This document shows positions 1-64,000 of a DNA stretch of 64,000 nucleotides, piece by piece. The position numbers and the translations under genes are program-made. Below the pieces are notes generated by a model. The model did not search any database. It worked only from the letters and a program-made list of their open reading frames with translations, and was not told where the DNA came from. The DNA comes from Shinella zoogloeoides (GTDB lineage: Bacteria; Pseudomonadota; Alphaproteobacteria; Rhizobiales; Rhizobiaceae): positions 3,175,501-3,239,500 of the forward strand of contig NZ_CP093528.1 of the NCBI RefSeq assembly GCF_022682305.1. The letters are read 5' to 3'. The first letter of the stretch is position 1. Each line of letters begins with the position of its first letter.

Positions 1-819
1 GGCATCCTTGTTCTCGGCGTCCTTCAGCACGACCCAGCTATCGACGGCATAGATGCTGCCCGGGAAGACGACCTTGAAGTTCTTGCCTTCCGAGCGGTTG
101 ATGCCGGTGATGCGCCCGTTATAGGCCGAGGTCATGGCGACTTCGCCGGAGGCGAGGAACTGCAGCGGCTGGGCGCCCGACTCCCACCAGACGATGTTCG
201 GCTTCAGCTCGTCGAGCTTCTTGAAGGCGCGCGCGACGCCCTCCTCGGTGCCGAGCACGTCATAGATCTCGTCCTTGGAGACGCCATCGGCGAGCAGGGC
301 GAATTCCAGCGTGTATTTCGGTCCCTTGCGCAGCGAGCGCTTGCCGGGGAATTTCTCGACATTCCAGAAGTCCGCCCAGGAGGCCGGGCCTTCCTTCAGC
401 TTGTCGCCGTCATAGGCGATGGCCGTCGACCAGACGATGGCGCCGACGCCGCAGTCATTGACCGCGCTGTCGAGGAACTTGTCCTTGCCGCCCATCTTGT
501 CCCAGTCGATCTTCTCGTAGAGGCCATCGGCACAGCCGAGCGCCAGTTCCTCGGCTTCCACCTGCACGGCGTCCCAGTTCGGCGCGCCGGCCTTGACCTT
601 CGACTGGATGACGCCGATGCCGCCGTCCCAGGCCTCGTCGAGCACCGGCTTGCCGGTCTTTTCGGCAAACGGCTTGAAGTAGATATTGCGCTGGGCGTCC
701 TGATAGTTGCCGCCCCAGGACACGACGGTCAGGTCCCGCGCGAATGTCGGCGCGGCGATGCCGGCCGTCAGCACGATGGCGGCAGCCGCCAGGACACCCG
801 ATTTCAGAATTGACTTCAT
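1..819 (-). CDS. Polyamine/PotD-type ABC transporter substrate-binding protein (3' end outside window)
   Basis: Periplasmic binding protein that would deliver a polyamine or similar cation to an inner-membrane ABC permease. The reading frame is open from the ATG at 819 to the window edge (273 codons), so the C-terminus is missing. It begins with a basic, hydrophobic signal peptide ending near APTFA, followed by the segment DLTVVSWGGNYQDAQR, the usual start of family 1 spermidine/putrescine-like binding proteins. Later segments such as VWWESGAQPLQFLASGEVAM also fit PotD/PotF relatives, which are about 340-370 residues long. Its permease and ATPase genes presumably lie to the left. The ligand cannot be read from sequence; the neighbouring amine-type enzymes suggest an amino compound. 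Confidence 0.85.
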   Translation of the reverse strand, partial: MKSILKSGVLAAAAIVLTAGIAAPTFARDLTVVSWGGNYQDAQRNIYFKPFAEKTGKPVLDEAWDGGIGVIQSKVKAGAPNWDAVQVEAEELALGCADGLYEKIDWDKMGGKDKFLDSAVNDCGVGAIVWSTAIAYDGDKLKEGPASWADFWNVEKFPGKRSLRKGPKYTLEFALLADGVSKDEIYDVLGTEEGVARAFKKLDELKPNIVWWESGAQPLQFLASGEVAMTSAYNGRITGINRSEGKNFKVVFPGSIYAVDSWVVLKDAENKDA

Positions 820-1009
820 GGCACTCCCCTTTTCTTCGTTTATGAAGGAGCCGTACGGCTCCGATGACGATTGATGCGGGCCGCCTGCCCCGCCTTTGCG
901 GCAGCGGCTGCGGCTTCCGGCCGCCGCGCCCTTTCCCCTGGGCGTTTCAGCCGATTGATGCATTCCAGTCATTGCCGGTCAACGGGTTTTTCCCGCTTCT
1001 TGACCGTTG

Positions 1010-1750
1010 TCAGACGTGCTGCCCTCCGTTGATGTGGATTTCCGCGCCGTTGATGTAGGACGATTGCTCCGTGCAGAGGAAATGGATGGTCTCCGCGACT
1101 TCGCGCGGTTCGCCCAGCCGTCCCATCGGCACTTCCGCCGCCACCAGCGCGTCCGTTCCCGGCGAGAGGATCGAGGTCTCGATCTCGCCCGGCGCTATGG
1201 CGTTGGCGCGCACGCCGCGCCGGCCGAATTCATGCGCCATCTCGCGCGTCAGCGCCGCGAGCGCCGCCTTGGAGGCCGCATAGGCGACACCGGCGAAGGG
1301 ATGCACGCGCGAGCCGGCAATCGACGTGACGTTCACGATCGAGCCTTTCGCCGCCTCCAGCTCCGGCATCAGCGCGCGGGCGATCAACGCGGTCGAGACG
1401 AGATTGACGTTCAGCACCTGCGTCCAGACATCCGCATCGGTGCCCAGCACGCCGAGGCGGCTCTTGCCCGGCCCCTTCGGCGAGATGCCGGCATTGTTGA
1501 CCAGCGCGTGCAGCTTGCCGTTCGGCAGGCGCTCGCGCACGGTGGCGGCAAGGCGGTCGATCTGCGTGAGGTCGGCAAGGTCGGCCTGGATGTGGCTTTC
1601 CCGGGCGGACGGCCAGGCGCATTCCTCGGAAAAAGCCTGGCGCGAGACGGTGAAGATGCGCCAGCCCTTCGACTGGAAGAGCTTGACCGTCGCATGGCCG
1701 ATGCCGCGGCTCGCTCCCGTCAGCAACATGTAGCGGCGTTCTTCGGTCAT
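1010..1750 (-). CDS. SDR family oxidoreductase
   Basis: NAD(P)-dependent short-chain dehydrogenase/reductase of 246 residues, the classical size. The Rossmann motif TGASRGIGHA lies near the N-terminus, NNAG follows around residue 80, and the catalytic YAASK motif is near residue 150. A C-terminal segment ending in INGGQHV is typical of 3-oxoacyl-ACP reductase-like SDRs. The ATG at 1750 was chosen because it sits just before the Rossmann fold; upstream in-frame starts add only low-complexity sequence. It reads away from the GntR gene and shares with that gene's upstream region a TTGAT(A/G)CATC motif, so co-regulation is likely. The substrate is unknown; a hydroxylated intermediate of the adjacent kinase/aminotransferase pathway is a guess. 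Confidence 0.88.
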   Translation of the reverse strand: MTEERRYMLLTGASRGIGHATVKLFQSKGWRIFTVSRQAFSEECAWPSARESHIQADLADLTQIDRLAATVRERLPNGKLHALVNNAGISPKGPGKSRLGVLGTDADVWTQVLNVNLVSTALIARALMPELEAAKGSIVNVTSIAGSRVHPFAGVAYAASKAALAALTREMAHEFGRRGVRANAIAPGEIETSILSPGTDALVAAEVPMGRLGEPREVAETIHFLCTEQSSYINGAEIHINGGQHV

Positions 1751-1772
1751 GCGGAGCAATCTCCATTGATGC

Positions 1773-1782
1773 TTGATACATC
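1773..1782. promoter_or_regulatory. Candidate GntR operator upstream of the SDR
   Basis: TTGATACATC lies 22 bp upstream of the SDR start codon. It differs by one base from TTGATGCATC at 2540-2549, which sits in front of the GntR gene. Paired short palindromic sites like these are typical of FadR/VanR-type GntR regulators. The role is inferred from position and similarity only. Confidence 0.45.
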
Positions 1783-1825
1783 GTAATCTGCGGTGAATGA
1801 ATTGCAAGCCCCGTTCGCAGGCATG

Positions 1826-2506
1826 TCAGGCCCGGCGCGTTTTCCCCTCCGCGCCATGCTCGATACGGTCGAGGATCGGCTTTCCACCGAGCAGGATATC
1901 ATCGATGATGGCCATGGCGGCGGCGGCGGAATCGTGCCGCTTCAATGCCTCGACGACCGGATAATGATGATCGATCATCGCGCGTCCGCCGGCAAGATAG
2001 GCATCGGAAATATGCGGCCCCATCTGCAGCCAGAGGCGGCGCAGGATGGTGGTGAGCACGGGAAGCCCGGCGATCCGCGGCAACATGAAATGGAACGCCT
2101 GGTTGAGCTGGGTGCCTTTCAGTCGGTCGCCCGCCGCGATTGCCGCCTCGTTTTCCGTGAGAATCCGCTCCATTTCATGGATATCGGCGCCCGTCGCCAT
2201 CTGCGCGGCGGTTTCCGCCGCAAGCCCCTCCAAACGGACGCGGATCGTGCGGATCTCCCGGTATCGGTCCTGGCTGAGACCGGATATGCGGATGTCGCGT
2301 GGAGAGCGGAAGGTGATCGCCTCGTCGTTGGCAAGGCGCAGGATCGCATCGCGGATCGGCGTCACGCTGGTGCCGAACTGCTCGGCGAGGTCGCGGATCT
2401 TCAGCCGGTCACCCGGCTGGAAACGCCCCTGCATCAGCGCGTCGCACAGCGCGCCATAGACCACGCTGTTGAGGTTCTCGTGTTCCAGTGTCGTAAATTC
2501 AGGCAT
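1826..2506 (-). CDS. GntR family transcriptional regulator with FCD domain
   Basis: DNA-binding repressor or activator of 226 residues. The N-terminal winged helix-turn-helix carries the GntR signature (GRFQPGDRLKIRDLAEQFGTS, then TPIRDAILRL, about residues 27-60). The C-terminal all-helical FCD ligand domain follows and has the expected histidine-bearing helices (NQAFHFML, DHHYPVVEAL), which in this family often bind a metal and a small carboxylate. The ATG at 2506 is used because the GntR fold begins directly after it; an in-frame ATG at 2548 would overlap the putative operator. It is divergent from the kinase/aminotransferase operon and most likely controls it together with the SDR. Confidence 0.9.
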   Translation of the reverse strand: MPEFTTLEHENLNSVVYGALCDALMQGRFQPGDRLKIRDLAEQFGTSVTPIRDAILRLANDEAITFRSPRDIRISGLSQDRYREIRTIRVRLEGLAAETAAQMATGADIHEMERILTENEAAIAAGDRLKGTQLNQAFHFMLPRIAGLPVLTTILRRLWLQMGPHISDAYLAGGRAMIDHHYPVVEALKRHDSAAAAMAIIDDILLGGKPILDRIEHGAEGKTRRA

Positions 2507-2534
2507 GGAACTGATCCGCAAAATCGAGTAACAA

Positions 2535-2572
2535 GATACTTGATGCATCTTTTTTGACGTGTTTCAAGTATC
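2535..2572. promoter_or_regulatory. Inverted repeat between the GntR gene and the kinase operon
   Basis: A perfect 9-bp inverted repeat, GATACTTGA at 2535-2543 and TCAAGTATC at 2564-2572, separated by 20 bp. The smaller TTGATGCATC site (2540-2549) overlaps its left arm. The repeat lies in the divergent promoter region upstream of both the regulator and the plus-strand operon, the normal place for an autoregulatory GntR operator. Binding is inferred, not shown. Confidence 0.6.
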
Positions 2573-2693
2573 GCCGGCCATCGACGGCATCTTCTGGGGA
2601 AGGCACGGCCATGGCAATGCCGGTCGAAGCGCTGTCAACAGCGCCGAAGCCTTCCTCGACACCGCCGCGGGAGACCGCCAGAACGGAGCAAGC

Positions 2694-3758
2694 ATGACGG
2701 AGCCAGCGCCCGCCGCCCCGAAACCGGACTCCCCGAAGCCGGACTCGATGTCGGCGACATGGAGCATGACCGCCATCGAGGATGCGCAGGTCGCCGTCGC
2801 CGATGTCTATGGGCTTGCGGGCGTCGTGAAGCGCCTTTCCAGCGAGCGGGACGAGACCTTCCTCTTTACCCGGACCGACGGCACCGATTTCATTCTGAAA
2901 ATCGCCAATCCCGCCGAGGATCCGGCCGCCCTCGAATTCCAGGACGGCGCCCTGCTGCATCTCGAAGCCGCCGCCCCGGCCGTACCCGTGCCGCGGCTTG
3001 TGCCGACACAGTCGGGCGAACCGAGCCACACGCTGTCGACAATCGACGGACCGCGCATCATGCGCCTGCTCACCTTCCTCGACGGCGAATTGCAATATCG
3101 CACGCCGGCCTCGGAAGCGCAGAGCCGCAATGTCGGCCGGGCGCTGGCCGAACTCGGGCTCGGCCTCGAGCACTATGACGGCCGCCCGCCCGAGGGCAAG
3201 CTGATGTGGGATATCTCCCATACCCTCGATCTTGCGGCCGTCGTCGGCGACGTCGCCGAAGAGCGCCGCGCGCAGGCGGAAGCCGTTCTCGGCGAATTCG
3301 AGCGCTCCCTGCCGGCCATCGCCGCGCTCGAGCGCCGGCAGATCATCCACAACGATTTCAACCCGCACAACATCCTGCTCGACCCCGCCGAGCCGACAAG
3401 GGTCGCCGGCATCATCGATTTCGGCGACATGGTGCATGCCCCCCTGATCAACGATCTCGCCGTCGGCATCTCCTATCACCTCGCCACCGGGAACTGGGCG
3501 GCCCGCGCCGGCGCTTTCCTCGACGGGTTCGTATCGGCACGCACGCTGAAGCCGGAGGAGATCGAACTGCTGCCGCTTCTGATGCGCTGCCGCCTCGCCA
3601 TGTCCATCATCATCGCGGAGTGGCGGTCCGCGCGCTTCCCGGAGAACCGGGCCTATATCATGCGCAACCACGCCGCCGCCTGGGGCGGCCTGCAAAACAT
3701 TGCCGATCTTACTGCGGCCGGGCTGAAACGGCTCGCGCCCAACTTGACCGAGGGCTGA
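2694..3758 (+). CDS. Aminoglycoside phosphotransferase-fold small-molecule kinase
   Basis: ATP-dependent kinase of the APH/choline/homoserine kinase fold, 354 residues. The catalytic loop HNDFNPHN starts at about H219 with the catalytic aspartate D221, and the metal-binding IDFGD motif is at about 241-245. The ATG at 2694 has a GGAG ribosome site seven bases upstream; an open extension to 2559 looks non-coding. The stop is two bases before the start of the class III aminotransferase-fold gene, so the two are co-transcribed. In eukaryotes and some bacteria this same pair of folds acts as hydroxylysine kinase plus a phospho-lyase. Whether the substrate here is hydroxylysine, ethanolamine or another amino alcohol is not shown. 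Confidence 0.85.
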   Translation: MTEPAPAAPKPDSPKPDSMSATWSMTAIEDAQVAVADVYGLAGVVKRLSSERDETFLFTRTDGTDFILKIANPAEDPAALEFQDGALLHLEAAAPAVPVPRLVPTQSGEPSHTLSTIDGPRIMRLLTFLDGELQYRTPASEAQSRNVGRALAELGLGLEHYDGRPPEGKLMWDISHTLDLAAVVGDVAEERRAQAEAVLGEFERSLPAIAALERRQIIHNDFNPHNILLDPAEPTRVAGIIDFGDMVHAPLINDLAVGISYHLATGNWAARAGAFLDGFVSARTLKPEEIELLPLLMRCRLAMSIIIAEWRSARFPENRAYIMRNHAAAWGGLQNIADLTAAGLKRLAPNLTEG

Positions 3759-3760
3759 TC

Positions 3761-5077
3761 ATGTCGATGGTGAATGCGTTTTCGCGCGAGGATTTCGAAC
3801 GGCTGGGCGAGAGCGAGCGGGCGCTGATCGCCCGGCGTGAAAAGGTGCTCGGCCCGGCCTATCGCCTGTTCTACGAAAAGCCGCTGCATCTGGTGCGCGG
3901 CGAAGGCGTCTTCCTCTACGACACGGCGGGCGAGCGTTACCTCGACGCCTACAACAACGTCGCCTCGCTCGGCCATTGCCATCCGCGCGTGGTGGAAGCG
4001 ATCACCCGCCAGACCGCCGTGCTCAACACCCATACGCGCTACCTGCACGAAGGCATCGTCGACTATGCCGAGACGCTGACGGCGACCTTCCCGGAGGCGC
4101 TCAGCCAGGCGATGTTCACCTGCACCGGCAGCGAGGCGAACGACCTTGCGGTGCGCATCGCCCGCTTCGTCACCGGCGGCACGGGCATCATCGCCACCGA
4201 GCTTGCCTACCACGGCCTCACGAGCGCGGTCGCCGAATTCTCGCCCTCGCTCGGCGAATCCGTGACGCTCGGCCCGCATGTGCGCACCGTCCCCGCGCCG
4301 GACAGCTATCGCCATTCGCCGGAAGAGATGATGGAGAAATTCGGCCGTGATGTCCGCGCCGCCATCGCCGATCTCAAGCGGCACGGCATCAAGCCAGCCA
4401 TGCTGATCACCGACACGATCTTCTCCAGCGACGGCATCTTCGCCGGCCCGAAGGGCTTCCTGAAGCCGGCCGTGGATGCGATCCACGAGGCCGGCGGCCT
4501 CTTCGTCGCCGACGAGGTGCAGCCCGGCTTCGGCCGCACGGGCGAGACCATGTGGGGCTTCGAACGCCACGGCGTCGCCCCCGACATGGTGACGACCGGC
4601 AAGCCGATGGGCAACGGCTACCCGATGGCCGGCATCGTGCTGCGGCCGGAGGTCATCGCCGAATTCGGCCCGAAGGCACGCTATTTCAATACGTTCGGCG
4701 GCAACCCTGTCGCCGCGGCCGCCGGCAAGGCGGTGCTCGACGCGATCCGCACCGAAGGCCTGCAGCAGAACGCGCTCGATGTCGGCCGCTATCTGATGGA
4801 CGGCCTGAAACAGCTTTCCTCCAGCTACCCCGCTATCGGCGACGTGCGCGGTTCCGGCCTCTTCATCGGCGTCGAGATCGTCGCAGACCCCGCCGAGAAA
4901 AGCCCGGACGCCGCACGCACCACCCGTATCGTCAACGGCCTGCGCGACCGCCGCATCCTGATCAGCGCCTCCGGCCCGCGCGCCAACGTGCTGAAAATCC
5001 GCCCGCCGCTCGTCTTTTCCCGCGAGAATGCCGACATGCTGGTGGATGCGCTCGCCGATGTGTTGAAGACGCTCTAG
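3761..5077 (+). CDS. Class III aminotransferase-fold PLP enzyme (possible phospho-lyase)
   Basis: PLP-dependent enzyme of 438 residues, the normal length for class III (omega) aminotransferases. Visible motifs are the PLP-aspartate segment DEVQPGFGRTG (D251) and the Schiff-base lysine in TTGKPMGNGYP (K281). The glycine-rich CTGSEANDLAVR near residue 125 binds the cofactor phosphate. The open frame continues upstream through the kinase gene in another frame, but the real start is the ATG at 3761 just after the kinase stop. Class III relatives paired with APH-fold kinases include 5-phosphohydroxylysine and phosphoethanolamine phospho-lyases, which eliminate phosphate and ammonia instead of transaminating. 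A normal omega-aminotransferase remains possible. Confidence 0.88.
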   Translation: MSMVNAFSREDFERLGESERALIARREKVLGPAYRLFYEKPLHLVRGEGVFLYDTAGERYLDAYNNVASLGHCHPRVVEAITRQTAVLNTHTRYLHEGIVDYAETLTATFPEALSQAMFTCTGSEANDLAVRIARFVTGGTGIIATELAYHGLTSAVAEFSPSLGESVTLGPHVRTVPAPDSYRHSPEEMMEKFGRDVRAAIADLKRHGIKPAMLITDTIFSSDGIFAGPKGFLKPAVDAIHEAGGLFVADEVQPGFGRTGETMWGFERHGVAPDMVTTGKPMGNGYPMAGIVLRPEVIAEFGPKARYFNTFGGNPVAAAAGKAVLDAIRTEGLQQNALDVGRYLMDGLKQLSSSYPAIGDVRGSGLFIGVEIVADPAEKSPDAARTTRIVNGLRDRRILISASGPRANVLKIRPPLVFSRENADMLVDALADVLKTL

Positions 5078-5106
5078 GAAGGGATCCGTCCGATAGCAAT
5101 CATCGT

Positions 5107-5130
5107 CCGGGCCTCGTCGAGGAGGCCCGG
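5107..5130. terminator. Hairpin between convergent genes
   Basis: Perfect 9-bp stem CCGGGCCTC / GAGGCCCGG with a 6-base loop, placed 29 bp after the aminotransferase stop and 26 bp before the end of the siderophore-interacting protein gene. There is no U-tract, but the position between convergent operons suits a bidirectional terminator. Confidence 0.6.
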
Positions 5131-5156
5131 TCCTACCCCGATACGCCAGGGCGATA

Positions 5157-6209
5157 TCAGGTAGCGCGTTTCCAGTAGGCCGTGATCTGGGATTTCGCAG
5201 GCATCCCGCCGCGGGACGCAAGGCGCTTGCGCAGCTCGGCGGCGACAGCCAGCTCGCAGCCCGCCCACACAACCAGCTCGGCGTCCTCGTCGGCCAGATG
5301 GGAATCCAGCGCCTGCGCGAGCGGCCCGGAATCCCCGGCCCGGCTCCCGCTTCGACAGAGCCAGTTGATTTCAAAACCCGGCCTTGGATCGAGATAGGCG
5401 CGCTCCGCCGCGTCCTCGATCTCGACGATTGCCGTGACGCGGGTCTGCGCATCCGCGGTTTCGGCTATCCGCGCAATCGCGGGGAGGGCCGTCTCATCGC
5501 CAAGCAGGAGAAGGTTGCGCGCGCCCGGCATCCCGCCGCCGCCGGGTCCGAGAAGGCCGGCGACGGAACCGCGCGTTGCCCGGCGGGCGAAAGCCACCCC
5601 GGGACCGGCCGCCTGTTCATGGTGCAGCACGAAATCGACGGCAAAGGTTCCAGCCTGCAAATCGGCTGAGCGGACCGTATAGACGCGGCTGGCAAGGGCA
5701 TCCTCGCCCTGCGGCCAGGTCATCCGGCCATCGGCCGAAAGGCGCGGCCAGCGCGGCGCGCGCGCCGGCGGCGGAATGAGCAGCCGGATATGGTGATGAT
5801 GCGCCGTGGCAAGGGCGGAAACGTTGTCGCAGCGAAAAACGACGCGCCGCATCCTGGGCGCCACGGCAAACGCATCGACGACGGTCATCTTTTGAAAATG
5901 CGGAGGAACGGTATCCCCTGCCCCATGTCCGGACCAGTCGATCCGCGCGTCCTCGGCGAATTCGAAGACATGATCCGCGATGAATGTCTTGACGGTCGCC
6001 AGCGCTTCTACCGAGCCGGAGGCCGCGGCCACCTCCACCCCCCACGGCTTGTGACGCAACCGCACCCTCCCGTAGGGACTGAGGATCGTCGCGCCATCCG
6101 GCCCGCGCTCGATCTCTGCGTGGGTTTCCAGATGATCCAGCAGGGCGGCGACGAAGGGGGCGGGATCGGCCAGATGCACGCTCGCCGTGGCCTGGAACGA
6201 CGGCTTCAT
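5157..6209 (-). CDS. Siderophore-interacting protein (FAD/NAD(P)H ferric-siderophore reductase)
   Basis: Cytoplasmic reductase of the SIP/ViuB family, 350 residues, that would release iron by reducing imported ferric siderophore. An N-terminal extension of about 100 residues (DUF2218-like, with HLETHAEIERGPDGATI) precedes the ferredoxin-reductase-like part. In that part the FAD segment RVYTVRS and the later FVLHHEQAAGPGVAFARRA match the family pattern RxYTxR ... DFVLHG.GPA..WA. The nucleotide half contains LLLGDETALPAI. The start at 6209 overlaps the stop of the permease gene by four bases (ATGA), so translation is coupled. Long open frames upstream are shadows of the permease gene. Confidence 0.88.
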   Translation of the reverse strand: MKPSFQATASVHLADPAPFVAALLDHLETHAEIERGPDGATILSPYGRVRLRHKPWGVEVAAASGSVEALATVKTFIADHVFEFAEDARIDWSGHGAGDTVPPHFQKMTVVDAFAVAPRMRRVVFRCDNVSALATAHHHHIRLLIPPPARAPRWPRLSADGRMTWPQGEDALASRVYTVRSADLQAGTFAVDFVLHHEQAAGPGVAFARRATRGSVAGLLGPGGGGMPGARNLLLLGDETALPAIARIAETADAQTRVTAIVEIEDAAERAYLDPRPGFEINWLCRSGSRAGDSGPLAQALDSHLADEDAELVVWAGCELAVAAELRKRLASRGGMPAKSQITAYWKRAT

Positions 6210-7468
6210 GATACGGCTTCTCCAGCCGCCGCCTCCGACCGATCCAGCCATGTGAGCTGGCGATAGGCAAGCAGGATGCCGAGAACGGAGACCAGCGTGG
6301 CTATGCCGAACAGCGACGCATAGCCGAGATGATCCGCCAGCAGGCCGGCGATGGAAGAGCCGATCAGATACACGATCAGTTCGGCGCATGTCAGGATGGT
6401 GAAGTCCGTTCCGGGCTGATCCTTGGACGAGGCCTTCATGAACAGCGAATAGATGGCGACCAGTTCCATGTAGCGGATGAGCGCCTGGAAGGCGGAAGCT
6501 CCCATGGCGATCGCGGTGCCGGGCAATATCTGCGCCGCGTTGAGCGCGAAGATGAGGAAGCAGGCCGTTCTGAGAAGCCCGAGCAGGACGAGGGCGACCG
6601 TCAATCCAACCTTGCGGATGAGGAATGCACAGATCACGGCGCCGAGCAGTCCCGCCGTCGCGGCGGCACCGCCGCTCAAATAGCCGATCCAGGCGACCGG
6701 CAGGCCGATATCGACGAGATAGGCGCCCTCCATGCCGCGCACCAGCCCCTCGCTGGCGCGGTATGTCAGGGCGAAGCCGAGCACGATCCAGGCATTCGGA
6801 CGGGCGAAGAACCCCCGCAACGTCGCCCGGGGCTTGCCCGTCGCCCGCTCCGCATCCTCCCACATCCACAGGGCGGCCGCCACGGGCAGCAGCGACAATG
6901 CCGCCACGATCAGGATGGTCGGCCTCCAGCCGATCCTCTCGAACAGGACGAGGGCCAGCGTGCCGCCGAGGATGACGCCGAGGGCGACCGCGCCGGCCTG
7001 GATCGCATTGCCGAATGGGCGCGACCTGTCATCGAGGTGACGCACGGCATAGCCGTCCGTCGCGATGTCCTGCAGCGAGGAGAGGACCGCTATCGCAAGA
7101 CCGAGCACGAAAAGCGGCACGGCGCGCGACGGATCGAACAATGCCATCGCCGCGATAAGGGCGCTGACCAGGACCTGCGTGGGAATGACCCAGCCGCGCC
7201 GGTGCCCCAGCCGGGCGAAAGGAGAGAAGCGATCGACGAACGGCGCGGCGACGAACTTCAGGATCATCGGCAGCATGAGCAGGTAGAACAGGCCGATGGC
7301 CGTACGCGACGCCCCCGCCTCCCGCATCAGCGGCGGCAGGGCGACGAGAAGCAGGTAGGTTGGAATCCCCTGGGCGAGATAAAGCCCGCCGAGGACGGCA
7401 TAGAGCCGTCCCCGCGCATCCGTTGCCGGCGCCGGCGCGCCGGCAAGCACCTTCGCATCCCCCGCCAT
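6206..7468 (-). CDS. MFS transporter, RhtX/FptX-like siderophore permease
   Basis: Inner-membrane permease of 420 residues with about twelve hydrophobic helices. It begins YAVLGGLYLAQGIPTYLLLVALPPLMREAG, resembling AmpG-like and RhtX/FptX-type major facilitator proteins. RhtX of Sinorhizobium and FptX of Pseudomonas each import a whole ferric siderophore across the inner membrane as a single polypeptide, replacing an ABC transporter. The call to that subgroup rests on the context: the gene lies between a TonB-dependent receptor (2 bp gap) and a siderophore-interacting reductase. A muropeptide permease of the AmpG family is the main alternative on sequence alone. Confidence 0.8.
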   Translation of the reverse strand: MAGDAKVLAGAPAPATDARGRLYAVLGGLYLAQGIPTYLLLVALPPLMREAGASRTAIGLFYLLMLPMILKFVAAPFVDRFSPFARLGHRRGWVIPTQVLVSALIAAMALFDPSRAVPLFVLGLAIAVLSSLQDIATDGYAVRHLDDRSRPFGNAIQAGAVALGVILGGTLALVLFERIGWRPTILIVAALSLLPVAAALWMWEDAERATGKPRATLRGFFARPNAWIVLGFALTYRASEGLVRGMEGAYLVDIGLPVAWIGYLSGGAAATAGLLGAVICAFLIRKVGLTVALVLLGLLRTACFLIFALNAAQILPGTAIAMGASAFQALIRYMELVAIYSLFMKASSKDQPGTDFTILTCAELIVYLIGSSIAGLLADHLGYASLFGIATLVSVLGILLAYRQLTWLDRSEAAAGEAVS

Positions 7469-7469
7469 C

Positions 7470-9704
7470 TCAGAAGGACTTCGTCAGGGAGACGGCGAAG
7501 GTCCGGCCACGGCCCTTGTAGTCGAAGATCGTTTCACTCGCGAGGGCGCCATAGAGGGCCTTGGCGCGCGAACCCCAGATCGTCGTGTAGTCCTTGTCGA
7601 ACAGATTGTGGATGCCGAAGTTCAAGGTGGCATTCGCATCCTCGAAGCGATAGGCGCCGACGAGGTCGAAGAGCGTATAGCCCTCGATCCTGTAGTCGTC
7701 CTTGTCGGTGAGGTCGAAGACGTGCTGCCCCTGCAGGCGCACGCTCAGCGCCTCGCCCCGCCAGCCGATATGCCCGCCGAGCTTCGATGTGCTGGCGGCC
7801 CCGACGCTGTCGGTATCCCAGCCGGCCGGCGTCTTGACCTCGGTGCGGACCCACTGCCCGAGCGCGCCGACATCGAAGCCGTAGGCGAGTTCGACACCGA
7901 CCTTGCTTTCGATACCGTAGACACGCCGTTCCTGATCCTGCATCTCGACGGCGAGCGTCGTCCGGTTGAGGGTGATCGAGCGATCCGAAATCGAATAGAA
8001 GGCCGCGGTGTCGAAGGTGTAGTCGCCTTCGTCCTGGCGGTAGCCGATTTCGAAGGAGTTCGTCTTGATCGCCTCCAGGGCGGACTGGGCGACGTTAACG
8101 CTGTTGATCAGCGTGAAATGGCCGCCGGCGAGCGTATAGGCGCCGAGGCCGTAATACTTCGCCGGGTCAGGCAGCTCGAAGCCCTGGCTGAAATTCGCAT
8201 AGACCTGCTGCGTGTCCGTTATGCTGTAGGTGGCGCCGGCATTGAGCAGAAACGCATCATAGTTGACGGAACCGCCCGGGATGACGTCGGCCGAGGTGGC
8301 AAGGCCCTGCAGGATCGCGATCTGCTGCTGGGCGCCAACGAAGTCCCCCACTTGCGTGTCGACATACTGATAGCGAACGCCGCCGTTCAGCGTCAGTGCG
8401 TCGGTCATCTCGTAGGACGCTTCCACGAAGCCCGCCACCGTGCTGACGTCGATGGCAGGATAGAGGCCGGTGATTCCGACCGTTTCGAACTCCATCGCAC
8501 CCGATGTCAGCGCCTTCATGCGGTCGAAGATGTTCTGCCGGGACGAAAAGGAATCGCGGTCGGCGTCGATGCCGTAGGTGATGCGCAGGCTGTCGGTCGG
8601 CTCGGCGACCATCGCCGCCTTGAGGCCGTAGTAATCCGTTTCCTGAGAGCTGCCGTAGAAATAGGTCGAGGCAGGGAACGGGTGGAACTGAACGGCTTCC
8701 GAGCGGTAGAACGCCTGCAGGAGCAGGCTCTGGCCGAAAACGTCGTCGTCCGTATAGGTCGCGTTCAGCATCGTCCGGCTCGTTTCCGGATTGAAATCCG
8801 AGCGATAACCGCTGCGCACCTCGAAAAGGCTCGGATTGGCGAGAGCGGACAGGAACGGCCCGAAATAGATGCCATGGTCCGTATCCTGCCGGCTATCGAA
8901 ATGCTGGCCGCTGACCTCCAGCCGCCGGGTGGCGTCGATCTGGAAGCCGAGCGAGCCCATGATGTCGAGGCTGCGGTTGTCGGCAGTGGAGGTCTGCGTG
9001 ATGTCCGGCATCAACTGGTTGCCGCGCCCGTCGTAGAACGTACCGGTGCCAAGGCCCGCAACGGCGAACCGCGCGTCCCAGTCGTCGCTGCGGTAGGTCA
9101 CGGCGGCGGTGCCGTTCTTGTCGAAGTCGCCGTCGCCGTTGAAGCCGCTCCTGGCGCCCGCCATGACCTCGGCGTGCAGGCCTTCCTCGGCATGCTTGCC
9201 CTTCTTGGTGATGATGTTGATGATGCCGCCCGTCGCATTGCCGCCGTAGATCGCGGTAGCACCGGAAAGAACCTCCACACGCTCGATATTGAAGGGATCG
9301 ATCGAATCGAACTGGCGGCTGACGGCACGCGCCGAATTCAGCGATACGCCGTCGATCAACACGAGCGCCGTGCGCCCGCGCAGGTTCTGCCCGTAGGATG
9401 TCCGAGCGCCGAAACTGGCCGCATCGAAGCTCGGGATCTCCTGGGCGAGGATCTGCTGCAGGTTCTCCCCGGCTCGCGCCCGCGCTTGAATGTCCTCGCC
9501 CCGCACGACATGGATCGTTCTTGCCGTTTCGGAAATCTGCTGCGGCGCGCGGCTGCCCGTCACCGTGACGGCCTCCAGAACGGTCGCCCCCCGGGCCGGC
9601 GCCTGCCGGGTCGCTTCCGTCCCATTCTCCGGTTCCTGAGCGTGAGCGGAAACCGCCGCCGTCAAAGCGAGCAGGGATACACCGAGCCGAAGTTCCAAAC
9701 GCAT
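7470..9704 (-). CDS. TonB-dependent ferric siderophore receptor
   Basis: Outer-membrane gated channel of 744 residues. It has a signal peptide ending in AVSAHA, a TonB-box-like stretch EAVTVTGSR, and a plug domain with IERVEVLSGATAIYGG and GGIINIITKKGK. The long beta-barrel ends in the aromatic-terminated strand TFAVSLTKSF. Length and plug motifs fit the IutA/RhtA-like hydroxamate and citrate-hydroxamate receptors. The start at 9704 is preferred over an in-frame codon at 9740 because it gives a clean signal peptide. It is the first gene of the three-gene uptake operon and lies divergent from an AraC regulator. No siderophore synthesis genes accompany it, so the ligand may be a siderophore made by other organisms. 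Confidence 0.93.
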   Translation of the reverse strand: MRLELRLGVSLLALTAAVSAHAQEPENGTEATRQAPARGATVLEAVTVTGSRAPQQISETARTIHVVRGEDIQARARAGENLQQILAQEIPSFDAASFGARTSYGQNLRGRTALVLIDGVSLNSARAVSRQFDSIDPFNIERVEVLSGATAIYGGNATGGIINIITKKGKHAEEGLHAEVMAGARSGFNGDGDFDKNGTAAVTYRSDDWDARFAVAGLGTGTFYDGRGNQLMPDITQTSTADNRSLDIMGSLGFQIDATRRLEVSGQHFDSRQDTDHGIYFGPFLSALANPSLFEVRSGYRSDFNPETSRTMLNATYTDDDVFGQSLLLQAFYRSEAVQFHPFPASTYFYGSSQETDYYGLKAAMVAEPTDSLRITYGIDADRDSFSSRQNIFDRMKALTSGAMEFETVGITGLYPAIDVSTVAGFVEASYEMTDALTLNGGVRYQYVDTQVGDFVGAQQQIAILQGLATSADVIPGGSVNYDAFLLNAGATYSITDTQQVYANFSQGFELPDPAKYYGLGAYTLAGGHFTLINSVNVAQSALEAIKTNSFEIGYRQDEGDYTFDTAAFYSISDRSITLNRTTLAVEMQDQERRVYGIESKVGVELAYGFDVGALGQWVRTEVKTPAGWDTDSVGAASTSKLGGHIGWRGEALSVRLQGQHVFDLTDKDDYRIEGYTLFDLVGAYRFEDANATLNFGIHNLFDKDYTTIWGSRAKALYGALASETIFDYKGRGRTFAVSLTKSF

Positions 9705-9857
9705 GATTCTACCCCCAAGTCGCTGACCGCCTGCATACATTCGGACCCGTTGTCAAACAGGATTAATTTAGTCATGTTTATAGGGGCAGAGGTCCGGGCG
9801 CACAGATTGAGGCGAACCTGACCTGGACGAAAACGAACGGAACAGGTTTTTTGCACA
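9705..9857. promoter_or_regulatory. Divergent promoter region, receptor / AraC
   Basis: About 150 bp separate the divergent starts. On the receptor strand the AT-rich stretch at about 9757-9777 reads TGACTAAATTAATCC, close to the TGA-N9-TCA iron-responsive operator used by RirA in rhizobia but with one mismatch in the last triplet. This is a weak match and should be treated as a hint of iron control only. Confidence 0.3.
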
Positions 9858-10826
9858 GTGCAGCGCAACCAGGAAATCACGCCCCTCAAATTCGGCGCGA
9901 AGACGGACAAGGAAAACCCGAAGGAGTTGTGGCGGCTCGTCCTTCGGGAAATGCTGGGAGATGTCGAGCTTGCCTGTGACGGCACGCTCAGCGACACGCC
10001 CGGGCTTTTCTTCGCGCGCCTCGGCCTTTCCCTGACGACGCTCTATCTGCCGGCGATGCCTGTCCGCTTCTGGACGAACGGCCTCGTCGATCCCGGCCTT
10101 GCCATCATGCGCGCCATGGAAGGCCCCCTTGTCGTCGAGCAGCGGCAACGGCGCACCGAGGCATCCGCGGGAGACGTGATCTTCGCAACGGCGGATTCAT
10201 CCCTGACGATCGCGCTGCCGCAAGGCGGCCGGCTGGACTGCGCCTATCTGCCGGCGCATGTCCTCAACATGTCGGCAAAACAGCTTGCCGCCGTCCTCAT
10301 GCGGCCGATCTCGCAAACCTGCCTGCCGTTGCAGCTTCTCATCACCTATGCCGGATACATGCTGCAGCAGCAGCGGCAGAACGACACCCACGCCGACATG
10401 ATGGTCCGCCACTTCTATCAGTTGCTGCCTGTCCTCGTCGCCGAACTGGCCGCCGACGCGGCGCGCGCCGACAGCCCGGACCGGCTGGCCGCGATCAAGG
10501 CCGCAATCGCCGCCAACCTGTCGAACAACACCTTTTCGATCGCCGACGTGGCCCGCCTCCAGGGCGTGTCCCCCCGGGCGATCCAGAAACGCCTCCAGCG
10601 CACCGGCACGACCTTCTCCCGCTATCTCCTCGAACGCAGGCTGGACGCGGCCAAGGACGCCTTGATGCTGCGCCAGGGAGAAGCGTCGATCACCCAGCTC
10701 GCCTACGATTTCGGCTTCGACGATCCCGCCTATTTCAGCCGGGTCTTCCGCAAGCGCTATGGCTTGCGCCCCAGCGAACTCAGGCAGTCGGCCCGCAGCG
10801 CCAACGCCGCCGCGACATTCCCGTAG
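9858..10826 (+). CDS. AraC family transcriptional regulator
   Basis: Regulator of 322 residues with a variable N-terminal half and a C-terminal double helix-turn-helix, about residues 220-315. The typical signatures are IADVARLQGVSPRAIQKRLQ in the first helix pair and ITQLAYDFGFDDPAYFSRVF followed by GLRPSEL in the second. The start is taken as the GTG at 9858; it may lie later, since the first 30 residues are not characteristic and no strong ribosome site is visible. It is divergent from the siderophore receptor, as RhrA- or PchR-type activators commonly are, and probably activates that operon when ferric siderophore is present. Confidence 0.87.
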   Translation: MQRNQEITPLKFGAKTDKENPKELWRLVLREMLGDVELACDGTLSDTPGLFFARLGLSLTTLYLPAMPVRFWTNGLVDPGLAIMRAMEGPLVVEQRQRRTEASAGDVIFATADSSLTIALPQGGRLDCAYLPAHVLNMSAKQLAAVLMRPISQTCLPLQLLITYAGYMLQQQRQNDTHADMMVRHFYQLLPVLVAELAADAARADSPDRLAAIKAAIAANLSNNTFSIADVARLQGVSPRAIQKRLQRTGTTFSRYLLERRLDAAKDALMLRQGEASITQLAYDFGFDDPAYFSRVFRKRYGLRPSELRQSARSANAAATFP

Positions 10827-10975
10827 CGCCTTCGACACCAAGCGAGGCCATAGGGAGTGCCCCTCCCCATCGCCCGTTCCCGGGCGACGCTCGCGCCGGA
10901 ATCGGGGCTGGCGGCGAAGCCGGGCGCGCGCTAGTCTTGCGGAAAGACGATGGCACCCCGCAGGAGGAACGGACG

Positions 10976-11527
10976 ATGACTTCGAAGGCATGGGCAGTTT
11001 CCCGTATCGCCGTTATTCTTCTCGCCGGGTGCGCGGCGGCAGCGCCCGCGATGGCGCAGGAAGTGCTCTCAGCCTCTTCCGAGACGGGCGACATGCTGAC
11101 GGCCCATATCGCCGGGCCGAAACGGAACGCCGGCTGGTGGGAATTCACCGACGTGGCGCAGAATGGCGACGAACTGACCAAGACCCATCTATGCGTCGGC
11201 GACAAGTCGGAAGCCGTCTATTCCGCGTTCGACCAGATTTCCGGCTCCTCGTGCAGCAGCAAGCGCTTCGAGAAAACCGCGGAGGGCTACGCCTACACGA
11301 CCGTCTGCGGCGTTCCGGGCATGGACAGCGTCACGACCAAGGGAACGCTGACGGGCGACATCGCCACGGCCTACACAATGGACGAGGTGAAGGACATCAG
11401 CCCGGCGGGCGACCACGCCAGACGCACCGCAAAGCTGATCGCGCCGAACTGCCCGGACGGATATGCCGACGGCGACGAGTCGACGATGAACGACATGCTC
11501 AAAACCTCCGTGCTGATCGGACGTTAG
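10976..11527 (+). CDS. Secreted DUF3617-like protein
   Basis: Small periplasmic protein of 183 residues. The start at 10976 follows a strong AGGAGGAAC ribosome site. The signal peptide runs to APAMAQ. The mature part has four cysteines (in HLCVGD, GSSCSS, TTVCGVPG and PNCPDG), suggesting disulphides. It also has the CxGD...C pattern and an overall length that resemble DUF3617 proteins, whose function is unknown. It is transcribed away from the siderophore unit and is followed after about 200 bp by a small membrane protein and a DUF899 gene, perhaps as separate units. No enzymatic motif is visible. Confidence 0.75.
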   Translation: MTSKAWAVSRIAVILLAGCAAAAPAMAQEVLSASSETGDMLTAHIAGPKRNAGWWEFTDVAQNGDELTKTHLCVGDKSEAVYSAFDQISGSSCSSKRFEKTAEGYAYTTVCGVPGMDSVTTKGTLTGDIATAYTMDEVKDISPAGDHARRTAKLIAPNCPDGYADGDESTMNDMLKTSVLIGR

Positions 11528-11730
11528 GTGCGACGGCCGGGCTATCGACGCTGTCTCTCCCAGCCTCTCGATCCTGCCTGAACTCCTGCACGCTGGCGGC
11601 CCGCCTTCGCAGGCGCCCTGGCCGTGACCGGCACGCACACCGGAATCCCGTCACATTTGTCACTCCCAAGTCGCGCGCGTTCCGATCTAGCTTTGCCTTG
11701 TAGCCGCCGCACATGACCGGGAGCACAAGG

Positions 11731-11976
11731 ATGGCAACGCTCGCCAAGACCAAGGATACACAGACAGGCCATATCGGCGATTGGCTCGCCCTTGCCGCCG
11801 CACCGACCTTTGCCGCCATGGCATGGGTCATGGCGGACGCCCCGGCGGCGATCTGCGTATCGGACGCCGGCATGCTTCCCATGGACGGCATGGCCTGGAT
11901 GTACCTGCTGATGAGCCTCTTTCATCTGCCGCCCTGGCTGAGGCTCGCGTCCCGCCGCCATGCGGCCGCTCATTGA
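11731..11976 (+). CDS. Small two-helix membrane protein
   Basis: Predicted 81-residue integral membrane protein. It has two hydrophobic helices (LALAAAPTFAAMAWVMA and MAWMYLLMSLFHLPPWL) and a basic C-terminus. The start at 11731 is favoured over an ATG 18 bases upstream because GGGAG lies at the right distance. It is followed 29 bp later by the DUF899 gene, with which it is probably co-transcribed. I do not recognise a family. A cysteine and several methionines between the helices are notable but not diagnostic. Confidence 0.65.
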   Translation: MATLAKTKDTQTGHIGDWLALAAAPTFAAMAWVMADAPAAICVSDAGMLPMDGMAWMYLLMSLFHLPPWLRLASRRHAAAH

Positions 11977-12005
11977 CCCCGCACACAAACCCAAGGAGAC
12001 TGACC

Positions 12006-12698
12006 ATGGAACACACCATCGTTTCACGCGACGAATGGCTCACGGCCCGCAAGGGGCTTTTCGCCAAGGAGCGCGCCATCACCCACCAGCTCGACGCGCT
12101 TCGTGCCGAGCGCCGGCAACTGCCCTGGGTGAAGATCGACAAGCCCTATATCTTCGACGGCCCGGAGGGCGAATGCACGCTGGGCGACCTATTCGGGGAT
12201 CGCAGCCAGCTTGCCCTTTACCACTTCATGCTGACGCCGGGTTCGGACCATATCTGCCCGGGGTGCGCGTTCACGGTCGATCACGCCGATGCGGCCCGGC
12301 AGCATTTCGAGCAGGCGGACCTCGCCTTCGTCGCGGTCTCGCGCGCCCCCATCCGGCGCATCGAAGAGGTCCGGCAGCGCATGGGCTGGACGTTTCCATG
12401 GGTCTCGGCGGGCGACCGCGACTTCAATTACGATTTCGGCGTGTCCTTCACCCCCGAAGACCGCGCCGCCGGGCGCGCGGCGTACAATTACGGACTGACG
12501 ACGATCCGCAACGCCTCCGACATGTTCGGCCTCAGCGTCTTCACGCGGGATGACGAGGGCGACATCTTCCACACCTACTCGACCTATCATCGCGGCACCG
12601 AGCTGCTGATGGGCGCCTTCAACTGGCTGGACCTCGCCCCCAAGGGCCGCAACGAGAACGGCACCATGAGCTGGGTGAAGCTGCACGACCAATATTGA
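12006..12698 (+). CDS. DUF899 thioredoxin-fold protein
   Basis: Cytoplasmic protein of 230 residues belonging to the DUF899 thioredoxin-like family. The start at 12006 has an AAGGAG ribosome site. The N-terminal segment SRDEWLTARKGLFAKERA and the middle LYHFMLTPGSDHICPGCAFTVDH are typical, including a CPGC dithiol that could be redox-active. The end, TYSTYHRGTELLMGAFNWLDLAPKGRNE, is also characteristic. Members are usually annotated as hypothetical; a thiol-based redox or detoxification role is inferred from the fold only. It follows the small membrane protein gene and is convergent with the M81 peptidase gene, with 28 bp between stops. Confidence 0.85.
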   Translation: MEHTIVSRDEWLTARKGLFAKERAITHQLDALRAERRQLPWVKIDKPYIFDGPEGECTLGDLFGDRSQLALYHFMLTPGSDHICPGCAFTVDHADAARQHFEQADLAFVAVSRAPIRRIEEVRQRMGWTFPWVSAGDRDFNYDFGVSFTPEDRAAGRAAYNYGLTTIRNASDMFGLSVFTRDDEGDIFHTYSTYHRGTELLMGAFNWLDLAPKGRNENGTMSWVKLHDQY

Positions 12699-12726
12699 AG
12701 CGGGTGTGGAGGAACGAGCCGGCCCG

Positions 12727-14214
12727 TCAGCAATCGAGCGGATAGACGGGCCGGCGAAGGCGAAGATAGTCGCGGCGCGTCAGGTCGGGCGAGCTGAGGC
12801 CGCCGGCATCCGTGACGATCATGCGCGCCGCGATCGGGCCGAATGCGCCCTTGAAATGCTGCATGGATTTCACCGCAAGGATCACCTTGTCGGTCGGCTC
12901 GATGCCTACGGCGCGAAAGATGTTCTTGTCCAGCATCTGCATGCGCTCGGAAACGATCATGATATCGAGACCGCCGACACGCAGGCAGACGCTCCGGCCG
13001 CAGGTGCCCGGCAGGCCCGTGAACATCGGCCCCTCGAAGACGAACCGGCCGTCGCTGACGGCCATCACCGTGCCCGTCACCGTCAGCGGCCCGCCGCCGA
13101 CCCCCGGGTCGGTTCGCCCGCCGATCGTCACCGTCACCTCCGCACCGACGCCGGCCGCGGCGATCTCGGCCACGGCCTCGGGATCGAGCAGCGCTCCGGC
13201 CGCGGCATTGGCAACCCCCGCCTCCAGCAGGGCGGCGATCAGGGCGGTGCAATCGCTATAGGCACCCGAGCCGGGATTGTCGGAAAAATCGGCCACCACG
13301 ACGATACCGTCCGCCGGATCGGCGGTTTTCAGCGCGGCGATGCACTCGGCAAGCGGCACCGGCTGCGCCCAGTTGTGGCGGTACGACCAGATGGCGTCGC
13401 ACAGCCGCCCGCCGATACCCTCCGCGAGGGCCGCCGGCGCAACGGCCGCGTCATAGGTGACGACGACGCTCGGTCCCGCCGCCCAGACATCGGCATCGGT
13501 AAAGCCTGCATTGATCGAGACATTGAGGATGCCGGGGGCGACAGCTTCCGCATCCGCGATCTCCAGCAGGCGGCACATCGGGCCATTGTCGGTGGTGCGC
13601 CCGTCGTCGCAGCCGAGCAGCATGGGGGGACGCGAAAGAGCGAGCCTCGGCGCAATCGCCCCAGCCATCGTCTCGTGCAGCAATTCGCAGGCCCGGATGC
13701 CCACCTCGCGCATATCGACATGCGGATAGGTGCGGAACGAGATGGAGATCTGCGCAAGGCCGGCAAGCTCGTCGAAGACATTGGCGTGGAGATCGAGGGT
13801 GATGGCCACCGGGACCTCGTTTCCGACGACGGAGCGAACCGCGCGCAGGAACTGGCAGTCACCGTCCTCGTCCGTCTCCGTGACCATCGCGCCGTGCAGC
13901 GCGACGAAGACCCCGTCAAAAGGACCGCCCTCACGGAGGCCGTGCAGGCATGCCTCGGTGATCTCCGCCCGCGCCTCCTCGCGAACGATGCCGTTCGGCT
14001 CGGCATGGGCCGCCACGATGTAGACCGGCGTCCAGCCCTTCGCACGCGCGACCTCGATGGCTCCGCCGACTTCCGAGCCGGTCCCCTCGAAATTGCGCGG
14101 TATCTCGTCGCCCTTGAAATAGTGCGACGCATGGAAATCGCCGATGCCGGTCCGCTTCAGGGTGAAGGTATTGGACTCGTTGATGAACTCGATGATGGCA
14201 ACGCGATAGGACAT
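12727..14214 (-). CDS. M81 family metallopeptidase (MlrC-like)
   Basis: Zinc-type hydrolase of 495 residues resembling microcystinase C (MlrC) and its many uncharacterised relatives. The N-terminus IIEFINESNTFTLKRTG and the metal-site segments VALHGAMV and ITLDLHANV match the family. The C-terminal domain begins near IGGRTDPGVGGGPL. The start at 14214 is the first ATG directly before the conserved IIEF motif. MlrC cleaves linearised microcystin fragments, but most relatives sit beside amino-acid or peptide transporters and probably hydrolyse other peptides or amides. Here the next gene upstream, 127 bp away, encodes an amino-acid binding protein on the same strand, so a linked import-and-hydrolysis role is plausible. 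Confidence 0.87.
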   Translation of the reverse strand: MSYRVAIIEFINESNTFTLKRTGIGDFHASHYFKGDEIPRNFEGTGSEVGGAIEVARAKGWTPVYIVAAHAEPNGIVREEARAEITEACLHGLREGGPFDGVFVALHGAMVTETDEDGDCQFLRAVRSVVGNEVPVAITLDLHANVFDELAGLAQISISFRTYPHVDMREVGIRACELLHETMAGAIAPRLALSRPPMLLGCDDGRTTDNGPMCRLLEIADAEAVAPGILNVSINAGFTDADVWAAGPSVVVTYDAAVAPAALAEGIGGRLCDAIWSYRHNWAQPVPLAECIAALKTADPADGIVVVADFSDNPGSGAYSDCTALIAALLEAGVANAAAGALLDPEAVAEIAAAGVGAEVTVTIGGRTDPGVGGGPLTVTGTVMAVSDGRFVFEGPMFTGLPGTCGRSVCLRVGGLDIMIVSERMQMLDKNIFRAVGIEPTDKVILAVKSMQHFKGAFGPIAARMIVTDAGGLSSPDLTRRDYLRLRRPVYPLDC

Positions 14215-14341
14215 GCGGATTCTTCCCTGCCCCTGGGGGCGGACGACAACGGAAACGACACGAAAGCCAGACCCGGCGAAAACGCCGACGGCAAGACCCG
14301 GCAACAGGGCCTTGCCGTCGCGCCCTTCCAGGCCGGATCGG

Positions 14342-15136
14342 CTACTTGCCGAAAAGCGCGCTCGCATTGCTCGGCTTCTGGCGGATATCGAAGTCGAAGT
14401 ATTTCTTGCGGATCGTATCGTAGGTGCCGTCGCTGACGATCTTGGCGAGCGCCGCGTTCACGCGCTCGCGCAGAGCGTCATCCTCCTTCCGGAAGGCGAG
14501 GCCTGCACCGAGCGTACCGTCCTGAAGGAACTCCTCACCGACGAAGGCGCAGCATTCCTCGCCTTGCGCAAGCCAGTCGGCGCTCGCGATCTTGGATTCG
14601 ACGAGAAGATCGAGGCGGCTGTTCTGCATGTCCAGAAACGCTTCGCCGAGCGTCGGGTAAAGCTTGACCTCATTATCGGGGAAGAACTGCTTGAGCATGT
14701 CGACGGCGATGGAGCCGGACTGCGTGCCGATGACCAGCCCCTTCACGAGGTCCGGCTTGATATCGGCAAGCCCCAGCTCCTTCGACGCGACGAAGCGCAT
14801 GGCGTTGAAATAGTAGGGATCGGAGAAACTGACCTTCTCCATGCGCGCTTCCGTTATCGCCATGGAGGAGGCGATGATATCGAACTTGCTCGCCAGAAGC
14901 CCCGGAATGATCCCGCTCCACTCGTTAACGCTCCATTCGCACTCGGCCTTCAGCTCGGCGCAGATCGCATTGCCGATATCGATGTCGAAGCCCTTGAGTT
15001 CGCCATCCTCGGCGACGTAGTTGAAGGGCGGATAGGCGCCCTCCGCGCCCATGCGGATCGTCTCCGCCTTCACCGAAACGGTGCCGGCAAGGACAAGCGT
15101 CATCGCGGCGCATGCATAAAGCGCAATTTTTCTCAT
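14342..15136 (-). CDS. Amino-acid-type ABC transporter substrate-binding protein (family 3), orphan
   Basis: Periplasmic binding protein of 264 residues with a signal peptide ending in SVKAE. The characteristic opening is IRMGAEGAYPPFNYVAEDGE, and GFDIDIGNAICAEL follows. This is the lysine/arginine/ornithine-binding protein family, which usually carries amino acids or opines. The ATG at 15136 is preceded by GAGGGAACG and starts the signal peptide; longer frames are non-coding. No permease or ATPase gene adjoins it, so it must work with a transporter encoded elsewhere. It faces a divergent LysR gene and precedes the M81 peptidase gene on the same strand. Confidence 0.88.
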   Translation of the reverse strand: MRKIALYACAAMTLVLAGTVSVKAETIRMGAEGAYPPFNYVAEDGELKGFDIDIGNAICAELKAECEWSVNEWSGIIPGLLASKFDIIASSMAITEARMEKVSFSDPYYFNAMRFVASKELGLADIKPDLVKGLVIGTQSGSIAVDMLKQFFPDNEVKLYPTLGEAFLDMQNSRLDLLVESKIASADWLAQGEECCAFVGEEFLQDGTLGAGLAFRKEDDALRERVNAALAKIVSDGTYDTIRKKYFDFDIRQKPSNASALFGK

Positions 15137-15302
15137 CGTCGTTCCCTCGTTGCTGTTCATTTCGAGCTTGCCCATCGCACGCACCGTCCGGCGTGCAAGG
15201 CGCCGGAATCGGAAAGAACCTTGAATTTCCTGGATCGCAGCGGACGGGACACCCGGTTTTTCATTCTGCACCGATAGGATTACTGTTGAGGGCGCGGCGC
15301 AA

Positions 15303-15321
15303 CAATGCAAAAGATATATTG
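15303..15321. promoter_or_regulatory. LysR-type operator box (CAAT-N11-ATTG)
   Basis: The dyad CAAT-N11-ATTG fits the LysR consensus T-N11-A within an inverted repeat. It lies 28 bp upstream of the LysR start codon and 167 bp upstream of the divergent binding-protein gene. This is the standard position for an autoregulatory and activating site. Confidence 0.6.
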
Positions 15322-15348
15322 CTGATTATTAGTTTTCCTCATGATGCC

Positions 15349-16254
15349 ATGACCGATCGCCAACGCCGAAAGCTTCTAGCGAACCTGCGCGCCCTGCGGG
15401 CCTTCGAGGCCGTGGGCCATCACCGCAGCTTCACGGCGGCGGCGAACGAGCTGGCCGTCAGCCAGGGCGCCGTGAGCCACCAAATCAAGCAGCTCGAGGA
15501 ACGGCTCGGCCGGCGCCTGCTCGAGCGCAATGCGCGCGGCGTCGGGCTTACCTCAGAGGGCAGCCTCCTTCTGGATGTCTGCGCGCGCGCTTTCGAGGAG
15601 ATCGCGGGCGCCCTGTCGCTGATCGGGCAGGAGAACGGAACACAGATCCTGCGCATCCGCACCGGCCCCTTCTTCGCGATGGAGGTGCTTGTGCCCCGCA
15701 TGGCCGGCTTCCTGGAGCGCAATCCCGGCATCCAGCTTCATCTCAGCAATCTGGAGGAACGCAGCGGCGGACAGGAGCGGGAGGATGCGCAGATCAAGTA
15801 CTGCCTCCACCCGCCGGCGGGCCACTATGCGATCGAGATTCTGCGTGAACGCCTCGTGCCGGTGTGCAGCCCGGCTTTGCTGGCAAGCGTCGCGCGCGGC
15901 GAGGACCTCCTGTTCAGCCAGAGCGTCGCGCGCCTTCACTATCGCAATGCCAGCGACTGGAAGAACTGGCTCACCCACAACAACCTGCAGGAAACGCGCA
16001 CCAACGCGAACCTCTTCTTCGACGACCAGCACACGCTGCTCGCCGCGGCCCGGTCCGGCCATGGCATCGGCTTCTCGCACCGCGCCTTCGTGGAGGCGGA
16101 TATCGCGCGCGGCACACTCTGCGTCCTGTCCGAGGATATGTTCCAGCCGGAGGAATGCTACATGTTCATCTGCCCGAAGGAGAGCATGGCCACCAATCCA
16201 GCCCTCGCGCGCTTCTGCGACTGGCTGCTCGAAGAGGTGGCGGCCATACGCTAG
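15349..16254 (+). CDS. LysR family transcriptional regulator (GcvA-like)
   Basis: Regulator of 301 residues. The N-terminal winged helix-turn-helix (LRALRAFEAVGHHRSFTAAANELAVSQGAVSHQIKQLEERLG, cut here as the start and end of one motif across residues 12-54) is typical of the GcvA/AmpR-like branch. A periplasmic-binding-fold ligand domain follows. The ATG at 15349 directly precedes this domain. It is divergent from the amino-acid binding protein gene and probably controls that gene and perhaps the M81 peptidase gene downstream. Its 3' end is 13 bp from the convergent lsrG gene, so it marks the left edge of the lsr locus. Confidence 0.9.
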   Translation: MTDRQRRKLLANLRALRAFEAVGHHRSFTAAANELAVSQGAVSHQIKQLEERLGRRLLERNARGVGLTSEGSLLLDVCARAFEEIAGALSLIGQENGTQILRIRTGPFFAMEVLVPRMAGFLERNPGIQLHLSNLEERSGGQEREDAQIKYCLHPPAGHYAIEILRERLVPVCSPALLASVARGEDLLFSQSVARLHYRNASDWKNWLTHNNLQETRTNANLFFDDQHTLLAAARSGHGIGFSHRAFVEADIARGTLCVLSEDMFQPEECYMFICPKESMATNPALARFCDWLLEEVAAIR

Positions 16255-16267
16255 CGCCGTCTAGCCG

Positions 16268-16573
16268 TCAGGCGCCGAGGAAGTCCGCCATCTCGACATT
16301 GTAGAAGGTCTTGGTGCGCGGGCCGGCGAGGATCGGATCGATGCGGCGCACACATTCCTGATAGTGCGCGGTCTTGCGGTGGTCGTCGAGCGCTTCCGGC
16401 GATTTGAAGACTTCGTAGATGACGAAGCTGTGCTCGTCTTCCGGGTTGCGCAGCACGTCGAAGCGCAGGTTGCCCGGCTCCTGGCGCGTGCCCTCATAGT
16501 TGATGCGGAATGCCTCCAGGAACTCGGCGGCATGGCCCGGCTTGACGTTGATGCTGACCATCTGGATGAGCAT
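16268..16573 (-). CDS. lsrG: LsrG-type phospho-AI-2 isomerase (ABM-fold)
   Basis: Small cytoplasmic protein of 101 residues with the antibiotic-biosynthesis-monooxygenase fold. It shows MVSINVKPGHAAEFLEAF, then PGNLRFDVLRNPEDEHSFVIYEVF and HRKTAHYQE. These match LsrG, which isomerises phosphorylated autoinducer-2 during its breakdown. The fold alone is not specific, but the gene lies 38 bp downstream of an AI-2 kinase gene and in line with lsrR, which makes the assignment firm. It is the last gene of the leftward lsrRKG unit. Confidence 0.85.
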   Translation of the reverse strand: MLIQMVSINVKPGHAAEFLEAFRINYEGTRQEPGNLRFDVLRNPEDEHSFVIYEVFKSPEALDDHRKTAHYQECVRRIDPILAGPRTKTFYNVEMADFLGA

Positions 16574-16611
16574 GTCTTGATCCCTGCTGTGTTAAATCTC
16601 GGATGAAAAGG

Positions 16612-18174
16612 TTAGAGGCCTGGCGCTTTCCACATCGCCGTGGTGACGCCCTCGTCGACGAGCTGGCGCTGCAGCGCATAGGCGCGTGCCCAGCGCTCGC
16701 CGGCCTCGTCGTAGACGGCCTTGTGATCGACGTTCGGTTCGAAGCGCCTGTCCCAGCGTACCCAGCCCTCGGCCGCCTCGACGAAATCGCGGCGAAGGCC
16801 GATGCCGATGGCGGCGGCGGCCGCGCAGCCGAGCGCCGTCGCTTCCTTGACGACGGGCGTAACGACCGGAAGGCCCGTCGCGTCGGACAGGATCTGCGAC
16901 CAGTGGGCCGATTTCGACGCGCCGGCAGCGAAGACGATCTTGTCCGGTGTCTTGCCGGAGAGCTTGAAGATGGCCGAAAGGTTGCGGGCCGCGACGATGG
17001 CGGCGTTTTCCTGCAAGGCGCGGAAGATCGCGGCCTTGCCGGATTTCTCCGGGTCGATGGACAGGTTCAGGAGCGACGGGGCCGCGTGATACCAGTTGCC
17101 GTAATGCATGACATCGGAAAAGACCGGGATGATGCCGTAGGCGCCGACGGGCACGCCCGCCGCCTTCTCCTCCAGCAGCCGGTAGGCATCGCCGCCCGGT
17201 CCCGCGGCAAGCACCTCCTCCGCGCCAAAACTGTCGCGAAACCAGCGCATGACGATGCCGACGAAGAAGCTGATCGCCTCGGCTTGGTTGAGACCGGTCA
17301 CGACATGCGGGTTGATGCGCAGGTCCATCGACGGGTCGGAGACGGAGGGGCCGACATTGACCACCTGCTGCCAGAAGGTGCCGCCGAGCACCGCGCAGTC
17401 GCCCTCGTTGACGACGCCGATGGCCGCAGCCCCGCTCTGGCAGTCGCCGCCGCCCATGACGACGGGCGTGCCGGCGGCAAGGCCGGTCTCGTCCGCCGCC
17501 TTTTCCGTGACGCGGCCGATGACCGTGCCCGGCTCGACGCTTTCGGGGAAGATGTCGTCGCGCATGCCGGCCTTCGCCATGGCCTCCGGCAGCCAGTCGC
17601 GCTTGGTCAGACTATAGAGGCCGGTCGTGCCGGCATTGGAGGGGTCGCTGGCAATGACACCGGAAAGGCGCGCCAGCACCCAGTCGGAGAGCATGCTGAT
17701 CTTGTCGATGCGGGCATAGACGTCCGGCAGGTTGCGCTTCAGCCAGAGAAGGCGCGGCAGGGCGCCGAGCGCAAAGGTTTGACCGCTCTCGGCATAGAGG
17801 TCGCGTTCGAGGCCGGGGAACTCGCGTTTGAGGTCGCGCACCTCGCTGACGGCGCGGCTGTCGACATTGGCGCAGGCCCAGATCTCTCTCCCGGCACGGT
17901 CGTAGGCGACGATGGCCTCGCGCATGCTGGTGGCGCTGACTGCGCGGATGTCAGCAGCCGAAATGCCGGCCTCGGCCATCGCCTGCCGGATCGCCCGCGA
18001 GAGCAGCGACCAATTGCCTTCCACGTCGAAATCCATGGAGCCGGGAAAGCGCGGATCGGCCTTGTGCCACCATTCGTGCTGGGCGCTGGCGATCTGGTTG
18101 CCGTTCTCGTCGAAGATGACGGCGCGGCCGCTGCCGGTGCCGGCGTCGACGGCCAGCAGATAGGAAGTCGTCAT
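16612..18174 (-). CDS. lsrK: Autoinducer-2 kinase LsrK
   Basis: FGGY-family kinase of 520 residues, close to the 530 of Escherichia coli LsrK. It phosphorylates imported AI-2 (DPD), trapping it in the cytoplasm and creating the inducer of LsrR. The N-terminal phosphate-binding motif DAGTGSGRAVIFD is at residues 10-22, and ISAVSATSMREAIV-like and NVDSRAVSEV segments follow. The late FAAGASKSAHWSQILSDATG is the usual FGGY ATP-site region. The start at 18174 lies 4 bp after the lsrR stop. The family call rests on motifs plus the surrounding complete lsr gene set. Confidence 0.92.
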   Translation of the reverse strand: MTTSYLLAVDAGTGSGRAVIFDENGNQIASAQHEWWHKADPRFPGSMDFDVEGNWSLLSRAIRQAMAEAGISAADIRAVSATSMREAIVAYDRAGREIWACANVDSRAVSEVRDLKREFPGLERDLYAESGQTFALGALPRLLWLKRNLPDVYARIDKISMLSDWVLARLSGVIASDPSNAGTTGLYSLTKRDWLPEAMAKAGMRDDIFPESVEPGTVIGRVTEKAADETGLAAGTPVVMGGGDCQSGAAAIGVVNEGDCAVLGGTFWQQVVNVGPSVSDPSMDLRINPHVVTGLNQAEAISFFVGIVMRWFRDSFGAEEVLAAGPGGDAYRLLEEKAAGVPVGAYGIIPVFSDVMHYGNWYHAAPSLLNLSIDPEKSGKAAIFRALQENAAIVAARNLSAIFKLSGKTPDKIVFAAGASKSAHWSQILSDATGLPVVTPVVKEATALGCAAAAAIGIGLRRDFVEAAEGWVRWDRRFEPNVDHKAVYDEAGERWARAYALQRQLVDEGVTTAMWKAPGL

Positions 18175-18178
18175 GGGT

Positions 18179-19126
18179 TCAGTCCTTGATCTCGATGAGG
18201 CCGGCGGCCGTCGTCTCGTCGGTGATGAGGATGCCGACGAATTTTCCGCGCAGCGCCGCATGGATGGCCTGCACCTTCTGGATGCCGCCCGCCGCCGCCA
18301 CGACCTTTTCCGCGCGCGACAGCGCCGCGAGCTTCACGCCGATCACCCGGTCGTGCAGCGGCAGGTCGAGCGGTTCGCCACGCTCGTTGTAGAACTGGCA
18401 GAGGATATCGCCGACCGCGCCCTTGCGGCGCAGCGGCTCCACCTCGTCGGGGCTGACATAGCCGGAGCGCACGACAGTGGAGGCGGCGGAAAGCTCGCCG
18501 ATGCCGACGAGCTGGTAGGTAGCGTTGAGCGCCATGTCCAGGAGATTGGCGACGGCCGGCTCCGAGGAGAGGTTGCGCGCCACGTCCGGGTCGCGCACGA
18601 CGAGCGGCGCGGGCACCAGATGCACGCCGCTGCCCCAATTGGCCGTGCGCATGCCGTCGACATAGGTGCCCACGCCACCGGTAAGGCTGACGAGGCCGAT
18701 ATTGCGCTCGTTGGCGAGATGGCCGAGCCGCTGGATGGTGTTGGATACGGTAGCGCCCCAGCCGACCGCCAGAAGGTCGTCCGTCTGCAGCCGCTGCATG
18801 AGGAACTGCGCGGCCGCCTGCCCCAGCCGGTCGCTCGGGTCCTGATCGGGAAGCTGCGGCACAACATAGGCCTCGAGCAGCCCGTAGCGCTCCTTGATCT
18901 GCCGCTCCAAGGCAAGGCACCCCTGGTAGCGCGAATTGATGCGCACCTGGATGATGCCCGAGCGCCGGCCGCTTTCGAGCAGTCGCGAGACCTTGATGCG
19001 CGACATGTTGAGCTTTTCGCCGATCTCGTTCTGCGTCAGCCCGTCGTTGTAGTAATACCAGGCGATACGGGTGAGAATCTCCTCATCCGTATCGGCGTAG
19101 CTCCATTCCCCGTTGTCCGTCGCCAT
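18179..19126 (-). CDS. lsrR: SorC/DeoR-type repressor LsrR
   Basis: Transcriptional repressor of 315 residues (317 in E. coli). The N-terminal helix-turn-helix reads RIAWYYYNDGLTQNEIGEKL and then NMSRIKVSRLLESGR, about residues 20-52. A sugar-phosphate-binding SorC effector domain follows, with VGWGATVSNTIQRL and a TGGVGTYVDGMRT loop. Phospho-AI-2 binding would release it from the divergent promoter. The start at 19126 fits the family length; an open frame up to 19303 overlaps the promoter and looks non-coding. It is the first gene of the lsrRKG unit, divergent from lsrACDB. Confidence 0.92.
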   Translation of the reverse strand: MATDNGEWSYADTDEEILTRIAWYYYNDGLTQNEIGEKLNMSRIKVSRLLESGRRSGIIQVRINSRYQGCLALERQIKERYGLLEAYVVPQLPDQDPSDRLGQAAAQFLMQRLQTDDLLAVGWGATVSNTIQRLGHLANERNIGLVSLTGGVGTYVDGMRTANWGSGVHLVPAPLVVRDPDVARNLSSEPAVANLLDMALNATYQLVGIGELSAASTVVRSGYVSPDEVEPLRRKGAVGDILCQFYNERGEPLDLPLHDRVIGVKLAALSRAEKVVAAAGGIQKVQAIHAALRGKFVGILITDETTAAGLIEIKD

Positions 19127-19179
19127 GCAAGCGGCCCTTTCGGTCGATTTCTGATCATTTGAATAACAAAAAAACTTTT

Positions 19180-19195
19180 GATACGTCAACGTATC
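19180..19195. promoter_or_regulatory. Candidate LsrR operator
   Basis: Perfect palindromic arms GATACG and CGTATC around a 4-base centre, 53 bp upstream of the lsrR start in the 240-bp lsrR/lsrA divergent region. The rest of that region is AT-rich (TGATCA occurs twice) and should hold both promoters. The operator role is inferred from symmetry and position. Confidence 0.5.
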
Positions 19196-19366
19196 CGAGC
19201 GGCGAAAAATTCTTTGCGGCCGCAATTCCTTGACTTCCGCAGATAAATCATATTTTGCAGCGCAATATCGGCCTTGTGCGGCCGCATCGTGTGATTTGAG
19301 CATATTGACGGCCTCGCATCACTATGATCACATGATTGGCACGAATTACATATGAACAGGTGCAGA

Positions 19367-20869
19367 ATGACGGGTAGCCCGGCGGCCGGGAGGGTCGCGA
19401 AGCTGACGGACATCTGGAAGTCCTACGGCGCCGTTCCGGTGCTGAAGGGCGTTTCGCTCGCCTTGCAGGCCGGGGAAGTGCACGCGCTTCTCGGCGGCAA
19501 CGGCGCCGGCAAGTCGAGCCTCATGAAGATCATGTCCGGCGTCATCCCGGCCAATTCCGGCGCCATCGAGATCAATGGCCGGCCGCTCACCCACGCCTCC
19601 CCCGCCCATGCCCAAGAACTCGGCCTCTATCTGGTTCCGCAGGAAGCCCATATCCTGCCCAACCAGAGCGTCCTCGAGAACATCTGCCTCGGCCTTGCCG
19701 CCTCGCCCAAGGCCCTGCGCCCGCGCGTCGAGCAGCTCGTCGCCGAGCTCTCCGTCTCGCTCGACCTCGACGCCCAGGCCGCTGCCCTCGAAATCGCCGA
19801 GCGGCAGATCGTCGAGATCCTGCGCGGCCTCGTGCGCGATGCACGCGTGCTGATCCTCGACGAACCGACCTCGGCGCTTACCCCCTTCGAGACGAGCGCG
19901 CTCTTCCAGCGCGTGCGCAAATTGCAGGCGCAGGGCGTCGGCATCTTCTTCATCTCGCACAAGCTGCGCGAGATCCGCGAGATCTGCGGCACGATCAGCG
20001 TGCTGCGCGATGGCGTGATCGTGCTCTCCGGCCCGCTCGACAGCTACAGCGACGCCGAGATCATCGACGCGATGAGCCGCGTGCAGATCACGGAGACCTC
20101 GGGCAAGGATCGCTCCGGCCGCAAGGTCTCGCAGATCGGCCAGCCGCGCCTCAGCGTACGCGGCCTCAGCGGCGAGGGCTTCCGCAATATCAGCCTCGAC
20201 GTCAGGGCCGGCGAGATCCTCGGCCTTGCCGGCGTCGTCGGCGCGGGGCGCACGGAATTCGCCGAAACGCTCTTCGGCCTGCGCCCCCAGACGGCGGGCA
20301 GCGTCGTCTTCGACGGCGCGGAACTGAAGAAGCGCTCGCCGCGCATCTGCATCGATCGCGGCCTCGTCTACCTGCCGGAAGACCGCCAGCAGCATGGCCT
20401 CTTCCTCGAAGCCCCGCTCTTCTGGAACGTCTCTTCCTATCTCGTGCACCGCCTGCCCTTCTTCCTGCGCCCCGGCGCGGAACGGAAGGCGTTCGACGAC
20501 TTCCGCTCCAGCATGGGCATCAAGTGCACCGGTCCCGGCCAGGAGGCGCGCGGCCTTTCGGGCGGCAACCAGCAGAAGGTGCTGCTGGCCAAGTGCCTGT
20601 CCGCCCGGCCGAAGGTGCTGATCCTCGACGAGCCGACGCGCGGCGTCGACGTCGCGGCCCGCAACGACATCTATGACCTCATCCGCAAGCTCGCCGCCGA
20701 GGGCGTCGCCATCGTCCTCATCTCCTCGGACTTCGACGAGATCGAACAGCTCGCCGACCGCGTCGAGGTCATGGCCTTCGGCCAGTCCGGCGGGGAACTG
20801 ACGGACGACATCTCGGTGGACGCCATCGCGCGCCTTGCCTTCGGCGCCTCGGAGGCCCGCCATGCTTGA
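19367..20869 (+). CDS. lsrA: AI-2 ABC transporter ATP-binding protein LsrA
   Basis: Tandem ATPase of 500 residues with two ABC domains, as in sugar CUT2 systems. Domain 1 has Walker A GGNGAGKSS (about residues 45-53), Walker B LILDEPTSAL, and the degenerate signature LEIAERQIVEIL. Domain 2 has an atypical P-loop GVVGAGRTEFAE and a good signature LSGGNQQKVLLAK, followed by LILDEPTRGVD. This asymmetry is normal for the family. An ATG at 19352 is in frame, but the one at 19367 has AGGTG at ribosome-site distance and is preferred. The end overlaps lsrC by eight bases. Confidence 0.92.
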   Translation: MTGSPAAGRVAKLTDIWKSYGAVPVLKGVSLALQAGEVHALLGGNGAGKSSLMKIMSGVIPANSGAIEINGRPLTHASPAHAQELGLYLVPQEAHILPNQSVLENICLGLAASPKALRPRVEQLVAELSVSLDLDAQAAALEIAERQIVEILRGLVRDARVLILDEPTSALTPFETSALFQRVRKLQAQGVGIFFISHKLREIREICGTISVLRDGVIVLSGPLDSYSDAEIIDAMSRVQITETSGKDRSGRKVSQIGQPRLSVRGLSGEGFRNISLDVRAGEILGLAGVVGAGRTEFAETLFGLRPQTAGSVVFDGAELKKRSPRICIDRGLVYLPEDRQQHGLFLEAPLFWNVSSYLVHRLPFFLRPGAERKAFDDFRSSMGIKCTGPGQEARGLSGGNQQKVLLAKCLSARPKVLILDEPTRGVDVAARNDIYDLIRKLAAEGVAIVLISSDFDEIEQLADRVEVMAFGQSGGELTDDISVDAIARLAFGASEARHA

Positions 20870-21893
20870 CCTTTTCGCGCGCAACCGCGTCGCAACGCTC
20901 ATTGCCGTTCTCGTCGTCGCCTATGCCGCCATCGGCGCGGCAGCGCCGGGCTATCTCTCCGGCGCGACGGCCTCGGTCGTCCTCTCCAACAGCCTCGTGC
21001 TGATGCTGATCTCGCTCGGCACGATGATCGTCATCCTGACGCGCAATATCGACGTTTCCAGCGGCTCGGTGCTCGGCCTCAGCGCCGCCGTGCTCGGCCT
21101 CTCGCTCAATGCCGGCCTCGGCCTGCCGCTCGCCATCGTCTTCTGCCTCATGACGGGGGCCGCAGCCGGCGCCTTCAACGGGCTGATGGTCGCCTATCTC
21201 GGCATTCCCTCCATCGTCGCCACGCTCGGCACGCTCGGCCTCTATCGCGGCATCATGCTCGTTCTGACCGGTGGGCGCTGGATCGAGGACCTGCCGCAGA
21301 ACCTCAAGGCGCTGGCCGGCAATCTCGGCCCCGGCTTCTCCGCGCTCACCGTCGTCGTGCTCGTTCTCGTCGTGCTTGCATGGCTCGTGCTGCGCAAAAC
21401 GCGCTTCGGCCGCTATTTCTACGCCGTCGGCGACAACCGCGCCGCCGCGCACCATCTCGGCGTACCGGTGAAGCGCGTGCAGTTCACCGCCTTCGTCGCG
21501 ACCGGCATCTGTGCCGCGCTCGCCGGTCTCGTCTTCGCCGCGCAGATCGGCTTCATTCCCAACCAGGCCGGCAACGGCATCGAGCTGAAGGCCATCGCCG
21601 TCAACGTGCTCGGCGGGGTCAGCCTGCTCGGCGGCACCGGCTCGGTCGCGGGCGTCTTTTCCGCGGTCATCTTCATCACCTCCATCGACAGCGCGCTCGT
21701 CTTCCTGAAAATCCCCGCCTACTGGAACGACTTCATCGCCGGCGCGATCCTGCTCTCGGTGCTGCTGCTCGACGGGCGCATCCGCCAGATCATCGACCGC
21801 CGCATCCGCGCCCGCCGCTATGCCGTGCACGAGCGCGGCCCCGCCCAATCCGCTGAAACGACAACGGCGCGCACCGTGGAGGCCGGCCGATGA
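20862..21893 (+). CDS. lsrC: AI-2 ABC transporter permease LsrC
   Basis: Inner-membrane permease of 343 residues (342 in E. coli LsrC) with about ten hydrophobic segments. It carries the CUT2 permease features [15 protein letters not shown] and [19 protein letters not shown]. The start at 20862 lies inside the end of lsrA, so the genes are translationally coupled. It forms the channel together with LsrD. The long arginine-rich C-terminal tail after the last helix is somewhat extended. Confidence 0.92.
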
Positions 21894-22903
21894 AGAAGCT
21901 CATCTTCCGCTGGGAAACGGCGCTCCTTGCCATGCTCGTCGCCGAACTTGCCATCTTCGGCATCGTCAATCCGCGCTTCCTCAATGTCGCGAACCTGATC
22001 TACGGCACCTCGGATTTCGTGCAGATCGGCATCGTTGCCCTGCCGCTGACCCTCGTCATCATCGCCGGCGGCATCGACGTCTCCTTCGCCTCGGTGATCG
22101 GCCTTGCCGCCATCGTCTTCGGCGTCGCCACCTTCTACGGCGTACCGCTGCCGCTCTCGATCGCGCTGGCGCTCGTTTCCGGCGCGCTCTGCGGCCTTCT
22201 TAACGCCACCGTCATTCACCTGTCGAAGATCCAGCCGCTCGTCGTCACGCTCGGCAGCCTCTATCTCTTCCAGGGTACGGCGACAGTCGCCTCCGGCCTC
22301 GTCGGCGCAGGCGGCTACGAGGGCATCGGCAACTTCCCGGAAGCCTTCAACGCCTTCGGCTATGCGGAAGTCCTCGGTCTTCCGGCCCCGTTCGCGCTGT
22401 TCCTCGCGCTCGCCTTCGTGCTGGTCGTGCTCCTGCACTTCACCCGCTTCGGCCGCGCCGTGTTCCTTTCGGGCCAGTCGGAAAGCGCGGCGCGCTTCGC
22501 CGGCATCCCGGTCGCCCGCGTGCAGACTGTCACCTATGTCATCACGGGCGCCGCGGCCGCCATCGCCGGCCTCGTCATGTCGGCCTATTTCGGCTCGGCC
22601 CGTGTCGACCTCGGCTCGGCGACGCTGCTGCCCGCCGTCACGGCGGCAGTGCTCGGCGGCGCCTCCATCTATGGCGGCCAGGGATCCATCCTCGGCACCC
22701 TGATCGCCACCTTCGTCATCGGCTACCTGCAACAGGGTTTGCAGGCGGCCGGCGTACCCAGCCAGATTTCCAGCGCACTTTCGGGAGGGTTGCTGGTTAT
22801 CGCGGTCGCATTGCGCCACGGAAGCGCAATGCTGGCCGATTTCATCGCCGTCGCCCGGCAAAGAAGACAGAACCGGGTGGCAGTCACTTCAGGAGGAGAA
22901 TGA
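21890..22903 (+). CDS. lsrD: AI-2 ABC transporter permease LsrD
   Basis: Second permease of the AI-2 transporter, 337 residues. It shows [21 protein letters not shown] and [21 protein letters not shown], the same landmark positions as LsrC. The ATG overlaps the lsrC stop (ATGA) and its own stop overlaps the region just before lsrB, so lsrACDB is one tightly packed transcript. E. coli LsrD has 330 residues. Confidence 0.92.
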
Positions 22904-22905
22904 GA

Positions 22906-23937
22906 ATGATCAAGAACATCATGAAATCCGGCGCCGTCGCCGCGGCGCTTCTCGCCGGCACCATGCTCGCCTCGGGCACGGCCCATGCCGAAAATCAGAT
23001 CGCCTTCATCCCCAAGCTGGTGGGCGTCGGCTTCTTCACGTCCGGCGGTGCCGGCGCGACGAAGGCCGGCGAAGAGCTCGGCGCGAAGGTAACCTATGAC
23101 GGCCCGACGGAGCCCAGCGTCTCCGCCCAGGTGCAGTTCATCAACAACTTCGTCAACCAGGGCTACAACGCCCTCATCGTCTCCTCCGTCTCGCCGGACG
23201 GTCTGTGCCCGGCGCTCAAGCGCGCCATGGAGCGCGGCGTGCTCGTCATGACCTGGGATAGCGATGTCAACCCCGATTGCCGCAGCTACTACATCAACCA
23301 GGGCACGCCCGAGCAGCTCGGCGGCCTGCTGGTCGACATGGCGGCGGAAGGCGTGACGAAGGAAAAGGCCAAGGTCGCCTTCTTCTATTCCAGCCCCACC
23401 GTGACCGACCAGAACGCCTGGGCGGAAGCGGCCAAGGCGAAGATCGCCAAGGAGCATCCGGGCTGGGAGATCGTCACCACCCAGTACGGCTACAACGATG
23501 CGCAGAAGTCGTTGCAGACGGCTGAAAGCATCCTCCAGACCTATCCGGACCTCGACGCGATCATCGCGCCCGACGCCAACGCCCTGCCGGCCGCAGCGCA
23601 GGCAGCGGAAAACCTGAAGCGCGCCGAGGGCGTCACCATCGTCGGCTTCTCCACGCCGAACGTCATGCGCCCCTATATCGAACGCGGCACGATCCAGCGC
23701 TTCGGCCTGTGGGACGTCACGCAGCAGGGCAAGATCTCGGTCTACGTCGCCGATCACGTCCTGAAGAACGGCCCGATGAAGGTCGGCGACAAGCTGGAAA
23801 TCCCCGGCGTCGGCACCGTCGAGGTCTCGGCCAACAAGGTACAGGGCTACGACTACGAAGCCGATGGCAACGGCATCATCCTGCTGCCGGAGCGCACCGT
23901 CTTCACCAAGGACAACATCGCCAACTTCGACTTCTGA
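22906..23937 (+). CDS. lsrB: AI-2-binding periplasmic protein LsrB
   Basis: Periplasmic receptor of 343 residues with a signal peptide ending near TAHAE. The ATG at 22906 is preferred over one at 22900 because AGGAGG is nine bases away. The six residues known to contact the R-THMF form of AI-2 in Salmonella LsrB (K35, D116, D166, Q167, P220 and A222, from memory of published structures) all have counterparts at a constant offset of two: K37, D118, D168, Q169, P222 and A224. They sit in FIPKLVG, TWDSD, VTDQNAW and IIAPDANAL. This strongly supports true AI-2 binding over a ribose-like sugar. Confidence 0.94.
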
Positions 23938-23948
23938 TAACGCACGAA

Positions 23949-23974
23949 CGGCGGGCGGCTCCGGCTGCCCGCCG
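23949..23974 (+). terminator. Hairpin after lsrB
   Basis: Perfect 8-bp GC-rich stem CGGCGGGC / GCCCGCCG, with further pairing possible in the loop, followed by CTTTCAC. It lies in the 65-bp gap between lsrB and the aldolase gene. It may stabilise the lsrB end of the transcript or partly terminate it; it has no strong U-tract. Confidence 0.5.
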
Positions 23975-24002
23975 CTTTCACTTCAAGAACAGGACAATCC
24001 GC

Positions 24003-25253
24003 ATGAAAAGCCGCTGGAACGACGAGGACGCAGCCCGTTACGTGGAGGCCGCGCGCGCGGCCGGACAGAGCGAAGCCCTCGGCCTTCGCATCTATACCTC
24101 CCGCATCATCGGCGGCGACCCGGACCTCGTCCTGCACGGCGGCGGCAACACCTCCGTCAAGGTGACGGCGGACGGCGAAGCGCTCATGCACATCAAGGGT
24201 AGCGGCTGGGACCTCGACACGATCGAGGCGCCGGGCCTGCCGGCCGTGCGCCTTGCCCCGCTGCTCGAGGCCCGCGACGGGCCGAAACTTTCCGACCCGG
24301 ACATGGTCGCCCTGCTGCGCGCCAGCCTCATCGAGGCGGATGCGCCGAATCCGTCGGTCGAAGCGCTGCTACACGCCTTCCTGCCCTTCGCCTTCGTCGA
24401 CCATACCCACGCAACCGCTATCCTGGCGCTCGCCGACCAGCCCGACATGCGCGACACGATCAAGCGCATCTACGGCGACCGCCTTGCCTATGTGCCCTAT
24501 GTTATGCCCGGCTTCGACCTTTCCATCGTCGCCGACCGCATCTACCGCGACCATCCCGGCTGCGAGGGCCTCTGGCTGGAGAACCACGGCCTCTTCACCT
24601 TCGCCAACGACGCCCGCGCCTCCTATGAGCTGATGATCGAGTTCGTCACCATGGCGGAAGACGAGCTTGCGCGCGCCGGCGTCGCACTCACCGGCCCGCA
24701 GCAAAGCGACGGTGTGGAGGACGTGGCGCTCCGTGCTCGGCTGGAAACGGCCCTTGCCCGCGACGGCTCCCCCTTCGCCAAAGGCGTCTTCCTCGACTAC
24801 CGCTCCACCGCCGCAATCCGCGAGCATGCCGCCAAAAGCAATGTCGAGGCCATCAGCCTGCGCGGCACGGTGACGCCGGACCACGTCATCCGCATCAAAC
24901 CCTGGCCGATGGTTGTCGGCCCGGAGGCGGACGGCGACGCCATTGCCGCGGCCCTCGCCGCCTATGCCGACCGCTACAAGGCCTACTTCACGCGAAATGC
25001 CGCGCGCACCAACGAGCCGAAGCGCATGCTGGACGTCTATCCGCGCGTCGTTCTGGTCCTCGGCAAGGGCGTCTACGCCATTGGGGCGACCGCGAAGGCG
25101 GCGAAGATCGGCGGCGACCTCTGCGAACAGGCGACACGGGCCATCAACGCCGCCGAAGCCTACGGCCGCTTCACGCCCATCGGCGAGGCCGATCTCTTCG
25201 ACATGGAATACTGGTCGCTGGAACAGGCCAAACTGGCCGTCGGCGCTTCGTAG
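24003..25253 (+). CDS. Class II aldolase/adducin-domain protein in the lsr operon
   Basis: Zinc-type aldolase-fold protein of 416 residues. The metal and substrate motifs are LHGGGNTSVKV (about residues 39-50), VDHTHATAIL with the His-x-His pair, and LENHGLFTFA. The length and segments match the N-terminal aldolase part of the bifunctional rhamnulose-1-phosphate aldolase/dehydrogenase (about 700 residues), without the dehydrogenase half. In enteric bacteria the position after lsrB is held by LsrF, a class I-type thiolase acting on phospho-AI-2; no LsrF is present here. It could therefore cleave the carbon skeleton made by LsrG, or serve an unrelated sugar-phosphate step. The fold is clear but the substrate is inferred. 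Confidence 0.85.
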   Translation: MKSRWNDEDAARYVEAARAAGQSEALGLRIYTSRIIGGDPDLVLHGGGNTSVKVTADGEALMHIKGSGWDLDTIEAPGLPAVRLAPLLEARDGPKLSDPDMVALLRASLIEADAPNPSVEALLHAFLPFAFVDHTHATAILALADQPDMRDTIKRIYGDRLAYVPYVMPGFDLSIVADRIYRDHPGCEGLWLENHGLFTFANDARASYELMIEFVTMAEDELARAGVALTGPQQSDGVEDVALRARLETALARDGSPFAKGVFLDYRSTAAIREHAAKSNVEAISLRGTVTPDHVIRIKPWPMVVGPEADGDAIAAALAAYADRYKAYFTRNAARTNEPKRMLDVYPRVVLVLGKGVYAIGATAKAAKIGGDLCEQATRAINAAEAYGRFTPIGEADLFDMEYWSLEQAKLAVGAS

Positions 25254-25366
25254 CCCACGACCGTCCCAGAGCAGGCGGGGTACCCTGCCCCACCTTCAAG
25301 CCTTGCGCTGTGTTCCGCCCGCTCGACTTAATCACCTTCGAGGAAGGCGAGCGGCGCGGAGAACTA

Positions 25367-25383
25367 GGGGCCAGTCCGGCCCC
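25367..25383 (-). terminator. Hairpin after the dipeptide ABC operon
   Basis: Stem GGGGCC / GGCCCC with a 5-base loop, four bases beyond the stop codon of the last ABC ATPase gene. On the minus strand it is followed by TAGTTCT. It is short but well placed to end the leftward operon and lies between convergent genes. Confidence 0.5.
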
Positions 25384-25387
25384 CCGG

Positions 25388-26350
25388 TCAGGCCCGTGCG
25401 AGCCTGACGCGATGCCGCGGCGCGATCTCGACCAACTCTGACGCGGCCGGCACCGTGAAGACATCCGGCGCCGTGCTGCCGTCGGAGACGAAGCGGTGGC
25501 CGGCAAGCGGGGGCATGTCGGCAGAACGATCCTCCGCCGCCGACGGGTTCAGCGCGGCATCGGGATCGGGAATGGCAGCGATCAGGCGGCGGGTATAGGG
25601 GTGGGTCGGCGCTTCGAAGATCTCCCGCCAGCCGCCCTCCTCCACGACCTGACCGAAGTACATCACCAGCACCCGGTCACTCATATGCTCGACCACGCTG
25701 AGGTCGTGGCTGATCATGAGATAGGAAAGGCCGAGCTTTTCCTGAAGGTCGAGCAGCAGGTTGATGATCTGCGCGCGGATCGACACGTCGAGCGCGGAGA
25801 CCGGCTCATCCAGCACGACGATCTCCGGCTCGAGGATGAGCGCCCGGGCGATGCCGACGCGCTGGCGCTGGCCGCCGGAGAATTCGTGCGGGTAGCGGCT
25901 CGCCTGCTCGGGCGTCAGGCCGACATTCTTCAGCATCGCCTCGATGCGGCCCTCGATCTCCGAGGACGCGGTGATGCCGTGCAGGCGCAGCGGCGCGGCA
26001 AGCGAGGTGCGCACGGACTGGCGCGGATTGAGCGAGGCATAGGGATCCTGGAAGACCATCTGCACCGCCTTGGCGCGCTGCATGCGGCCCGGCCCGCCGG
26101 GGCCTGAAAGGGGCTGGCCACGATAGCGGATCGTGCCTTCCATCGGCTCCTGAAGGCCGAGGATGGAAAGCGCGGTCGTGGACTTGCCGCAACCGGATTC
26201 GCCGACGATGGACAGGCATTCGCCCTTCTCGAGCGTGAAGCTGACGCCGTTGACGGCATGCAGCATGCGCTTGCCCGCGCCGAAGAAGCCGCCGCCGGAA
26301 ATCGGAAAGCGCACATGCAGGTCGTCCACCTGCAACAGAGGGGCGGTCAT
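25388..26350 (-). CDS. Dipeptide/oligopeptide ABC transporter ATP-binding protein (DppF-type)
   Basis: ATPase of 320 residues with Walker [13 protein letters not shown], signature [15 protein letters not shown], Walker [13 protein letters not shown] and the switch segment MISHDLSV. The C-terminal oligopeptide-family extension contains [16 protein letters not shown], typical of DppF/OppF. The start at 26350 overlaps the stop of the DppD-type gene by four bases. It powers the permeases encoded upstream. The substrate of the system is not evident; the downstream-linked amidase suggests peptides or amides. Confidence 0.92.
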
Positions 26351-27258
26351 GGCTGGCTCCCTTCCGCGCCGCGCGGCGCAATGAAGCGGGTCTCGGTCAG
26401 TTTCGAACGGTCGGCTATGATGCTGTCGATATCGACCAGCCGCTGTCGGCCGTGCTGGCTGCGGCTGCCGAGGCGCGGCAGGGCGCCGAGCAGGCCGCGG
26501 GTATATTCGTGGCGGGGGTTCGCAAACAGCGCCTGCGTCTCGTTCTCTTCCACGAGGCACCCGCCATACATGACGCCGACGCGCTGGCAGGTGCCGGCGA
26601 TGACGCCGAGATCGTGGCTGATGAAGAGCACGGCCGTACCGCGCTCGGCGCAAAGCTCCTTGATGAGGCGCAGCACCTCGGCCTGCACCGTCACGTCGAG
26701 CGCGGTGGTCGGCTCGTCGGCGATCAGGAGGTCGGGGTTGCAGGCGAGCGCCATGGCGATCATCACGCGCTGGCGAAGACCGCCCGACATCTGGTGCGGA
26801 TAGTTCTTCGCCCGCCGGTCGGGATTGGGCACCCGCACGCTGGCGAGCGCATCGACCGCCAGCTTCTGCGCCTCGTCCCAGCTTTTCCCCTGGTGCAGCA
26901 CGAACATTTCGGCGATCTGCCGGCCGACGGTTGAAAGCGGGTTCAGCGCCGTCATCGGCTCCTGGAAGATCATGGCGATGCGGTTGCCGCGCAGGCGCCG
27001 CATCTCGCGCTTGGGCAAGGCGAACAGGTTCTGCCCCTTGAACAGAATCTCCCCGCCGGAGACGGCGAGCGGCTTCTTCAAAAGCCCCATGACGGCAAGC
27101 GACGTCAGCGACTTGCCGGAGCCGCTTTCGCCAACCAGCCCGTAGGCTTCCCCCGGCATGATCTGGAAGGAGACGCCCTTGAGCAGCGGGCGGGGCGCCG
27201 CGCCGCCGGCAGCGACGCCGAGACGCAGATCCCTGATATCGAGCAGCGGGGCGGTCAT
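26347..27258 (-). CDS. Dipeptide/oligopeptide ABC transporter ATP-binding protein (DppD-type)
   Basis: Second ATPase of the transporter, 303 residues. Walker A is [13 protein letters not shown], the signature is [15 protein letters not shown], and Walker B is [12 protein letters not shown]. The C-terminal segment [18 protein letters not shown] is the family's iron-sulphur/oligopeptide extension region, here without its usual cysteines. It starts at 27258, overlapping the permease stop by four bases. It pairs with the DppF-type protein to form the nucleotide-binding dimer. Confidence 0.92.
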
Positions 27259-28076
27259 GGCTTGCGTGTCCTCATATGCGGGTCGAGGCTGTCGCGCAGG
27301 CCATCGCCCAGAAGGTTGAAGCCCAGCACGGACAGGAAGATGGCGAGGCCGGGGAAGAGCGCCACCCAGGGCGCGAGCTGGATGAGCTGGCGCGCATCCG
27401 TCAGCATCGAACCCCAGCTTGGGAACGGCGGCTGGATGCCAAGGCCGAGGAAGGAGAGAGCGGCTTCCGACAGCACGGCCGATCCCATGCCGAGCGTCGC
27501 CATGACGAGGATCGGCCCCATCATGTTGGGCAGGATCTGCGTGAACATGATGCGCAGGTCCCCGTAGCCGAGTGTCTGCGCCGCCTGCACGTAGCCCTGC
27601 GATTTCAGGGACAGCGTGGAGGAGCGGGCAATGCGGCAGGTCCAGCTCCAGTTGGTGAAGCCGAGCGCGATGAGAAGCGAAGGCAGGCCCGGGCCGAGCA
27701 CCGCCATCACCGCGAGCGCGAAGATCAGCGAGGGAATGGCGAGCATGACGTTGGTGAGGCCGTTGACGAGGTCGTCCCACCAGCCGCCCCAATAGCCGGC
27801 TGTCATGCCGAGCGTGACGCCGATGATCGAATTGATCACCTGCGAGACGATGCCGACCGTCAGCGAGATTTGCGCGCCGTAGAGGATGCGGGAGTAGATA
27901 TCCCGCCCCTGCCCGTCCGTGCCGAGCCAGAAGGTGGCGTCCGGCGGCAGTTCGGAATTCATCAGGTCCGCGTCGAGCACGGGGTCGAAGGGCGCGATCC
28001 AGGGAGCGAGGATGCCGGCGAGGATGACCAGCATCGTCAGCCCCGCGCCAAGCCAGAAATTGAAACCGAGGCGCAT
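27255..28076 (-). CDS. Dipeptide-type ABC transporter permease (DppC-type)
   Basis: Inner-membrane permease of 273 residues with six hydrophobic segments. It carries the landmark LGTDGQGRDIYSRILYGAQISL after the first helix and the cytoplasmic EAA-loop equivalent YVQAAQTLGYGDLRIMFTQILPN. These define the DppC/OppC group. The start at 28076 lies 4 bp after the DppB-type stop, and the stop overlaps the DppD-type gene. Confidence 0.92.
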   Translation of the reverse strand: MRLGFNFWLGAGLTMLVILAGILAPWIAPFDPVLDADLMNSELPPDATFWLGTDGQGRDIYSRILYGAQISLTVGIVSQVINSIIGVTLGMTAGYWGGWWDDLVNGLTNVMLAIPSLIFALAVMAVLGPGLPSLLIALGFTNWSWTCRIARSSTLSLKSQGYVQAAQTLGYGDLRIMFTQILPNMMGPILVMATLGMGSAVLSEAALSFLGLGIQPPFPSWGSMLTDARQLIQLAPWVALFPGLAIFLSVLGFNLLGDGLRDSLDPHMRTRKP

Positions 28077-28080
28077 CGCG

Positions 28081-29016
28081 TCACTCCTGCTTGATGCGCG
28101 GGTCGATCGCGGCATAGATCAGATCGACGGCGGTGTTGATGACGAGGAACCAGAGCACGATGACGAGGATCGTGCCCTGTACCACGGGAATATCGCGCAT
28201 CGCCGCACTGTCGACGAGCAGCGAACCGATGCCCGGCCAGGCGAAGAGCTTCTCGATGACGACGGCCTGGCCGATCAGCGAGCCGAATTGCAGGCCGACC
28301 GTGGTGACGATCAGCACCAGCGCGTTGCGCGCCACGTGCCAGCGCACGACCTTCGCCTCGCTCATACCCTTGGAGTGGGCGGTACGGATGAAATCGGCGT
28401 TCAGGACGTCAAGTACGCCCGCGCGCGTCGTGCGCGCCAGAAGCGCGAGCGGCGTCACGCCGAGGGTCACGGCGGGCAGGATGAGGTTCTGGAACGAGCC
28501 GTCGCCATAACCGAAGCTCGGCAGCCAGTTCAGTTGCAGGGCGAAGAGATACATCAGCAGGAGGCCGAGCCAGAACTGCGGCATGGAGAGGCCGGAAACG
28601 GCGCCGATCATCGTCACCGTATCGAGCCGCGAACCGGGCCGCAGTGCGGCGAGGAAGCCGAGTGGCACGCCGATGAGGAGGGCGAAGGCCATGGCGGCGA
28701 CCGCCAGTTGCAGCGAGGCCCACATGCGGTCGTTGATGAGGTCGAGCACCGGCTGGCGGGTGCGGAAGGACGTGCCGAGATCGAAATGCGCAAGATCCAC
28801 GACATAGCTCACGAAGCGTCCCATCAGCGGCTTGTCGAGGCCGAATTCCTCATTGAGGCGGGCGATCAACTGCGGGTCGGCGGCGCGCTTGCCGTCGGCG
28901 AAGAGGCTCGCCGCGAAAGTGCCGGGCACCACGGAGAAGATGACGAAGATGAGCAGCGCCACCACGATGACCGTGGGTATGATCTGCAGGATACGGCGCA
29001 GGGTAAATCGAAGCAT
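28081..29016 (-). CDS. Dipeptide-type ABC transporter permease (DppB-type)
   Basis: Permease of 311 residues that opens with FTLRRILQIIPTVIVVALLIFV, the standard DppB/OppB start. It has the FDLGTSFRTRQPVLDLI periplasmic motif and the EAA-type loop FIRTAHSKGMSEAKVVRWHVARN. It forms the membrane channel with the DppC-type subunit. It follows the binding protein gene after an 84-bp gap that contains a strong hairpin, so expression relative to the binding protein is probably reduced. Confidence 0.92.
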   Translation of the reverse strand: MLRFTLRRILQIIPTVIVVALLIFVIFSVVPGTFAASLFADGKRAADPQLIARLNEEFGLDKPLMGRFVSYVVDLAHFDLGTSFRTRQPVLDLINDRMWASLQLAVAAMAFALLIGVPLGFLAALRPGSRLDTVTMIGAVSGLSMPQFWLGLLLMYLFALQLNWLPSFGYGDGSFQNLILPAVTLGVTPLALLARTTRAGVLDVLNADFIRTAHSKGMSEAKVVRWHVARNALVLIVTTVGLQFGSLIGQAVVIEKLFAWPGIGSLLVDSAAMRDIPVVQGTILVIVLWFLVINTAVDLIYAAIDPRIKQE

Positions 29017-29058
29017 GAGCGGTTCCGTTCCGGTCGCCCTTCGGGCATGGCAATCGAT

Positions 29059-29088
29059 GCGGAGGCGGCGCCGTGACGCCGCCTCCGC
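29059..29088 (-). terminator. Intercistronic hairpin after the binding-protein gene
   Basis: Perfect 12-bp stem GCGGAGGCGGCG / CGCCGCCTCCGC with a 6-base loop, 13 bp beyond the binding-protein stop and 43 bp before the DppB-type start. It has no U-tract, so it is more likely an mRNA-stabilising or partial-termination element than a full terminator. Confidence 0.6.
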
Positions 29089-29100
29089 ACCTTTCAGGGC

Positions 29101-30693
29101 TTACTTGCGCGAGTCCGGCGCACTCTCGTCGAGCCAGATCTCGTCATAGGGCTGGACCGCGAGTTCCGTCGCGTTCGGCACGAGGCCGTGCACCCAAGGC
29201 TGATAGGCCATGACCGCCTTGTTGTAGTTGAAGAACCAGACCGGCGCGTCGTCCTGCACGAGGTTGTTGGCCTGGCGCAGCAGTTCGATCTGCTTGGCCG
29301 GATCACGCTCCTGCCGGGCCGCTTCGTAGAGCTTGTCGAAGTCCGGGCTTGCATATTTCGTATAGTTGCAGGCCGCCTGCGTCGTCTTGGAATGGAAGCA
29401 ACGCATGGTGTTCAGCGGATCGGGGCCGGTCAGGTTCGACAGGATGTAAGCCTGGAAGTTGTCGGTCGTCACCGCCTCGATGAGCGCGGAGCTTTCCACC
29501 GGCTTCGGCTTGATGGTGATGCCCACCTTCTTCAGCATCGGCAGGATGGCCTCGACGATCGGCACGCCCCAGCTCTCGTTGGAGGTCGCGGTCACCTCGA
29601 ACTCGAAGCCGTCGGGATAGCCGGCCTCGGCCAGCAGGGCCTTTGCCTTTTCCGGGTCATAGGCATAGGCGGCCTTGTTCTTGTCGAAGGCCGTCGAGGA
29701 GATCGGCAGCCAGCCCACCGCCGGATAGGCCTTGTTCTTGACGAGGCGCTCGATGATCAGCGGCGTGTTGATGGCGTGATTGATCGCCTGGCGCACGCGC
29801 TTGTCCTTGAAAGGCTCGAAATTCGGGTTGAGGCCGATATGGCGGGTGAAGACCTCGGCGACCTCGAGGAGGTGGTCCTTCAGCCCTTCTTCGGCCTGGT
29901 ACGCCTGGTACTGTGCCGGCCCGAGAATGGAGACGTCGATTTCCTTGTTGCGGAAGGCGACGTCGCGGGCGGCGTCCTCGCCCATCAGCACGATGTTGAT
30001 GCGGTCGAGATAGGGCTTGCCCTCCTCGTAATACTTGTCGAACTTCTCGACGACGACCTGCGAACCCGGCACATATTCCTTGAAGGCGAAGGCGCCGAGA
30101 CCGATCGGGGTCTTGCCGAAGACGGATTCGTCCTCGACATTCGACGGATAGATGACCGTCGTGTTCTGCATCAGCGGGAAGCCGGGATTGACCGGAGCGG
30201 CCAGGGTGATTTCGAGCGTGTTGTCGTCGATTTTCCTGAGGCCGGAGATCTCGTCGGCCTTGCCGGCGATATAGTCGTCCGCACCCTTGATCGTCGCGAT
30301 GACGCTTGCGCCCGCATAGGCGTTCTTCGGATTGGCGATGCGCTTGTAGCTGTAGATGATGTCGTCGGCCGTCAGCGGCTTGCCGTTGTGGAACACGGCG
30401 TTCTTGCGCAGATGATAGGTGTGGACGAGGCCGTCCTCGGAAACGTCCTCCGAATCCGCCAGCTCCAGCACCGGCTTGTTCTCGATGGAGTTCCAGCTAT
30501 AGAGCGCGCGGTGGATGGCCTGCGTGATGAACTCTTCCTGCGTGTTCGCGCTTGCATGCACGTCGAGCGTCGCGAAGCTCGATCCGTAAGGCGCGGTGAA
30601 GACGAGCGTTCCGCCGTGGATTTCGCCCGCAGCCAGCGCCCCGGTGGCCACGCCAAGGCTGAGCATTGCGGCCAGTGTCAGTTTTTTCAGCAT
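29101..30693 (-). CDS. Family 5 ABC transporter substrate-binding protein (peptide-type)
   Basis: Periplasmic binding protein of 530 residues, the usual size for DppA/OppA relatives. The signal peptide ends near GALAAG. The start GGTLVFTAPYGSSFATLDVHA and the segment YHLRKNAVFHNGKPLTADDIIYSYKRI are typical of the family, and the C-terminal lobe contains NTMRCFHSKTTQAACNYTKYASPDFDKL. The ATG at 30693 has GAGAGGGAACG upstream. It is the first gene of the five-gene transport operon. The ligand cannot be deduced; members carry peptides, nickel, opines or glutathione. Confidence 0.9.
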   Translation of the reverse strand: MLKKLTLAAMLSLGVATGALAAGEIHGGTLVFTAPYGSSFATLDVHASANTQEEFITQAIHRALYSWNSIENKPVLELADSEDVSEDGLVHTYHLRKNAVFHNGKPLTADDIIYSYKRIANPKNAYAGASVIATIKGADDYIAGKADEISGLRKIDDNTLEITLAAPVNPGFPLMQNTTVIYPSNVEDESVFGKTPIGLGAFAFKEYVPGSQVVVEKFDKYYEEGKPYLDRINIVLMGEDAARDVAFRNKEIDVSILGPAQYQAYQAEEGLKDHLLEVAEVFTRHIGLNPNFEPFKDKRVRQAINHAINTPLIIERLVKNKAYPAVGWLPISSTAFDKNKAAYAYDPEKAKALLAEAGYPDGFEFEVTATSNESWGVPIVEAILPMLKKVGITIKPKPVESSALIEAVTTDNFQAYILSNLTGPDPLNTMRCFHSKTTQAACNYTKYASPDFDKLYEAARQERDPAKQIELLRQANNLVQDDAPVWFFNYNKAVMAYQPWVHGLVPNATELAVQPYDEIWLDESAPDSRK

Positions 30694-30894
30694 TCTCGTT
30701 CCCTCTCTCCTGCCGTTTCCGGCTCCGTTTAGACTGGTCTTTCCGGAACCGTCGTCACTGACGGCGCCTGTTCCAGTCCCTGTTCACCTGCAGTGAATTT
30801 GAGCGCTCCGGCGGACGTACCGCCGTCGCATGCATGGAACCCCTCCTCCGGGGTCCGGTCGTTGTCTCGAAAATCGAGCTACCCGCGCCGACGG

Positions 30895-32310
30895 TCACCG
30901 GCTCGAAACGGGATCGGTCGGCATCATGCCAAGGCAGTGCCGCTCCAGCACCTGGCCGGCGGCGAACACGCGCTCCTCCTGGTAGAGCGACCCCATGAGC
31001 TGGACGCCCATCGGCACGCCGTCGACCAATCCGGTGGGAGCCGCCAGCGTCGGCAGGCCGAGCAGCGGCACCACATGCAGCGGCGACAGCTCCAGCACCT
31101 CTTCGGGCGTCATCGTCACCGGGTTGTCATAGAGGCCGAGCGGCTGCGGCTTGCGCCAGGTCGTCGGCGTCAGCACGATGGGATAGGTCTGCATGAAGGC
31201 GAGCCACTCGCGCAGGATGGTCGTGCGACGGGCGAGCCCGGTGCGGAACTCCTCGAAATCGACGGTCGGCGTCGCGGCCAGCAGCGCCCGCGCCTCGTTG
31301 ACTTCCTCCGGCGGCGCGCTGGCCTCGATCATCGGCAGGCTGTGGATGCGCAGCTCGTGGATAAGCAGCTTGTCGCGCAGCACAGAGGCCTCGGCGTAGT
31401 GCGGCGGCGCGCATTCCTCGACCTCGTAGCCGGCGTCGGCCAGCCAGCCCGCGGCCTGCCGGACAGCGGCCACGACTTCCGGATCGCTCTTCACGCCGGG
31501 AAGCTCCGCCAGGACGGCGACCCGGCACGGCTCGAACGCCGCCTTCTCCGGGATCGGCGCGAAGGACGACCAGGGATCGCGCGGATCGTGACCGGACATG
31601 GCGTTCAGCGCGATGCGCAGGTCATCGACGGAGCGGGCGAAAGGACCATTGCAGACGGCAAGCTGCGACATGATCGCCGACTCGCTGGGCGCGGTGCTGC
31701 TGTAGTGGGGAACGCGGCCGAAAGTCGGACGCATGCCGAAGACGCCGCAGCAGTAGGCGGGGTAGCGAATGGAGCCGCCGCTGTCGTTGCCGTGCGCCAG
31801 CGGCACCATGCCGGTGGCGACGGATACGGCCGCGCCGCCGCTGGACCCACCGGGACCGACGTCGCGATCCCACGGATTGTAAGTGCGGCCGTAGAGCTTG
31901 TTGTTGGTATAGAGGCCGAAGGACATGGCCGGCACATTGGTGCGGCCGAGGATGACCGCGCCCGCCTCGCGCCATTTCCGCACGAGCGGCGCGTCGGCCG
32001 CCGGAATACGCTCCAGGAACTGCGCCACGCCATTGGTGGTCGGCCGCCCCGCATAGTCGATATTGATCTTGATGGTGGCGGGAACGCCATGCAGCGGCCC
32101 GACGCCCTCACCGAGGGCAAGCGCCTTGTCGGCGGCCTCGGCGCCGCGCCGCGCCTCGTCATAAAGCGGATCGACGATCGCGTTCACCGACGGATTGACG
32201 GCTTCGATGCGCCCGATGCAGCTTTCGACGCATTCCACGGACGAGACCTGCCGCGCCTGAATAGCCGCCGCCATCTGCGTGGCCGTCCACGTCCAGAGTT
32301 CCCCACTCAT
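30895..32310 (-). CDS. Amidase (amidase-signature family)
   Basis: Serine hydrolase of 471 residues. The catalytic Ser-cisSer-Lys triad is visible as lysine in ATIKINIDY, GPGGSSGGAAVSVA (cis-serine region) and HGNDSGGSIRYPA (nucleophile loop). The start at 32310 has GGAGGATACT upstream. Such enzymes hydrolyse amides, for example to release ammonia from carboxamides; GatA is a specialised relative but context argues against it. About 200 bp separate it from the peptide-type transporter operon on the same strand. An import-then-hydrolyse pairing is therefore likely but unproven. Confidence 0.9.
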   Translation of the reverse strand: MSGELWTWTATQMAAAIQARQVSSVECVESCIGRIEAVNPSVNAIVDPLYDEARRGAEAADKALALGEGVGPLHGVPATIKINIDYAGRPTTNGVAQFLERIPAADAPLVRKWREAGAVILGRTNVPAMSFGLYTNNKLYGRTYNPWDRDVGPGGSSGGAAVSVATGMVPLAHGNDSGGSIRYPAYCCGVFGMRPTFGRVPHYSSTAPSESAIMSQLAVCNGPFARSVDDLRIALNAMSGHDPRDPWSSFAPIPEKAAFEPCRVAVLAELPGVKSDPEVVAAVRQAAGWLADAGYEVEECAPPHYAEASVLRDKLLIHELRIHSLPMIEASAPPEEVNEARALLAATPTVDFEEFRTGLARRTTILREWLAFMQTYPIVLTPTTWRKPQPLGLYDNPVTMTPEEVLELSPLHVVPLLGLPTLAAPTGLVDGVPMGVQLMGSLYQEERVFAAGQVLERHCLGMMPTDPVSSR

Positions 32311-32380
32311 AGTATCCTCCTGGCCCCTCGGGCCGATCATTCCTGCCAGGGTGCGCGCAGCACCCGTTATTCGATACGCG

Positions 32381-32923
32381 TCAGGCCGCACGCCCTTCGG
32401 CCAGCCATGCGACGACCCGGTCAACGATCCTCTCGACCGGCTCGTCGGTAGAAACGACGACACCCGTCTCGTCCTCTCCGAGCGCCTCCAGCGTGGCAAA
32501 CTGGCTCGGCAGCAGGCTCGCGGACATGAAGTGCCCGTGCCGCGATTCCAGCCTGCGGCCGATGAGATCGGCCGGTCCGTCGAGATGCACGATCGTCAAT
32601 GGACCGAGGACCGAACGCAGGTGGTCGCGATAGGCCCGCTTCAACGCGGAACAGGCCACGACGACAGGCCCCCGCGACATCGCCAGCGCATCCGCAGCCG
32701 CGCCTGAAACCGCTTCCAGCCAAGGCCAGCGATGTGCATCCGTCAGCGGGCGCCCCGAAGACATGAGGGCGACATTGCTCTGCGGGTGATAGTCGTCAGC
32801 CTCGACGAAAACACCACCAAGCCTTGCGGCAATAGCCTGAGAAACAGACGTTTTCCCGGAACCACTCACCCCCATGACCAGGATATGGTCGAAACGACGA
32901 CCGACTCTCCCAACCTGCGTCAT
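32381..32923 (-). CDS. Gluconokinase (GntK-type)
   Basis: Small ATP-dependent carbohydrate kinase of 180 residues converting D-gluconate to 6-phosphogluconate. The P-loop MGVSGSGKTSVSQAIA starts near residue 17. EADDYHPQSNVALMSSGRPLTDAHRWPWL is the gluconate-site signature, and VVACSALKRAYRDHLR and HFMSASLLPSQFATLE follow; all are classic for GntK. The ATG at 32923 has only a weak ribosome site, and an ATG 16 codons later is possible. It is divergent from a LacI-type regulator, with a LacI-type operator between them, so control by gluconate is likely. Confidence 0.92.
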   Translation of the reverse strand: MTQVGRVGRRFDHILVMGVSGSGKTSVSQAIAARLGGVFVEADDYHPQSNVALMSSGRPLTDAHRWPWLEAVSGAAADALAMSRGPVVVACSALKRAYRDHLRSVLGPLTIVHLDGPADLIGRRLESRHGHFMSASLLPSQFATLEALGEDETGVVVSTDEPVERIVDRVVAWLAEGRAA

Positions 32924-32960
32924 ACCTGGCCCCGCATGAAAATATCTTCGCCCTCCCAAA

Positions 32961-32974
32961 TGGAAGCGCTTACA
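32961..32974. promoter_or_regulatory. LacI-family operator, gluconokinase/LacI
   Basis: TGGAAGCGCTTACA has the palindromic core AAGCGCTT typical of LacI/GalR-family sites. It lies between the divergent gluconokinase and LacI genes, 38 bp upstream of the kinase start. A close relative, TGCAAGCGCTTTCA, is at 36631-36644. Recognition by the adjacent regulator is inferred. Confidence 0.65.
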
Positions 32975-33102
32975 TTTAATGTCGCAAGCATGCGGCCTTG
33001 TCAATGCAAAATACTTTTGAGCGAAGCACCATGGACTCTTGCCGCGAAATTGGACACACAGGGCGGACTGATTTGGACAAACCGCATCGACAGGGGGAGC
33101 GC

Positions 33103-34113
33103 GTGGGAGAACGCAACGCGACGCTGGCGGATGTCGCCAAGCTGGCGGGCGTCAGCACGGCGACGGTATCGCGTGCGCTGAGCGCGCCCGATCTGGTTTC
33201 CGCCGAATTGCGCGGCCGGATTCAGGAGGTCATCGACCAGCTCGGCTACGTTCCCAACCCGGCGGCGCGGGCGCTCGCCTCCGCCGCGACGAACGTGATC
33301 GGCGTCCTCATCCCGTCCGTCACCAACAACGTCTTTTCCGATGTGCTGCGCGGCATCTATTCCGTGCTGCGCAACTCCTCCATGGACGTGCAGCTGGCCA
33401 ATACCCACTATTCGCCGCTGCAGGAGGAAAAGCTCCTGCGGGTCTTCCTCAGCCAGCGTCCCGCCGGCCTGATCGTCACGGGCATCGACCAGTCCCCCGC
33501 CGCGCGCAAGCTGCTCGAGCGCGCCAGGTGCCCCATCGTGCAGATCATGGAGATCGACGACGATCCCGTGGACATGATGGTCGGGTTTTCCCACTGGGCG
33601 GGCGCCAGAGCCACGGCCACCCACCTGATCGAGCAGGGATATAGAAAGATCGCCTTTATCGGCGCACGCATGGACCCGCGTACCCAGCGGCGTCTGGATG
33701 GCTTCGCCGACGCGCTCAAGGAAGCCGGGATTTACGAAGAGCAGCTGATCGTAACGACCCCGCAGCCCTCGACGGTCGGGCTTGGCTGCGTACTGTTCAG
33801 CGAGTTGCTCTCGATAGCGCCGGATGTCGATGCCGTGTTCTGCAACAACGACGACCTGGCGCTCGGCGTCCTCTTCGAGAGCCAGCGCCGGCATATCGAC
33901 GTACCAAACCGGCTGGGCATCTGCGGGTTCAACGACCTGGAGATAATGAGCGTCACGAACCCGCCGATCAGCAGCGTAAGAACCTTCCGGCACGAGATGG
34001 GCGCGCAGGCCGTGCAGATGCTGCTGGACACGATCGCCGGGAAGCGGCCGAGCGTTACCCGGGTGGACATCGGTTTCGACCTGATCAAGCGGCGAAGCTC
34101 ACGCCGCCAATAG
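33103..34113 (+). CDS. LacI family transcriptional regulator (gluconate-type)
   Basis: Repressor of 336 residues. The helix-turn-helix and hinge are TLADVAKLAGVSTATVSRAL (about residues 6-25), with YVPNPAARALASAATNVIGVL at the hinge. The effector domain has CNNDDLALGVLFE and the C-terminal GICGFNDLEIM typical of GntR/GalR relatives. The GTG at 33103 is chosen because AGGGGGAG precedes it; ATGs at 33004 or 33031 would add an unlikely N-terminal tail. It is divergent from gluconokinase and probably represses it. Confidence 0.88.
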   Translation: MGERNATLADVAKLAGVSTATVSRALSAPDLVSAELRGRIQEVIDQLGYVPNPAARALASAATNVIGVLIPSVTNNVFSDVLRGIYSVLRNSSMDVQLANTHYSPLQEEKLLRVFLSQRPAGLIVTGIDQSPAARKLLERARCPIVQIMEIDDDPVDMMVGFSHWAGARATATHLIEQGYRKIAFIGARMDPRTQRRLDGFADALKEAGIYEEQLIVTTPQPSTVGLGCVLFSELLSIAPDVDAVFCNNDDLALGVLFESQRRHIDVPNRLGICGFNDLEIMSVTNPPISSVRTFRHEMGAQAVQMLLDTIAGKRPSVTRVDIGFDLIKRRSSRRQ

Positions 34114-34139
34114 CGCCCTCGCGCACGGCATGTCAGGAA

Positions 34140-34169
34140 CCGAAGCGCGGACGTCATCCCCCGCTTCGG
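34140..34169. terminator. Hairpin between convergent LacI and M20 genes
   Basis: Stem CCGAAGCG / CGCTTCGG with a 14-base loop, in the 123-bp gap after the LacI stop and before the end of the convergent M20 hydrolase gene. It lacks a clear T-run on either side. Confidence 0.45.
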
Positions 34170-34236
34170 CCTTCACTTCGAGACGGCAGAGCATCCTCCA
34201 GGGCCAGTCGGCATCTGCCGGCCCCAAGAGCCGCGT

Positions 34237-35442
34237 CTACCCCCTTGCACCCGCATCGTCGAGCAGGCGGACGGCGGCGCAGGAGAGCGCCACGACGCCA
34301 AGGCGGATACAGGCCTCATCCGGCTGATAATCCCCGTTGTGCAGAAAATCGTTCCGCCCCCTGGCCTGTGAGCCGATACCGAGCTGGAACGCCGGCACCC
34401 TCTCACCGACAAGCGAGAAATCCTCGGCACCGAGGCTCGGCGCGCGCCTCATGATCGCATCCTTGCCGAAATGATCGGCAATGGCCGCCATGGCGGTCGA
34501 GACGATCCTGTCGTCGTGATGAAGCGACGGCAGGTTGCGCATGTAGTTCACGCTGCATTTTACGCGCAACAGATCTTCCAGCCCCCGGCACTGGCGATGA
34601 ATCGCCTCGTCGATGGCAACGCGCACCGCCCGGTCCTGGCACCGCACCGTGCCGCTCAACCGGCAGCTTTCAGGGATGACATTGAATGCGTCGCCTCCGT
34701 GGATGGCGCCGATCGTCAGCACCGCGGGATGCATCGGATTGGTTTCGCGCGACACGATGGTCTGCAGTGCGAGCACGAGATGCGCCGAGGCCACGACCGG
34801 GTCCACCGCCTGGTCGGGGTGAGCCGCATGGCCGGAGCGGCCATGGACGGTGATCTCGAATTCATCGCACGAGCCGTTCGCGTTGCCATCGATATAGCTG
34901 AACATGCCGGTCGGCTCGTCCGGATGATTGTGAAAGCCGAGCGCCATGTCGACGCCTTCCAGAATACCATCCTCGATCATCGCTTTGGCGCCGCTTTCCG
35001 GCGTCTCCTCCGCTGGCTGGAACATCAGCTTAACCCTGCCGGAAAGGCGCGGGGCGATTTCCTTCAGCACGGCCGCCACGCCGATCAGCGTCGAGGTGTG
35101 GAGATCGTGGCCGCACGCATGCATCCGCCCCTCGATCGTGCTGGCATAGGGCAGGCCGGTTTCCTCAAGAATCGGCAGGGCATCCATGTCCGCGCGCAGC
35201 AGAAGCGTCGGGCCGGGCCGGCCGCCATCGATGATGCCCATGACGCCGGTCCGGCCGACGCCGGTCTCGTGGTCGATACCAAGGCGCGAAAGCTCCCGCG
35301 CCACCACACCCGCCGTGCGCTCGACATCGAAGCCGATTTCGGGATGGGCGTGGATGTCCCGCCGGATTCCGATCAGATGCGGCTCTTCCCTCGCTGCGAG
35401 GTCAGCAATAAGGCGGTCGGTGTCGTTGATATGCGTGGACAT
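34237..35442 (-). CDS. M20 family amidohydrolase (hippurate hydrolase-like)
   Basis: Metal-dependent amidohydrolase of 401 residues. The metal ligands appear in HACGHDLHTS (near residue 105), QPAEETPESGAK, and the histidine in ALGFHNHPDEP. The dimerisation domain follows with VHGRSGHAAHPDQAVDP. This pattern fits N-acyl-amino-acid and indole-amide hydrolases of the HipO/AbgB/IAA-amino-acid group. The ATG at 35442 is used; a TTG at 35469 is in frame. It follows a binding-protein gene on the same strand but a hairpin separates the two. In a plant-associated organism, acylated amino acids or auxin conjugates are plausible substrates. Confidence 0.9.
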   Translation of the reverse strand: MSTHINDTDRLIADLAAREEPHLIGIRRDIHAHPEIGFDVERTAGVVARELSRLGIDHETGVGRTGVMGIIDGGRPGPTLLLRADMDALPILEETGLPYASTIEGRMHACGHDLHTSTLIGVAAVLKEIAPRLSGRVKLMFQPAEETPESGAKAMIEDGILEGVDMALGFHNHPDEPTGMFSYIDGNANGSCDEFEITVHGRSGHAAHPDQAVDPVVASAHLVLALQTIVSRETNPMHPAVLTIGAIHGGDAFNVIPESCRLSGTVRCQDRAVRVAIDEAIHRQCRGLEDLLRVKCSVNYMRNLPSLHHDDRIVSTAMAAIADHFGKDAIMRRAPSLGAEDFSLVGERVPAFQLGIGSQARGRNDFLHNGDYQPDEACIRLGVVALSCAAVRLLDDAGARG

Positions 35443-35473
35443 GGAGGGAAATCCTGCGGGTGTTTTCAAAGAT

Positions 35474-35503
35474 GAAGCCCGGCATATGCAAATACCGGGC
35501 TTC
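35474..35503 (-). terminator. Hairpin after the amino-acid binding-protein gene
   Basis: Perfect 9-bp stem GAAGCCCGG / CCGGGCTTC with a 12-base loop, 24 bp after the binding-protein stop. On the minus strand ATCTTTG follows. It would end or attenuate the transcript before the M20 hydrolase gene. Confidence 0.6.
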
Positions 35504-35527
35504 TGTCCTGCTCTGTTGCGCCGTCGA

Positions 35528-36376
35528 TCAGTTGTTCGAAGGCGTCTGGTCGCTCTTGAACCACTTGATGCTGAGCGCCTTGATCGTGCCGTCGTCGATA
35601 GCGGCCTGAATGGCCTTGTCGAACTTCGCCTTCAGCTCGGTATCGCCCTTGTGGAAGGCGGCCGCCGCGCCCTTGCCGAACACGTCGCCGCGTACGCCCG
35701 TGCCGACGATTTTCATATCCTTGAATTCCGGCTTCTCCATATCGCCCATCAGCACGGGATATGCCGCGAAGACCGCATCGACGCGTCCCGCCAGAAGATC
35801 GAGGTCATGTTCCTCGGTCGAGGGATATTCACGGACCTCGACGACATCCTTCAGATACTTTTCCAGGAAAATCGAGTTGCTGCTGCCGCTCTGCACGCCG
35901 ATGATCTTGTCCTGAAGAAGCGGCTTCCACTTCTCGATGACTTCAGCGAACTTTTCCGGGTTGGAGCCGATGTTGACGGCCTCGCCAGTGCCCGGCAGAT
36001 CGGCGAGCGGCGTACCGGCCATGACGCCGAAGCCCATCAGGCCAAGCTGGTAGGGAATGGAGAAATCGACCATCTTTTCCCGTTCCGGGGTGATCGACAT
36101 GGCGGCCATGAGCACGTCGAACTTGCGCGCCAGCAAGGCGGGAATAGCGCCATCCCAATCCTGGGTGACGATCTCGCACTTCACTTCCATGCGGGCGCAC
36201 AGATCCTTGGCAAGATCGATTTCATAACCGTCCAGCGTGCCGTCCGATCGCGTCATGTTGAAGGGCGGGAAGGCGCCTTCCGTCGCAATCGTCAGCGTCT
36301 TTTCCTCGGCATTCGCGAATGCGGCCGCCGACAGCGCCAACGCAAAAGCCGCAACCCCACTTACCCATTTCCGCAT
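35528..36376 (-). CDS. Amino-acid/opine-type ABC transporter substrate-binding protein (family 3), orphan
   Basis: Periplasmic binding protein of 282 residues with a signal peptide ending in FANAEE. It shows TLTIATEGAFPPFNMTRSDG and GYEIDLAKDLCARM, then VDFSIPYQLG and VGVQSGSSNS-like segments. These match ArgT/OccT/NocT-type proteins for basic amino acids and opines. No permease or ATPase gene is adjacent, so it must dock with a transporter encoded elsewhere. The 429-bp upstream region holds a LacI-type operator about 255 bp away. Linkage with the M20 hydrolase suggests the product of that enzyme, or its substrate, as ligand. Confidence 0.88.
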   Translation of the reverse strand: MRKWVSGVAAFALALSAAAFANAEEKTLTIATEGAFPPFNMTRSDGTLDGYEIDLAKDLCARMEVKCEIVTQDWDGAIPALLARKFDVLMAAMSITPEREKMVDFSIPYQLGLMGFGVMAGTPLADLPGTGEAVNIGSNPEKFAEVIEKWKPLLQDKIIGVQSGSSNSIFLEKYLKDVVEVREYPSTEEHDLDLLAGRVDAVFAAYPVLMGDMEKPEFKDMKIVGTGVRGDVFGKGAAAAFHKGDTELKAKFDKAIQAAIDDGTIKALSIKWFKSDQTPSNN

Positions 36377-36805
36377 GATCTCTTCCTTTGAGAGTTACTC
36401 ATCTTCACTTGAAATCCACGCTCCCGCCATTGCGGTCCGCGAGCTGTATCACTTCCGCGCCTTGACCGAGAGACCGCCTGCAATGGCGCCTGTCCGCATC
36501 AAGGGTAAATCGCATGAAAGCGCTACTTTTTCGTCGCGCCGCACGTCGCTTCACCAATCATCCTGAACAGGAGTGCACATTTGCGGGCACATTTATGACA
36601 TTCGGACAATTTTCTCCGGAAGTCATACAATGCAAGCGCTTTCATGTATGAAGCATCAAGTAACGGGAATTGTCAATCGGCCTCAGCGGTAACTGCGCTG
36701 ATGGCACACTGGCGAGGCTGTGCCTCGGCGGTCACCGATCTCGAGAACGCCCGGCAGGGCAGGATCCACACCGGAAAACAACCGGCGCACCGGTGCCTTC
36801 AACGG
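36377..36805. other. Gene-free region with a LacI-type operator
   Basis: No convincing gene is present in these 429 bp between the orphan binding-protein gene and the ribulokinase stop. The only clear element is TGCAAGCGCTTTCA at 36631-36644, an AAGCGCTT palindrome related to the site in front of gluconokinase. The stretch around it (about 36500-36660) is AT-rich and probably contains the binding-protein promoter. Short open frames here have no family features. Confidence 0.6.
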
Positions 36806-38437
36806 CTAACGGATTTCGCGCGCAAGGCTCTGCAGCCGCCGGAAGGCATCATAGCGCCTGGCGTGCAGCGCGGCAGTTTCGGCACCGGCGGGTTGGTAAG
36901 TGCGGTCGGTCGCCGAGAGAGCCGCCATGGCCGCCCCCACATCCGGGAACGCACCGCCGGCGACGCTGCCGAGAATGGCGGCGCCGAGAAGGACAGGCTC
37001 TTCGGCACGCGTGGCAAGCAGCGGCTTGCCGGTGGCATCGGCGAGGAGCTGGCGCACCAGATCGAGCTGGCCGGCACCGCCGCTGATGACGATCTTGTCG
37101 ATGGATGCGCCGACCGAAGCCTGCGCATCGATGATCTGGCGCAAGCCATAGCCGATGCCGCAAAGGCCGGCGATATAGAGCGCGACGAGATTGTCGAGAT
37201 CGCGCTCCATACCGAGGCCGACGATGGCGGCGCGGGCATGGGGATCGGCAAAGGGCGCGCGATTGCCGAGGAATTCCGGCACGACATGCAGGCCCTCGGC
37301 CAGCGCCGCCACGTCCGAAAGCGTCTTTGCCTTCTCCTCGGCAAGCTTCGCCAGCAGCACCGGCAGCGCAAGGCCCCGCGCCTTCGCCAGCGCGGCGGCC
37401 TCGCCTGCGGCGGGATGGAAGGACAGGAGCTGCTCGATGGCCGCGCCTGCCGCCGACTGGCCGCCCTCGTTGAGCCACATGCCCGGCACCATGGCGGAGA
37501 AATACGGCCCCCAGACACCGGGCACGAAGACCGGTTCGCGGGTCGACGTCATGGTGCAGGAGGACGTGCCGAAAACGTAGCCAAGGCTGTTTTCCGGCGG
37601 CCCGTCCACACCGACGGTGCCGATCCCGCCCGCATGCGCGTCGATCATGCCGGCGGCCACGGGCGTGCCGACGGCAAGGCCGAGCTCCGCGGCCGCCTGT
37701 TCGGTCAGGCCCTTGCCTAGGGGCGTGCCGGGTTCGACGACACGCTGACCGATGCGGACAAACCCCTCATCGGCGAGGATACCAAGGCCGATACCGTGGA
37801 AATAACTCGGGTCCCAACGCCTCTCATGCGCCAGATAGGTCCATTTGCAGGTGACGGTGCAGGTGGAGCGGGCAAGGTCGCCCGTCGAGCGCCAGGTCAG
37901 GAAATCGGCGAGATCGAAGAACTGCCAGGCGGCATCGAAGACCGCGGGACGGTTTTCCTTCAGCCACAGCAGCTTCGGCGTCTCCATCTCCGGCGAGATA
38001 ATGCCGCCGACATAGCGCAGCACGTCATAGCCACCGGCATTGATGCGCTCGACCTGTTCCACCGCACGGTGATCCATCCAAACGATGATATCGCGCGCCG
38101 GGTCTTCCGAAGGGCCGACCGGCAATGGCCTGCCCCCTTCCCCGAGCACGACCAGCGAGCAGGTTGCATCGAAGCCGATTCCGGCCACCTGATCCGGCGC
38201 GATATTTGCCTTCCCGACAGCCTCGCGCACCGAAGCGCAGACGGCGGCCCAGATCTCCGTGCTGGATTGCTCGACCATCGCGCCCGGTTCGCGAAACAGC
38301 GAAATATCGCGTTTCGCCGAGGCCAGCATGTGGCCCGAGAGATCGAAAAGGCCGGCTCTTGCGCTGCCCGTGCCGACATCGACGCCGACGAGGTAGCGGT
38401 CGCCGCCCGCGGGGCGTGCGGAGGAAGGCGTGTTCAT
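36806..38437 (-). CDS. rbtK: D-ribulokinase (FGGY family)
   Basis: FGGY carbohydrate kinase of 543 residues that would phosphorylate D-ribulose to D-ribulose 5-phosphate. The N-terminal phosphate motif VDVGTGSARAGLFD is at about residues 18-31. GFDATCSLVVL, WMDHRAVEQVERIN, and later VPEFLGNRAPFADPHARAAIVGL follow; the latter is the FGGY ribulokinase hallmark. The C-terminal VISGGAGQLDLVRQLLADATGKPL is the ATP site. Klebsiella RbtK has a similar length. Sixteen bases upstream lies ribitol dehydrogenase, which supplies its substrate. Family motifs alone would also allow other pentulose kinases. Confidence 0.88.
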   Translation of the reverse strand: MNTPSSARPAGGDRYLVGVDVGTGSARAGLFDLSGHMLASAKRDISLFREPGAMVEQSSTEIWAAVCASVREAVGKANIAPDQVAGIGFDATCSLVVLGEGGRPLPVGPSEDPARDIIVWMDHRAVEQVERINAGGYDVLRYVGGIISPEMETPKLLWLKENRPAVFDAAWQFFDLADFLTWRSTGDLARSTCTVTCKWTYLAHERRWDPSYFHGIGLGILADEGFVRIGQRVVEPGTPLGKGLTEQAAAELGLAVGTPVAAGMIDAHAGGIGTVGVDGPPENSLGYVFGTSSCTMTSTREPVFVPGVWGPYFSAMVPGMWLNEGGQSAAGAAIEQLLSFHPAAGEAAALAKARGLALPVLLAKLAEEKAKTLSDVAALAEGLHVVPEFLGNRAPFADPHARAAIVGLGMERDLDNLVALYIAGLCGIGYGLRQIIDAQASVGASIDKIVISGGAGQLDLVRQLLADATGKPLLATRAEEPVLLGAAILGSVAGGAFPDVGAAMAALSATDRTYQPAGAETAALHARRYDAFRRLQSLAREIR

Positions 38438-38453
38438 GGGTCTCCCCGCTCGT

Positions 38454-39182
38454 TTAGAGATCAACGCTGTTGGGCAGGATGACGAGGTCGCGGATGGTGA
38501 CGTTGCGCGGCCGGGTCAGCATGAAGAGCACGGCATCGGCCACTTCCTTCGGCTGCATCAGGCTGCCGTTCGCCAGCGCCTCGTCCATCTTCTCCTTCGG
38601 CCAGTCGTCGAGCAGCGCCGTGACGACCGGTCCCGGCAGGACGGCGCCGACGCGCACGCCATGCTGCGCCACCTGCCGGCGCGTCGAATGCACGAAGGCC
38701 TGCACGGCGAATTTCGAGGCCGTATAGATCGGCTCCCAGACGACGGGCACGACGCCGGCGATCGACGACGTGAAGAGAATGTCGCCCGTCTTCTTCCCGA
38801 TCATGTAGGGCAGCACCGCATGGACCGAGCGGAAGGCCGCGTTGATGTTGAGGTTCAGCATGCGGTCCCAGGCGTCCGGGTCGCCCTCCGCCACCGGCCC
38901 GCCGATATAGGCGCCGGCATTGGCATGGAAGACATCCAGACCGCCGGCGATCTCGAGGATGCGCGGCAGCATTCCGGAGACTTCGGACGGTTTCAAGAGG
39001 TCGACGACGAGCGGCAGGGCATTGGGGCCGAGTTCCGCGCAGAGCTGCTCCAGCCTGTCCTGCGCACGGTCGACGAGCACCACCTTCGCGCCTTCGGCCA
39101 GCAGCGTCCTTGCACATTCGAGACCGATGCCGGAGGCGGCGCCGGTGATGGCGGCGATCTTTCCCTTCATGAGGTCAGCCAT
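38454..39182 (-). CDS. rbtD: Ribitol 2-dehydrogenase
   Basis: NAD-dependent SDR of 242 residues that oxidises ribitol to D-ribulose. Motifs are [16 protein letters not shown] (NAD binding), the NAG-equivalent [19 protein letters not shown], and the catalytic YTASKF. The stretches [20 protein letters not shown] and [10 protein letters not shown] correspond almost residue for residue to what I remember of the Klebsiella ribitol dehydrogenase. [11 protein letters not shown] is distinctive and replaces the usual NNAG. The start at 39182 is used; an ATG five codons earlier is possible. It lies between the transporter and ribulokinase genes in one operon. Confidence 0.93.
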
Positions 39183-39207
39183 GGTCGAAAACTCCATTCC
39201 AGTGTTG

Positions 39208-40452
39208 TTAGGCGCGGCCGTGGCTGACGCGCGAGCGGCGGGCGAGCGAGTCGACGATCACGGCGATGGCAAGGACCCCGCCCGTGATCATGTAGCGCAG
39301 CGAGGACGAGAGGTTGAGCAGGGTCAGGCCGTTCGAGATCGCCTGGATGACGATGATGCCGAGGAGCGCCGAATAGGCGCTGCCGCGTCCGCCGAAGAGG
39401 CTGGTGCCGCCGATGACGGCTGCGGCGATGGCGTTGAGGTTGACGTCGCCCGTACCGGCCTGCTGGCTGGAGGAGGCAAGGCGCGAGGCCGACAGGATGC
39501 CGCCGAGCGCCGCCAGCGTCGAGCACAGCATGAAGGCGCTCATGTAGATACGGCGTACATTGATGCCCGAGCGGCGCGCCGCCTCCTTGTTGCCGCCGAC
39601 GGCGAACATCGAGCGGCCCCACTTCGTGCGCGTCAGCGCATAGTTGAGAATGACGGCGAGCGCGACGAAGAGGGCGAACATCCACGGAATGCCGCGGCCA
39701 AGATTGAGATAGAAGATGGCGGCCTCCAGCGCGGCCGTCAGCACGGCCGCCTTGAGGATCAGCGCGCGCATCGGCTGGGCCGACAGATTGGCGGCGAGCC
39801 GCTGGCTGCGGGTACGAAGGCCGCGGCCGACCATCACCAGGCCGGGCACCAGGGCCAGCGAGTAGGACAGCCAGTCGGGCATGATCAGGATCTGGCCGAA
39901 GCGCACCAGCGCGGAAGCGTAGGGCAGGTTGATCGATCCGGTGGGACCCAGGATGTAAAGCTGCATGCCGAGCAGGGCGAGCAGGCCGGCAAGCGTGGCG
40001 ACGAAACTCGGCATGCCCAGGCGATTATAGAGCGTCGCATAGAGCAGGCCGACGCCTGCGCCGACGACGAGGGCGGCGAGGATGGCGCCGACGATGGGCC
40101 AGCCCTGGTTGACCCACAGCACGCCGACCATGGCCGAGGCCAGACCGCTCATCGAACCGACCGACAGGTCGATCTCGCCGAGCACCAGCACGCAGACGAT
40201 GCCGAGCGAGATGACGCCGACGGTGGCGCAGTCGAAGAGGAGGTTCACGAGGTTATTCGGCGCGAGGAAGATCGGGTTCAGCGCGGAAAAGACGATGGAA
40301 ATGACGACAAGGCCGACGGCGACGGGCAGCATGCCGAGGTCGCCGGAGCGCACGCGGTCGACAAAGCCTCTCGCCATCGCGGCGAGGCTGTCGTCGTGGC
40401 GCACGCGCTCATCGCTGCGGTCAAGCATCGGCTGGGAGGAATTCTGGCTCAT
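39208..40452 (-). CDS. Ribitol-type CUT2 ABC transporter permease
   Basis: Inner-membrane permease of 414 residues, larger than most CUT2 permeases and similar to XylH. Landmarks are [20 protein letters not shown] and [21 protein letters not shown], with about ten hydrophobic segments and a cytosolic loop near residue 215. Its start overlaps the ATPase gene stop by four bases and its stop lies 25 bp before ribitol dehydrogenase. Only one permease is present, so it probably acts as a homodimer as in the xylose system. Confidence 0.92.
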
Positions 40453-41267
40453 GCGGCGCCCCCGTGATGTTCCTGTGCTTCACCGGCCTTGCGGTCGGCG
40501 CGGCGCGAGACGGAGTTGTCCGTGGCGCCGGTAATGGCGGAAATGAGGTCCTGGTTGGACGATTCAGGCGTGAAGACGCCGTTGTTCTTGCCAAGCCGCA
40601 GCACGACGATGCGGTCCGCTACGGCGCGCACGTCCTCCATGTTGTGGCTGATGATGATGACGCCGAGGCCGCGATCGCGCACGCGCTCTATGAGGTTCAG
40701 CACCTCGGCCGTCTGCGCCACGCCGAGGGCGGCGGTCGGCTCGTCCAGCATGATGAGCTTTGGATTGAGCAGCAGCGAGCGGGCGATGGCGACGGTCTGG
40801 CGCTGGCCGCCGGAAAGCGAGGCGATGGGTTCGCGAACCGAGGGGATGCGCGCGGCAAGCTCGCGCAGCAGCGTCCAGGCGCGCACTTCCATCGCCACTT
40901 CGTCGAGCGCCCAGGGCGACATTTCATGGCCGAGGAAGAGATTGGCGACGACATCGAGGTTCTCGCAGAGCGCGAGATCCTGGAAGACGGTGGCGATGCC
41001 CATGTCCAGCGCCTTGGCGGGGCTGTCGAGCGAGACCTGCCGGCCGCAGAACTCGATGGTGCCGGACGACGGCTGATGCACGCCGGCGAGCACCTTGACC
41101 AGCGTCGACTTGCCGGCGCCGTTATCGCCGACCAGCGCGACGACCTCGCCGGCTTTCACGTCCAGCTCGATATCCGTCAACGCGGACACGGCCCCGAAAT
41201 TCTTGGATACGCCGCTGAGACGTATCACCGATTGCCCCTTGGCGGGCAGACTATGCGTGGCTGTCAT
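40449..41267 (-). CDS. Ribitol-type CUT2 ABC transporter ATP-binding protein
   Basis: Single-domain ATPase of 272 residues, unlike the tandem-domain CUT2 ATPases elsewhere in the window. Walker A is GDNGAGKSTLVKVL, the signature is LSGGQRQTVAIARSLLL, Walker B is LIMLDEPTAALG, and the switch is IIISHNMEDV. Single-domain versions of this type (FrcA-like) occur in rhizobial fructose/sugar uptake systems. The start at 41267 is the first ATG fitting the domain; a hairpin lies between it and the binding-protein gene. Confidence 0.92.
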   Translation of the reverse strand: MTATHSLPAKGQSVIRLSGVSKNFGAVSALTDIELDVKAGEVVALVGDNGAGKSTLVKVLAGVHQPSSGTIEFCGRQVSLDSPAKALDMGIATVFQDLALCENLDVVANLFLGHEMSPWALDEVAMEVRAWTLLRELAARIPSVREPIASLSGGQRQTVAIARSLLLNPKLIMLDEPTAALGVAQTAEVLNLIERVRDRGLGVIIISHNMEDVRAVADRIVVLRLGKNNGVFTPESSNQDLISAITGATDNSVSRRADRKAGEAQEHHGGAA

Positions 41268-41307
41268 GGCCCCTAGAACCTTCAGAAAGACCTTACGACG
41301 GATCGAA

Positions 41308-41339
41308 GTGTCCGGCCGCGGGAGGCCACGGCCGGACAC
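41308..41339 (-). terminator. Intercistronic hairpin after the ribitol binding-protein gene
   Basis: Perfect 11-bp stem GTGTCCGGCCG / CGGCCGGACAC with a 10-base loop, 11 bp after the binding-protein stop. It has no U-tract. Such structures commonly keep binding-protein mRNA more abundant than the permease and ATPase mRNA. Confidence 0.6.
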
Positions 41340-41350
41340 GATGGGCTGAA

Positions 41351-42397
41351 TTAGTTGATGATGCCGAGTTTGCGGCAACCTTCAACATACTCGCCCGTGC
41401 AGACTTCTTCCGGCTTGTTGATGCCCTTGTCGAAGATCTCGGCCTTGATGTTCTCCGCCGTCACGACCGCCGGAACGAAAAGCTGCGAAGGCGTTTCGTA
41501 GAGCTTGTGGGTCGCCTCCGGGGCTTCGCCCTTGAGCAGCTTGACCGCAACGTTCGCCGCAGCCGCCGCCACGATTTCGGACGGCTTGGAGATCGTGTTG
41601 TACTGGTCGCCCGAGATGATGAGCTGCAGCGCCGCGATCGTCGCGTCATTGCCCGTCACCGGCGGCATTTCCTTCACGCCGGCGGCCTTGAGCGCAGCGA
41701 TCGCGCCACCGCCCGTACCGTCGTTGGCAGCCACGATACCCTTGATCTCGTCGCCGAAGCGGGTGATCTGGCCGGCGGCCCATTCCTGCGCCTTCGGCGG
41801 CGCCCAGTCCGGCGTATCGAATTCTGCGAGCGTCTTGTAGGGCGAAGCGGAAAGTGCCTCGTGGATGCCGTCGCGGATGAGGCCCGCGGCCGCATCGGTC
41901 GGCGAGCCGTTGATCTGGAGCACGCCGGCGCCATCGGGAACGCCCTTGGCCTTCAGATGATCGACCAGCGACTGCGCAATGGCCTTGCCGATGCCCTGGT
42001 TGTCGAAGGAGACGTAGTAGTCGGCCGGCTTGTCCGGGATCGGACGGTCATAGGCGATGACCTTGACGTCCTGCGACTGCGCGATTTCGACAAGCGCGGC
42101 GGCGGCGGCGGAATCGACCGGGTCGAGCACGATGACCTTGGCGCCCTGCGCGATCACCGAGTTGAACTGCTGCTGCTGGAGCGCCACATCTGCATTGGCG
42201 TTCTGGTAGATGACCGTGCAGCTCGGGCAGAGCTTTTCCATCTCCGCCTTGAAGCCGGGGTAGTCATGCTGCTCGTAGCGGGTCGAAGCCTGGTCGGGCA
42301 TCAGGAAGGCGACGGTCGCGTTTTCCTGGGCAAAAGCGGCGCTGCCGAGCGACAGGGCAAGACCGGTCGATGCGAGCAGGATGGTAAGCGTCTTCAT
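41351..42397 (-). CDS. CUT2 sugar (ribitol-type) ABC transporter substrate-binding protein
   Basis: Periplasmic binding protein of 348 residues, signal peptide ending in AAFAQE. The start ATVAFLMPDQASTRYEQHDYPGF and the loop VKVIAYDRPIPDKPADYYVSFDN resemble XylF-like sugar-binding proteins. Four C-terminal-region cysteines (CPSC, and the pair in CTGEYVEGC) could form disulphides. It is the first gene of the ribitol operon, divergent from a LacI regulator with a large palindrome between. Ribitol is inferred as ligand from the dehydrogenase and ribulokinase in the same operon. Confidence 0.9.
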   Translation of the reverse strand: MKTLTILLASTGLALSLGSAAFAQENATVAFLMPDQASTRYEQHDYPGFKAEMEKLCPSCTVIYQNANADVALQQQQFNSVIAQGAKVIVLDPVDSAAAAALVEIAQSQDVKVIAYDRPIPDKPADYYVSFDNQGIGKAIAQSLVDHLKAKGVPDGAGVLQINGSPTDAAAGLIRDGIHEALSASPYKTLAEFDTPDWAPPKAQEWAAGQITRFGDEIKGIVAANDGTGGGAIAALKAAGVKEMPPVTGNDATIAALQLIISGDQYNTISKPSEIVAAAAANVAVKLLKGEAPEATHKLYETPSQLFVPAVVTAENIKAEIFDKGINKPEEVCTGEYVEGCRKLGIIN

Positions 42398-42583
42398 TGG
42401 GTTCCTCCACGGTTGAATTTCAGTTCATTCGCCGGCGACCTCAAGCCGCCAAGGGCGACAGGCTCGACCGCCTCCGCACGCCATGAGCGCACGGATCATC
42501 GCTCGCTGCGGCGAGGCCACAACGTCCGGTTCGTCGATGCTCCGTCTGACTCCTCCCTTGGGTCAGCCTTGCTGTTCAGGCAA

Positions 42584-42619
42584 CTTCATCGATTGAGCAC
42601 ATCTGCTCAATCGATGAAG
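42584..42619. promoter_or_regulatory. 36-bp perfect palindrome, probable LacI operator of the ribitol operon
   Basis: Arms CTTCATCGATTGAGCA and TGCTCAATCGATGAAG are perfect 16-base complements around a CATC centre. Each arm contains a smaller LacI-like site with a central ATCGAT, the two centres being 22 bp apart, about two helical turns. It lies 187 bp upstream of the binding-protein gene and 59 bp upstream of the divergent LacI start, where two repressor dimers could bind side by side. Confidence 0.75.
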
Positions 42620-42629
42620 CAAGAATTGC

Positions 42630-42647
42630 CACCAATCCCCATTGGTG
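42630..42647. promoter_or_regulatory. Second inverted repeat before the LacI gene
   Basis: CACCAAT / ATTGGTG, a 7-bp stem around CCCC, ending 30 bp before the LacI start codon. It may form a hairpin in the leader of the regulator mRNA or be part of the control region. Confidence 0.45.
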
Positions 42648-42677
42648 TCAAGGTGGCTTTCGAAACGGAGACTGCAT

Positions 42678-43697
42678 GTGAATAGAACGACGCCCACGAA
42701 AAGGACGACCATCTATGATCTGGCGCAACTGGCGGGCACCTCGGCCAGCGCCGTGAGCGCCGTCCTCAACGGCAACTGGAAGAAGCGGCGCATCAGCGCC
42801 AAGCTTGCGGAAAAGATCACGAAACTCGCCGAGGAGCAGGGCTACGCGCTCAACATGCAGGCGAGCGTGCTGCGCCGCGAGCGCTCGAAAATCATCGGCA
42901 TGCTCGTGCCGAAATACGACAACCGCTATTTCGGCTCCATCGTCGAACAGTTCGAAAATCTGGCGCGCGAGCGCGGCCTTTTCCCCATCATCACCTGCAC
43001 GCGGCGTGATCCGGCGCTGGAGGTGGAGGCGGCGCGCGCCATGCTCTCCTACCAGGTCGACTGCCTGATCGCGACGGGTGCGACGGACCCCGACCGCATC
43101 GTCGACCTCTGCGCCGCTGCCGGCGTGCGCACCATCAATCTCGACCTGCCGGGGTCCCGCGCCCCCTCGGTCATTTCCGACAACTATGGCGGCGCCCTGG
43201 AGCTGACGCGGCGGGTGCTGGCCAACTGCGAACGGGAATACGGCGTGAAGGCCCCTCTCCTCTTCGTCGGCGGCCGCGGCACGGATCACAACACGATGGA
43301 ACGCGTGCGCGGTTTCCGCGACGCTCACGCGCAGGCCGGCATCGCGGTCGATGAGGCCCTGGTGCAGACCTGTGGCTACGCACCGGAAAAGGCGGAAAGC
43401 GCGATGCGGCAGCTTGCCGAGCGAACGAGCGACCTGCCACGCGGCATGTTCGTCAATTCCACGATCTCGCTGGAAGGCGTGATGCGGTGGATCCGCCGTT
43501 CGGGCCACTATGCGGAGCGCATGCCGCATCTCGGATGCTTCGACTGGGATCCCTTCGTCGCCATGCTCGGCGACCATATCGAGATGGTGCGGCAGGATGT
43601 GCCGAAAATGCTCGAAGCCGTTTTCGATATCATCGATTCCGGCGCGACGGACCTCAGGATCGTGCAGGTGCCGCCGATCATGGAGAAGGTCGGCTGA
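42678..43697 (+). CDS. LacI family transcriptional regulator of the ribitol operon
   Basis: Repressor of 339 residues. The helix-turn-helix TIYDLAQLAGTSASAVSAVL (about residues 11-30) and ISAKLAEKITKLAEEQGYALN lead into a periplasmic-binding effector domain. The HTH has AVSAVL in place of the commoner TVSRVL, so operator specificity may be unusual. The GTG at 42678 follows GGAG at ideal distance; an ATG at 42642 would overlap the inverted repeat. It is divergent from the ribitol transporter and most likely represses it in the absence of ribitol or ribulose. Confidence 0.9.
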   Translation: MNRTTPTKRTTIYDLAQLAGTSASAVSAVLNGNWKKRRISAKLAEKITKLAEEQGYALNMQASVLRRERSKIIGMLVPKYDNRYFGSIVEQFENLARERGLFPIITCTRRDPALEVEAARAMLSYQVDCLIATGATDPDRIVDLCAAAGVRTINLDLPGSRAPSVISDNYGGALELTRRVLANCEREYGVKAPLLFVGGRGTDHNTMERVRGFRDAHAQAGIAVDEALVQTCGYAPEKAESAMRQLAERTSDLPRGMFVNSTISLEGVMRWIRRSGHYAERMPHLGCFDWDPFVAMLGDHIEMVRQDVPKMLEAVFDIIDSGATDLRIVQVPPIMEKVG

Positions 43698-43761
43698 ACG
43701 CCGGGGCGTGACAGGAAAAACGGAAAGGCTGGCATTTCGGCAAGCCGCGCCATCTCGGACG

Positions 43762-44207
43762 TCAGGATTTCCGCGCCGTCAACGGGATGCCGGAGGCCAG
43801 GCAGAAAGCGGCGCCTGACACCAGCCCGAAGCTGGCCCATATGAGGTAGGTAACAGGCTCGACGCTTCCGATTTCACCGGCAAGGGCCGTAAGTAAACAT
43901 TTGCCGTGACGGGATCGATCAGGGCGCACCATGCGCATAACCCGAAGGCGGACAATGCCTGTCTGCGCCGCAGCCAAATCGCGGCGGGCACGACAAGCAC
44001 CCACGTGACCGCATAGGTGAAGGGTAACGCGAAAACGAGCAGGGCCACGAAAATCATGGCAAGATGCGGGCCGGTCGGATCAGCGGTCGAAAGCTCACCG
44101 ATAATCATGATGGGCAGCATACCCAGCGGTACAACCAGCGGACCGATCAAGCCCCCGAATGCCAGGCTTCTCTTGTGTTGCAAACTCAACGACTTTTCTC
44201 GCCCCAT
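43762..44207 (-). pseudogene. Small multi-helix membrane protein gene with a frameshift
   Basis: The first part, from ATG 44207, encodes hydrophobic helices (AFGGLIGPLVVPLGMLPIMIIG, LAMIFVALLVFALPFTYAVTWVLVVPAAIWL). Near 43890 the coding sense jumps to another frame that continues EIGSVEPVTYLIWASFGLVSGAAFCLA to a stop at 43762. Adding one base at that point would give a continuous protein of 148 residues with about four helices. The gene is therefore broken by a one-base deletion (or a sequencing error). It is the last member of the unrecognised membrane-protein operon; no family assigned. Confidence 0.7.
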
Positions 44208-44233
44208 GTCGCCTGACGCAAGCTGCGGCAATG

Positions 44234-44767
44234 CTATTCCGCCAGCCTATACCCCTCTATGAACATCCCGTACCGGCTCCCCTGCCCGATGATCTCGATT
44301 TTCCGGCCTATGCGCAGCTCGGCATAGGCTTCCGCGCTCGCGGCGCAGAAGCTCTGCGAGATTTCGTCGATCGAGAAAGGATAGTCGCATTTGATGTCCT
44401 TGCCGCTCCGTTCGGTGCTCGCCACGGTCGCGGGCCAGCTCACATCGTCGCGCACCATGAAGGTCAGCATCATCGGCACATACCACAGCATGAGGCCCGC
44501 GATCACGCCCATGACGCACAGAAACCCGCCGAACGTCGCCGCCCAGGGCGCGCCAAGCTTGCGAAAGAGAGGAATGGAGGCAAGGGCCAGCACAGCGGCG
44601 GCGATCGCCGTCGGGACCAGCCATTTTGCCCACCAATCCGGTGATGCGGTGAAGAAGCGGCCCGAGAAAGCGATGTAGGCATAAAGAACCGGCGCGGCGA
44701 CAATCACCATGGCCAGAAAAATCAGAAACGCGGTTCTGCGGGAAATTTGAGGTGCGGCGGCGGCCAT
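44234..44767 (-). CDS. Uncharacterised three-helix membrane protein
   Basis: Protein of 177 residues with three membrane helices (AFLIFLAMVIVAAPVLYAYIAF, WLVPTAIAAAVLALASIPL and AATFGGFLCVMGVIAGLMLWYVP). A soluble C-terminal tail follows, beginning VSWPATVASTERSG. That W-x-ATV-x-S pattern resembles the small beta domain of DUF3592-like proteins, but the match is loose. The tail has two cysteines (KCDYPF, SFCAAS). The ATG at 44767 has AGGAGAACC upstream. It sits in a run of same-strand genes of unknown function and I cannot assign a role. Confidence 0.72.
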   Translation of the reverse strand: MAAAAPQISRRTAFLIFLAMVIVAAPVLYAYIAFSGRFFTASPDWWAKWLVPTAIAAAVLALASIPLFRKLGAPWAATFGGFLCVMGVIAGLMLWYVPMMLTFMVRDDVSWPATVASTERSGKDIKCDYPFSIDEISQSFCAASAEAYAELRIGRKIEIIGQGSRYGMFIEGYRLAE

Positions 44768-44832
44768 CGATAAGGTTCTCCTGAAATTGACTGTATTTAA
44801 GCAAAACGAATGCGGTTCTGCCGCGGCCCGGC

Positions 44833-45501
44833 CTAGTCGATGCCTGCGGGCGGCTGAATCCTGATGGCGCCATCAAATGTGACTGTGAGGGTCTGCGTCA
44901 CCTTCGACTTTTTTAGGCTGCCTTCGATATCGGCGCCCAGCAGCAGGCCGGTCTCGTCGTCGAAATAGGCGGTCACCGTGCTGATGCTGCTGCTGAAACC
45001 GTCGCCCGGCGTCTTGTAGCGATAGACGCGAACCGGCTTGCCGTCCCGCTCCTGCTTTGAACATGTCAGGTCGCTCATGCCATCGGTGTTCAGGTAGGTC
45101 TTGAACGCTCCGGCCGCCACTTCCTTGCTCTGTGCAGCATCAAGCGCTTCCCAGGGGCTATCCCTGCCGTCCTGGATCCAGCCCTTGTCGCCAAGAACGA
45201 CCAGGCCCACCATGCCAATGAGCGCATCGGACGAGATGCGCACCGCATTCGGAGGCACCAGTTCGGACACCGTGTTCACGGTCTCCTGCTTCAATGTCGG
45301 AACCCAGCGGCCATCGTCCAACAGAGACATCGGCAGCTTGCGCTCAAGTATCCGAACGGCGCCGGCTTCCGGCTTGAAGGCGTTGTCGCGCGCGAAGTCG
45401 CCCGCGCAATCGGCGCGCGCACCGGACGAAGACAGCAACGCGGATGCCAGGCACAGGCTAGCCAAGTGTCCTGCCGTATTCTTCTTCATGGGTGTCATCA
45501 T
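44833..45501 (-). CDS. Uncharacterised secreted protein
   Basis: Predicted periplasmic protein of 222 residues. A signal peptide runs from basic MKKN through LASLCLASALLSSSGARA. The mature part has two cysteines, one near the start (DCAGDF) and one later (LTCSKQ), and ends in a beta-rich segment (AYFDDETGLLLGADIEGSL, TVTFDGAIRIQPP) reminiscent of LolA- or LppX-like folds. The ATG at 45501 is preferred because TGGAG precedes it; an ATG at 45519 overlaps the upstream gene. It is the only exported member of the cluster. No enzyme motif is seen. Confidence 0.72.
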   Translation of the reverse strand: MMTPMKKNTAGHLASLCLASALLSSSGARADCAGDFARDNAFKPEAGAVRILERKLPMSLLDDGRWVPTLKQETVNTVSELVPPNAVRISSDALIGMVGLVVLGDKGWIQDGRDSPWEALDAAQSKEVAAGAFKTYLNTDGMSDLTCSKQERDGKPVRVYRYKTPGDGFSSSISTVTAYFDDETGLLLGADIEGSLKKSKVTQTLTVTFDGAIRIQPPAGID

Positions 45502-45511
45502 ATTTACTCCA

Positions 45512-46294
45512 TTATCCATGTGCTGCGTTCCGCTGGGGCGGGTCGCCCACGCCGACGAGTTCCTGCATCAACGCGAAGAAGACGTGCGGATTGGTGACCT
45601 TGCTCATGTTGAGTTCGGCCGTCTTTTCCAGTGTTCCGATGCGAATATGCCGGCAGTCGCTGCCCGCCGAGCCGGTGAGACTGTGCACGAAGGCGATATC
45701 GCGTACCGGCATAGGGCGTCCCTTGATGGTCAGAACCTGCAGGTTGAGACGTAGCGCCCTGCCGAATTCCAGTTCCTCGCCCCGCCGAAGCCTTTGTCGG
45801 GCGTCGGACAGAAGTCGTCCGGCCGTGCGATCGGACAGCAGGGCGATCCATTGTTCGTGGCATGGCCAAATCGACCAGTGAAGACGGATAGGCCGGCCGG
45901 CCCGCAGCACGATATCGGTCAGGTGCCTGCCGTGATCATGGCGCAAACAGGCGACGTGTTCGTAGGGGACTGTGCGTGCGTCCAGGCTGAAGGTCGCCGG
46001 CCCGAGCACGAGAGCGCTCGGGCCGGTCATCCAGGCCCAGATCGTCGGAAGCTGGAGAATGGCCAGCAGGGGCAGGAAAGACGCAAGAGCAATCAGCCTC
46101 TTATCGACAGGCAGGCTGTCAAGAGCGTCCCGTAAGGCGAGCCGATACAGCGCAAACAGCACACCTGCGCCGAGGACGGCCAGCCCGCCGCCCGCCAACC
46201 ATGCAAGCGCTGCCCAAGGCGGGCGGCTGCGTATCTCCATCGCTTCGGCTGGCCCGTTCGGCCCGCCAGGTTCTGCGGTTGGGATGGAGAGCAT
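45512..46294 (-). CDS. Uncharacterised membrane protein with C-terminal PH-like domain
   Basis: Protein of 260 residues. Two membrane helices (AALAWLAGGGLAVLGAGVLFALY and LIALASFLPLLAILQLPTIW) are followed by a cytosolic beta-rich region starting LVLGPATFSLDARTVPYEHVACLRHD. The pattern of a strand, a turn, then IPYEHV-like residues is typical of bacterial PH-like (bPH/DUF6585-type) domains. The ATG at 46294 has GAAGGAGCAC upstream. The same plan of two helices then a PH-like domain occurs in the next gene upstream, suggesting diverged paralogues that may form a complex. The function is unknown. Confidence 0.75.
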   Translation of the reverse strand: MLSIPTAEPGGPNGPAEAMEIRSRPPWAALAWLAGGGLAVLGAGVLFALYRLALRDALDSLPVDKRLIALASFLPLLAILQLPTIWAWMTGPSALVLGPATFSLDARTVPYEHVACLRHDHGRHLTDIVLRAGRPIRLHWSIWPCHEQWIALLSDRTAGRLLSDARQRLRRGEELEFGRALRLNLQVLTIKGRPMPVRDIAFVHSLTGSAGSDCRHIRIGTLEKTAELNMSKVTNPHVFFALMQELVGVGDPPQRNAAHG

Positions 46295-46306
46295 GACAGT
46301 GCTCCT

Positions 46307-46876
46307 TCAGGCCGCTTCTTGCCGCCCGGCAGCCTCATAGAGGTTGCAGTAATCCAGAAATGCCTTGCTGCCGAAGGCGAGGCAGGAGCTGTCGAAGGAG
46401 TGGAAGCGGCCGCCGATCGACGTGTAGTTGATCTTCCCCAAAACAGGGATGGGGCCATCATCCGCGCCGTGGAGCCGGATAGCGGACATGATCGGCAGGA
46501 ACCCGAGGAACGTTACCGTATGCCAGGAGGTTTCGGCGATCATGGCCCAGGGAACCAGCGGTTGGCCGGTAAAGGCAAGCCCTGCCTTGGATATCGTCAC
46601 GGCAGGCCGACCGCCAGCGCGCAAACCCGGCAGAGCGGGAATGATGCTGAGGCAGCTCAAGGACAGACCGGCCACGACGCCGGCCCAGTAGCCGATCCTG
46701 TCCTCATCGGCCGGGTCGATGACGGTCAGCTTCCACGCCGCCCAGCAGAACAACGCCGCGAAAACGGCGGCAAACAGCGTTCGTACCAGCAGCTTCGGCC
46801 ATGAATGGTAAAGGTCGCGGGGGGCGGCGAGCTGGGCGATGATCCCGGGGGACAATATGTTCTGCGTAATGGACAT
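46307..46876 (-). CDS. Uncharacterised membrane protein with C-terminal PH-like domain
   Basis: Protein of 189 residues with two membrane helices (LLVRTLFAAVFAALFCWAAWKL and GYWAGVVAGLSLSCLSIIPAL). A soluble region beginning PAVTISKAGLAFTGQPLVPWAMIAETSWH follows, a good PH-like start in which the strand and the W-A-x-I segment align with those of the neighbouring 260-residue protein. The ATG at 46876 gives a sensible N-terminus; upstream in-frame codons up to 46978 encode low-complexity residues. Twelve bases separate it from the next gene. The role is unknown. Confidence 0.75.
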   Translation of the reverse strand: MSITQNILSPGIIAQLAAPRDLYHSWPKLLVRTLFAAVFAALFCWAAWKLTVIDPADEDRIGYWAGVVAGLSLSCLSIIPALPGLRAGGRPAVTISKAGLAFTGQPLVPWAMIAETSWHTVTFLGFLPIMSAIRLHGADDGPIPVLGKINYTSIGGRFHSFDSSCLAFGSKAFLDYCNLYEAAGRQEAA

Positions 46877-46978
46877 GTGTACTCGTCTTCTCGATGCCAT
46901 GCCCCTGGGGGTCGGAATCCCGACTTCACCCTCGTCTCTCGACGGTGCGGGATTCAGGCAAGACTGCCTTCCCGGCAA

Positions 46979-47236
46979 TCAGATGAACTTGAACTTGGGG
47001 CCGAGCGAGATCGAAAGCCGGGCGATGACAAGGTCGAGGGCCAGCACGAGCAGACCCAGGATCAGCATGAGCATCATGGCGGCAACCACCATGACGATGA
47101 TGCCGGAGACGGAGTGATCAAATGACGGGAAAAAATGATTGATCGTCAGAAACACCACGCAGCCGAAGAGAAAGAGCGCCGCATAAATTCCGGTCAGAAA
47201 TATTGCGGACGTGGGGCGGCTCTCGGAAAGGGTCAC
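46979..47236 (-). CDS. Small two-helix membrane protein
   Basis: Protein of 85 residues beginning at a GTG with AAGGA eight bases upstream. Two long hydrophobic helices (FLTGIYAALFLFGCVVFLTI and GIIVMVVAAMMLMLILGLLVLAL) make up most of it, with a short basic tail KFKFI. It is the first gene of the leftward cluster and lies about 100 bp upstream of the PH-like gene. No family recognised. Confidence 0.65.
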   Translation of the reverse strand: MTLSESRPTSAIFLTGIYAALFLFGCVVFLTINHFFPSFDHSVSGIIVMVVAAMMLMLILGLLVLALDLVIARLSISLGPKFKFI

Positions 47237-47334
47237 CTGAAAATTCCTTGTCTATTAATAAATTATATTTTTGAGAAGAATTTCAGAAAATCCTCATAAA
47301 GGCAAGCCCTCTCCCCGACCGTCCAACAGGTTCC

Positions 47335-47475
47335 GTGGCGGGTCGCCAAACTCGACTCAACGAGAACCCACTCGGCCCTGCTCCCGCTGTGCGGCAGACG
47401 CTGGAGGCTGCCTTGCAGCACGTTTCCATCTATCCCGACCCTTCCGGTCGCACACTCTCGGCAAAGCTGGCGGCT
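47335..47475 (+). pseudogene. Fragment of a HisC-like aminotransferase
   Basis: About 40 codons reading RLNENPLGPAPAVRQTLEAA and then a YPDPSGRTLSAKLA segment. This is the N-terminal substrate-loop region of histidinol-phosphate aminotransferase-like proteins (S/LNENPLGPSP...YPD...LR..LA). The similarity ends at about 47475, after which the frame carries unrelated residues and stops. There is no start region and no PLP-lysine portion, so this is a decayed fragment about one tenth of a gene. Confidence 0.6.
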
Positions 47476-47614
47476 CTACCTCAACGTCAAGGAAGGCTTC
47501 TTCGCGCTCCTTGCCTGCAGCATGATCGGCATGCTGCTTCCGTCACGAAAAGCCTCGCGACATTTCTGTCCGCATTTTTTGATTTGGTTGCGAAGTACCT
47601 GAGCGCACGGAGAC

Positions 47615-47710
47615 TTATTGAAGCTCTTCGTTCCGGGTATCGGCGGTGTGCACGCCGGTGGCGAGCAAAGTAGCGGTCGCGGCAAGCGACAGATGACGGA
47701 TACAGCCCAT
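47615..47710 (-). pseudogene. Truncated exported protein (signal peptide only)
   Basis: An ATG at 47710 preceded by a strong GGAGAGGAAA ribosome site starts a 31-residue frame, MGCIRHLSLAATATLLATG followed by VHTADTRNEELQ and a stop. The first 24 residues form a good signal peptide. The abrupt end suggests the 5' stub of a lost periplasmic protein gene, possibly a binding protein. A genuine small secreted peptide is less likely but not excluded. Confidence 0.45.
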
Positions 47711-47816
47711 TTTCCTCTCCTCCGCCAATGAGACAGACCTCATTGCGAGAGGCAGGGATGCGCGAATAAAGCGGCAACGAAGCGGCGCTTGGGCAGCGAT
47801 CAATGGCGCCATGCCC

Positions 47817-48143
47817 TCATAGGAAGTCGTCGCGCCGCGGTGTGAACGTGTCGATCAGCATGCCCTTCCTCAACGCGACCACCCCATGCAGGAGATCGGG
47901 CGCGACGATGAAGCTGCTTCCCTGCTCGAGACGGGTCGTCACGCCGTCCACGGTTACGTCGAATGCGCCTTCGGCGACATAGCTGACCTGTGTATGGGGA
48001 TGGGAATGCAGGGCGCCGATGGCACCTTCCTCGAAACGGAAGGCGACGAGCATCATTTCGGGGCGGTGGCTCAACACCGCGCGATGGCTGCCGGGGGCGA
48101 CCTCGGTCCAGACGGTGTCTTCGGGCAAGGTATAGTGCTTCAT
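47817..48143 (-). CDS. kdgF: KdgF-like cupin (unsaturated uronate linearisation)
   Basis: Single-domain cupin of 108 residues. Metal-ligand candidates are in the motif HSHPHTQVSYVAEGAFDVTVDG (histidines at about 50-54) and the later histidine in APDLLHGVV. KdgF proteins of this size open the ring of 4,5-unsaturated galacturonate or mannuronate to the linear 5-keto-4-deoxyuronate. The ATG at 48143 fits the start KHYTLPEDTVWTEVAPG. It lies 8 bp after kduD and completes a kduI-kduD-kdgF set, which is why this function is chosen over a generic cupin. Confidence 0.85.
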   Translation of the reverse strand: MKHYTLPEDTVWTEVAPGSHRAVLSHRPEMMLVAFRFEEGAIGALHSHPHTQVSYVAEGAFDVTVDGVTTRLEQGSSFIVAPDLLHGVVALRKGMLIDTFTPRRDDFL

Positions 48144-48151
48144 GAGACCTC

Positions 48152-48907
48152 TCATCGGGCAAGCCAGCCGCCGTCGACGGGCAGGATGGCGCCATGTACG
48201 TAATCGGATGCCGGGCTCGCAAGGAAAACCGCCGCCCCGGCCATATCCTCCGGTCGCGCCCAACGGCCCGCCGGAATGCGTTTGAGGATATCGGCATTGC
48301 GTTCAACATCGGAGCGGAGCGCGGCGGTATTGTTGGTTTCGACATAGCCCGGCGCGATGGCGTTCACATTGATACCTCGCGCCGCCCATTCATTCGCCAG
48401 GAGCCTGGTGATGCCGGCAAGGCCGCTCTTCGCCGCCGTATAGGATGGAACCCGGACGCCGCCCTGGAAAGAGAGCATGGAGGCGATATTGATGATCTTC
48501 GCCCGCCGTTCCGCCGCAAGCGCGGCCCTTGCAAAAGCCTGGCAGAGGAAGAAAACCGATTTCAGGTTCGTGTCGAGCACCGCATCCCAGTCTTCCTCCG
48601 TGAAATCCAGCGAATCCGCCCGGCGGATGGTGCCGGCATTGTTGACGAGGATATCCGGCAACGCACCGGCCGCCAGAGCCTTGCCGATGACGGCCGCGGC
48701 GCTGCCGGCCTGGGAAAGATCCGCTGCAATGGCGACAAACCGCCGGCCAGCAGCCTTCACATCCGCTGCGGTTTCCGTCATGGCCGAGCGACCGACGCCG
48801 ACGATATCGGCACCGGCCTCGGCAAGTCCGAGCGCGATTGCCCGGCCGATACCGGTATTGGCGCCCGTGACGACCGCCCAGCGGCCGGAGAGATCGAACA
48901 GGCTCAT
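48152..48907 (-). CDS. kduD: 2-dehydro-3-deoxy-D-gluconate 5-dehydrogenase KduD
   Basis: SDR of 251 residues (253 in E. coli KduD) that interconverts 2,5-diketo-3-deoxygluconate and 2-keto-3-deoxygluconate. Motifs are VTGANTGIGRAIALGLAEAG, NNAGTIRRADSLDFTEEDWD, and the catalytic SMLSFQGGVRVPSYTAAKSG. NNAGTIRR and the SMLSFQGG segment are highly characteristic of KduD. The start at 48907 overlaps the kduI stop by four bases. Confidence 0.93.
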   Translation of the reverse strand: MSLFDLSGRWAVVTGANTGIGRAIALGLAEAGADIVGVGRSAMTETAADVKAAGRRFVAIAADLSQAGSAAAVIGKALAAGALPDILVNNAGTIRRADSLDFTEEDWDAVLDTNLKSVFFLCQAFARAALAAERRAKIINIASMLSFQGGVRVPSYTAAKSGLAGITRLLANEWAARGINVNAIAPGYVETNNTAALRSDVERNADILKRIPAGRWARPEDMAGAAVFLASPASDYVHGAILPVDGGWLAR

Positions 48908-49746
48908 CGCAGCGTTTCCATCGGCACCTTGTCCATATCGGTAAAGCTCATGTTGTCGCCCGCCATGGCCCAGATGAAGGCGTAGCACCCGGTACCAGCA
49001 CCCGAATGAATCGACCAGCCGGGGGAAAGCACGGCCTCATGGTTCTTCAAGACGACATGGCGCGTCTCGCCGGGTTCGCCCATGAAGTGGAAGATGCGCG
49101 TCGCCTCCTGCATGCCGAAATACAGATAGACCTCCATGCGCCTGTCATGCACATGCGCCGGCATGGTGTTCCAGACGGAACCCGGCTCGAACATGGTGAG
49201 GCCGACGAGCAGCTGGCAACTCTCGCAGACATCCGGATGCACATACTGGTTGATGGTCCGGTGGTTGGATTCCTCCGCCGAGCCGACATGCACCTTCTTG
49301 GCCATGTCACGGGTGATGTGCACCGTCGGGCATGTCCGGTGCGCCGGTGCGCTCAGGACATAAAACAGCGCGGGAGTGGTCGGATCGTCGCTCGTAAAAC
49401 CGAGCATCCCCTCCCCCATGCCAACATAGACCGCCTCTTGAAAGCCGAGGGGATAATCCTTGCCGCCGATGCTTGCCACGCCGGCACCGCCGATATTGAT
49501 GATCGCTGCCTCGCGGCGCTCGAGGAAGCGATCGGTTCCGGTTTCGGCTATGTGACCGATCTCGAGTTTATCGTCCGTCGGCACCACGCCGCCGACGATC
49601 ATGCGGTCGAGATGGCTATAGGTGAGATTGACCCGGCCGGGCTGGAACATCCCCTCGATGACGAAGCCATCGCGAAGGCCCTGTGTGTTGCGCTTCGCGG
49701 CGTCCTCGGGTCCTACGACCTGGCGTACAGATACGGAAATGGTCAC
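48904..49746 (-). CDS. kduI: 5-keto-4-deoxyuronate isomerase KduI
   Basis: Zinc isomerase of 280 residues (278 in E. coli), converting 5-keto-4-deoxyuronate to 2,5-diketo-3-deoxygluconate. Recognisable stretches are GMFQPGRVNLTYSHLDRMIVGG near residue 32, the zinc-site MPAHVHDRRMEVYLYF, and the end SWSIHSG-like WSIHSGAGTGCYAFIWAMAGDN. It begins at a GTG at 49746 with an AAAGG ribosome site. It comes 24 bp after the ATPase gene of a CUT2 transporter, which likely imports the unsaturated uronate. Confidence 0.94.
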   Translation of the reverse strand: MTISVSVRQVVGPEDAAKRNTQGLRDGFVIEGMFQPGRVNLTYSHLDRMIVGGVVPTDDKLEIGHIAETGTDRFLERREAAIINIGGAGVASIGGKDYPLGFQEAVYVGMGEGMLGFTSDDPTTPALFYVLSAPAHRTCPTVHITRDMAKKVHVGSAEESNHRTINQYVHPDVCESCQLLVGLTMFEPGSVWNTMPAHVHDRRMEVYLYFGMQEATRIFHFMGEPGETRHVVLKNHEAVLSPGWSIHSGAGTGCYAFIWAMAGDNMSFTDMDKVPMETLR

Positions 49747-49770
49747 GGCATTGCCTTTCTCGAATGGAAT

Positions 49771-50502
49771 TCAGGTGAGCACGACATATTCGGTGAGCTG
49801 GTTGATCGTCGTGTCGGCCTTGGCGACATCGAAGACCTTGGTGCCGTGGCTCATGATCACGAAGCGGTCGCAGACCTGGTAGGCGTGGTAGATGTTGTGC
49901 GTCACCAGCACGCTGGAGACGTTCTCCGCCTTCAGCTTCAGCACCTGGTTCAGCAGCGCCTCCGTTTCGCGCACGGAGAGCGCCGAGGTCGGCTCGTCGA
50001 GCAGCAGCACCCGCTTCTTGAAATAGACGGCGCGCGCGATGGCGACGGCCTGCTTCTGCCCGCCCGAGAGATTGCCGACCAGCGTATCCGGGGAATCGAT
50101 GCCCGAGATATGCACGGCGTTCTGCAACACCTCCATGGCGATGTCGCGCATCTCGCCCTGCCGAAGGAAGCCGAAACGGTCCGTCAGTTCGCGGCCCATG
50201 AAAATGTTGCGGGTGATGGAGAGGCTGTCGACCAGCGCGGTGTGCTGGTAGATCGTCTCGATGCCGGCATCGGCCGAATCCGAGCGGCAGGTGAAAAGCG
50301 TCTTCCTGCCATCGACGCTGAGATAGCCGTCCGTCGGCTTGTGAATACCGGAGATCAGGTTGACCGTCGTCGACTTGCCGGCGCCGTTATCGCCGAGCAG
50401 GCCCACCACCTCGCCTTCACCGATATGGAAACTGAGATTGCGCAGCGCCGTAAGCGCGCCGAAGCTTTTGGAAATATTGTGCAGTTCGAGAAGATTGGAC
50501 AT
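49771..50502 (-). CDS. CUT2 ABC transporter ATP-binding protein of the uronate operon
   Basis: Single-domain ATPase of 243 residues. Walker A is GDNGAGKSTTVNL, the signature is LSGGQKQAVAIARAVYF, Walker B is LLLDEPTSALS, and the switch segment is VLVTHNIYHA. The start ATG at 50502 overlaps the permease stop (TGATG). Like the ribitol system it has one ABC domain. Its position directly before kduI ties the transporter to uronate catabolism. Confidence 0.92.
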   Translation of the reverse strand: MSNLLELHNISKSFGALTALRNLSFHIGEGEVVGLLGDNGAGKSTTVNLISGIHKPTDGYLSVDGRKTLFTCRSDSADAGIETIYQHTALVDSLSITRNIFMGRELTDRFGFLRQGEMRDIAMEVLQNAVHISGIDSPDTLVGNLSGGQKQAVAIARAVYFKKRVLLLDEPTSALSVRETEALLNQVLKLKAENVSSVLVTHNIYHAYQVCDRFVIMSHGTKVFDVAKADTTINQLTEYVVLT

Positions 50503-51521
50503 CACGCCACGCCTCGCCGCTCGATGAGATGGTTGAAGATGGCGGCCAGCACGATCAGCGTCGCGATGAACATGTCGAGATAGAAGCCGGGTGCACGCAG
50601 GAGAAGCAGCACGTCGGTGATGGTGTGGATCAGCAGCACGCCAAGGAAGATGCCGACGATCGAGCCGCGTCCACCGCGCAGCGACAGGCCGCCGATGACG
50701 CAGGCGGCGATCGCCTGCAACTCGAGGCCGGCACCCTGCCCCGGCTGCACGCTGCCGACCCGCGCCGTGGCAAGAATGCCCGCCATGGCGGCCATGCCGC
50801 CGGCAATGGCGAAGGCGATGAGCTTGACTCGGTTCGTGTTGATGCCGATCGCCTCGGCGGCGCCCCGGTTGCCCCCCGTCGCGAAGACATGATTGCCGAA
50901 GCGATGGCGGTGCAACAGGAAATGGAAGCCGACGACGAAAAGCACGATCCAGACGAAGGCGGCGTTGATGCCGAAGACCGTGCCGGCGAAGAGGCTGGTG
51001 AAGATCGGTTCGGGATCGAAGCGCACCTGCACCGCGCCGTTGTAGAGAAGCACGGCCCCGCGCCAGAACAACAGGCCACCCAGCGTGACGATGAAGGACG
51101 GCAGGCCGAAGCGGATCGTGATCTGGCCGTTGAGAAGGCCGATCAGGACACCCGCAAGAATACCGAGCGGAGCGGCGACGAAGGCGCTGACGCCGGCACC
51201 GACGAGGCTCGCCATCAACACGGCGGTGAAGGTGTAGACGGAACCGATGGACAGGTCGAACTCACCCGCGATCATCAGCACGCCGGCGCCGAGCGCCAGG
51301 CAGCCGAGCACCGGTACGGCCTTCATCAGGATCGTCAGATTCTGGGGTGAGAGATAGCGGAACTCATCGGGATAGAGCAGCGCGCCCAGGATGCAGGCGA
51401 TCTGCAACGCCATGAAGACGAGGAAGATCGCACCGGCGGGCATGCCCATGATCTGTTTGAGGATGGATTGTCTTTTCGTGCGCGAACGGGGCGCGGCACT
51501 GTCGGCAAGGATGGGTGTCAC
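50502..51521 (-). CDS. CUT2 ABC transporter permease of the uronate operon
   Basis: Inner-membrane permease of 339 residues with about nine hydrophobic segments. Landmarks are MIAGEFDLSIGSVYTFTAVLM and GNHVFATGGNRGAAEAIGINTNRV. The start is a GTG at 51521. It would form a homodimeric channel with the adjacent ATPase. A hairpin lies between it and the binding-protein gene upstream. Confidence 0.9.
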   Translation of the reverse strand: MTPILADSAAPRSRTKRQSILKQIMGMPAGAIFLVFMALQIACILGALLYPDEFRYLSPQNLTILMKAVPVLGCLALGAGVLMIAGEFDLSIGSVYTFTAVLMASLVGAGVSAFVAAPLGILAGVLIGLLNGQITIRFGLPSFIVTLGGLLFWRGAVLLYNGAVQVRFDPEPIFTSLFAGTVFGINAAFVWIVLFVVGFHFLLHRHRFGNHVFATGGNRGAAEAIGINTNRVKLIAFAIAGGMAAMAGILATARVGSVQPGQGAGLELQAIAACVIGGLSLRGGRGSIVGIFLGVLLIHTITDVLLLLRAPGFYLDMFIATLIVLAAIFNHLIERRGVA

Positions 51522-51600
51522 GGTCTGGCACTCGATCGCTGGAGCATTTCCGGCAAGAGCGCGAAGGGCGCCTTGCTGAAATGCGTAAAAACAAGGAGCT

Positions 51601-51639
51601 GGAGCGGCCTTTCCATTCCCGGAAAGGTGGAGCCGCTCC
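51601..51639 (-). terminator. Two-tier hairpin after the uronate binding-protein gene
   Basis: Outer stem GGAGCGGC / GCCGCTCC encloses an inner stem CTTTCC / GGAAAG. It lies about 50 bp after the binding-protein stop and 80 bp before the permease start, and would favour accumulation of the binding-protein part of the message. Confidence 0.55.
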
Positions 51640-51689
51640 CGGGAATGGGGAACCCGCCGGAACGTGCCGGCAGGCTCCCGCAGGTCCGG

Positions 51690-52640
51690 TCAGCGGAAGC
51701 TGCCGATCAGCGGCTTGACCGAGCTGATGCGCGACTTGTCGAGGAAGGCGCCCTGCCCCGTATCGACGTCCGTCGGGGTCAGTCCGTATTTCTTGGCAAG
51801 CGCGATCTGGGCGATCGGGTAGTAGCCCTGCAGGTAGGGCTGCTGGTCCATCGTGGCGAACATCGCCCCCGATTCCACCGCATTGACGATCTCGACGGCA
51901 AGGTCGAAGCCGCCGAACGGGATATCGACGCCGGCATCCTTGATCGCACCCGCCCCGACCGTCGAGGTGACGGAACCCGTGCCGAACAACGCCTTTACAT
52001 TCGGATTGGCGATGAGGAACTGCGCAATGATGTTTTGCGCTTCGGCCGGATCGAGGCCGGCGCGCACCGTCTCCACCTTGATGCCGCTTTCCGTCATCGC
52101 CTTCTCGATGCCGCCGCCACGGGCGACGGCGAAGCTCGCCTCCGGAATTTCACGCGGGTTGAAGACGACATCGCCGGATTTCAGGCCGAATTCCTTGATC
52201 ATCCGGTTGCCGAGCTCATAACCGGAGGCGAATTCGTCCATGCCGACATAGGCCTGGCGGCAATTGCCCTTGGCGCCGTCGAGGTCATCGTTGTTGAAGC
52301 CGATGACAATGATGCCGGCCTTGACGGCCGCGCAGATGCTCTCGTCGAAGGCGTCCGACGAGGAGATCGCAACGGCAATGCCGTCCACGCCGCTTGCGGT
52401 CGCGCTTTCGATCAGGTCGTTCTGGCGCACCGGATCGTTGTTGGCATATTGCACGTCGAGATCGACGCCGAACTGGGCGGCGGCGTCTTGCGCGCCCTTC
52501 ACCACCGGATTAAAGAACTGGACACTCGGATCGAGGTAGATGATCATCGTGGCCTTGACGTCCGCGGCAAGCGCCGTCGACGCCATCATGGTAGCAACGC
52601 CCGCGGCCATCGCCGCGGCTTTCAACCTGGTCAATTTCAT
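51690..52640 (-). CDS. CUT2 ABC transporter substrate-binding protein of the uronate operon
   Basis: Periplasmic binding protein of 316 residues. The signal peptide ends in ASTALAAD. The mature start ATMIIYLDPSVQFFNPVVKGAQDAA and VDGIAVAISSSDAF resemble ribose/xylitol-type binding proteins, and TGSVTSTVGAGAIKDAG follows in the second lobe. The start at 52640 has GGAGGATACG upstream. It heads the operon running through permease, ATPase, kduI, kduD and kdgF. Unsaturated or oligomeric uronate is the inferred ligand; these are more often carried by TRAP or CUT1 systems. Confidence 0.9.
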   Translation of the reverse strand: MKLTRLKAAAMAAGVATMMASTALAADVKATMIIYLDPSVQFFNPVVKGAQDAAAQFGVDLDVQYANNDPVRQNDLIESATASGVDGIAVAISSSDAFDESICAAVKAGIIVIGFNNDDLDGAKGNCRQAYVGMDEFASGYELGNRMIKEFGLKSGDVVFNPREIPEASFAVARGGGIEKAMTESGIKVETVRAGLDPAEAQNIIAQFLIANPNVKALFGTGSVTSTVGAGAIKDAGVDIPFGGFDLAVEIVNAVESGAMFATMDQQPYLQGYYPIAQIALAKKYGLTPTDVDTGQGAFLDKSRISSVKPLIGSFR

Positions 52641-52691
52641 TTGCGTATCCTCCCTTTGGATGTGCAATGCGGGTCCAAAAGACCCAACAAG

Positions 52692-52733
52692 TCTCGGCTG
52701 GCGGGCTCCGACCAAAGATCACGCCAGCCGAGA
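52692..52733 (-). terminator. Terminator hairpin after the aldehyde dehydrogenase gene
   Basis: Perfect 12-bp stem TCTCGGCTGGCG / CGCCAGCCGAGA with an 18-base loop, 30 bp past the aldehyde dehydrogenase stop. It separates that gene from the uronate transporter operon, which therefore probably has its own promoter in 52641-52691. Confidence 0.7.
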
Positions 52734-52763
52734 TTTTCCTCCTCGCGCCACGAAAGCAGCGGA

Positions 52764-54278
52764 TTATGCGAACCAGGGCGCCGGGCGCCCGAGCGTGACA
52801 TGCACGCCCTTGAACTGCGAATATTCGTCGAAACCGTAGCGACCGAGCTCGCGGCCGAGGCCGCTCTTCTTGTAGCCGCCGATCGGCAGCTCCGGGGTGC
52901 CGTCGATCACGCTGTTGATCCAGCAGCGGCCGGCGCGAATGCGGCGGATGCTCTGCAGGGCGTTTTCGAGATTGCTGGACCAGACGGAGGCCGACAGACC
53001 GAATTCCGTGGCATTGGCCATCGCCACAGCCTCGTCCGCCGTCCTGAAGGTCAGTGTCGAAAGCACGGGACCGAAGATCTCCTCGCGGGCAATCGACATG
53101 CCGGGCGTGACGCCGGCAAAGACCGTCGGCGCGTAATAGAGGCCGGCTTCCCTGCCAACCCTTTCACCGCCGAGCAGAAGCTTCGCGCCGGAGGCGACGC
53201 CGGCCTCCACATAGGAATGCACCTTCTGCGCATGCGCCTCGGAGATCATCGCGCCGATCTTCGTGCGCTCATTCAAGGGGTCGCCGAATGTGACCCTGCG
53301 GGAGATATCCAGCAGCCGCTCCATCAATGCATCGCGGATGCTTTCCTCGACCAGCAGGCGACTGCCGGAAATGCAGCACTGGCCGGCATTGTGATAGACG
53401 CCATAGGCGATGCCGTCTGCGGCCGCTTCCAGATCCGCATCGGCAAAGACGATCTGCGGCCCCTTGCCGCCGAGTTCCAGCCCGACGCGCTTGACGCTGC
53501 GTGCCGCGATCTCGCCGAGCTTCGTGCCGACGCGAACGGAGCCGGTGAAGGCCACCATATCGACGCCGGGATCCTCGGCCAGCACCTGTCCGGCGGGATC
53601 GCCATAGCCGGTGACGACATTGAAGACGCCATCCGGAATGCCCGCCTCGCGCGCCAGTTCGGCCATGCGGATGGAGGTGCCCGAGGTGAACTCCGAGGGC
53701 TTCAGCACCACCGTGCAGCCGGCGCCGATGGCCCACGGCACGCGTTCGGAAGCGATGATGAAGGGGAAGTTCCAGGGCGTGACGATGCCGACGACACCGA
53801 CCGGCTCGCGCAGCACGAGGCCGAGGCGGTCGTCGCCGATATTATTGTGGCTCTGGCCCTCCAGCGCGCGGGCCTGCCCGGCCGCGTAGGACCAGAGGTC
53901 GGCGCAGAAACCGATCTCGCCGCGCGCCTGCGCGATCGGCTTGCCGACCTCCAGGCTCTCGGCGAGCGCCAGTTCCTCCTGATGGACAAGGATAAGGTCC
54001 GCCACCTTGAACATCAGGCGCGAGCGCTCAGCGCCCGACATGCGCGGCCAGGGGCCCGTGTCGAAGGCGCGGCGTGCCGCCGCGATCGCCAGACGCACGT
54101 CATCCGCCGAGGCCTCCGGCCAGGTGCCGACCAAGGCGCCGGCATGGCCGGGGCTTATACGGTCGATGGTCTTTCCCGATGCCGCATCGACCGACTTGCC
54201 ATCGACAAGCATCCGATAGCGGGATTTAATATTCAGCCGGGGATCATGGGCGTCGGGTGCTATAAAATTGGACAGCAA
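52764..54278 (-). CDS. NAD(P)-dependent aldehyde dehydrogenase
   Basis: Aldehyde dehydrogenase superfamily enzyme of about 480-504 residues. Motifs include VVGIVTPWNFPFIIASERV, the glutamate segment LELGGKGPQIVF, and the cysteine nucleophile in YHNAGQCCISGSRL. GPVLSTLTFRTADEA and LPIGGYKKSGLGRELGRYG follow. The start is uncertain: a TTG at 54278 has GGAAG at the right distance, whereas an ATG at 54212 begins directly at LVDGKSVDAASG but has no ribosome site. It is divergent from a GntR regulator. The substrate could be a uronate- or sugar-derived semialdehyde; sequence alone does not tell. Confidence 0.88.
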   Translation of the reverse strand: MLSNFIAPDAHDPRLNIKSRYRMLVDGKSVDAASGKTIDRISPGHAGALVGTWPEASADDVRLAIAAARRAFDTGPWPRMSGAERSRLMFKVADLILVHQEELALAESLEVGKPIAQARGEIGFCADLWSYAAGQARALEGQSHNNIGDDRLGLVLREPVGVVGIVTPWNFPFIIASERVPWAIGAGCTVVLKPSEFTSGTSIRMAELAREAGIPDGVFNVVTGYGDPAGQVLAEDPGVDMVAFTGSVRVGTKLGEIAARSVKRVGLELGGKGPQIVFADADLEAAADGIAYGVYHNAGQCCISGSRLLVEESIRDALMERLLDISRRVTFGDPLNERTKIGAMISEAHAQKVHSYVEAGVASGAKLLLGGERVGREAGLYYAPTVFAGVTPGMSIAREEIFGPVLSTLTFRTADEAVAMANATEFGLSASVWSSNLENALQSIRRIRAGRCWINSVIDGTPELPIGGYKKSGLGRELGRYGFDEYSQFKGVHVTLGRPAPWFA

Positions 54279-54362
54279 TATCGTCTTCCGGCCGGCAATG
54301 TGGCGCCAGCCGCTCCCTGTTGTTCCGGTTTTCAAGCCGCCGGATTTCTGTTGCGCATGAAT

Positions 54363-54380
54363 TGTATGGTACTGTATGGT
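54363..54380. promoter_or_regulatory. Tandem direct repeat upstream of the GntR gene
   Basis: TGTATGGT at 54363-54370 is repeated at 54373-54380, a 10-bp period that places both on one face of the helix. It lies 22 bp before the GntR start and upstream of the divergent aldehyde dehydrogenase gene. It is a plausible regulator site. Confidence 0.45.
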
Positions 54381-54402
54381 GGCTCTTATTGGATGTCAAC
54401 GC

Positions 54403-55104
54403 ATGACGGCGGGAAAAGACGTGAACCTTGAATCCCTGAAAATCGATACCGGCGAAACCGCCGCAGCACAGGTGGAACGGGACCTGCGTGAATCCATCAT
54501 CCGACTGGAACTCGCTCCCGGCATGCGGCTTTCCGAGCAGGAGATCGCGACCCGCATGGGCGTGTCGCGCCAGCCGGTGCGCGAGGCGCTGATCGCCCTC
54601 GGCAAGTCGAAGCTGGTCGATATCCGCCCGAACCGCGGCACGGTCGTCGTGCGCATTTCGGCGCGCCAGATGATGGAAGCCCGCTTCGTGCGCGAGGCGA
54701 TAGAGACCGCCGTCGCCCGCCGCGCGAGCGAATCCTTCGACAGTTGGACCCGCCGCAAGATCGATGCGATCCTCGCCCGCCAGATTGCCGCGCGGGACGC
54801 GGACGACCACAACGCCTTCCGCCGCGAGGACGAGCAGTTTCACATCGCCATCGCCGAGGGCGCCGGTTGCGGCCTCGCCTGGAACGCGATCTCCGACATC
54901 AAGGCGCATATGGACCGCGTCTGCAATCTGCAGCTCCGCCACCCCGATTCCATGACGCGGCTGGTCGCCGAGCACGAAGCGATCATCAACGCCATAGACA
55001 CGCGCAACGCCGATACCGCCGAAGCCGCCATGCGCCGCCACCTCAACGGCATCCTCACGGACCTGCCGCAGATCGAGGCCGCCAATCCCGACCTCTTCGA
55101 GTAG
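54403..55104 (+). CDS. GntR family transcriptional regulator with FCD domain
   Basis: Regulator of 233 residues. The winged helix region (ESIIRLELAPGMRLSEQEIA then MGVSRQPVREALIALGKSKLV) lies at about residues 30-66. The FCD ligand domain has the metal/carboxylate residues in DEQFHIAIAEGAG and the paired histidines near EHEAIINAI and RRHLNGI. The ATG at 54403 gives the expected N-terminus. It is divergent from the aldehyde dehydrogenase and next to the uronate operon; many FCD regulators respond to uronates or their breakdown products. Confidence 0.9.
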   Translation: MTAGKDVNLESLKIDTGETAAAQVERDLRESIIRLELAPGMRLSEQEIATRMGVSRQPVREALIALGKSKLVDIRPNRGTVVVRISARQMMEARFVREAIETAVARRASESFDSWTRRKIDAILARQIAARDADDHNAFRREDEQFHIAIAEGAGCGLAWNAISDIKAHMDRVCNLQLRHPDSMTRLVAEHEAIINAIDTRNADTAEAAMRRHLNGILTDLPQIEAANPDLFE

Positions 55105-55112
55105 CGCATGAT

Positions 55113-56189
55113 CTAGAGAGGCGCCGTCTTCACCGCCGTCGTGTCCCGCACGACAAGAGGGCCATCGACCTTGATGGTCATCGCGCGCGTCTGCTTGCCG
55201 TGGATTGCCATGTCGATAAGGATTTCGGCTGCCTTCTGGCCCATCTCATAGTTCGGCAGCACCAGCGTCGAGAGCGGGGGATGGGTGTAGCGGGCCAGCT
55301 CCTGGTCGTCGTAGCCCATGACGGAAAGATCGTGCGGCACGCGCAGCCCCTTCTCCTGTGCCGCTTCCATGACGCCGATGGCCATCAGGTCGTTGCCGCA
55401 GAAGATCGCGGTCGGCGGATTGTCCATGGAAAGGAGGTCCAGCCCTGCCTCGTAACCGCGCAGCGGCAACCAGTCCCCGTCGCGCACCAGGGTCTCGTCG
55501 AAGGCGATATCGGCGGTGGCGAGCGCCTGCTTGTAGCCCTTGAGGCGATCGATCGCCGCATCCATCCACGGCTCGCCGTTGATGAAGCCGATGCGCTTGT
55601 GACCGAGCGCCGTCAGATGCGCCGTTGCCGTAAAACCGCCCGCCACTTCGCCGGGCACGATGGCCACATGCTGGCGCGGCTCGCAGTAGCAGTTGAGCAG
55701 GACGGTCGGGATGGATTTCAGCGCCTTCGGAACCGAGACCTTTCGCGTGAAGATCGTCGCATAGATGACGCCGGCAATCGACGGGTCGCGCAGCACGGAG
55801 CGCAGCACCGCCTCCTCGAGGTCCGGATTGGAGCGCGTCGCATGGGCAGAGACCAGCAGCCCCTGTTCGAAAGCGTAGTCGCGGATGCCGTCGAGGCTGA
55901 CGACCGGATGGGGGCTGGTGGAGATTTCATCGACGATGAAGGCGATCGTATCCTTCTCGACCGTTGGGGTAGCGGCGACGGGGCTGCGCGTCGCGGGTAA
56001 TTTATAACCAATTTTATGAGCAGCCTCACGCACCTTCTGCTGCGTCTCCGCCGAAATGCGCGAACCGGACATTTCGTTGAGCACGAGCGAAACGCTGGAT
56101 TGGGATACGCCGGCTATGCGGGCGATATCCGTCATTGTCGGGCGTCCACTGCCCTCTTTGCCCGTATTGCGCCCGTTTCCCTTGGCCAT
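55113..56189 (-). CDS. LacI family transcriptional regulator (galactofuranose operon)
   Basis: Repressor of 358 residues with the helix-turn-helix TMTDIARIAGVSQSSVSLVLNE (about residues 18-39). The effector domain is typical, including AIFCGNDLMAIGVMEAAQEKGL and VMGYDDQELARYTHPPLSTL. The first 17 residues are basic and glycine-rich. It is divergent from the ytfQRT-yjfF-like operon, with a 15-bp palindrome between, and presumably represses it. Its stop is 8 bp from the convergent GntR gene. Confidence 0.92.
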   Translation of the reverse strand: MAKGNGRNTGKEGSGRPTMTDIARIAGVSQSSVSLVLNEMSGSRISAETQQKVREAAHKIGYKLPATRSPVAATPTVEKDTIAFIVDEISTSPHPVVSLDGIRDYAFEQGLLVSAHATRSNPDLEEAVLRSVLRDPSIAGVIYATIFTRKVSVPKALKSIPTVLLNCYCEPRQHVAIVPGEVAGGFTATAHLTALGHKRIGFINGEPWMDAAIDRLKGYKQALATADIAFDETLVRDGDWLPLRGYEAGLDLLSMDNPPTAIFCGNDLMAIGVMEAAQEKGLRVPHDLSVMGYDDQELARYTHPPLSTLVLPNYEMGQKAAEILIDMAIHGKQTRAMTIKVDGPLVVRDTTAVKTAPL

Positions 56190-56264
56190 GCATCATTCCT
56201 CGCCCCGACATGCTTTGCACCGCACGCGATTTTTTGCAAGTGCTCATAATTTTGGCTCTTGACT

Positions 56265-56279
56265 GCTAATATTATTAGC
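56265..56279. promoter_or_regulatory. Operator palindrome GCTAATATTATTAGC with overlapping promoter
   Basis: A perfect 15-bp palindrome directly follows a TTGACT -35-like box (56259-56264), and AAGATT about 17 bp on could be the -10. A repressor bound here would cover the promoter of the galactofuranose-type transporter; the site is 82 bp before its first gene. Confidence 0.7.
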
Positions 56280-56361
56280 GCAAGATTTGCACATGTGAAG
56301 CAGGAATTTGCTCACGTCCGGTAGAGGAGTACCGGCCAGAACCAGGGAGGAGAACCCGCTC

Positions 56362-57342
56362 ATGACCACCATTTCCCGTCGCGCCTTCATGCTTGCGGCA
56401 ACGGCCATCGGCGCTCTTGCCGTCACCGGTGTCGCCATTGCCGAAGTGCCGAAGCTTGAGCAGAAAGACACCTACAAGGTCGGCTTCGCGCAGACCGAAT
56501 CCAACAATCCGTGGCGCATCGCCCAGACGAACAGCATGAAGGCCGAGGCTGAAAAGCTCGGCTATCAGCTGGTCTACACCGATGCCGCCGGCTCGGCCGC
56601 CAAGCAGGTCGCCGACGTCAACTCGATGATCGCCCAGGGCGTCGACGTCATCTTCCTCGCGCCGCGCGAGGAAAAGCCGCTGATCCCCGCCGTCATGGCC
56701 GCCAAGAAGGCCGGCATCCCGGTCATCCTGCTCGACCGCTCGGTCGATCCGTCGCTCGCCAAGGCCGGCGAGGACTACCTGACCTTCATCGGCTCCAATT
56801 TCGTCGAGGAAGGCAAGCGCGTCGCCGAATGGCTGGCGAAGAACGCAAACGGCAAGTCGAAGATCATCGAGCTGGAAGGCACGACCGGCTCCTCGCCTGC
56901 CAACGACCGCAAGAAGGGCTTCGACGAGGCGATCCAGGCCGCCGGCGGCTTCGAGATCGTCGCCTCGCAGACCGGCGACTTTGCCCGCGACAAGGGCCGT
57001 CAGGTCGCGGAGGCCCTCCTTCAGGCGCATCCGGATGCCGACATCATCTACGCCCACAACGACGAGATGGCGATGGGCGCTATCGCAGCGCTGGAAGCGG
57101 CCGGCAAGGTGCCGGGCAAGGATGTGCTCGTGCTCTCCATCGACGGCGGCAAGGAGGCCGTGCAGGCGGTGGTCGACGGAAAGATCGCGGCGGTCGTCGA
57201 ATGCAACCCGCGCTTCGGGCCGAAGGCCTTCGAAACGATGCAGCGCCATGCCAAGGGCGAGAAGATCGAGCCGACCCTCGTGAACGAAGACAAGTTCTAC
57301 GACGCGTCCAACGCGGCCGCCGAACTCGCCAACGCTTACTGA
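56362..57342 (+). CDS. ytfQ: Galactofuranose-type ABC transporter binding protein (YtfQ-like)
   Basis: Periplasmic binding protein of 326 residues with signal peptide ISRRAFMLAATAIGALAVTG...IAE. It contains YKVGFAQTESNNPWRIAQTNSM, IAQGVDVIFLAPREEKP, IPVILLDRSVDPS and IELEGTTGSSPANDRKKGF. These closely parallel E. coli YtfQ, which binds galactofuranose. SQTGDFARDKGRQV and YAHNDEMAMGAI also match. The ATG at 56362 has GGGAGGAG upstream. The four-gene order with two permeases reinforces the assignment, though related proteins bind other furanoses. Confidence 0.88.
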   Translation: MTTISRRAFMLAATAIGALAVTGVAIAEVPKLEQKDTYKVGFAQTESNNPWRIAQTNSMKAEAEKLGYQLVYTDAAGSAAKQVADVNSMIAQGVDVIFLAPREEKPLIPAVMAAKKAGIPVILLDRSVDPSLAKAGEDYLTFIGSNFVEEGKRVAEWLAKNANGKSKIIELEGTTGSSPANDRKKGFDEAIQAAGGFEIVASQTGDFARDKGRQVAEALLQAHPDADIIYAHNDEMAMGAIAALEAAGKVPGKDVLVLSIDGGKEAVQAVVDGKIAAVVECNPRFGPKAFETMQRHAKGEKIEPTLVNEDKFYDASNAAAELANAY

Positions 57343-57364
57343 CGCAAGACTCCCAAGCCCTTTG

Positions 57365-57398
57365 CGGCCGGGGCGGCACCGCCGTCTCGGCCGTTTTT
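57365..57398 (+). terminator. Hairpin with T-run after ytfQ
   Basis: CGGCCG arms enclose an inner CGGC/GCCG-rich loop and are followed directly by five T residues. This is the most terminator-like structure in the window, yet the ATPase and permease genes follow on the same strand, so it probably acts as a partial terminator within the operon. Confidence 0.65.
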
Positions 57399-57460
57399 GA
57401 ACGACCTCCGTCCGGTGCGGGTGTAGGCTCGTCATGCGGGTGGGATAAAGGAGAAACCCG

Positions 57461-58951
57461 ATGCTTCTGTCCATGCAGGGCATTTCCAAGGCTTTTGCCG
57501 GTGTCGCCGCGCTGAAATCCGTCTCGCTGGAGGTCGAGCCGGCGGAGGTCATGGCGCTTGTCGGCCAGAACGGCGCGGGCAAGTCGACGCTGATCAAGAT
57601 CCTGACGGGCGTCTATCGCCGGGACGAGGGAAGTATCGCCCTTGACGGCAGGCAAGTGGACTTCACCATGCCCGCCGAGGCGCAGAGCGCCGGCATCGCG
57701 ACGATCTACCAGGAAATCAACCTCGCCCCGCAGCGCTCCGTGGCGGAGAACATCTACCTCTCCCGCGAGCCGAAACGCTTCGGCATGATCGATCACGCCG
57801 CCATGCGGCGCGGCGCGGCGGCCGTCCTGCAAACCTTCAATCTCTCCATCGATGTCGACCGTCCCGTCGCGCATTTCGATGCCGCGACCCGGCAGATGGT
57901 GGCAATCGCCCGCGCCGTGACCCAGAAGGCCCGCCTGGTCATCATGGACGAGCCGACCTCATCGCTCGACGAACGCGAGGTCGCCGTCCTTTTCGAGACG
58001 ATCCGTACGCTGAAACGCTCCGGCGTCGCCGTCATCTTCATCGGCCATCGGCTGGACGAACTCTATGCGATCTGCGACCGCGTGACGATCATGCGGGATG
58101 GCCAGACTGTCGCCAAGAGCCCGATGGCCGACATGCCCAAAATGGCGCTGGTGCGCCATATGCTCGGCAAGGAACTCGCCGCCTTCCAGGCCATGGCGCC
58201 CGATCGGGACATACCTGAACGCCGCGAACGCCTTGCCGTCCGGCATGCGGGCGCGGGGGTGCGCGTGCGCGATGTCAGCCTCGACGTGCGCGAGGGCGAA
58301 ATCTCCGGCCTTGCCGGCCTTCTCGGCTCCGGCCGCACCGAAACCGCCCGCCTCGTCTTCGGCGCGGACCGGATGCAGCGCGGTACGATCCGGATGGATG
58401 GCAAGGAGCGCACCTATCGCGAACCGGCGGACGCGATTGCCGATGGCATCGGTCTCGTTTCCGAGGATCGCAAGATCGACGGCATCGTGCCGGACATGAG
58501 CATTCGCGAGAACATGACGCTGGCGCTGCTGCCGAAGCTGAAAAAGGCCGGCATCGTCGACCGTGCCAGACAGGACGAGATCGTCACGCGCTACATCCGC
58601 GCGCTCGGCATCAAATGCGCCTCACCCGACCAGCCGATCAAGGAGCTGTCCGGCGGCAACCAGCAGAAGGTGTTGCTCGCCCGCTGGCTCGCCACGGATC
58701 CGCGCGTCCTCATCATCGACGAGCCGACCCGTGGCATCGATATCGGTGCGAAATCGGAAATCCTCAAGCTGCTGCGCAGCCTTGCCGATGAAGGGCTGAG
58801 TGTCCTGATGATCTCCTCCGAGCTGGAAGAGCTTCTCGCCGCCGCCGACCGCGTGACGGTTCTCAGCGACGGCACATCGGTCGCGACCCTGCCGCGAAAG
58901 GATCTGAACGAGGCGGCCCTCCTTTCCGCCATGGCCCATCAGGTAGAATGA
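57461..58951 (+). CDS. ytfR: Galactofuranose-type ABC transporter ATP-binding protein (YtfR-like)
   Basis: Tandem ATPase of 496 residues. Domain 1 has Walker A GQNGAGKSTLIKIL, YQEINLAPQRSVAENIYL, and LVIMDEPTSSLD. Domain 2 carries GLLGSGRTETARLVFG, LSGGNQQKVLLARWL and LIIDEPTRGID. NIYLSREPKRFGMIDHAAM is close to YtfR/RbsA-type ATPases. The first signature is degenerate (HFDAATRQMVAIARAV), as usual in this family. It follows the binding protein after a T-run hairpin and is 1 bp before the permease. Confidence 0.92.
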   Translation: MLLSMQGISKAFAGVAALKSVSLEVEPAEVMALVGQNGAGKSTLIKILTGVYRRDEGSIALDGRQVDFTMPAEAQSAGIATIYQEINLAPQRSVAENIYLSREPKRFGMIDHAAMRRGAAAVLQTFNLSIDVDRPVAHFDAATRQMVAIARAVTQKARLVIMDEPTSSLDEREVAVLFETIRTLKRSGVAVIFIGHRLDELYAICDRVTIMRDGQTVAKSPMADMPKMALVRHMLGKELAAFQAMAPDRDIPERRERLAVRHAGAGVRVRDVSLDVREGEISGLAGLLGSGRTETARLVFGADRMQRGTIRMDGKERTYREPADAIADGIGLVSEDRKIDGIVPDMSIRENMTLALLPKLKKAGIVDRARQDEIVTRYIRALGIKCASPDQPIKELSGGNQQKVLLARWLATDPRVLIIDEPTRGIDIGAKSEILKLLRSLADEGLSVLMISSELEELLAAADRVTVLSDGTSVATLPRKDLNEAALLSAMAHQVE

Positions 58952-58952
58952 C

Positions 58953-59978
58953 ATGACGACGGTCGAGACCCCCGCCCCGCAGCCCTCCGGCACACTGTCC
59001 TCCGGCACGCTGTCCTCCGGCAGCCGGCTGTTCACGCTGGCGAGCCGCTACGGCACCCTCGTCGCCTTCCTGGCGCTTGTCGTCTTCAATATCGCGGTGA
59101 CGCCGAATTTCCTGTCCTGGCAAACGCTCAACGTAAACCTCACGCAGGTGGCCACGATCGTCATCGTCGCCACCGGCATGACGCTGGTCATCGCCACCGG
59201 TGGCATCGACCTGTCGGTCGGCTCGCTAATGGCAATCGCGGGCGCGCTGGCTCCCATGATCTTCATGGGCCAGTTCTGGCAGGTTGAGAACATGGCATTT
59301 GCCGTGCTGCTCGCCTTGCTTGTCCCCATATTCGTCGCCAGCCTCTTCGGCCTCTTCAACGGCTTCCTCGTAACGCGCTTTTCAATCCAGCCGATCATCG
59401 CGACGCTCGTGCTCTTCATCGCCGGACGCGGAATCGCGCAGGTCATGACCAACGGCAATCTGCAGGTCTTCAAGAACGAGGGCTTCCAGTTCATCGCCAT
59501 GGGCCGGATCGCCGGCATTCCGGCGCAGGTCGTGCTGATGATCGTCATCGTCATCCTCGCCTCGGCGATGATCCGCTATACCGTCATCGGACGCCAGATC
59601 ATCGCCGTCGGCGGCAACGAGAAGGCGGCGCGGCTGACGGGTATCCCGGTCAGGCGCGTCAAGCTGCTCGTCTACATGATCAGCGGGGCGCTCGCCGGTA
59701 TTGCCGGTCTCGTCGTGGTCGCGCGCAATTCCGCGAGCGACGCCAATCTCGTCGGCCTCGGCATGGAGCTCGACGCCATCGCCGCCGCCGCCGTCGGGGG
59801 AACGCTGCTGACCGGCGGGCGGGCCAACATCATCGGCACCGTGCTCGGTGCCTTCGTCATCCAGCTTGTGCGCTACACGCTGCTTGCCAATGGCGTGCCG
59901 GATGCCGCCGCCCTCATCGTCAAGGCGGGGCTGATCGTGCTTGCCGTCTTCATCCAGCAGCGCGCCGACAGGCATTGA
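58953..59978 (+). CDS. ytfT: Galactofuranose-type ABC transporter permease (YtfT-like)
   Basis: Permease of 341 residues with about nine helices, CUT2 landmarks IATGGIDLSVGSLMAIAGALAPM and GRQIIAVGGNEKAARLTGIPV, and a serine/threonine-rich N-terminal tail with the repeated SSGTL. The ATPase gene stop overlaps its leader. It pairs with the following, distinct permease. This two-permease layout is the mark of the ytfQRT-yjfF transporter. Confidence 0.9.
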   Translation: MTTVETPAPQPSGTLSSGTLSSGSRLFTLASRYGTLVAFLALVVFNIAVTPNFLSWQTLNVNLTQVATIVIVATGMTLVIATGGIDLSVGSLMAIAGALAPMIFMGQFWQVENMAFAVLLALLVPIFVASLFGLFNGFLVTRFSIQPIIATLVLFIAGRGIAQVMTNGNLQVFKNEGFQFIAMGRIAGIPAQVVLMIVIVILASAMIRYTVIGRQIIAVGGNEKAARLTGIPVRRVKLLVYMISGALAGIAGLVVVARNSASDANLVGLGMELDAIAAAAVGGTLLTGGRANIIGTVLGAFVIQLVRYTLLANGVPDAAALIVKAGLIVLAVFIQQRADRH

Positions 59979-59989
59979 GGAGATCCGAT

Positions 59990-60973
59990 ATGCATACCCT
60001 CCTCCGCCCCTTCGCCATCAAGTCCTCGGGCGATCTCGCCCGCGCCGGCGTCATCCTCGCGCTCGCAGGACTCATCCTGTTCGGCGCCCTGCGCTACGAC
60101 AACTTCCTCTCACCGTTCAACATCCTGAGCTTCCTGCGCTACAACTCCATGTTCGCGCTGATCGCGCTCGGCATGGCCTTCGTCATCATCACCGGGGGCA
60201 TCGATCTCTCGGTCGGCGGCACGGCGGCGATGGCAAGCGTGGTCGCCGCTCTGCTCTCGCCCTATCACTGGGCCGCCGGGCTTCTCGGTGGCATGGCGGC
60301 CGGTTTCGCCATCGGCGCGCTGAACGGCTTCATCATCACGAAAATGCGCATCCAGCCCTTCATCGCCACGCTTGCGACGATGCTGGCGGCCTACGGCACG
60401 GGATTGCTGCTTGCGGACAACCAGTCCGTCTCCGTCTCCTACGACACCGGCTTCACCGTCATAGGCCAGGACGATTTCCTCGGCTTCCCCATCCCCGCGT
60501 GGATCGGCCTTGGCGCCTATGTCCTTGGCTGGCTGGTGCTGGAAAAGCTTCCTGTCGGCCGGCATATCCTCGCCATCGGCGACGGTGAAGCCACAGCGGG
60601 CCTGATGGGCCTCAAGGTCGAACGGACGCTGGCCGCCGTCTATCTCGCCTCCGGCACGCTCGCCGGCCTTGCCGGCGTCATCCTCGCTTCGCAGTTCGGC
60701 GCGGGCCAGCCGACGGAGGGTGTGGGCTGGGAACTGTTCGCCATCGCCTCCGTCGTCGTGGGCGGCACGCTGCTGACCGGCGGCTCGGGTTCCGTCGGCG
60801 CAACGCTCGCCGGCGCCCTGCTGCTCGCCATGGTCTTCAACATCCTCAACTTCGAAAACGGCCTCGGCTGGATCTCGCTTTCCGCCTACTGGCAATCCGT
60901 CATCCGCGGCACCTTCCTGCTTGTCGTCGTCGTACTGCAGGCAAAATTGATGGCACGGCATCGCGGCACCTGA
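59990..60973 (+). CDS. yjfF: Galactofuranose-type ABC transporter permease (YjfF-like)
   Basis: Second permease, 327 residues (E. coli YjfF 331), with ITGGIDLSVGGTAAMASVVAA and GRHILAIGDGEATAGLMGLKV. YjfF-specific features are SLTVSYDTGF-like SVSVSYDTGFTVIGQDDFLGFPIPAW near residue 150. The ATG at 59990 has GAGGAG upstream. It is the last gene of the operon. Confidence 0.9.
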   Translation: MHTLLRPFAIKSSGDLARAGVILALAGLILFGALRYDNFLSPFNILSFLRYNSMFALIALGMAFVIITGGIDLSVGGTAAMASVVAALLSPYHWAAGLLGGMAAGFAIGALNGFIITKMRIQPFIATLATMLAAYGTGLLLADNQSVSVSYDTGFTVIGQDDFLGFPIPAWIGLGAYVLGWLVLEKLPVGRHILAIGDGEATAGLMGLKVERTLAAVYLASGTLAGLAGVILASQFGAGQPTEGVGWELFAIASVVVGGTLLTGGSGSVGATLAGALLLAMVFNILNFENGLGWISLSAYWQSVIRGTFLLVVVVLQAKLMARHRGT

Positions 60974-61051
60974 ATGGGCCTGGCTTCACCATTCGTGCGC
61001 CCATGCAGGCGACCGTCGTGAGGAACGGCTTCGTACGGGCCGCAAGGCCTG

Positions 61052-61352
61052 TCACTTGGCTTCAACGTCACATGTAACGCCCTTCACCCACGGCATCTGC
61101 GCTGCAAGCGCCCTGACATCGTCGCAGTATGGACCCGGACCGGCGAGTTCGATGGCATCTTCGGAGATCCTGATGACCAATCCGTTGGTGATAATACCCC
61201 CGGCTTGTCGGAGAGGATCGTGAATTCCTCGCTGGGCACGAAGGTCAGGGAAATATTGTCGCTGGCTGATAAGCCGTCCTGCGAATTGAACAGGACAAAG
61301 CGTCATTACCGACGCCGAGCGCTGCCGGCAGGGCGACCTTCGTGGACGACAT
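61052..61352 (-). pseudogene. Small gene with two frameshifts
   Basis: The start ATG at 61352 follows GGAG and encodes SSTKVALPAALGVGND. Near 61303 the coding sense moves to another frame that reads RFVLFNSQDGLSASDNISL and TFVPSEEFTILSDKPG. At the CCCCC run 61197-61201 it moves again and ends ITNGLVIRISEDAIELAGPG ... CDVEAK. Adding one base at each break gives a continuous protein of exactly 100 residues. The gene looks recently inactivated by two single-base deletions (or has two sequencing errors). I do not recognise the family. Confidence 0.65.
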
Positions 61353-61511
61353 GGCGAAATCTCCAAAAAGTCGTCTTTCTTCCCGTAAGGCCAGCCGGAT
61401 TCAACTCATGGCACAGGTTTATTGCGCCCGCTACACGCCGCCATCGATGATAGGCGAAAAGGGGTGGTGTCACGCCAATGGGATCAGGCATCGGTTGTTT
61501 CTGCCGGCAAC

Positions 61512-62459
61512 TCACCGGATGGGCGAAGGATAAGCATTCATCCGCGTTGACTCCAGGACGGATTCGATGATGCGTGACGCGGTGTCGGCGACGATCTGGA
61601 CGAGGGTGTTGAGGGGCTTGGATGCGTCGATCGCGATGTCCGACGATTGGGGAAGGGCGTCGATCTCGGTCAAAGGGAGGAAGCGCAGAGTACCTTCGGC
61701 AAGCTCGGTCGCTGCGTCCAGCTCGGAGGTGAAGGCGACGTAGTTGCCACTGCGGGCGAGGTTCTTGACGAGGTGCAGCGAGTTGGTCTCGACGCGACCG
61801 TGCGGCTCGGCGAAAAGCCAGCTATATTGCACTTCCAGAAAACGGCGGATCAGCAGCGAACGGCTTTGCAGGGCAATGGGATAGGTCACCACGTCCTGGA
61901 ATTTCACGTCAGGCCGCGTCAGCAGCGGATGATGCGGGGCGACGATACAGCCGAAGGGTAGCGGCAGGCTCCAGATCGTACGCATGTCGCTGCGCTGTGG
62001 CAGGTTGAAGGCGACGATAAGGTCGGCCTGGCCGGACAGCAGGGCGGCGACCGCCTCGTCCGTCGAGCCGATCTGGATGGAAAGGCCGATCAGCGGATGG
62101 GCGGCGGCGATGTCCTGCACCAGTTGCGGCAGGATGGTCGTGGCGTGGCTGTCCATGGCGAAGATGTTCACCTGGCCCTGCTGCACGCCCTGCAATTGGA
62201 ATATCTCGGCCACGGCATTGCGCTCCTCCGCCCGCCAGCGGTGGACGAGGCGTACGAGGGTTTCGCCGGCCGCCGTCAGCCGCATGCCCTTCGGCACCCG
62301 GTCGAAAAGCTTCACGCCCAGGCGCTCCTCCAGCCCGATGATCTGTCGATCGATGGCCGAGGCCGCGATGTTCTGCGCGCGGGCGGCAGCCTGGATGGAG
62401 CCGGTCGAGGCGACGCGGTCGAAATAATGCAGGGCGGCGGGGATCAGCGAACGGGACAT
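61512..62459 (-). CDS. LysR family transcriptional regulator
   Basis: Regulator of 315 residues. The helix-turn-helix is ALHYFDRVASTGSIQAAARAQNIAASAIDRQI, in which AIDRQI replaces the common AVSRQI, followed by LEERLGVKLFDRVPKGMRLTAAGETLV. The ligand domain contains DLIVAFNLPQRSDMRTIWSLPLPFGCIVAPHHPL. It is divergent, with a 114-bp gap, from an NMT1-like binding protein and uraD, so it probably controls purine or uracil-type use. A clear T-N11-A dyad could not be identified in the gap. Confidence 0.9.
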   Translation of the reverse strand: MSRSLIPAALHYFDRVASTGSIQAAARAQNIAASAIDRQIIGLEERLGVKLFDRVPKGMRLTAAGETLVRLVHRWRAEERNAVAEIFQLQGVQQGQVNIFAMDSHATTILPQLVQDIAAAHPLIGLSIQIGSTDEAVAALLSGQADLIVAFNLPQRSDMRTIWSLPLPFGCIVAPHHPLLTRPDVKFQDVVTYPIALQSRSLLIRRFLEVQYSWLFAEPHGRVETNSLHLVKNLARSGNYVAFTSELDAATELAEGTLRFLPLTEIDALPQSSDIAIDASKPLNTLVQIVADTASRIIESVLESTRMNAYPSPIR

Positions 62460-62573
62460 GCGGGCCTCACCATTCTAATTTCGGCAATAGCTTGTTTCAT
62501 AGTTTGATATAGACGGCAATGCATTCGGGGCGCACATTATTCGCAGGCAAACCAACCAACAGGGGGCGATGGC

Positions 62574-63548
62574 GTGGTCCAGCAAGTAAAATTCTTCCTG
62601 AACAGCTTTTTCTCGGGGCCGCAGGCGCCCTTCTTCCTGGCGGCCGACAACGGGCATTTCTCGCGCCATGGCATAGAGGTCGAATTCACCGAGGGCGCGT
62701 CCCTCGCATGGTCTGTGCCGGTTCTGGCCGGCGGCGGCTATGATGTCGCCTATGGCGACATGAACACGCTGATCGAGATGAAATCGGTCGATCCGGACAG
62801 CTCGCCGCTCGCCGTCTGGGCGATGCACAACCGCTCGCCCTATACGATCGCCGTCGATGCGGACGGCCCGATCCACAGCCCCGCCGATCTTGCCGGCCGC
62901 AAGCTGGTCTCCCATCCGGAAGACGCCGCCTGGAAGCTTTTCAAGGAATTCGGCATCGCCACCGGCCTCGACATCTCGACGGTCGATGTGGAGGCATCCG
63001 ACCTCGGCCATGAGGAAATGGTCCCGATCATGCGCGACACCGGCCGTTGGGAAGGCATTTTCGGCTTCGTCAACACCGTGCGCGCCCACACGATCGAAGC
63101 TGGCCTCGACCCGGACAAGGTGCTACGCCATCTCGAATTCCGTCATTATCTGCCGGAACTCTATGGCGGCGCTGTCATGGTCACCCGCGATTTCGCCGCA
63201 AGGCATCCGCAAGCGGTGCGCGGCCTGCTTGATGCGATCAATTGCGGCCTCAAGGATGCGATCGCCGATCCGGACGCGGCTATCGCGGCTGTCGCCCGGC
63301 GTAATCCGCAGGTCGATATCAAGGCTAACCATGCGCGCCTCGTCGGCACGCTCGGCCTGGAAATGGCGGGCGAAGAGGGTGGGCGCATCGGCATCGGCGA
63401 TGCGGATGATGCACGCATCGTCGCCGGCGCCGCGCTGATCGCCAAGGCCAAGGGCCTGCCCCGCGTGCCGGCGCCCAGCGAGGTGTTCGATCGCAGCTTC
63501 CTGCCGCCGCTCGGCGAGCGCGTCACCAGCCTGGCGAAAAACGCATGA
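62574..63548 (+). CDS. NMT1/THI5-like substrate-binding protein without a signal peptide
   Basis: Protein of 324 residues in the NMT1/SsuA binding-protein family. It opens FFLNSFFSGPQAPFFLAADNGHFSRHGIEVEF and continues with YDVAYGDMNTLIEM and LYGGAVMVTRDFAARHPQAV. The GTG start at 62574 follows AGGGGGCG. Unlike the other binding proteins here it has no signal peptide: the conserved first strand begins at residue 5. An intracellular role, a missed upstream exon-like start or a lipoprotein start are not supported by the upstream sequence. It overlaps uraD by four bases (ATGA), tying it to urate breakdown. Confidence 0.82.
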   Translation: MVQQVKFFLNSFFSGPQAPFFLAADNGHFSRHGIEVEFTEGASLAWSVPVLAGGGYDVAYGDMNTLIEMKSVDPDSSPLAVWAMHNRSPYTIAVDADGPIHSPADLAGRKLVSHPEDAAWKLFKEFGIATGLDISTVDVEASDLGHEEMVPIMRDTGRWEGIFGFVNTVRAHTIEAGLDPDKVLRHLEFRHYLPELYGGAVMVTRDFAARHPQAVRGLLDAINCGLKDAIADPDAAIAAVARRNPQVDIKANHARLVGTLGLEMAGEEGGRIGIGDADDARIVAGAALIAKAKGLPRVPAPSEVFDRSFLPPLGERVTSLAKNA

Positions 63549-64000
63549 ACACGCGGCCGATCGCAGACCTCAACGCGCTACCGCCGGGGGATTTCGCAGC
63601 CGCGTTGGCGCCCGTCTGGGAAAATGCCGACTGGGTGGCGGAGAAGGTATCGCGCGACCGACCCTTCATGTCGGCGGCCGCCCTGCACGATGCGATGCTG
63701 GCACTGGTCAAGGCGCTGCCGGAAGACGAGCTTCTCGCCTTCCTCAACCGCCATCCCGACCTTGGCGGGGCCGATGTGCGCGCCGGCCGGGTGACGGCCG
63801 AGTCGGATGCCGAACAGGGTTCGATCCGCCTCAACGCGCTAACCGTCGCGCAGATCGCCGAATGGGACGAACTGAACGCCGCCTACAAGGCCCGCTTCGG
63901 CTTCCCCTTCATCCTGTGCGTGCGCCGGCACGACCAGGCCTCGGCGCTGGCAGCCATCCGCACGCGCATGAACGGTACACGCGACGGCGAGCTGGATGCC
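63545..64000 (+). CDS. uraD: OHCU decarboxylase UraD (3' end outside window)
   Basis: 2-oxo-4-hydroxy-4-carboxy-5-ureidoimidazoline decarboxylase, the last step from urate to S-allantoin. The 152 visible codons include FMSAAALHDAML near residue 43, FLNRHPDLGG with the catalytic-region histidine (about residue 69), SDAEQGSIRLNAL, and FGFPFILCVR. These are the family's hallmark motifs (HPxLGG, SxxEQ, FGFPFI). The usual length is about 165-170 residues, so only a short C-terminus is missing. It overlaps the upstream binding-protein gene, and further urate genes probably lie to the right. Confidence 0.93.
   Translation, partial: MNTRPIADLNALPPGDFAAALAPVWENADWVAEKVSRDRPFMSAAALHDAMLALVKALPEDELLAFLNRHPDLGGADVRAGRVTAESDAEQGSIRLNALTVAQIAEWDELNAAYKARFGFPFILCVRRHDQASALAAIRTRMNGTRDGELDA

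Follow-up and report, generated by a model that had tools for sequence, protein, structure and literature searches.

A class II aldolase in the place of LsrF in the lsr locus of Shinella zoogloeoides and other Alphaproteobacteria

Introduction

LsrF is a CoA-dependent thiolase with a class I (DhnA/DeoC-type) fold, and enteric lsrF mutants reportedly show raised lsr expression in response to AI-2. The lsr locus of S. meliloti and the missing luxS of this species have already been published (PMC2561040, PMC2443158). The available text of one paper gives the S. meliloti 1021 pSymB lsr locus as SMb21016-21022 (PMC2443158), and partial texts of two others report that S. meliloti lacks luxS yet responds to AI-2 (PMC2561040) and that R-THMF is present in crystallised S. 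meliloti LsrB (PMC8016206). The lsr locus, the absence of luxS and the AI-2 response of S. meliloti are already known. A class II aldolase in LsrF's place is not discussed in the available portions of the AI-2 literature searched (PMC2561040, PMC3420918, PMC2728841, PMC6302742, PMC6079011, PMC8016206, PMC2443158), which also address neither the role of the S. meliloti aldolase nor how AI-2 breakdown is finished without LsrF; Pereira 2008 and the Marques papers may mention the gene.

Results

The window, by which we mean the whole stretch of DNA that was analysed, comprises 64,000 nt of Shinella zoogloeoides (GCF_022682305.1, NZ_CP093528.1, positions 3,175,501-3,239,500 of the forward strand). 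Its positions 16268-25253 hold lsrRKG, divergent from lsrACDB and a gene for a 416-residue class II aldolase. A preliminary description of this DNA had called lsrRKG and lsrACDB complete, and all eight genes, the aldolase gene included, are found where it placed them. On the minus strand lie lsrG (16268..16573; 101 aa), which codes for a P-DPD isomerase homologue of an aldolase-associated subtype (PF03992; PRK10486, 106 bits against a cut-off of 135), the AI-2 kinase gene lsrK (16612..18174; 520 aa; PRK10939, 864 bits against 528) and lsrR for a SorC-type regulator (18179..19126; PF04198; PRK15418, 316 bits against 486). The lsrK and lsrR starts were picked from the translation, 19126 being the likely lsrR start in a reading frame that is open to 19303. 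The plus strand carries lsrA for the transporter ATPase (19352..20869; 505 aa; PRK15439, 729 bits against 586), the permease genes lsrC (20859..21893; PRK15432, 387 bits against 388) and lsrD (21890..22903; PRK15038, 385 bits against 500), lsrB for the AI-2 binding protein (22900..23937; NCBIfam LsrB, 636 bits against 384) and, in LsrF's place, the class II aldolase gene (24003..25253; 416 aa; PF00596, 77 bits against 22.2). Thus LsrB, LsrK and LsrA exceed their NCBIfam cut-offs, and LsrC, LsrD, LsrR and LsrG each have the correct top model with scores below cut-off.

The AI-2 contact positions of E. coli LsrB, which we take to be K35, D116, D166, Q167, P220 and A222, align with K39, D120, D170, Q171, P224 and A226 of the window LsrB. 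The offset is 4 throughout, a constancy that had been claimed for the six contacts, and these positions are identical in 72 of 72 aligned LsrB proteins. The nearest solved chain to the window LsrB is S. meliloti LsrB (3ejw, 691 bits).

When the Shinella genome (99.98% complete) was searched, LuxS gave no match, while 5 of 14 control genomes were positive; the absence of luxS, previously noted for the window, is thereby extended to the whole genome. The same genome contains no LsrF above the cut-off of 297 bits, nor does any of the 14 controls pass it, and the only LsrF homologue elsewhere in the genome is a 105-bit match in another operon. We rejected this protein as an LsrF, given that ADH-synthase and archaeal FBP-aldolase models score it higher. 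Its operon (SBP-ABC-permease-SorC-AKR-GlpD-like-kinase) is laid out much like a 'putative Lsr system in Rhizobiales' in the available text of PMC3420918, contains no LsrG match and has a binding protein only 25% like LsrB. Judged from its genes, the Shinella locus is a predicted set for AI-2 uptake and breakdown in a genome with no luxS and no LsrF above cut-off.

The 416-residue protein has PF00596 as its sole Pfam family, and the LsrF model finds no match in it at E <= 0.001 in the NCBIfam search, which bears out the earlier statement that the last gene of the operon codes for a class II aldolase and not for LsrF. The catalytic domain covers approximately residues 1-228 and contains E120, H134, H136 and H195 as catalytic Glu and three metal His, positions equated by motif with those of FucA, for which we used what we take to be the FucA His numbering. 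A second part, approximately residues 237-416, has a fold similar to that of the first domain in structure prediction. PF00596, the three His plus Glu and the fold match place the protein in the class II aldolase/adducin superfamily, and the enzyme would be metal-dependent. A C-terminal SDR domain is absent, as the protein ends at residue 416 and lsr-locus proteins have only 0-4 residues beyond the aldolase match.

A likeness to the aldolase half of RhaD, also proposed in the preliminary description, stands at the level of the superfamily but not as a close relation (TIGR02632, 233 bits against 568; 30% identity to the RhaD of this genome). That bifunctional RhaD, of 729 aa (1154 bits against a cut-off of 568), lies in a separate rhamnose locus. 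It shares with the 416-residue protein a two-part aldolase region and aligns with it over its full length, but differs in its SDR part and its operon; position 120, that of the catalytic acid, is Asp in 5 of 5 RhaD and Glu in the lsr aldolase, and a deep split with 100/100 support divides the two on the tree. We therefore rejected a RhaD or FucA identity on the basis of the separate RhaD, the tree split and position 120. As for the possibility that the enzyme acts only on rhamnulose or fuculose phosphates, the sequence evidence makes rhamnulose unlikely as a substrate, since a separate bifunctional RhaD is encoded in the rhamnose locus. The best NCBIfam models for the 416-residue protein are those of a bifunctional aldolase/SDR group. 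Its nearest SDR-fused relatives, which form a different tree group from the lsr aldolase, adjoin MtnK and MtnA, neighbours pointing by analogy to cleavage of the 5-deoxyribulose-1-phosphate type; no MtnK or MtnA lies beside the window aldolase, whose neighbours are lsr genes.

A survey of 80 LsrK-anchored loci yielded 70 with complete lsrABCD (42 alphaproteobacterial, 28 gammaproteobacterial). A full-length aldolase replaces LsrF in 34 of the 42 complete alphaproteobacterial loci; 3 others have a partial aldolase, 1 has neither gene and 4 have LsrF. All 28 complete gammaproteobacterial loci have LsrF and no aldolase, and the two genes occur together in 0 of the 80 loci. Note that the Rhizobiaceae sample is not independent, because 5 of its 20 genomes share coordinates with genomes of the first scan. 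Across families the aldolase keeps its place within the lsr operon, and the unrooted LsrB tree fits a single aldolase/LsrF swap between the two sampled kinds of lsr locus, together with losses. The position of the aldolase in LsrF's place is well supported; its chemistry is inferred.

Several loci depart from this pattern. One (G503/L143) keeps the rest of lsr without the aldolase, its lsrB lying 1.7 kb from the contig end, and its genome has neither an aldolase copy elsewhere nor an LsrF above cut-off. In L035 the aldolase gene is truncated and LsrF above cut-off is absent from the genome; the L016 locus, and likewise the operons of L135 and L136, have neither gene. In L139 and L140, which have no LsrB, a direct search places lsrG immediately next to the aldolase gene. 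Three further loci (L098, L141, L142) have an SDR-less aldolase beside an LsrK-like kinase without a close LsrB, and no lsrG match was found within their 19-kb stretches. The flanks of the 34 aldolase loci have no reductase family in common.

All 42 complete alphaproteobacterial loci contain LsrG, whose type switches together with the aldolase. LsrG position 26 is Tyr or Cys in aldolase loci, versus His in 40 of 40 enteric-type LsrG, and therefore the LsrG product might differ.

Discussion

The reading that we favour, as somewhat probable, is that the locus serves to take up and catabolise AI-2, with a metal-type class II aldolase standing in for LsrF and releasing DHAP from the LsrG product. 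This reading is based, at the level of sequence, on gene content, the replacement pattern, intact metal and catalytic positions and kinship with MtnK/MtnA-adjacent aldolases. LsrACDB would import AI-2, LsrK would phosphorylate it and LsrG would convert P-DPD into 3-hydroxy-2,4-pentanedione-5-phosphate (hydrate: P-TPO). DHAP-shunt aldolases act on 5-deoxyribulose-1-phosphate, of which this product, numbered from its phosphate end, would be the 4-keto analogue. The metal of the aldolase would hold the DHAP half, the C-C bond cut would be the one that LsrF cuts, and DHAP would leave as a metal-stabilised enediolate. Since a ketone sits at that carbon, an ordinary retro-aldol reaction is impossible, and cleavage calls for either a retro-Claisen activity or a reductase; the acetyl half would most likely become acetate by hydrolytic (retro-Claisen) cleavage and, less likely, acetaldehyde after prior reduction. 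With the inducer removed, LsrR would shut the operon. More tentatively, and with real doubt, the enzyme may have evolved from 5-deoxypentulose-1-phosphate aldolases into a retro-Claisen hydrolase or acetyl transferase that needs a metal to turn the LsrG product into DHAP and acetate, in which case the SDR domain would be missing because the product is no aldehyde. We know of no such reaction giving DHAP and acetate in the class II aldolase superfamily, and our literature search found no published assay of an enzyme from the lsr-aldolase clade.

Other explanations were weighed against this one. The alphaproteobacterial lsr system could also import a second sugar-like ligand, LsrK and the aldolase being its ketose kinase and ketose-1-phosphate aldolase and AI-2 being handled by LsrK and LsrG only. 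FGGY kinase and class II aldolase are the usual pairing in fucose and rhamnose catabolism, and L098, L141 and L142 combine an LsrK-like kinase and the aldolase with no lsrG and no close LsrB; the LsrB contacts unchanged in 72 of 72 proteins and the R-THMF of the S. meliloti LsrB crystal (available text of PMC8016206) nevertheless make this unlikely. These same three pairs, which suggest that kinase and aldolase can work without LsrG there, would also suit an aldolase that cleaves P-DPD or a side form of it (hydrate, epimer, reduced) in parallel to LsrG and yields a glycolaldehyde-phosphate or lactate-type pair, not DHAP. We regard this too as rather unlikely, as LsrG occurs in all complete alphaproteobacterial loci with its type tracking the aldolase, directly adjoins the aldolase in L139 and L140 where LsrB is absent, and the neighbouring fused group stands with enzymes that make ketose-1-phosphates.

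An LsrF homologue elsewhere might instead finish P-DPD breakdown and leave the aldolase a minor role. Four aldolase-bearing genomes do have a homologue of 68-71% identity outside the lsr locus, the two of them that were scanned being above cut-off (L093 and L095, 485 and 502 bits), and G579 and G641 have LsrF above cut-off outside lsr loci that hold neither gene. Such homologues sit in other kinase/ABC operons, however, a search of 40 genomes of non-LsrF type left 36 with no LsrF homologue above 40% identity, and the Shinella genome has none above cut-off, so that we find this explanation improbable. A rhamnulose- or fuculose-1-phosphate aldolase present in the lsr operon by chance would agree with the top-scoring aldolase/SDR models but is very improbable in view of the separate RhaD, the Asp at RhaD position 120 with the 100/100 split, and an operon position that is kept across families.

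If the favoured reading, LsrF replacement with DHAP release, is right, this would be a non-homologous replacement within a signal-degrading pathway, and genome surveys based on lsrF would undercount complete AI-2 consumers. If the retro-Claisen form of it also holds, AI-2 degradation would be finished by two non-homologous enzymes, one in enterics and one in alphaproteobacteria. The swap comes down to a single gene, with a single substrate and a single product to be expected of it.

Among known aldolases, DrdA of the DHAP shunt for 5-deoxyribose disposal (Ald2 is presumably a further such enzyme) shares the class II fold and catalytic positions and, by inference, a five-carbon sugar phosphate substrate with release of DHAP. 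DrdA is single-domain (solved chains of 203-207 residues), lies in a kinase-isomerase-aldolase cluster and acts on an alcohol at C4, whereas the 416-residue aldolase is longer and two-part, lies beside LsrK and would act on a ketone at C4. The enteric lsr operon of E. coli and Salmonella resembles the Shinella locus in LsrR, LsrK, LsrACDB, LsrG and the divergent layout; it differs in having the LsrF thiolase instead of a class II aldolase, another LsrG subtype and lsrG at the end of lsrACDBFG rather than behind lsrK. The pSymB locus of S. meliloti, where LsrF has no match within 25 kb, matches that of Shinella in all eight genes and in their order, with identities of 93% for LsrG, 94% for LsrK, 95% for LsrR, 91% for LsrA, 91% for LsrC, 93% for LsrD, 96% for LsrB and 83% for the aldolase, and nothing in it is different in kind.

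The lsr locus and its genome

In the window, lsrG, lsrK and lsrR lie on the minus strand (16268-19126), and the plus strand (19352-25253) has lsrA, lsrC, lsrD, lsrB and a class II aldolase gene of 416 codons. In an NCBIfam profile search LsrB, LsrK and LsrA exceed the NCBI cut-offs, LsrC falls one bit short, and LsrD, LsrR and LsrG score below theirs, with the right model scoring best for each of these four. All seven genes of the lsrRKG and lsrACDB set named in the preliminary description are thus located. Its statement that LsrB keeps the AI-2 contact residues also stands, as the six contact positions are identical in 72 of 72 aligned sequences, window LsrB included. The best solved-structure match to this LsrB is that of S. 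meliloti.

The absence of luxS, noted for the window alone, extends to the whole genome (5.14 Mb, 7 contigs, 99.98% complete), where LuxS has no match vs matches in 5 of 14 control genomes. Likewise, no LsrF homologue over the cut-off lies elsewhere in the genome. The LsrF model matches one protein at 105 bits (cut-off 297); this search matches 5 of 14 control genomes, none over the cut-off. That protein scores higher with ADH-synthase and archaeal FBP-aldolase models, and its gene is on a different contig from the lsr locus, in an operon coding for a binding protein, an ABC protein, a permease, a SorC regulator, an aldo-keto reductase, a GlpD-like protein, the LsrF-like protein and an FGGY kinase. 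The genome has two PF00596 proteins, the lsr-operon aldolase and a 729-aa RhaD in a rhamnose locus.

Aldolase and LsrF across lsr loci

An LsrK alignment was searched against one genome per species and the best 80 of at least 449 stretches encoding a relative were kept, and therefore distant lsr loci fall outside the sample. To class the loci, we ran tblastn on the sequence up to about 10 kb from lsrK. All of lsrABCD is present in 70 of these best 80. This survey, which the preliminary description had proposed for rhizobial loci, found a full aldolase gene adjoining lsrB, and no LsrF, in 34 of the 42 complete alphaproteobacterial loci among the best 80 of at least 449. Within the same 42, three have a partial aldolase (L040 and L047, cut by a contig end, and L035, a truncated gene), four have LsrF without the aldolase (one Pseudovibrio, three Cohaesibacter), and L016, of Nitratireductor indicus, is the sole locus with neither. 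All 28 complete gammaproteobacterial loci of the best 80 have LsrF and lack the aldolase, and none of the 80 holds both genes within about 10 kb of lsrK. The ten loci with incomplete lsrABCD, left out of the count of 70, comprise three alphaproteobacterial loci with neither gene, one gammaproteobacterial locus with LsrF and six from Serratia with lsrK and lsrG only.

Named plasmid records of S. meliloti 1021 (pSymB), Thalassospira marina, Alloyangia pacifica, Tritonibacter mobilis and Ensifer canadensis show the same layout, in which lsrG, K and R diverge from lsrA, C, D, B and the aldolase gene. LsrF has no match in the stretches of these five records that were searched. The pSymB record also has, some 9 kb downstream of its lsr genes, another copy of the aldolase C-terminal end, a partial one (L009:22105-22320; 76% identity over residues 342-413).

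The type of LsrG follows the same division, as no locus of the best 80 of at least 449 pairs the enteric LsrG type with the aldolase or the other type with LsrF. Position 26 is His in 40 of 40 enteric-type sequences; in 43 sequences of the other type, some of them from loci without the aldolase such as L136, it is Tyr in 36 and Cys in seven, all seven from a roseobacter-like group. Residue 26 of the window LsrG (16268-16573) is Tyr.

Origin of the swap

An unrooted LsrB tree (46 of 72 sequences, near-copies dropped) places all aldolase loci on one side with support of 95/91; bootstrap support had yet to converge completely, and the placement of L136, a long branch, is uncertain. L016 and L035 are nested within the aldolase side and are read as losses. 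Because of this arrangement, the correlation reads, on the LsrB sequences, as a single event retained across a broad clade, plus losses, and not as many independent events. The clade that keeps the swap spans Rhizobiaceae, Kaistia, Arsenicitalea, Thalassospira and roseobacters.

Among 297 Rhizobiaceae genomes, LsrK exceeds its cut-off in 18 and matches at E <= 1e-140 in 20; five of these 20 share coordinates with genomes of the first scan, so the sample is not independent. At the set limit, only the window's own genome has LsrK among 385 alphaproteobacterial genomes, and neither search matches any of 14 control genomes. An aldolase 72-100% identical lies 7.1-7.4 kb from lsrK in 11 of the 20. 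Two more, G567 and G686, have LsrK (55-56%), LsrR and an lsrG (55-59%) that directly precedes a 54% aldolase, with a different ABC transporter and no LsrB match in the clusters; the isomerase and the aldolase here stay together without LsrB. These two clusters (L139:6198-15560, L140:310-9797) possibly import AI-2, or a relative of it, by another route. G513 and G569 have an LsrK-like kinase below the cut-off and a 52-53% aldolase, with no lsrG match. Five of the 20 lack such an aldolase. In G503 (L143) the other locus genes are intact and a contig end lies 1.7 kb from lsrB; G603 is, to judge from its coordinates, the genome of L035; in G462 a 7.9-kb contig ends at lsrK and lsrR; and G579 and G641 have divergent lsr loci in which neither LsrF nor the aldolase is present. 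A third lsr layout is seen in L135 and L136, with lsrRK divergent from lsrG-ACDB and neither enzyme in the operon; LsrF is located elsewhere in these genomes.

LsrF outside lsr loci

Of the 20 Rhizobiaceae genomes, G579 and G641 are the only two with LsrF over its cut-off; it lies outside the lsr loci there, beside DhaK/DhaL-like genes (named by eye). When 44 of 45 alphaproteobacterial genomes were searched, all four of the LsrF type and 4 of the 40 others (G001, G002, G006 and G034; 68-71%) had LsrF of at least 56% identity, and the remainder had homologues of 27-40% or none. In G001, G002 and G006 the gene after LsrF encodes an aldolase-SDR fusion, and the same stretch has genes for an ABC transporter and an FGGY kinase; in G034 LsrF is the last gene of a GlpD-like/FGGY operon; the two scanned, G006 and G034, exceed the LsrF cut-off. 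Since LsrF occurs in these other kinase and ABC operons, it is, judging from gene neighbourhoods, not an enzyme of lsr alone.

Three Shinella stretches (L092:9236-12143, L093:9204-12107, L094:7357-10418) have a 69% LsrF homologue, over the cut-off in L093, directly 5' of an aldolase-SDR fusion, with ABC and FGGY-kinase genes and without lsrB or lsrG. Two enzyme families that are mutually exclusive in lsr loci thus occur there side by side.

Kinship of the lsr aldolase

All 40 lsr aldolases compared share the catalytic-site residues E120, H134, H136 and H195 as well as the GGGNTS and KGSG loops, and by motif these residues match E73, H92, H94 and H155 of FucA. RhaD differs: all five of its sequences have Asp at position 120 and Trp at position 166. 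The C-terminal part of the aldolase (window 24711-25253) resembles, in its predicted fold, a further class II aldolase domain.

In a first tree (48 of 60 rows, 12 near-copies dropped) the lsr aldolases group together (85/64) and join a standalone relative that lies beside an LsrK-like kinase (97/91). Of the likeness to the aldolase half of RhaD in the preliminary description, the shared PF00596 family holds, but RhaD is far from the lsr aldolases on this tree (100/100). Two SDR-fused groups lie near them, their order unsure because the tree program flags long branches at these nodes; in one group 8 of 9 members adjoin MtnK and MtnA. A second tree of 34 rows, including the G567, G686, G513 and G569 aldolases, agrees with the first (LsrK-linked group 90/96, lsr 89/93). 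In both trees each SDR-less member shares its cluster with an LsrK-family kinase, which suggests from gene content that the pairing of kinase and aldolase may predate its association with lsrB.

Aldolase-SDR fusions next to MtnK and MtnA are seen in L097, L099 and L103-L108, apparently a DHAP-shunt variant in which a two-part aldolase is fused to a reductase. In L099, which was scanned, MtnK and MtnA both exceed their cut-offs, and a SorC-type regulator and ABC genes are also near. Separately, L098:6340-11294, L141:7251-12187 and L142:8142-13229 cluster an LsrK-like kinase, an SDR-less aldolase, a PGDH-like dehydrogenase and a SorC-type regulator, without lsrG or a close LsrB.

Proposed chemistry

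Dehydrated P-TPO, named from the phosphate end, is presumably 5-deoxy-pento-2,4-diulose-1-phosphate, that is, 5-deoxyribulose-1-phosphate with a C4 ketone. In enterics LsrG converts P-DPD to P-TPO, and LsrF moves the acetyl group to CoA with release of DHAP (excerpts of PMC8016206). The class II aldolase DrdA cleaves 5-deoxyribulose-1-phosphate to DHAP and acetaldehyde, and the class II mechanism uses a metal-bound enediol and a conserved Glu (excerpts of PMC6079011). In the aldolase mechanism that we infer throughout, an enzyme of DrdA-type descent would already bind the DHAP half, and with the C4 ketone water or a thiol would have to accept the other half, unless a reduction came first. We favour hydrolysis to acetate, because no reductase family recurs beside the aldolase-bearing lsr loci in the flanks compared.

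Comparison with known systems

S. meliloti is said, in the work of Pereira in 2008, to respond to AI-2 supplied by others. The lsr regions of S. meliloti and R. sphaeroides, bacteria without luxS, were described in 2008 and named lsrBDCARKG (excerpts of PMC2561040), and public records already annotate the last gene as a class II aldolase. The literature searched, of partial coverage and thus no proof of absence, made no mention of a class II aldolase replacing LsrF. The lsr system is already known, and what is new is its terminal enzyme and the origin of that enzyme.
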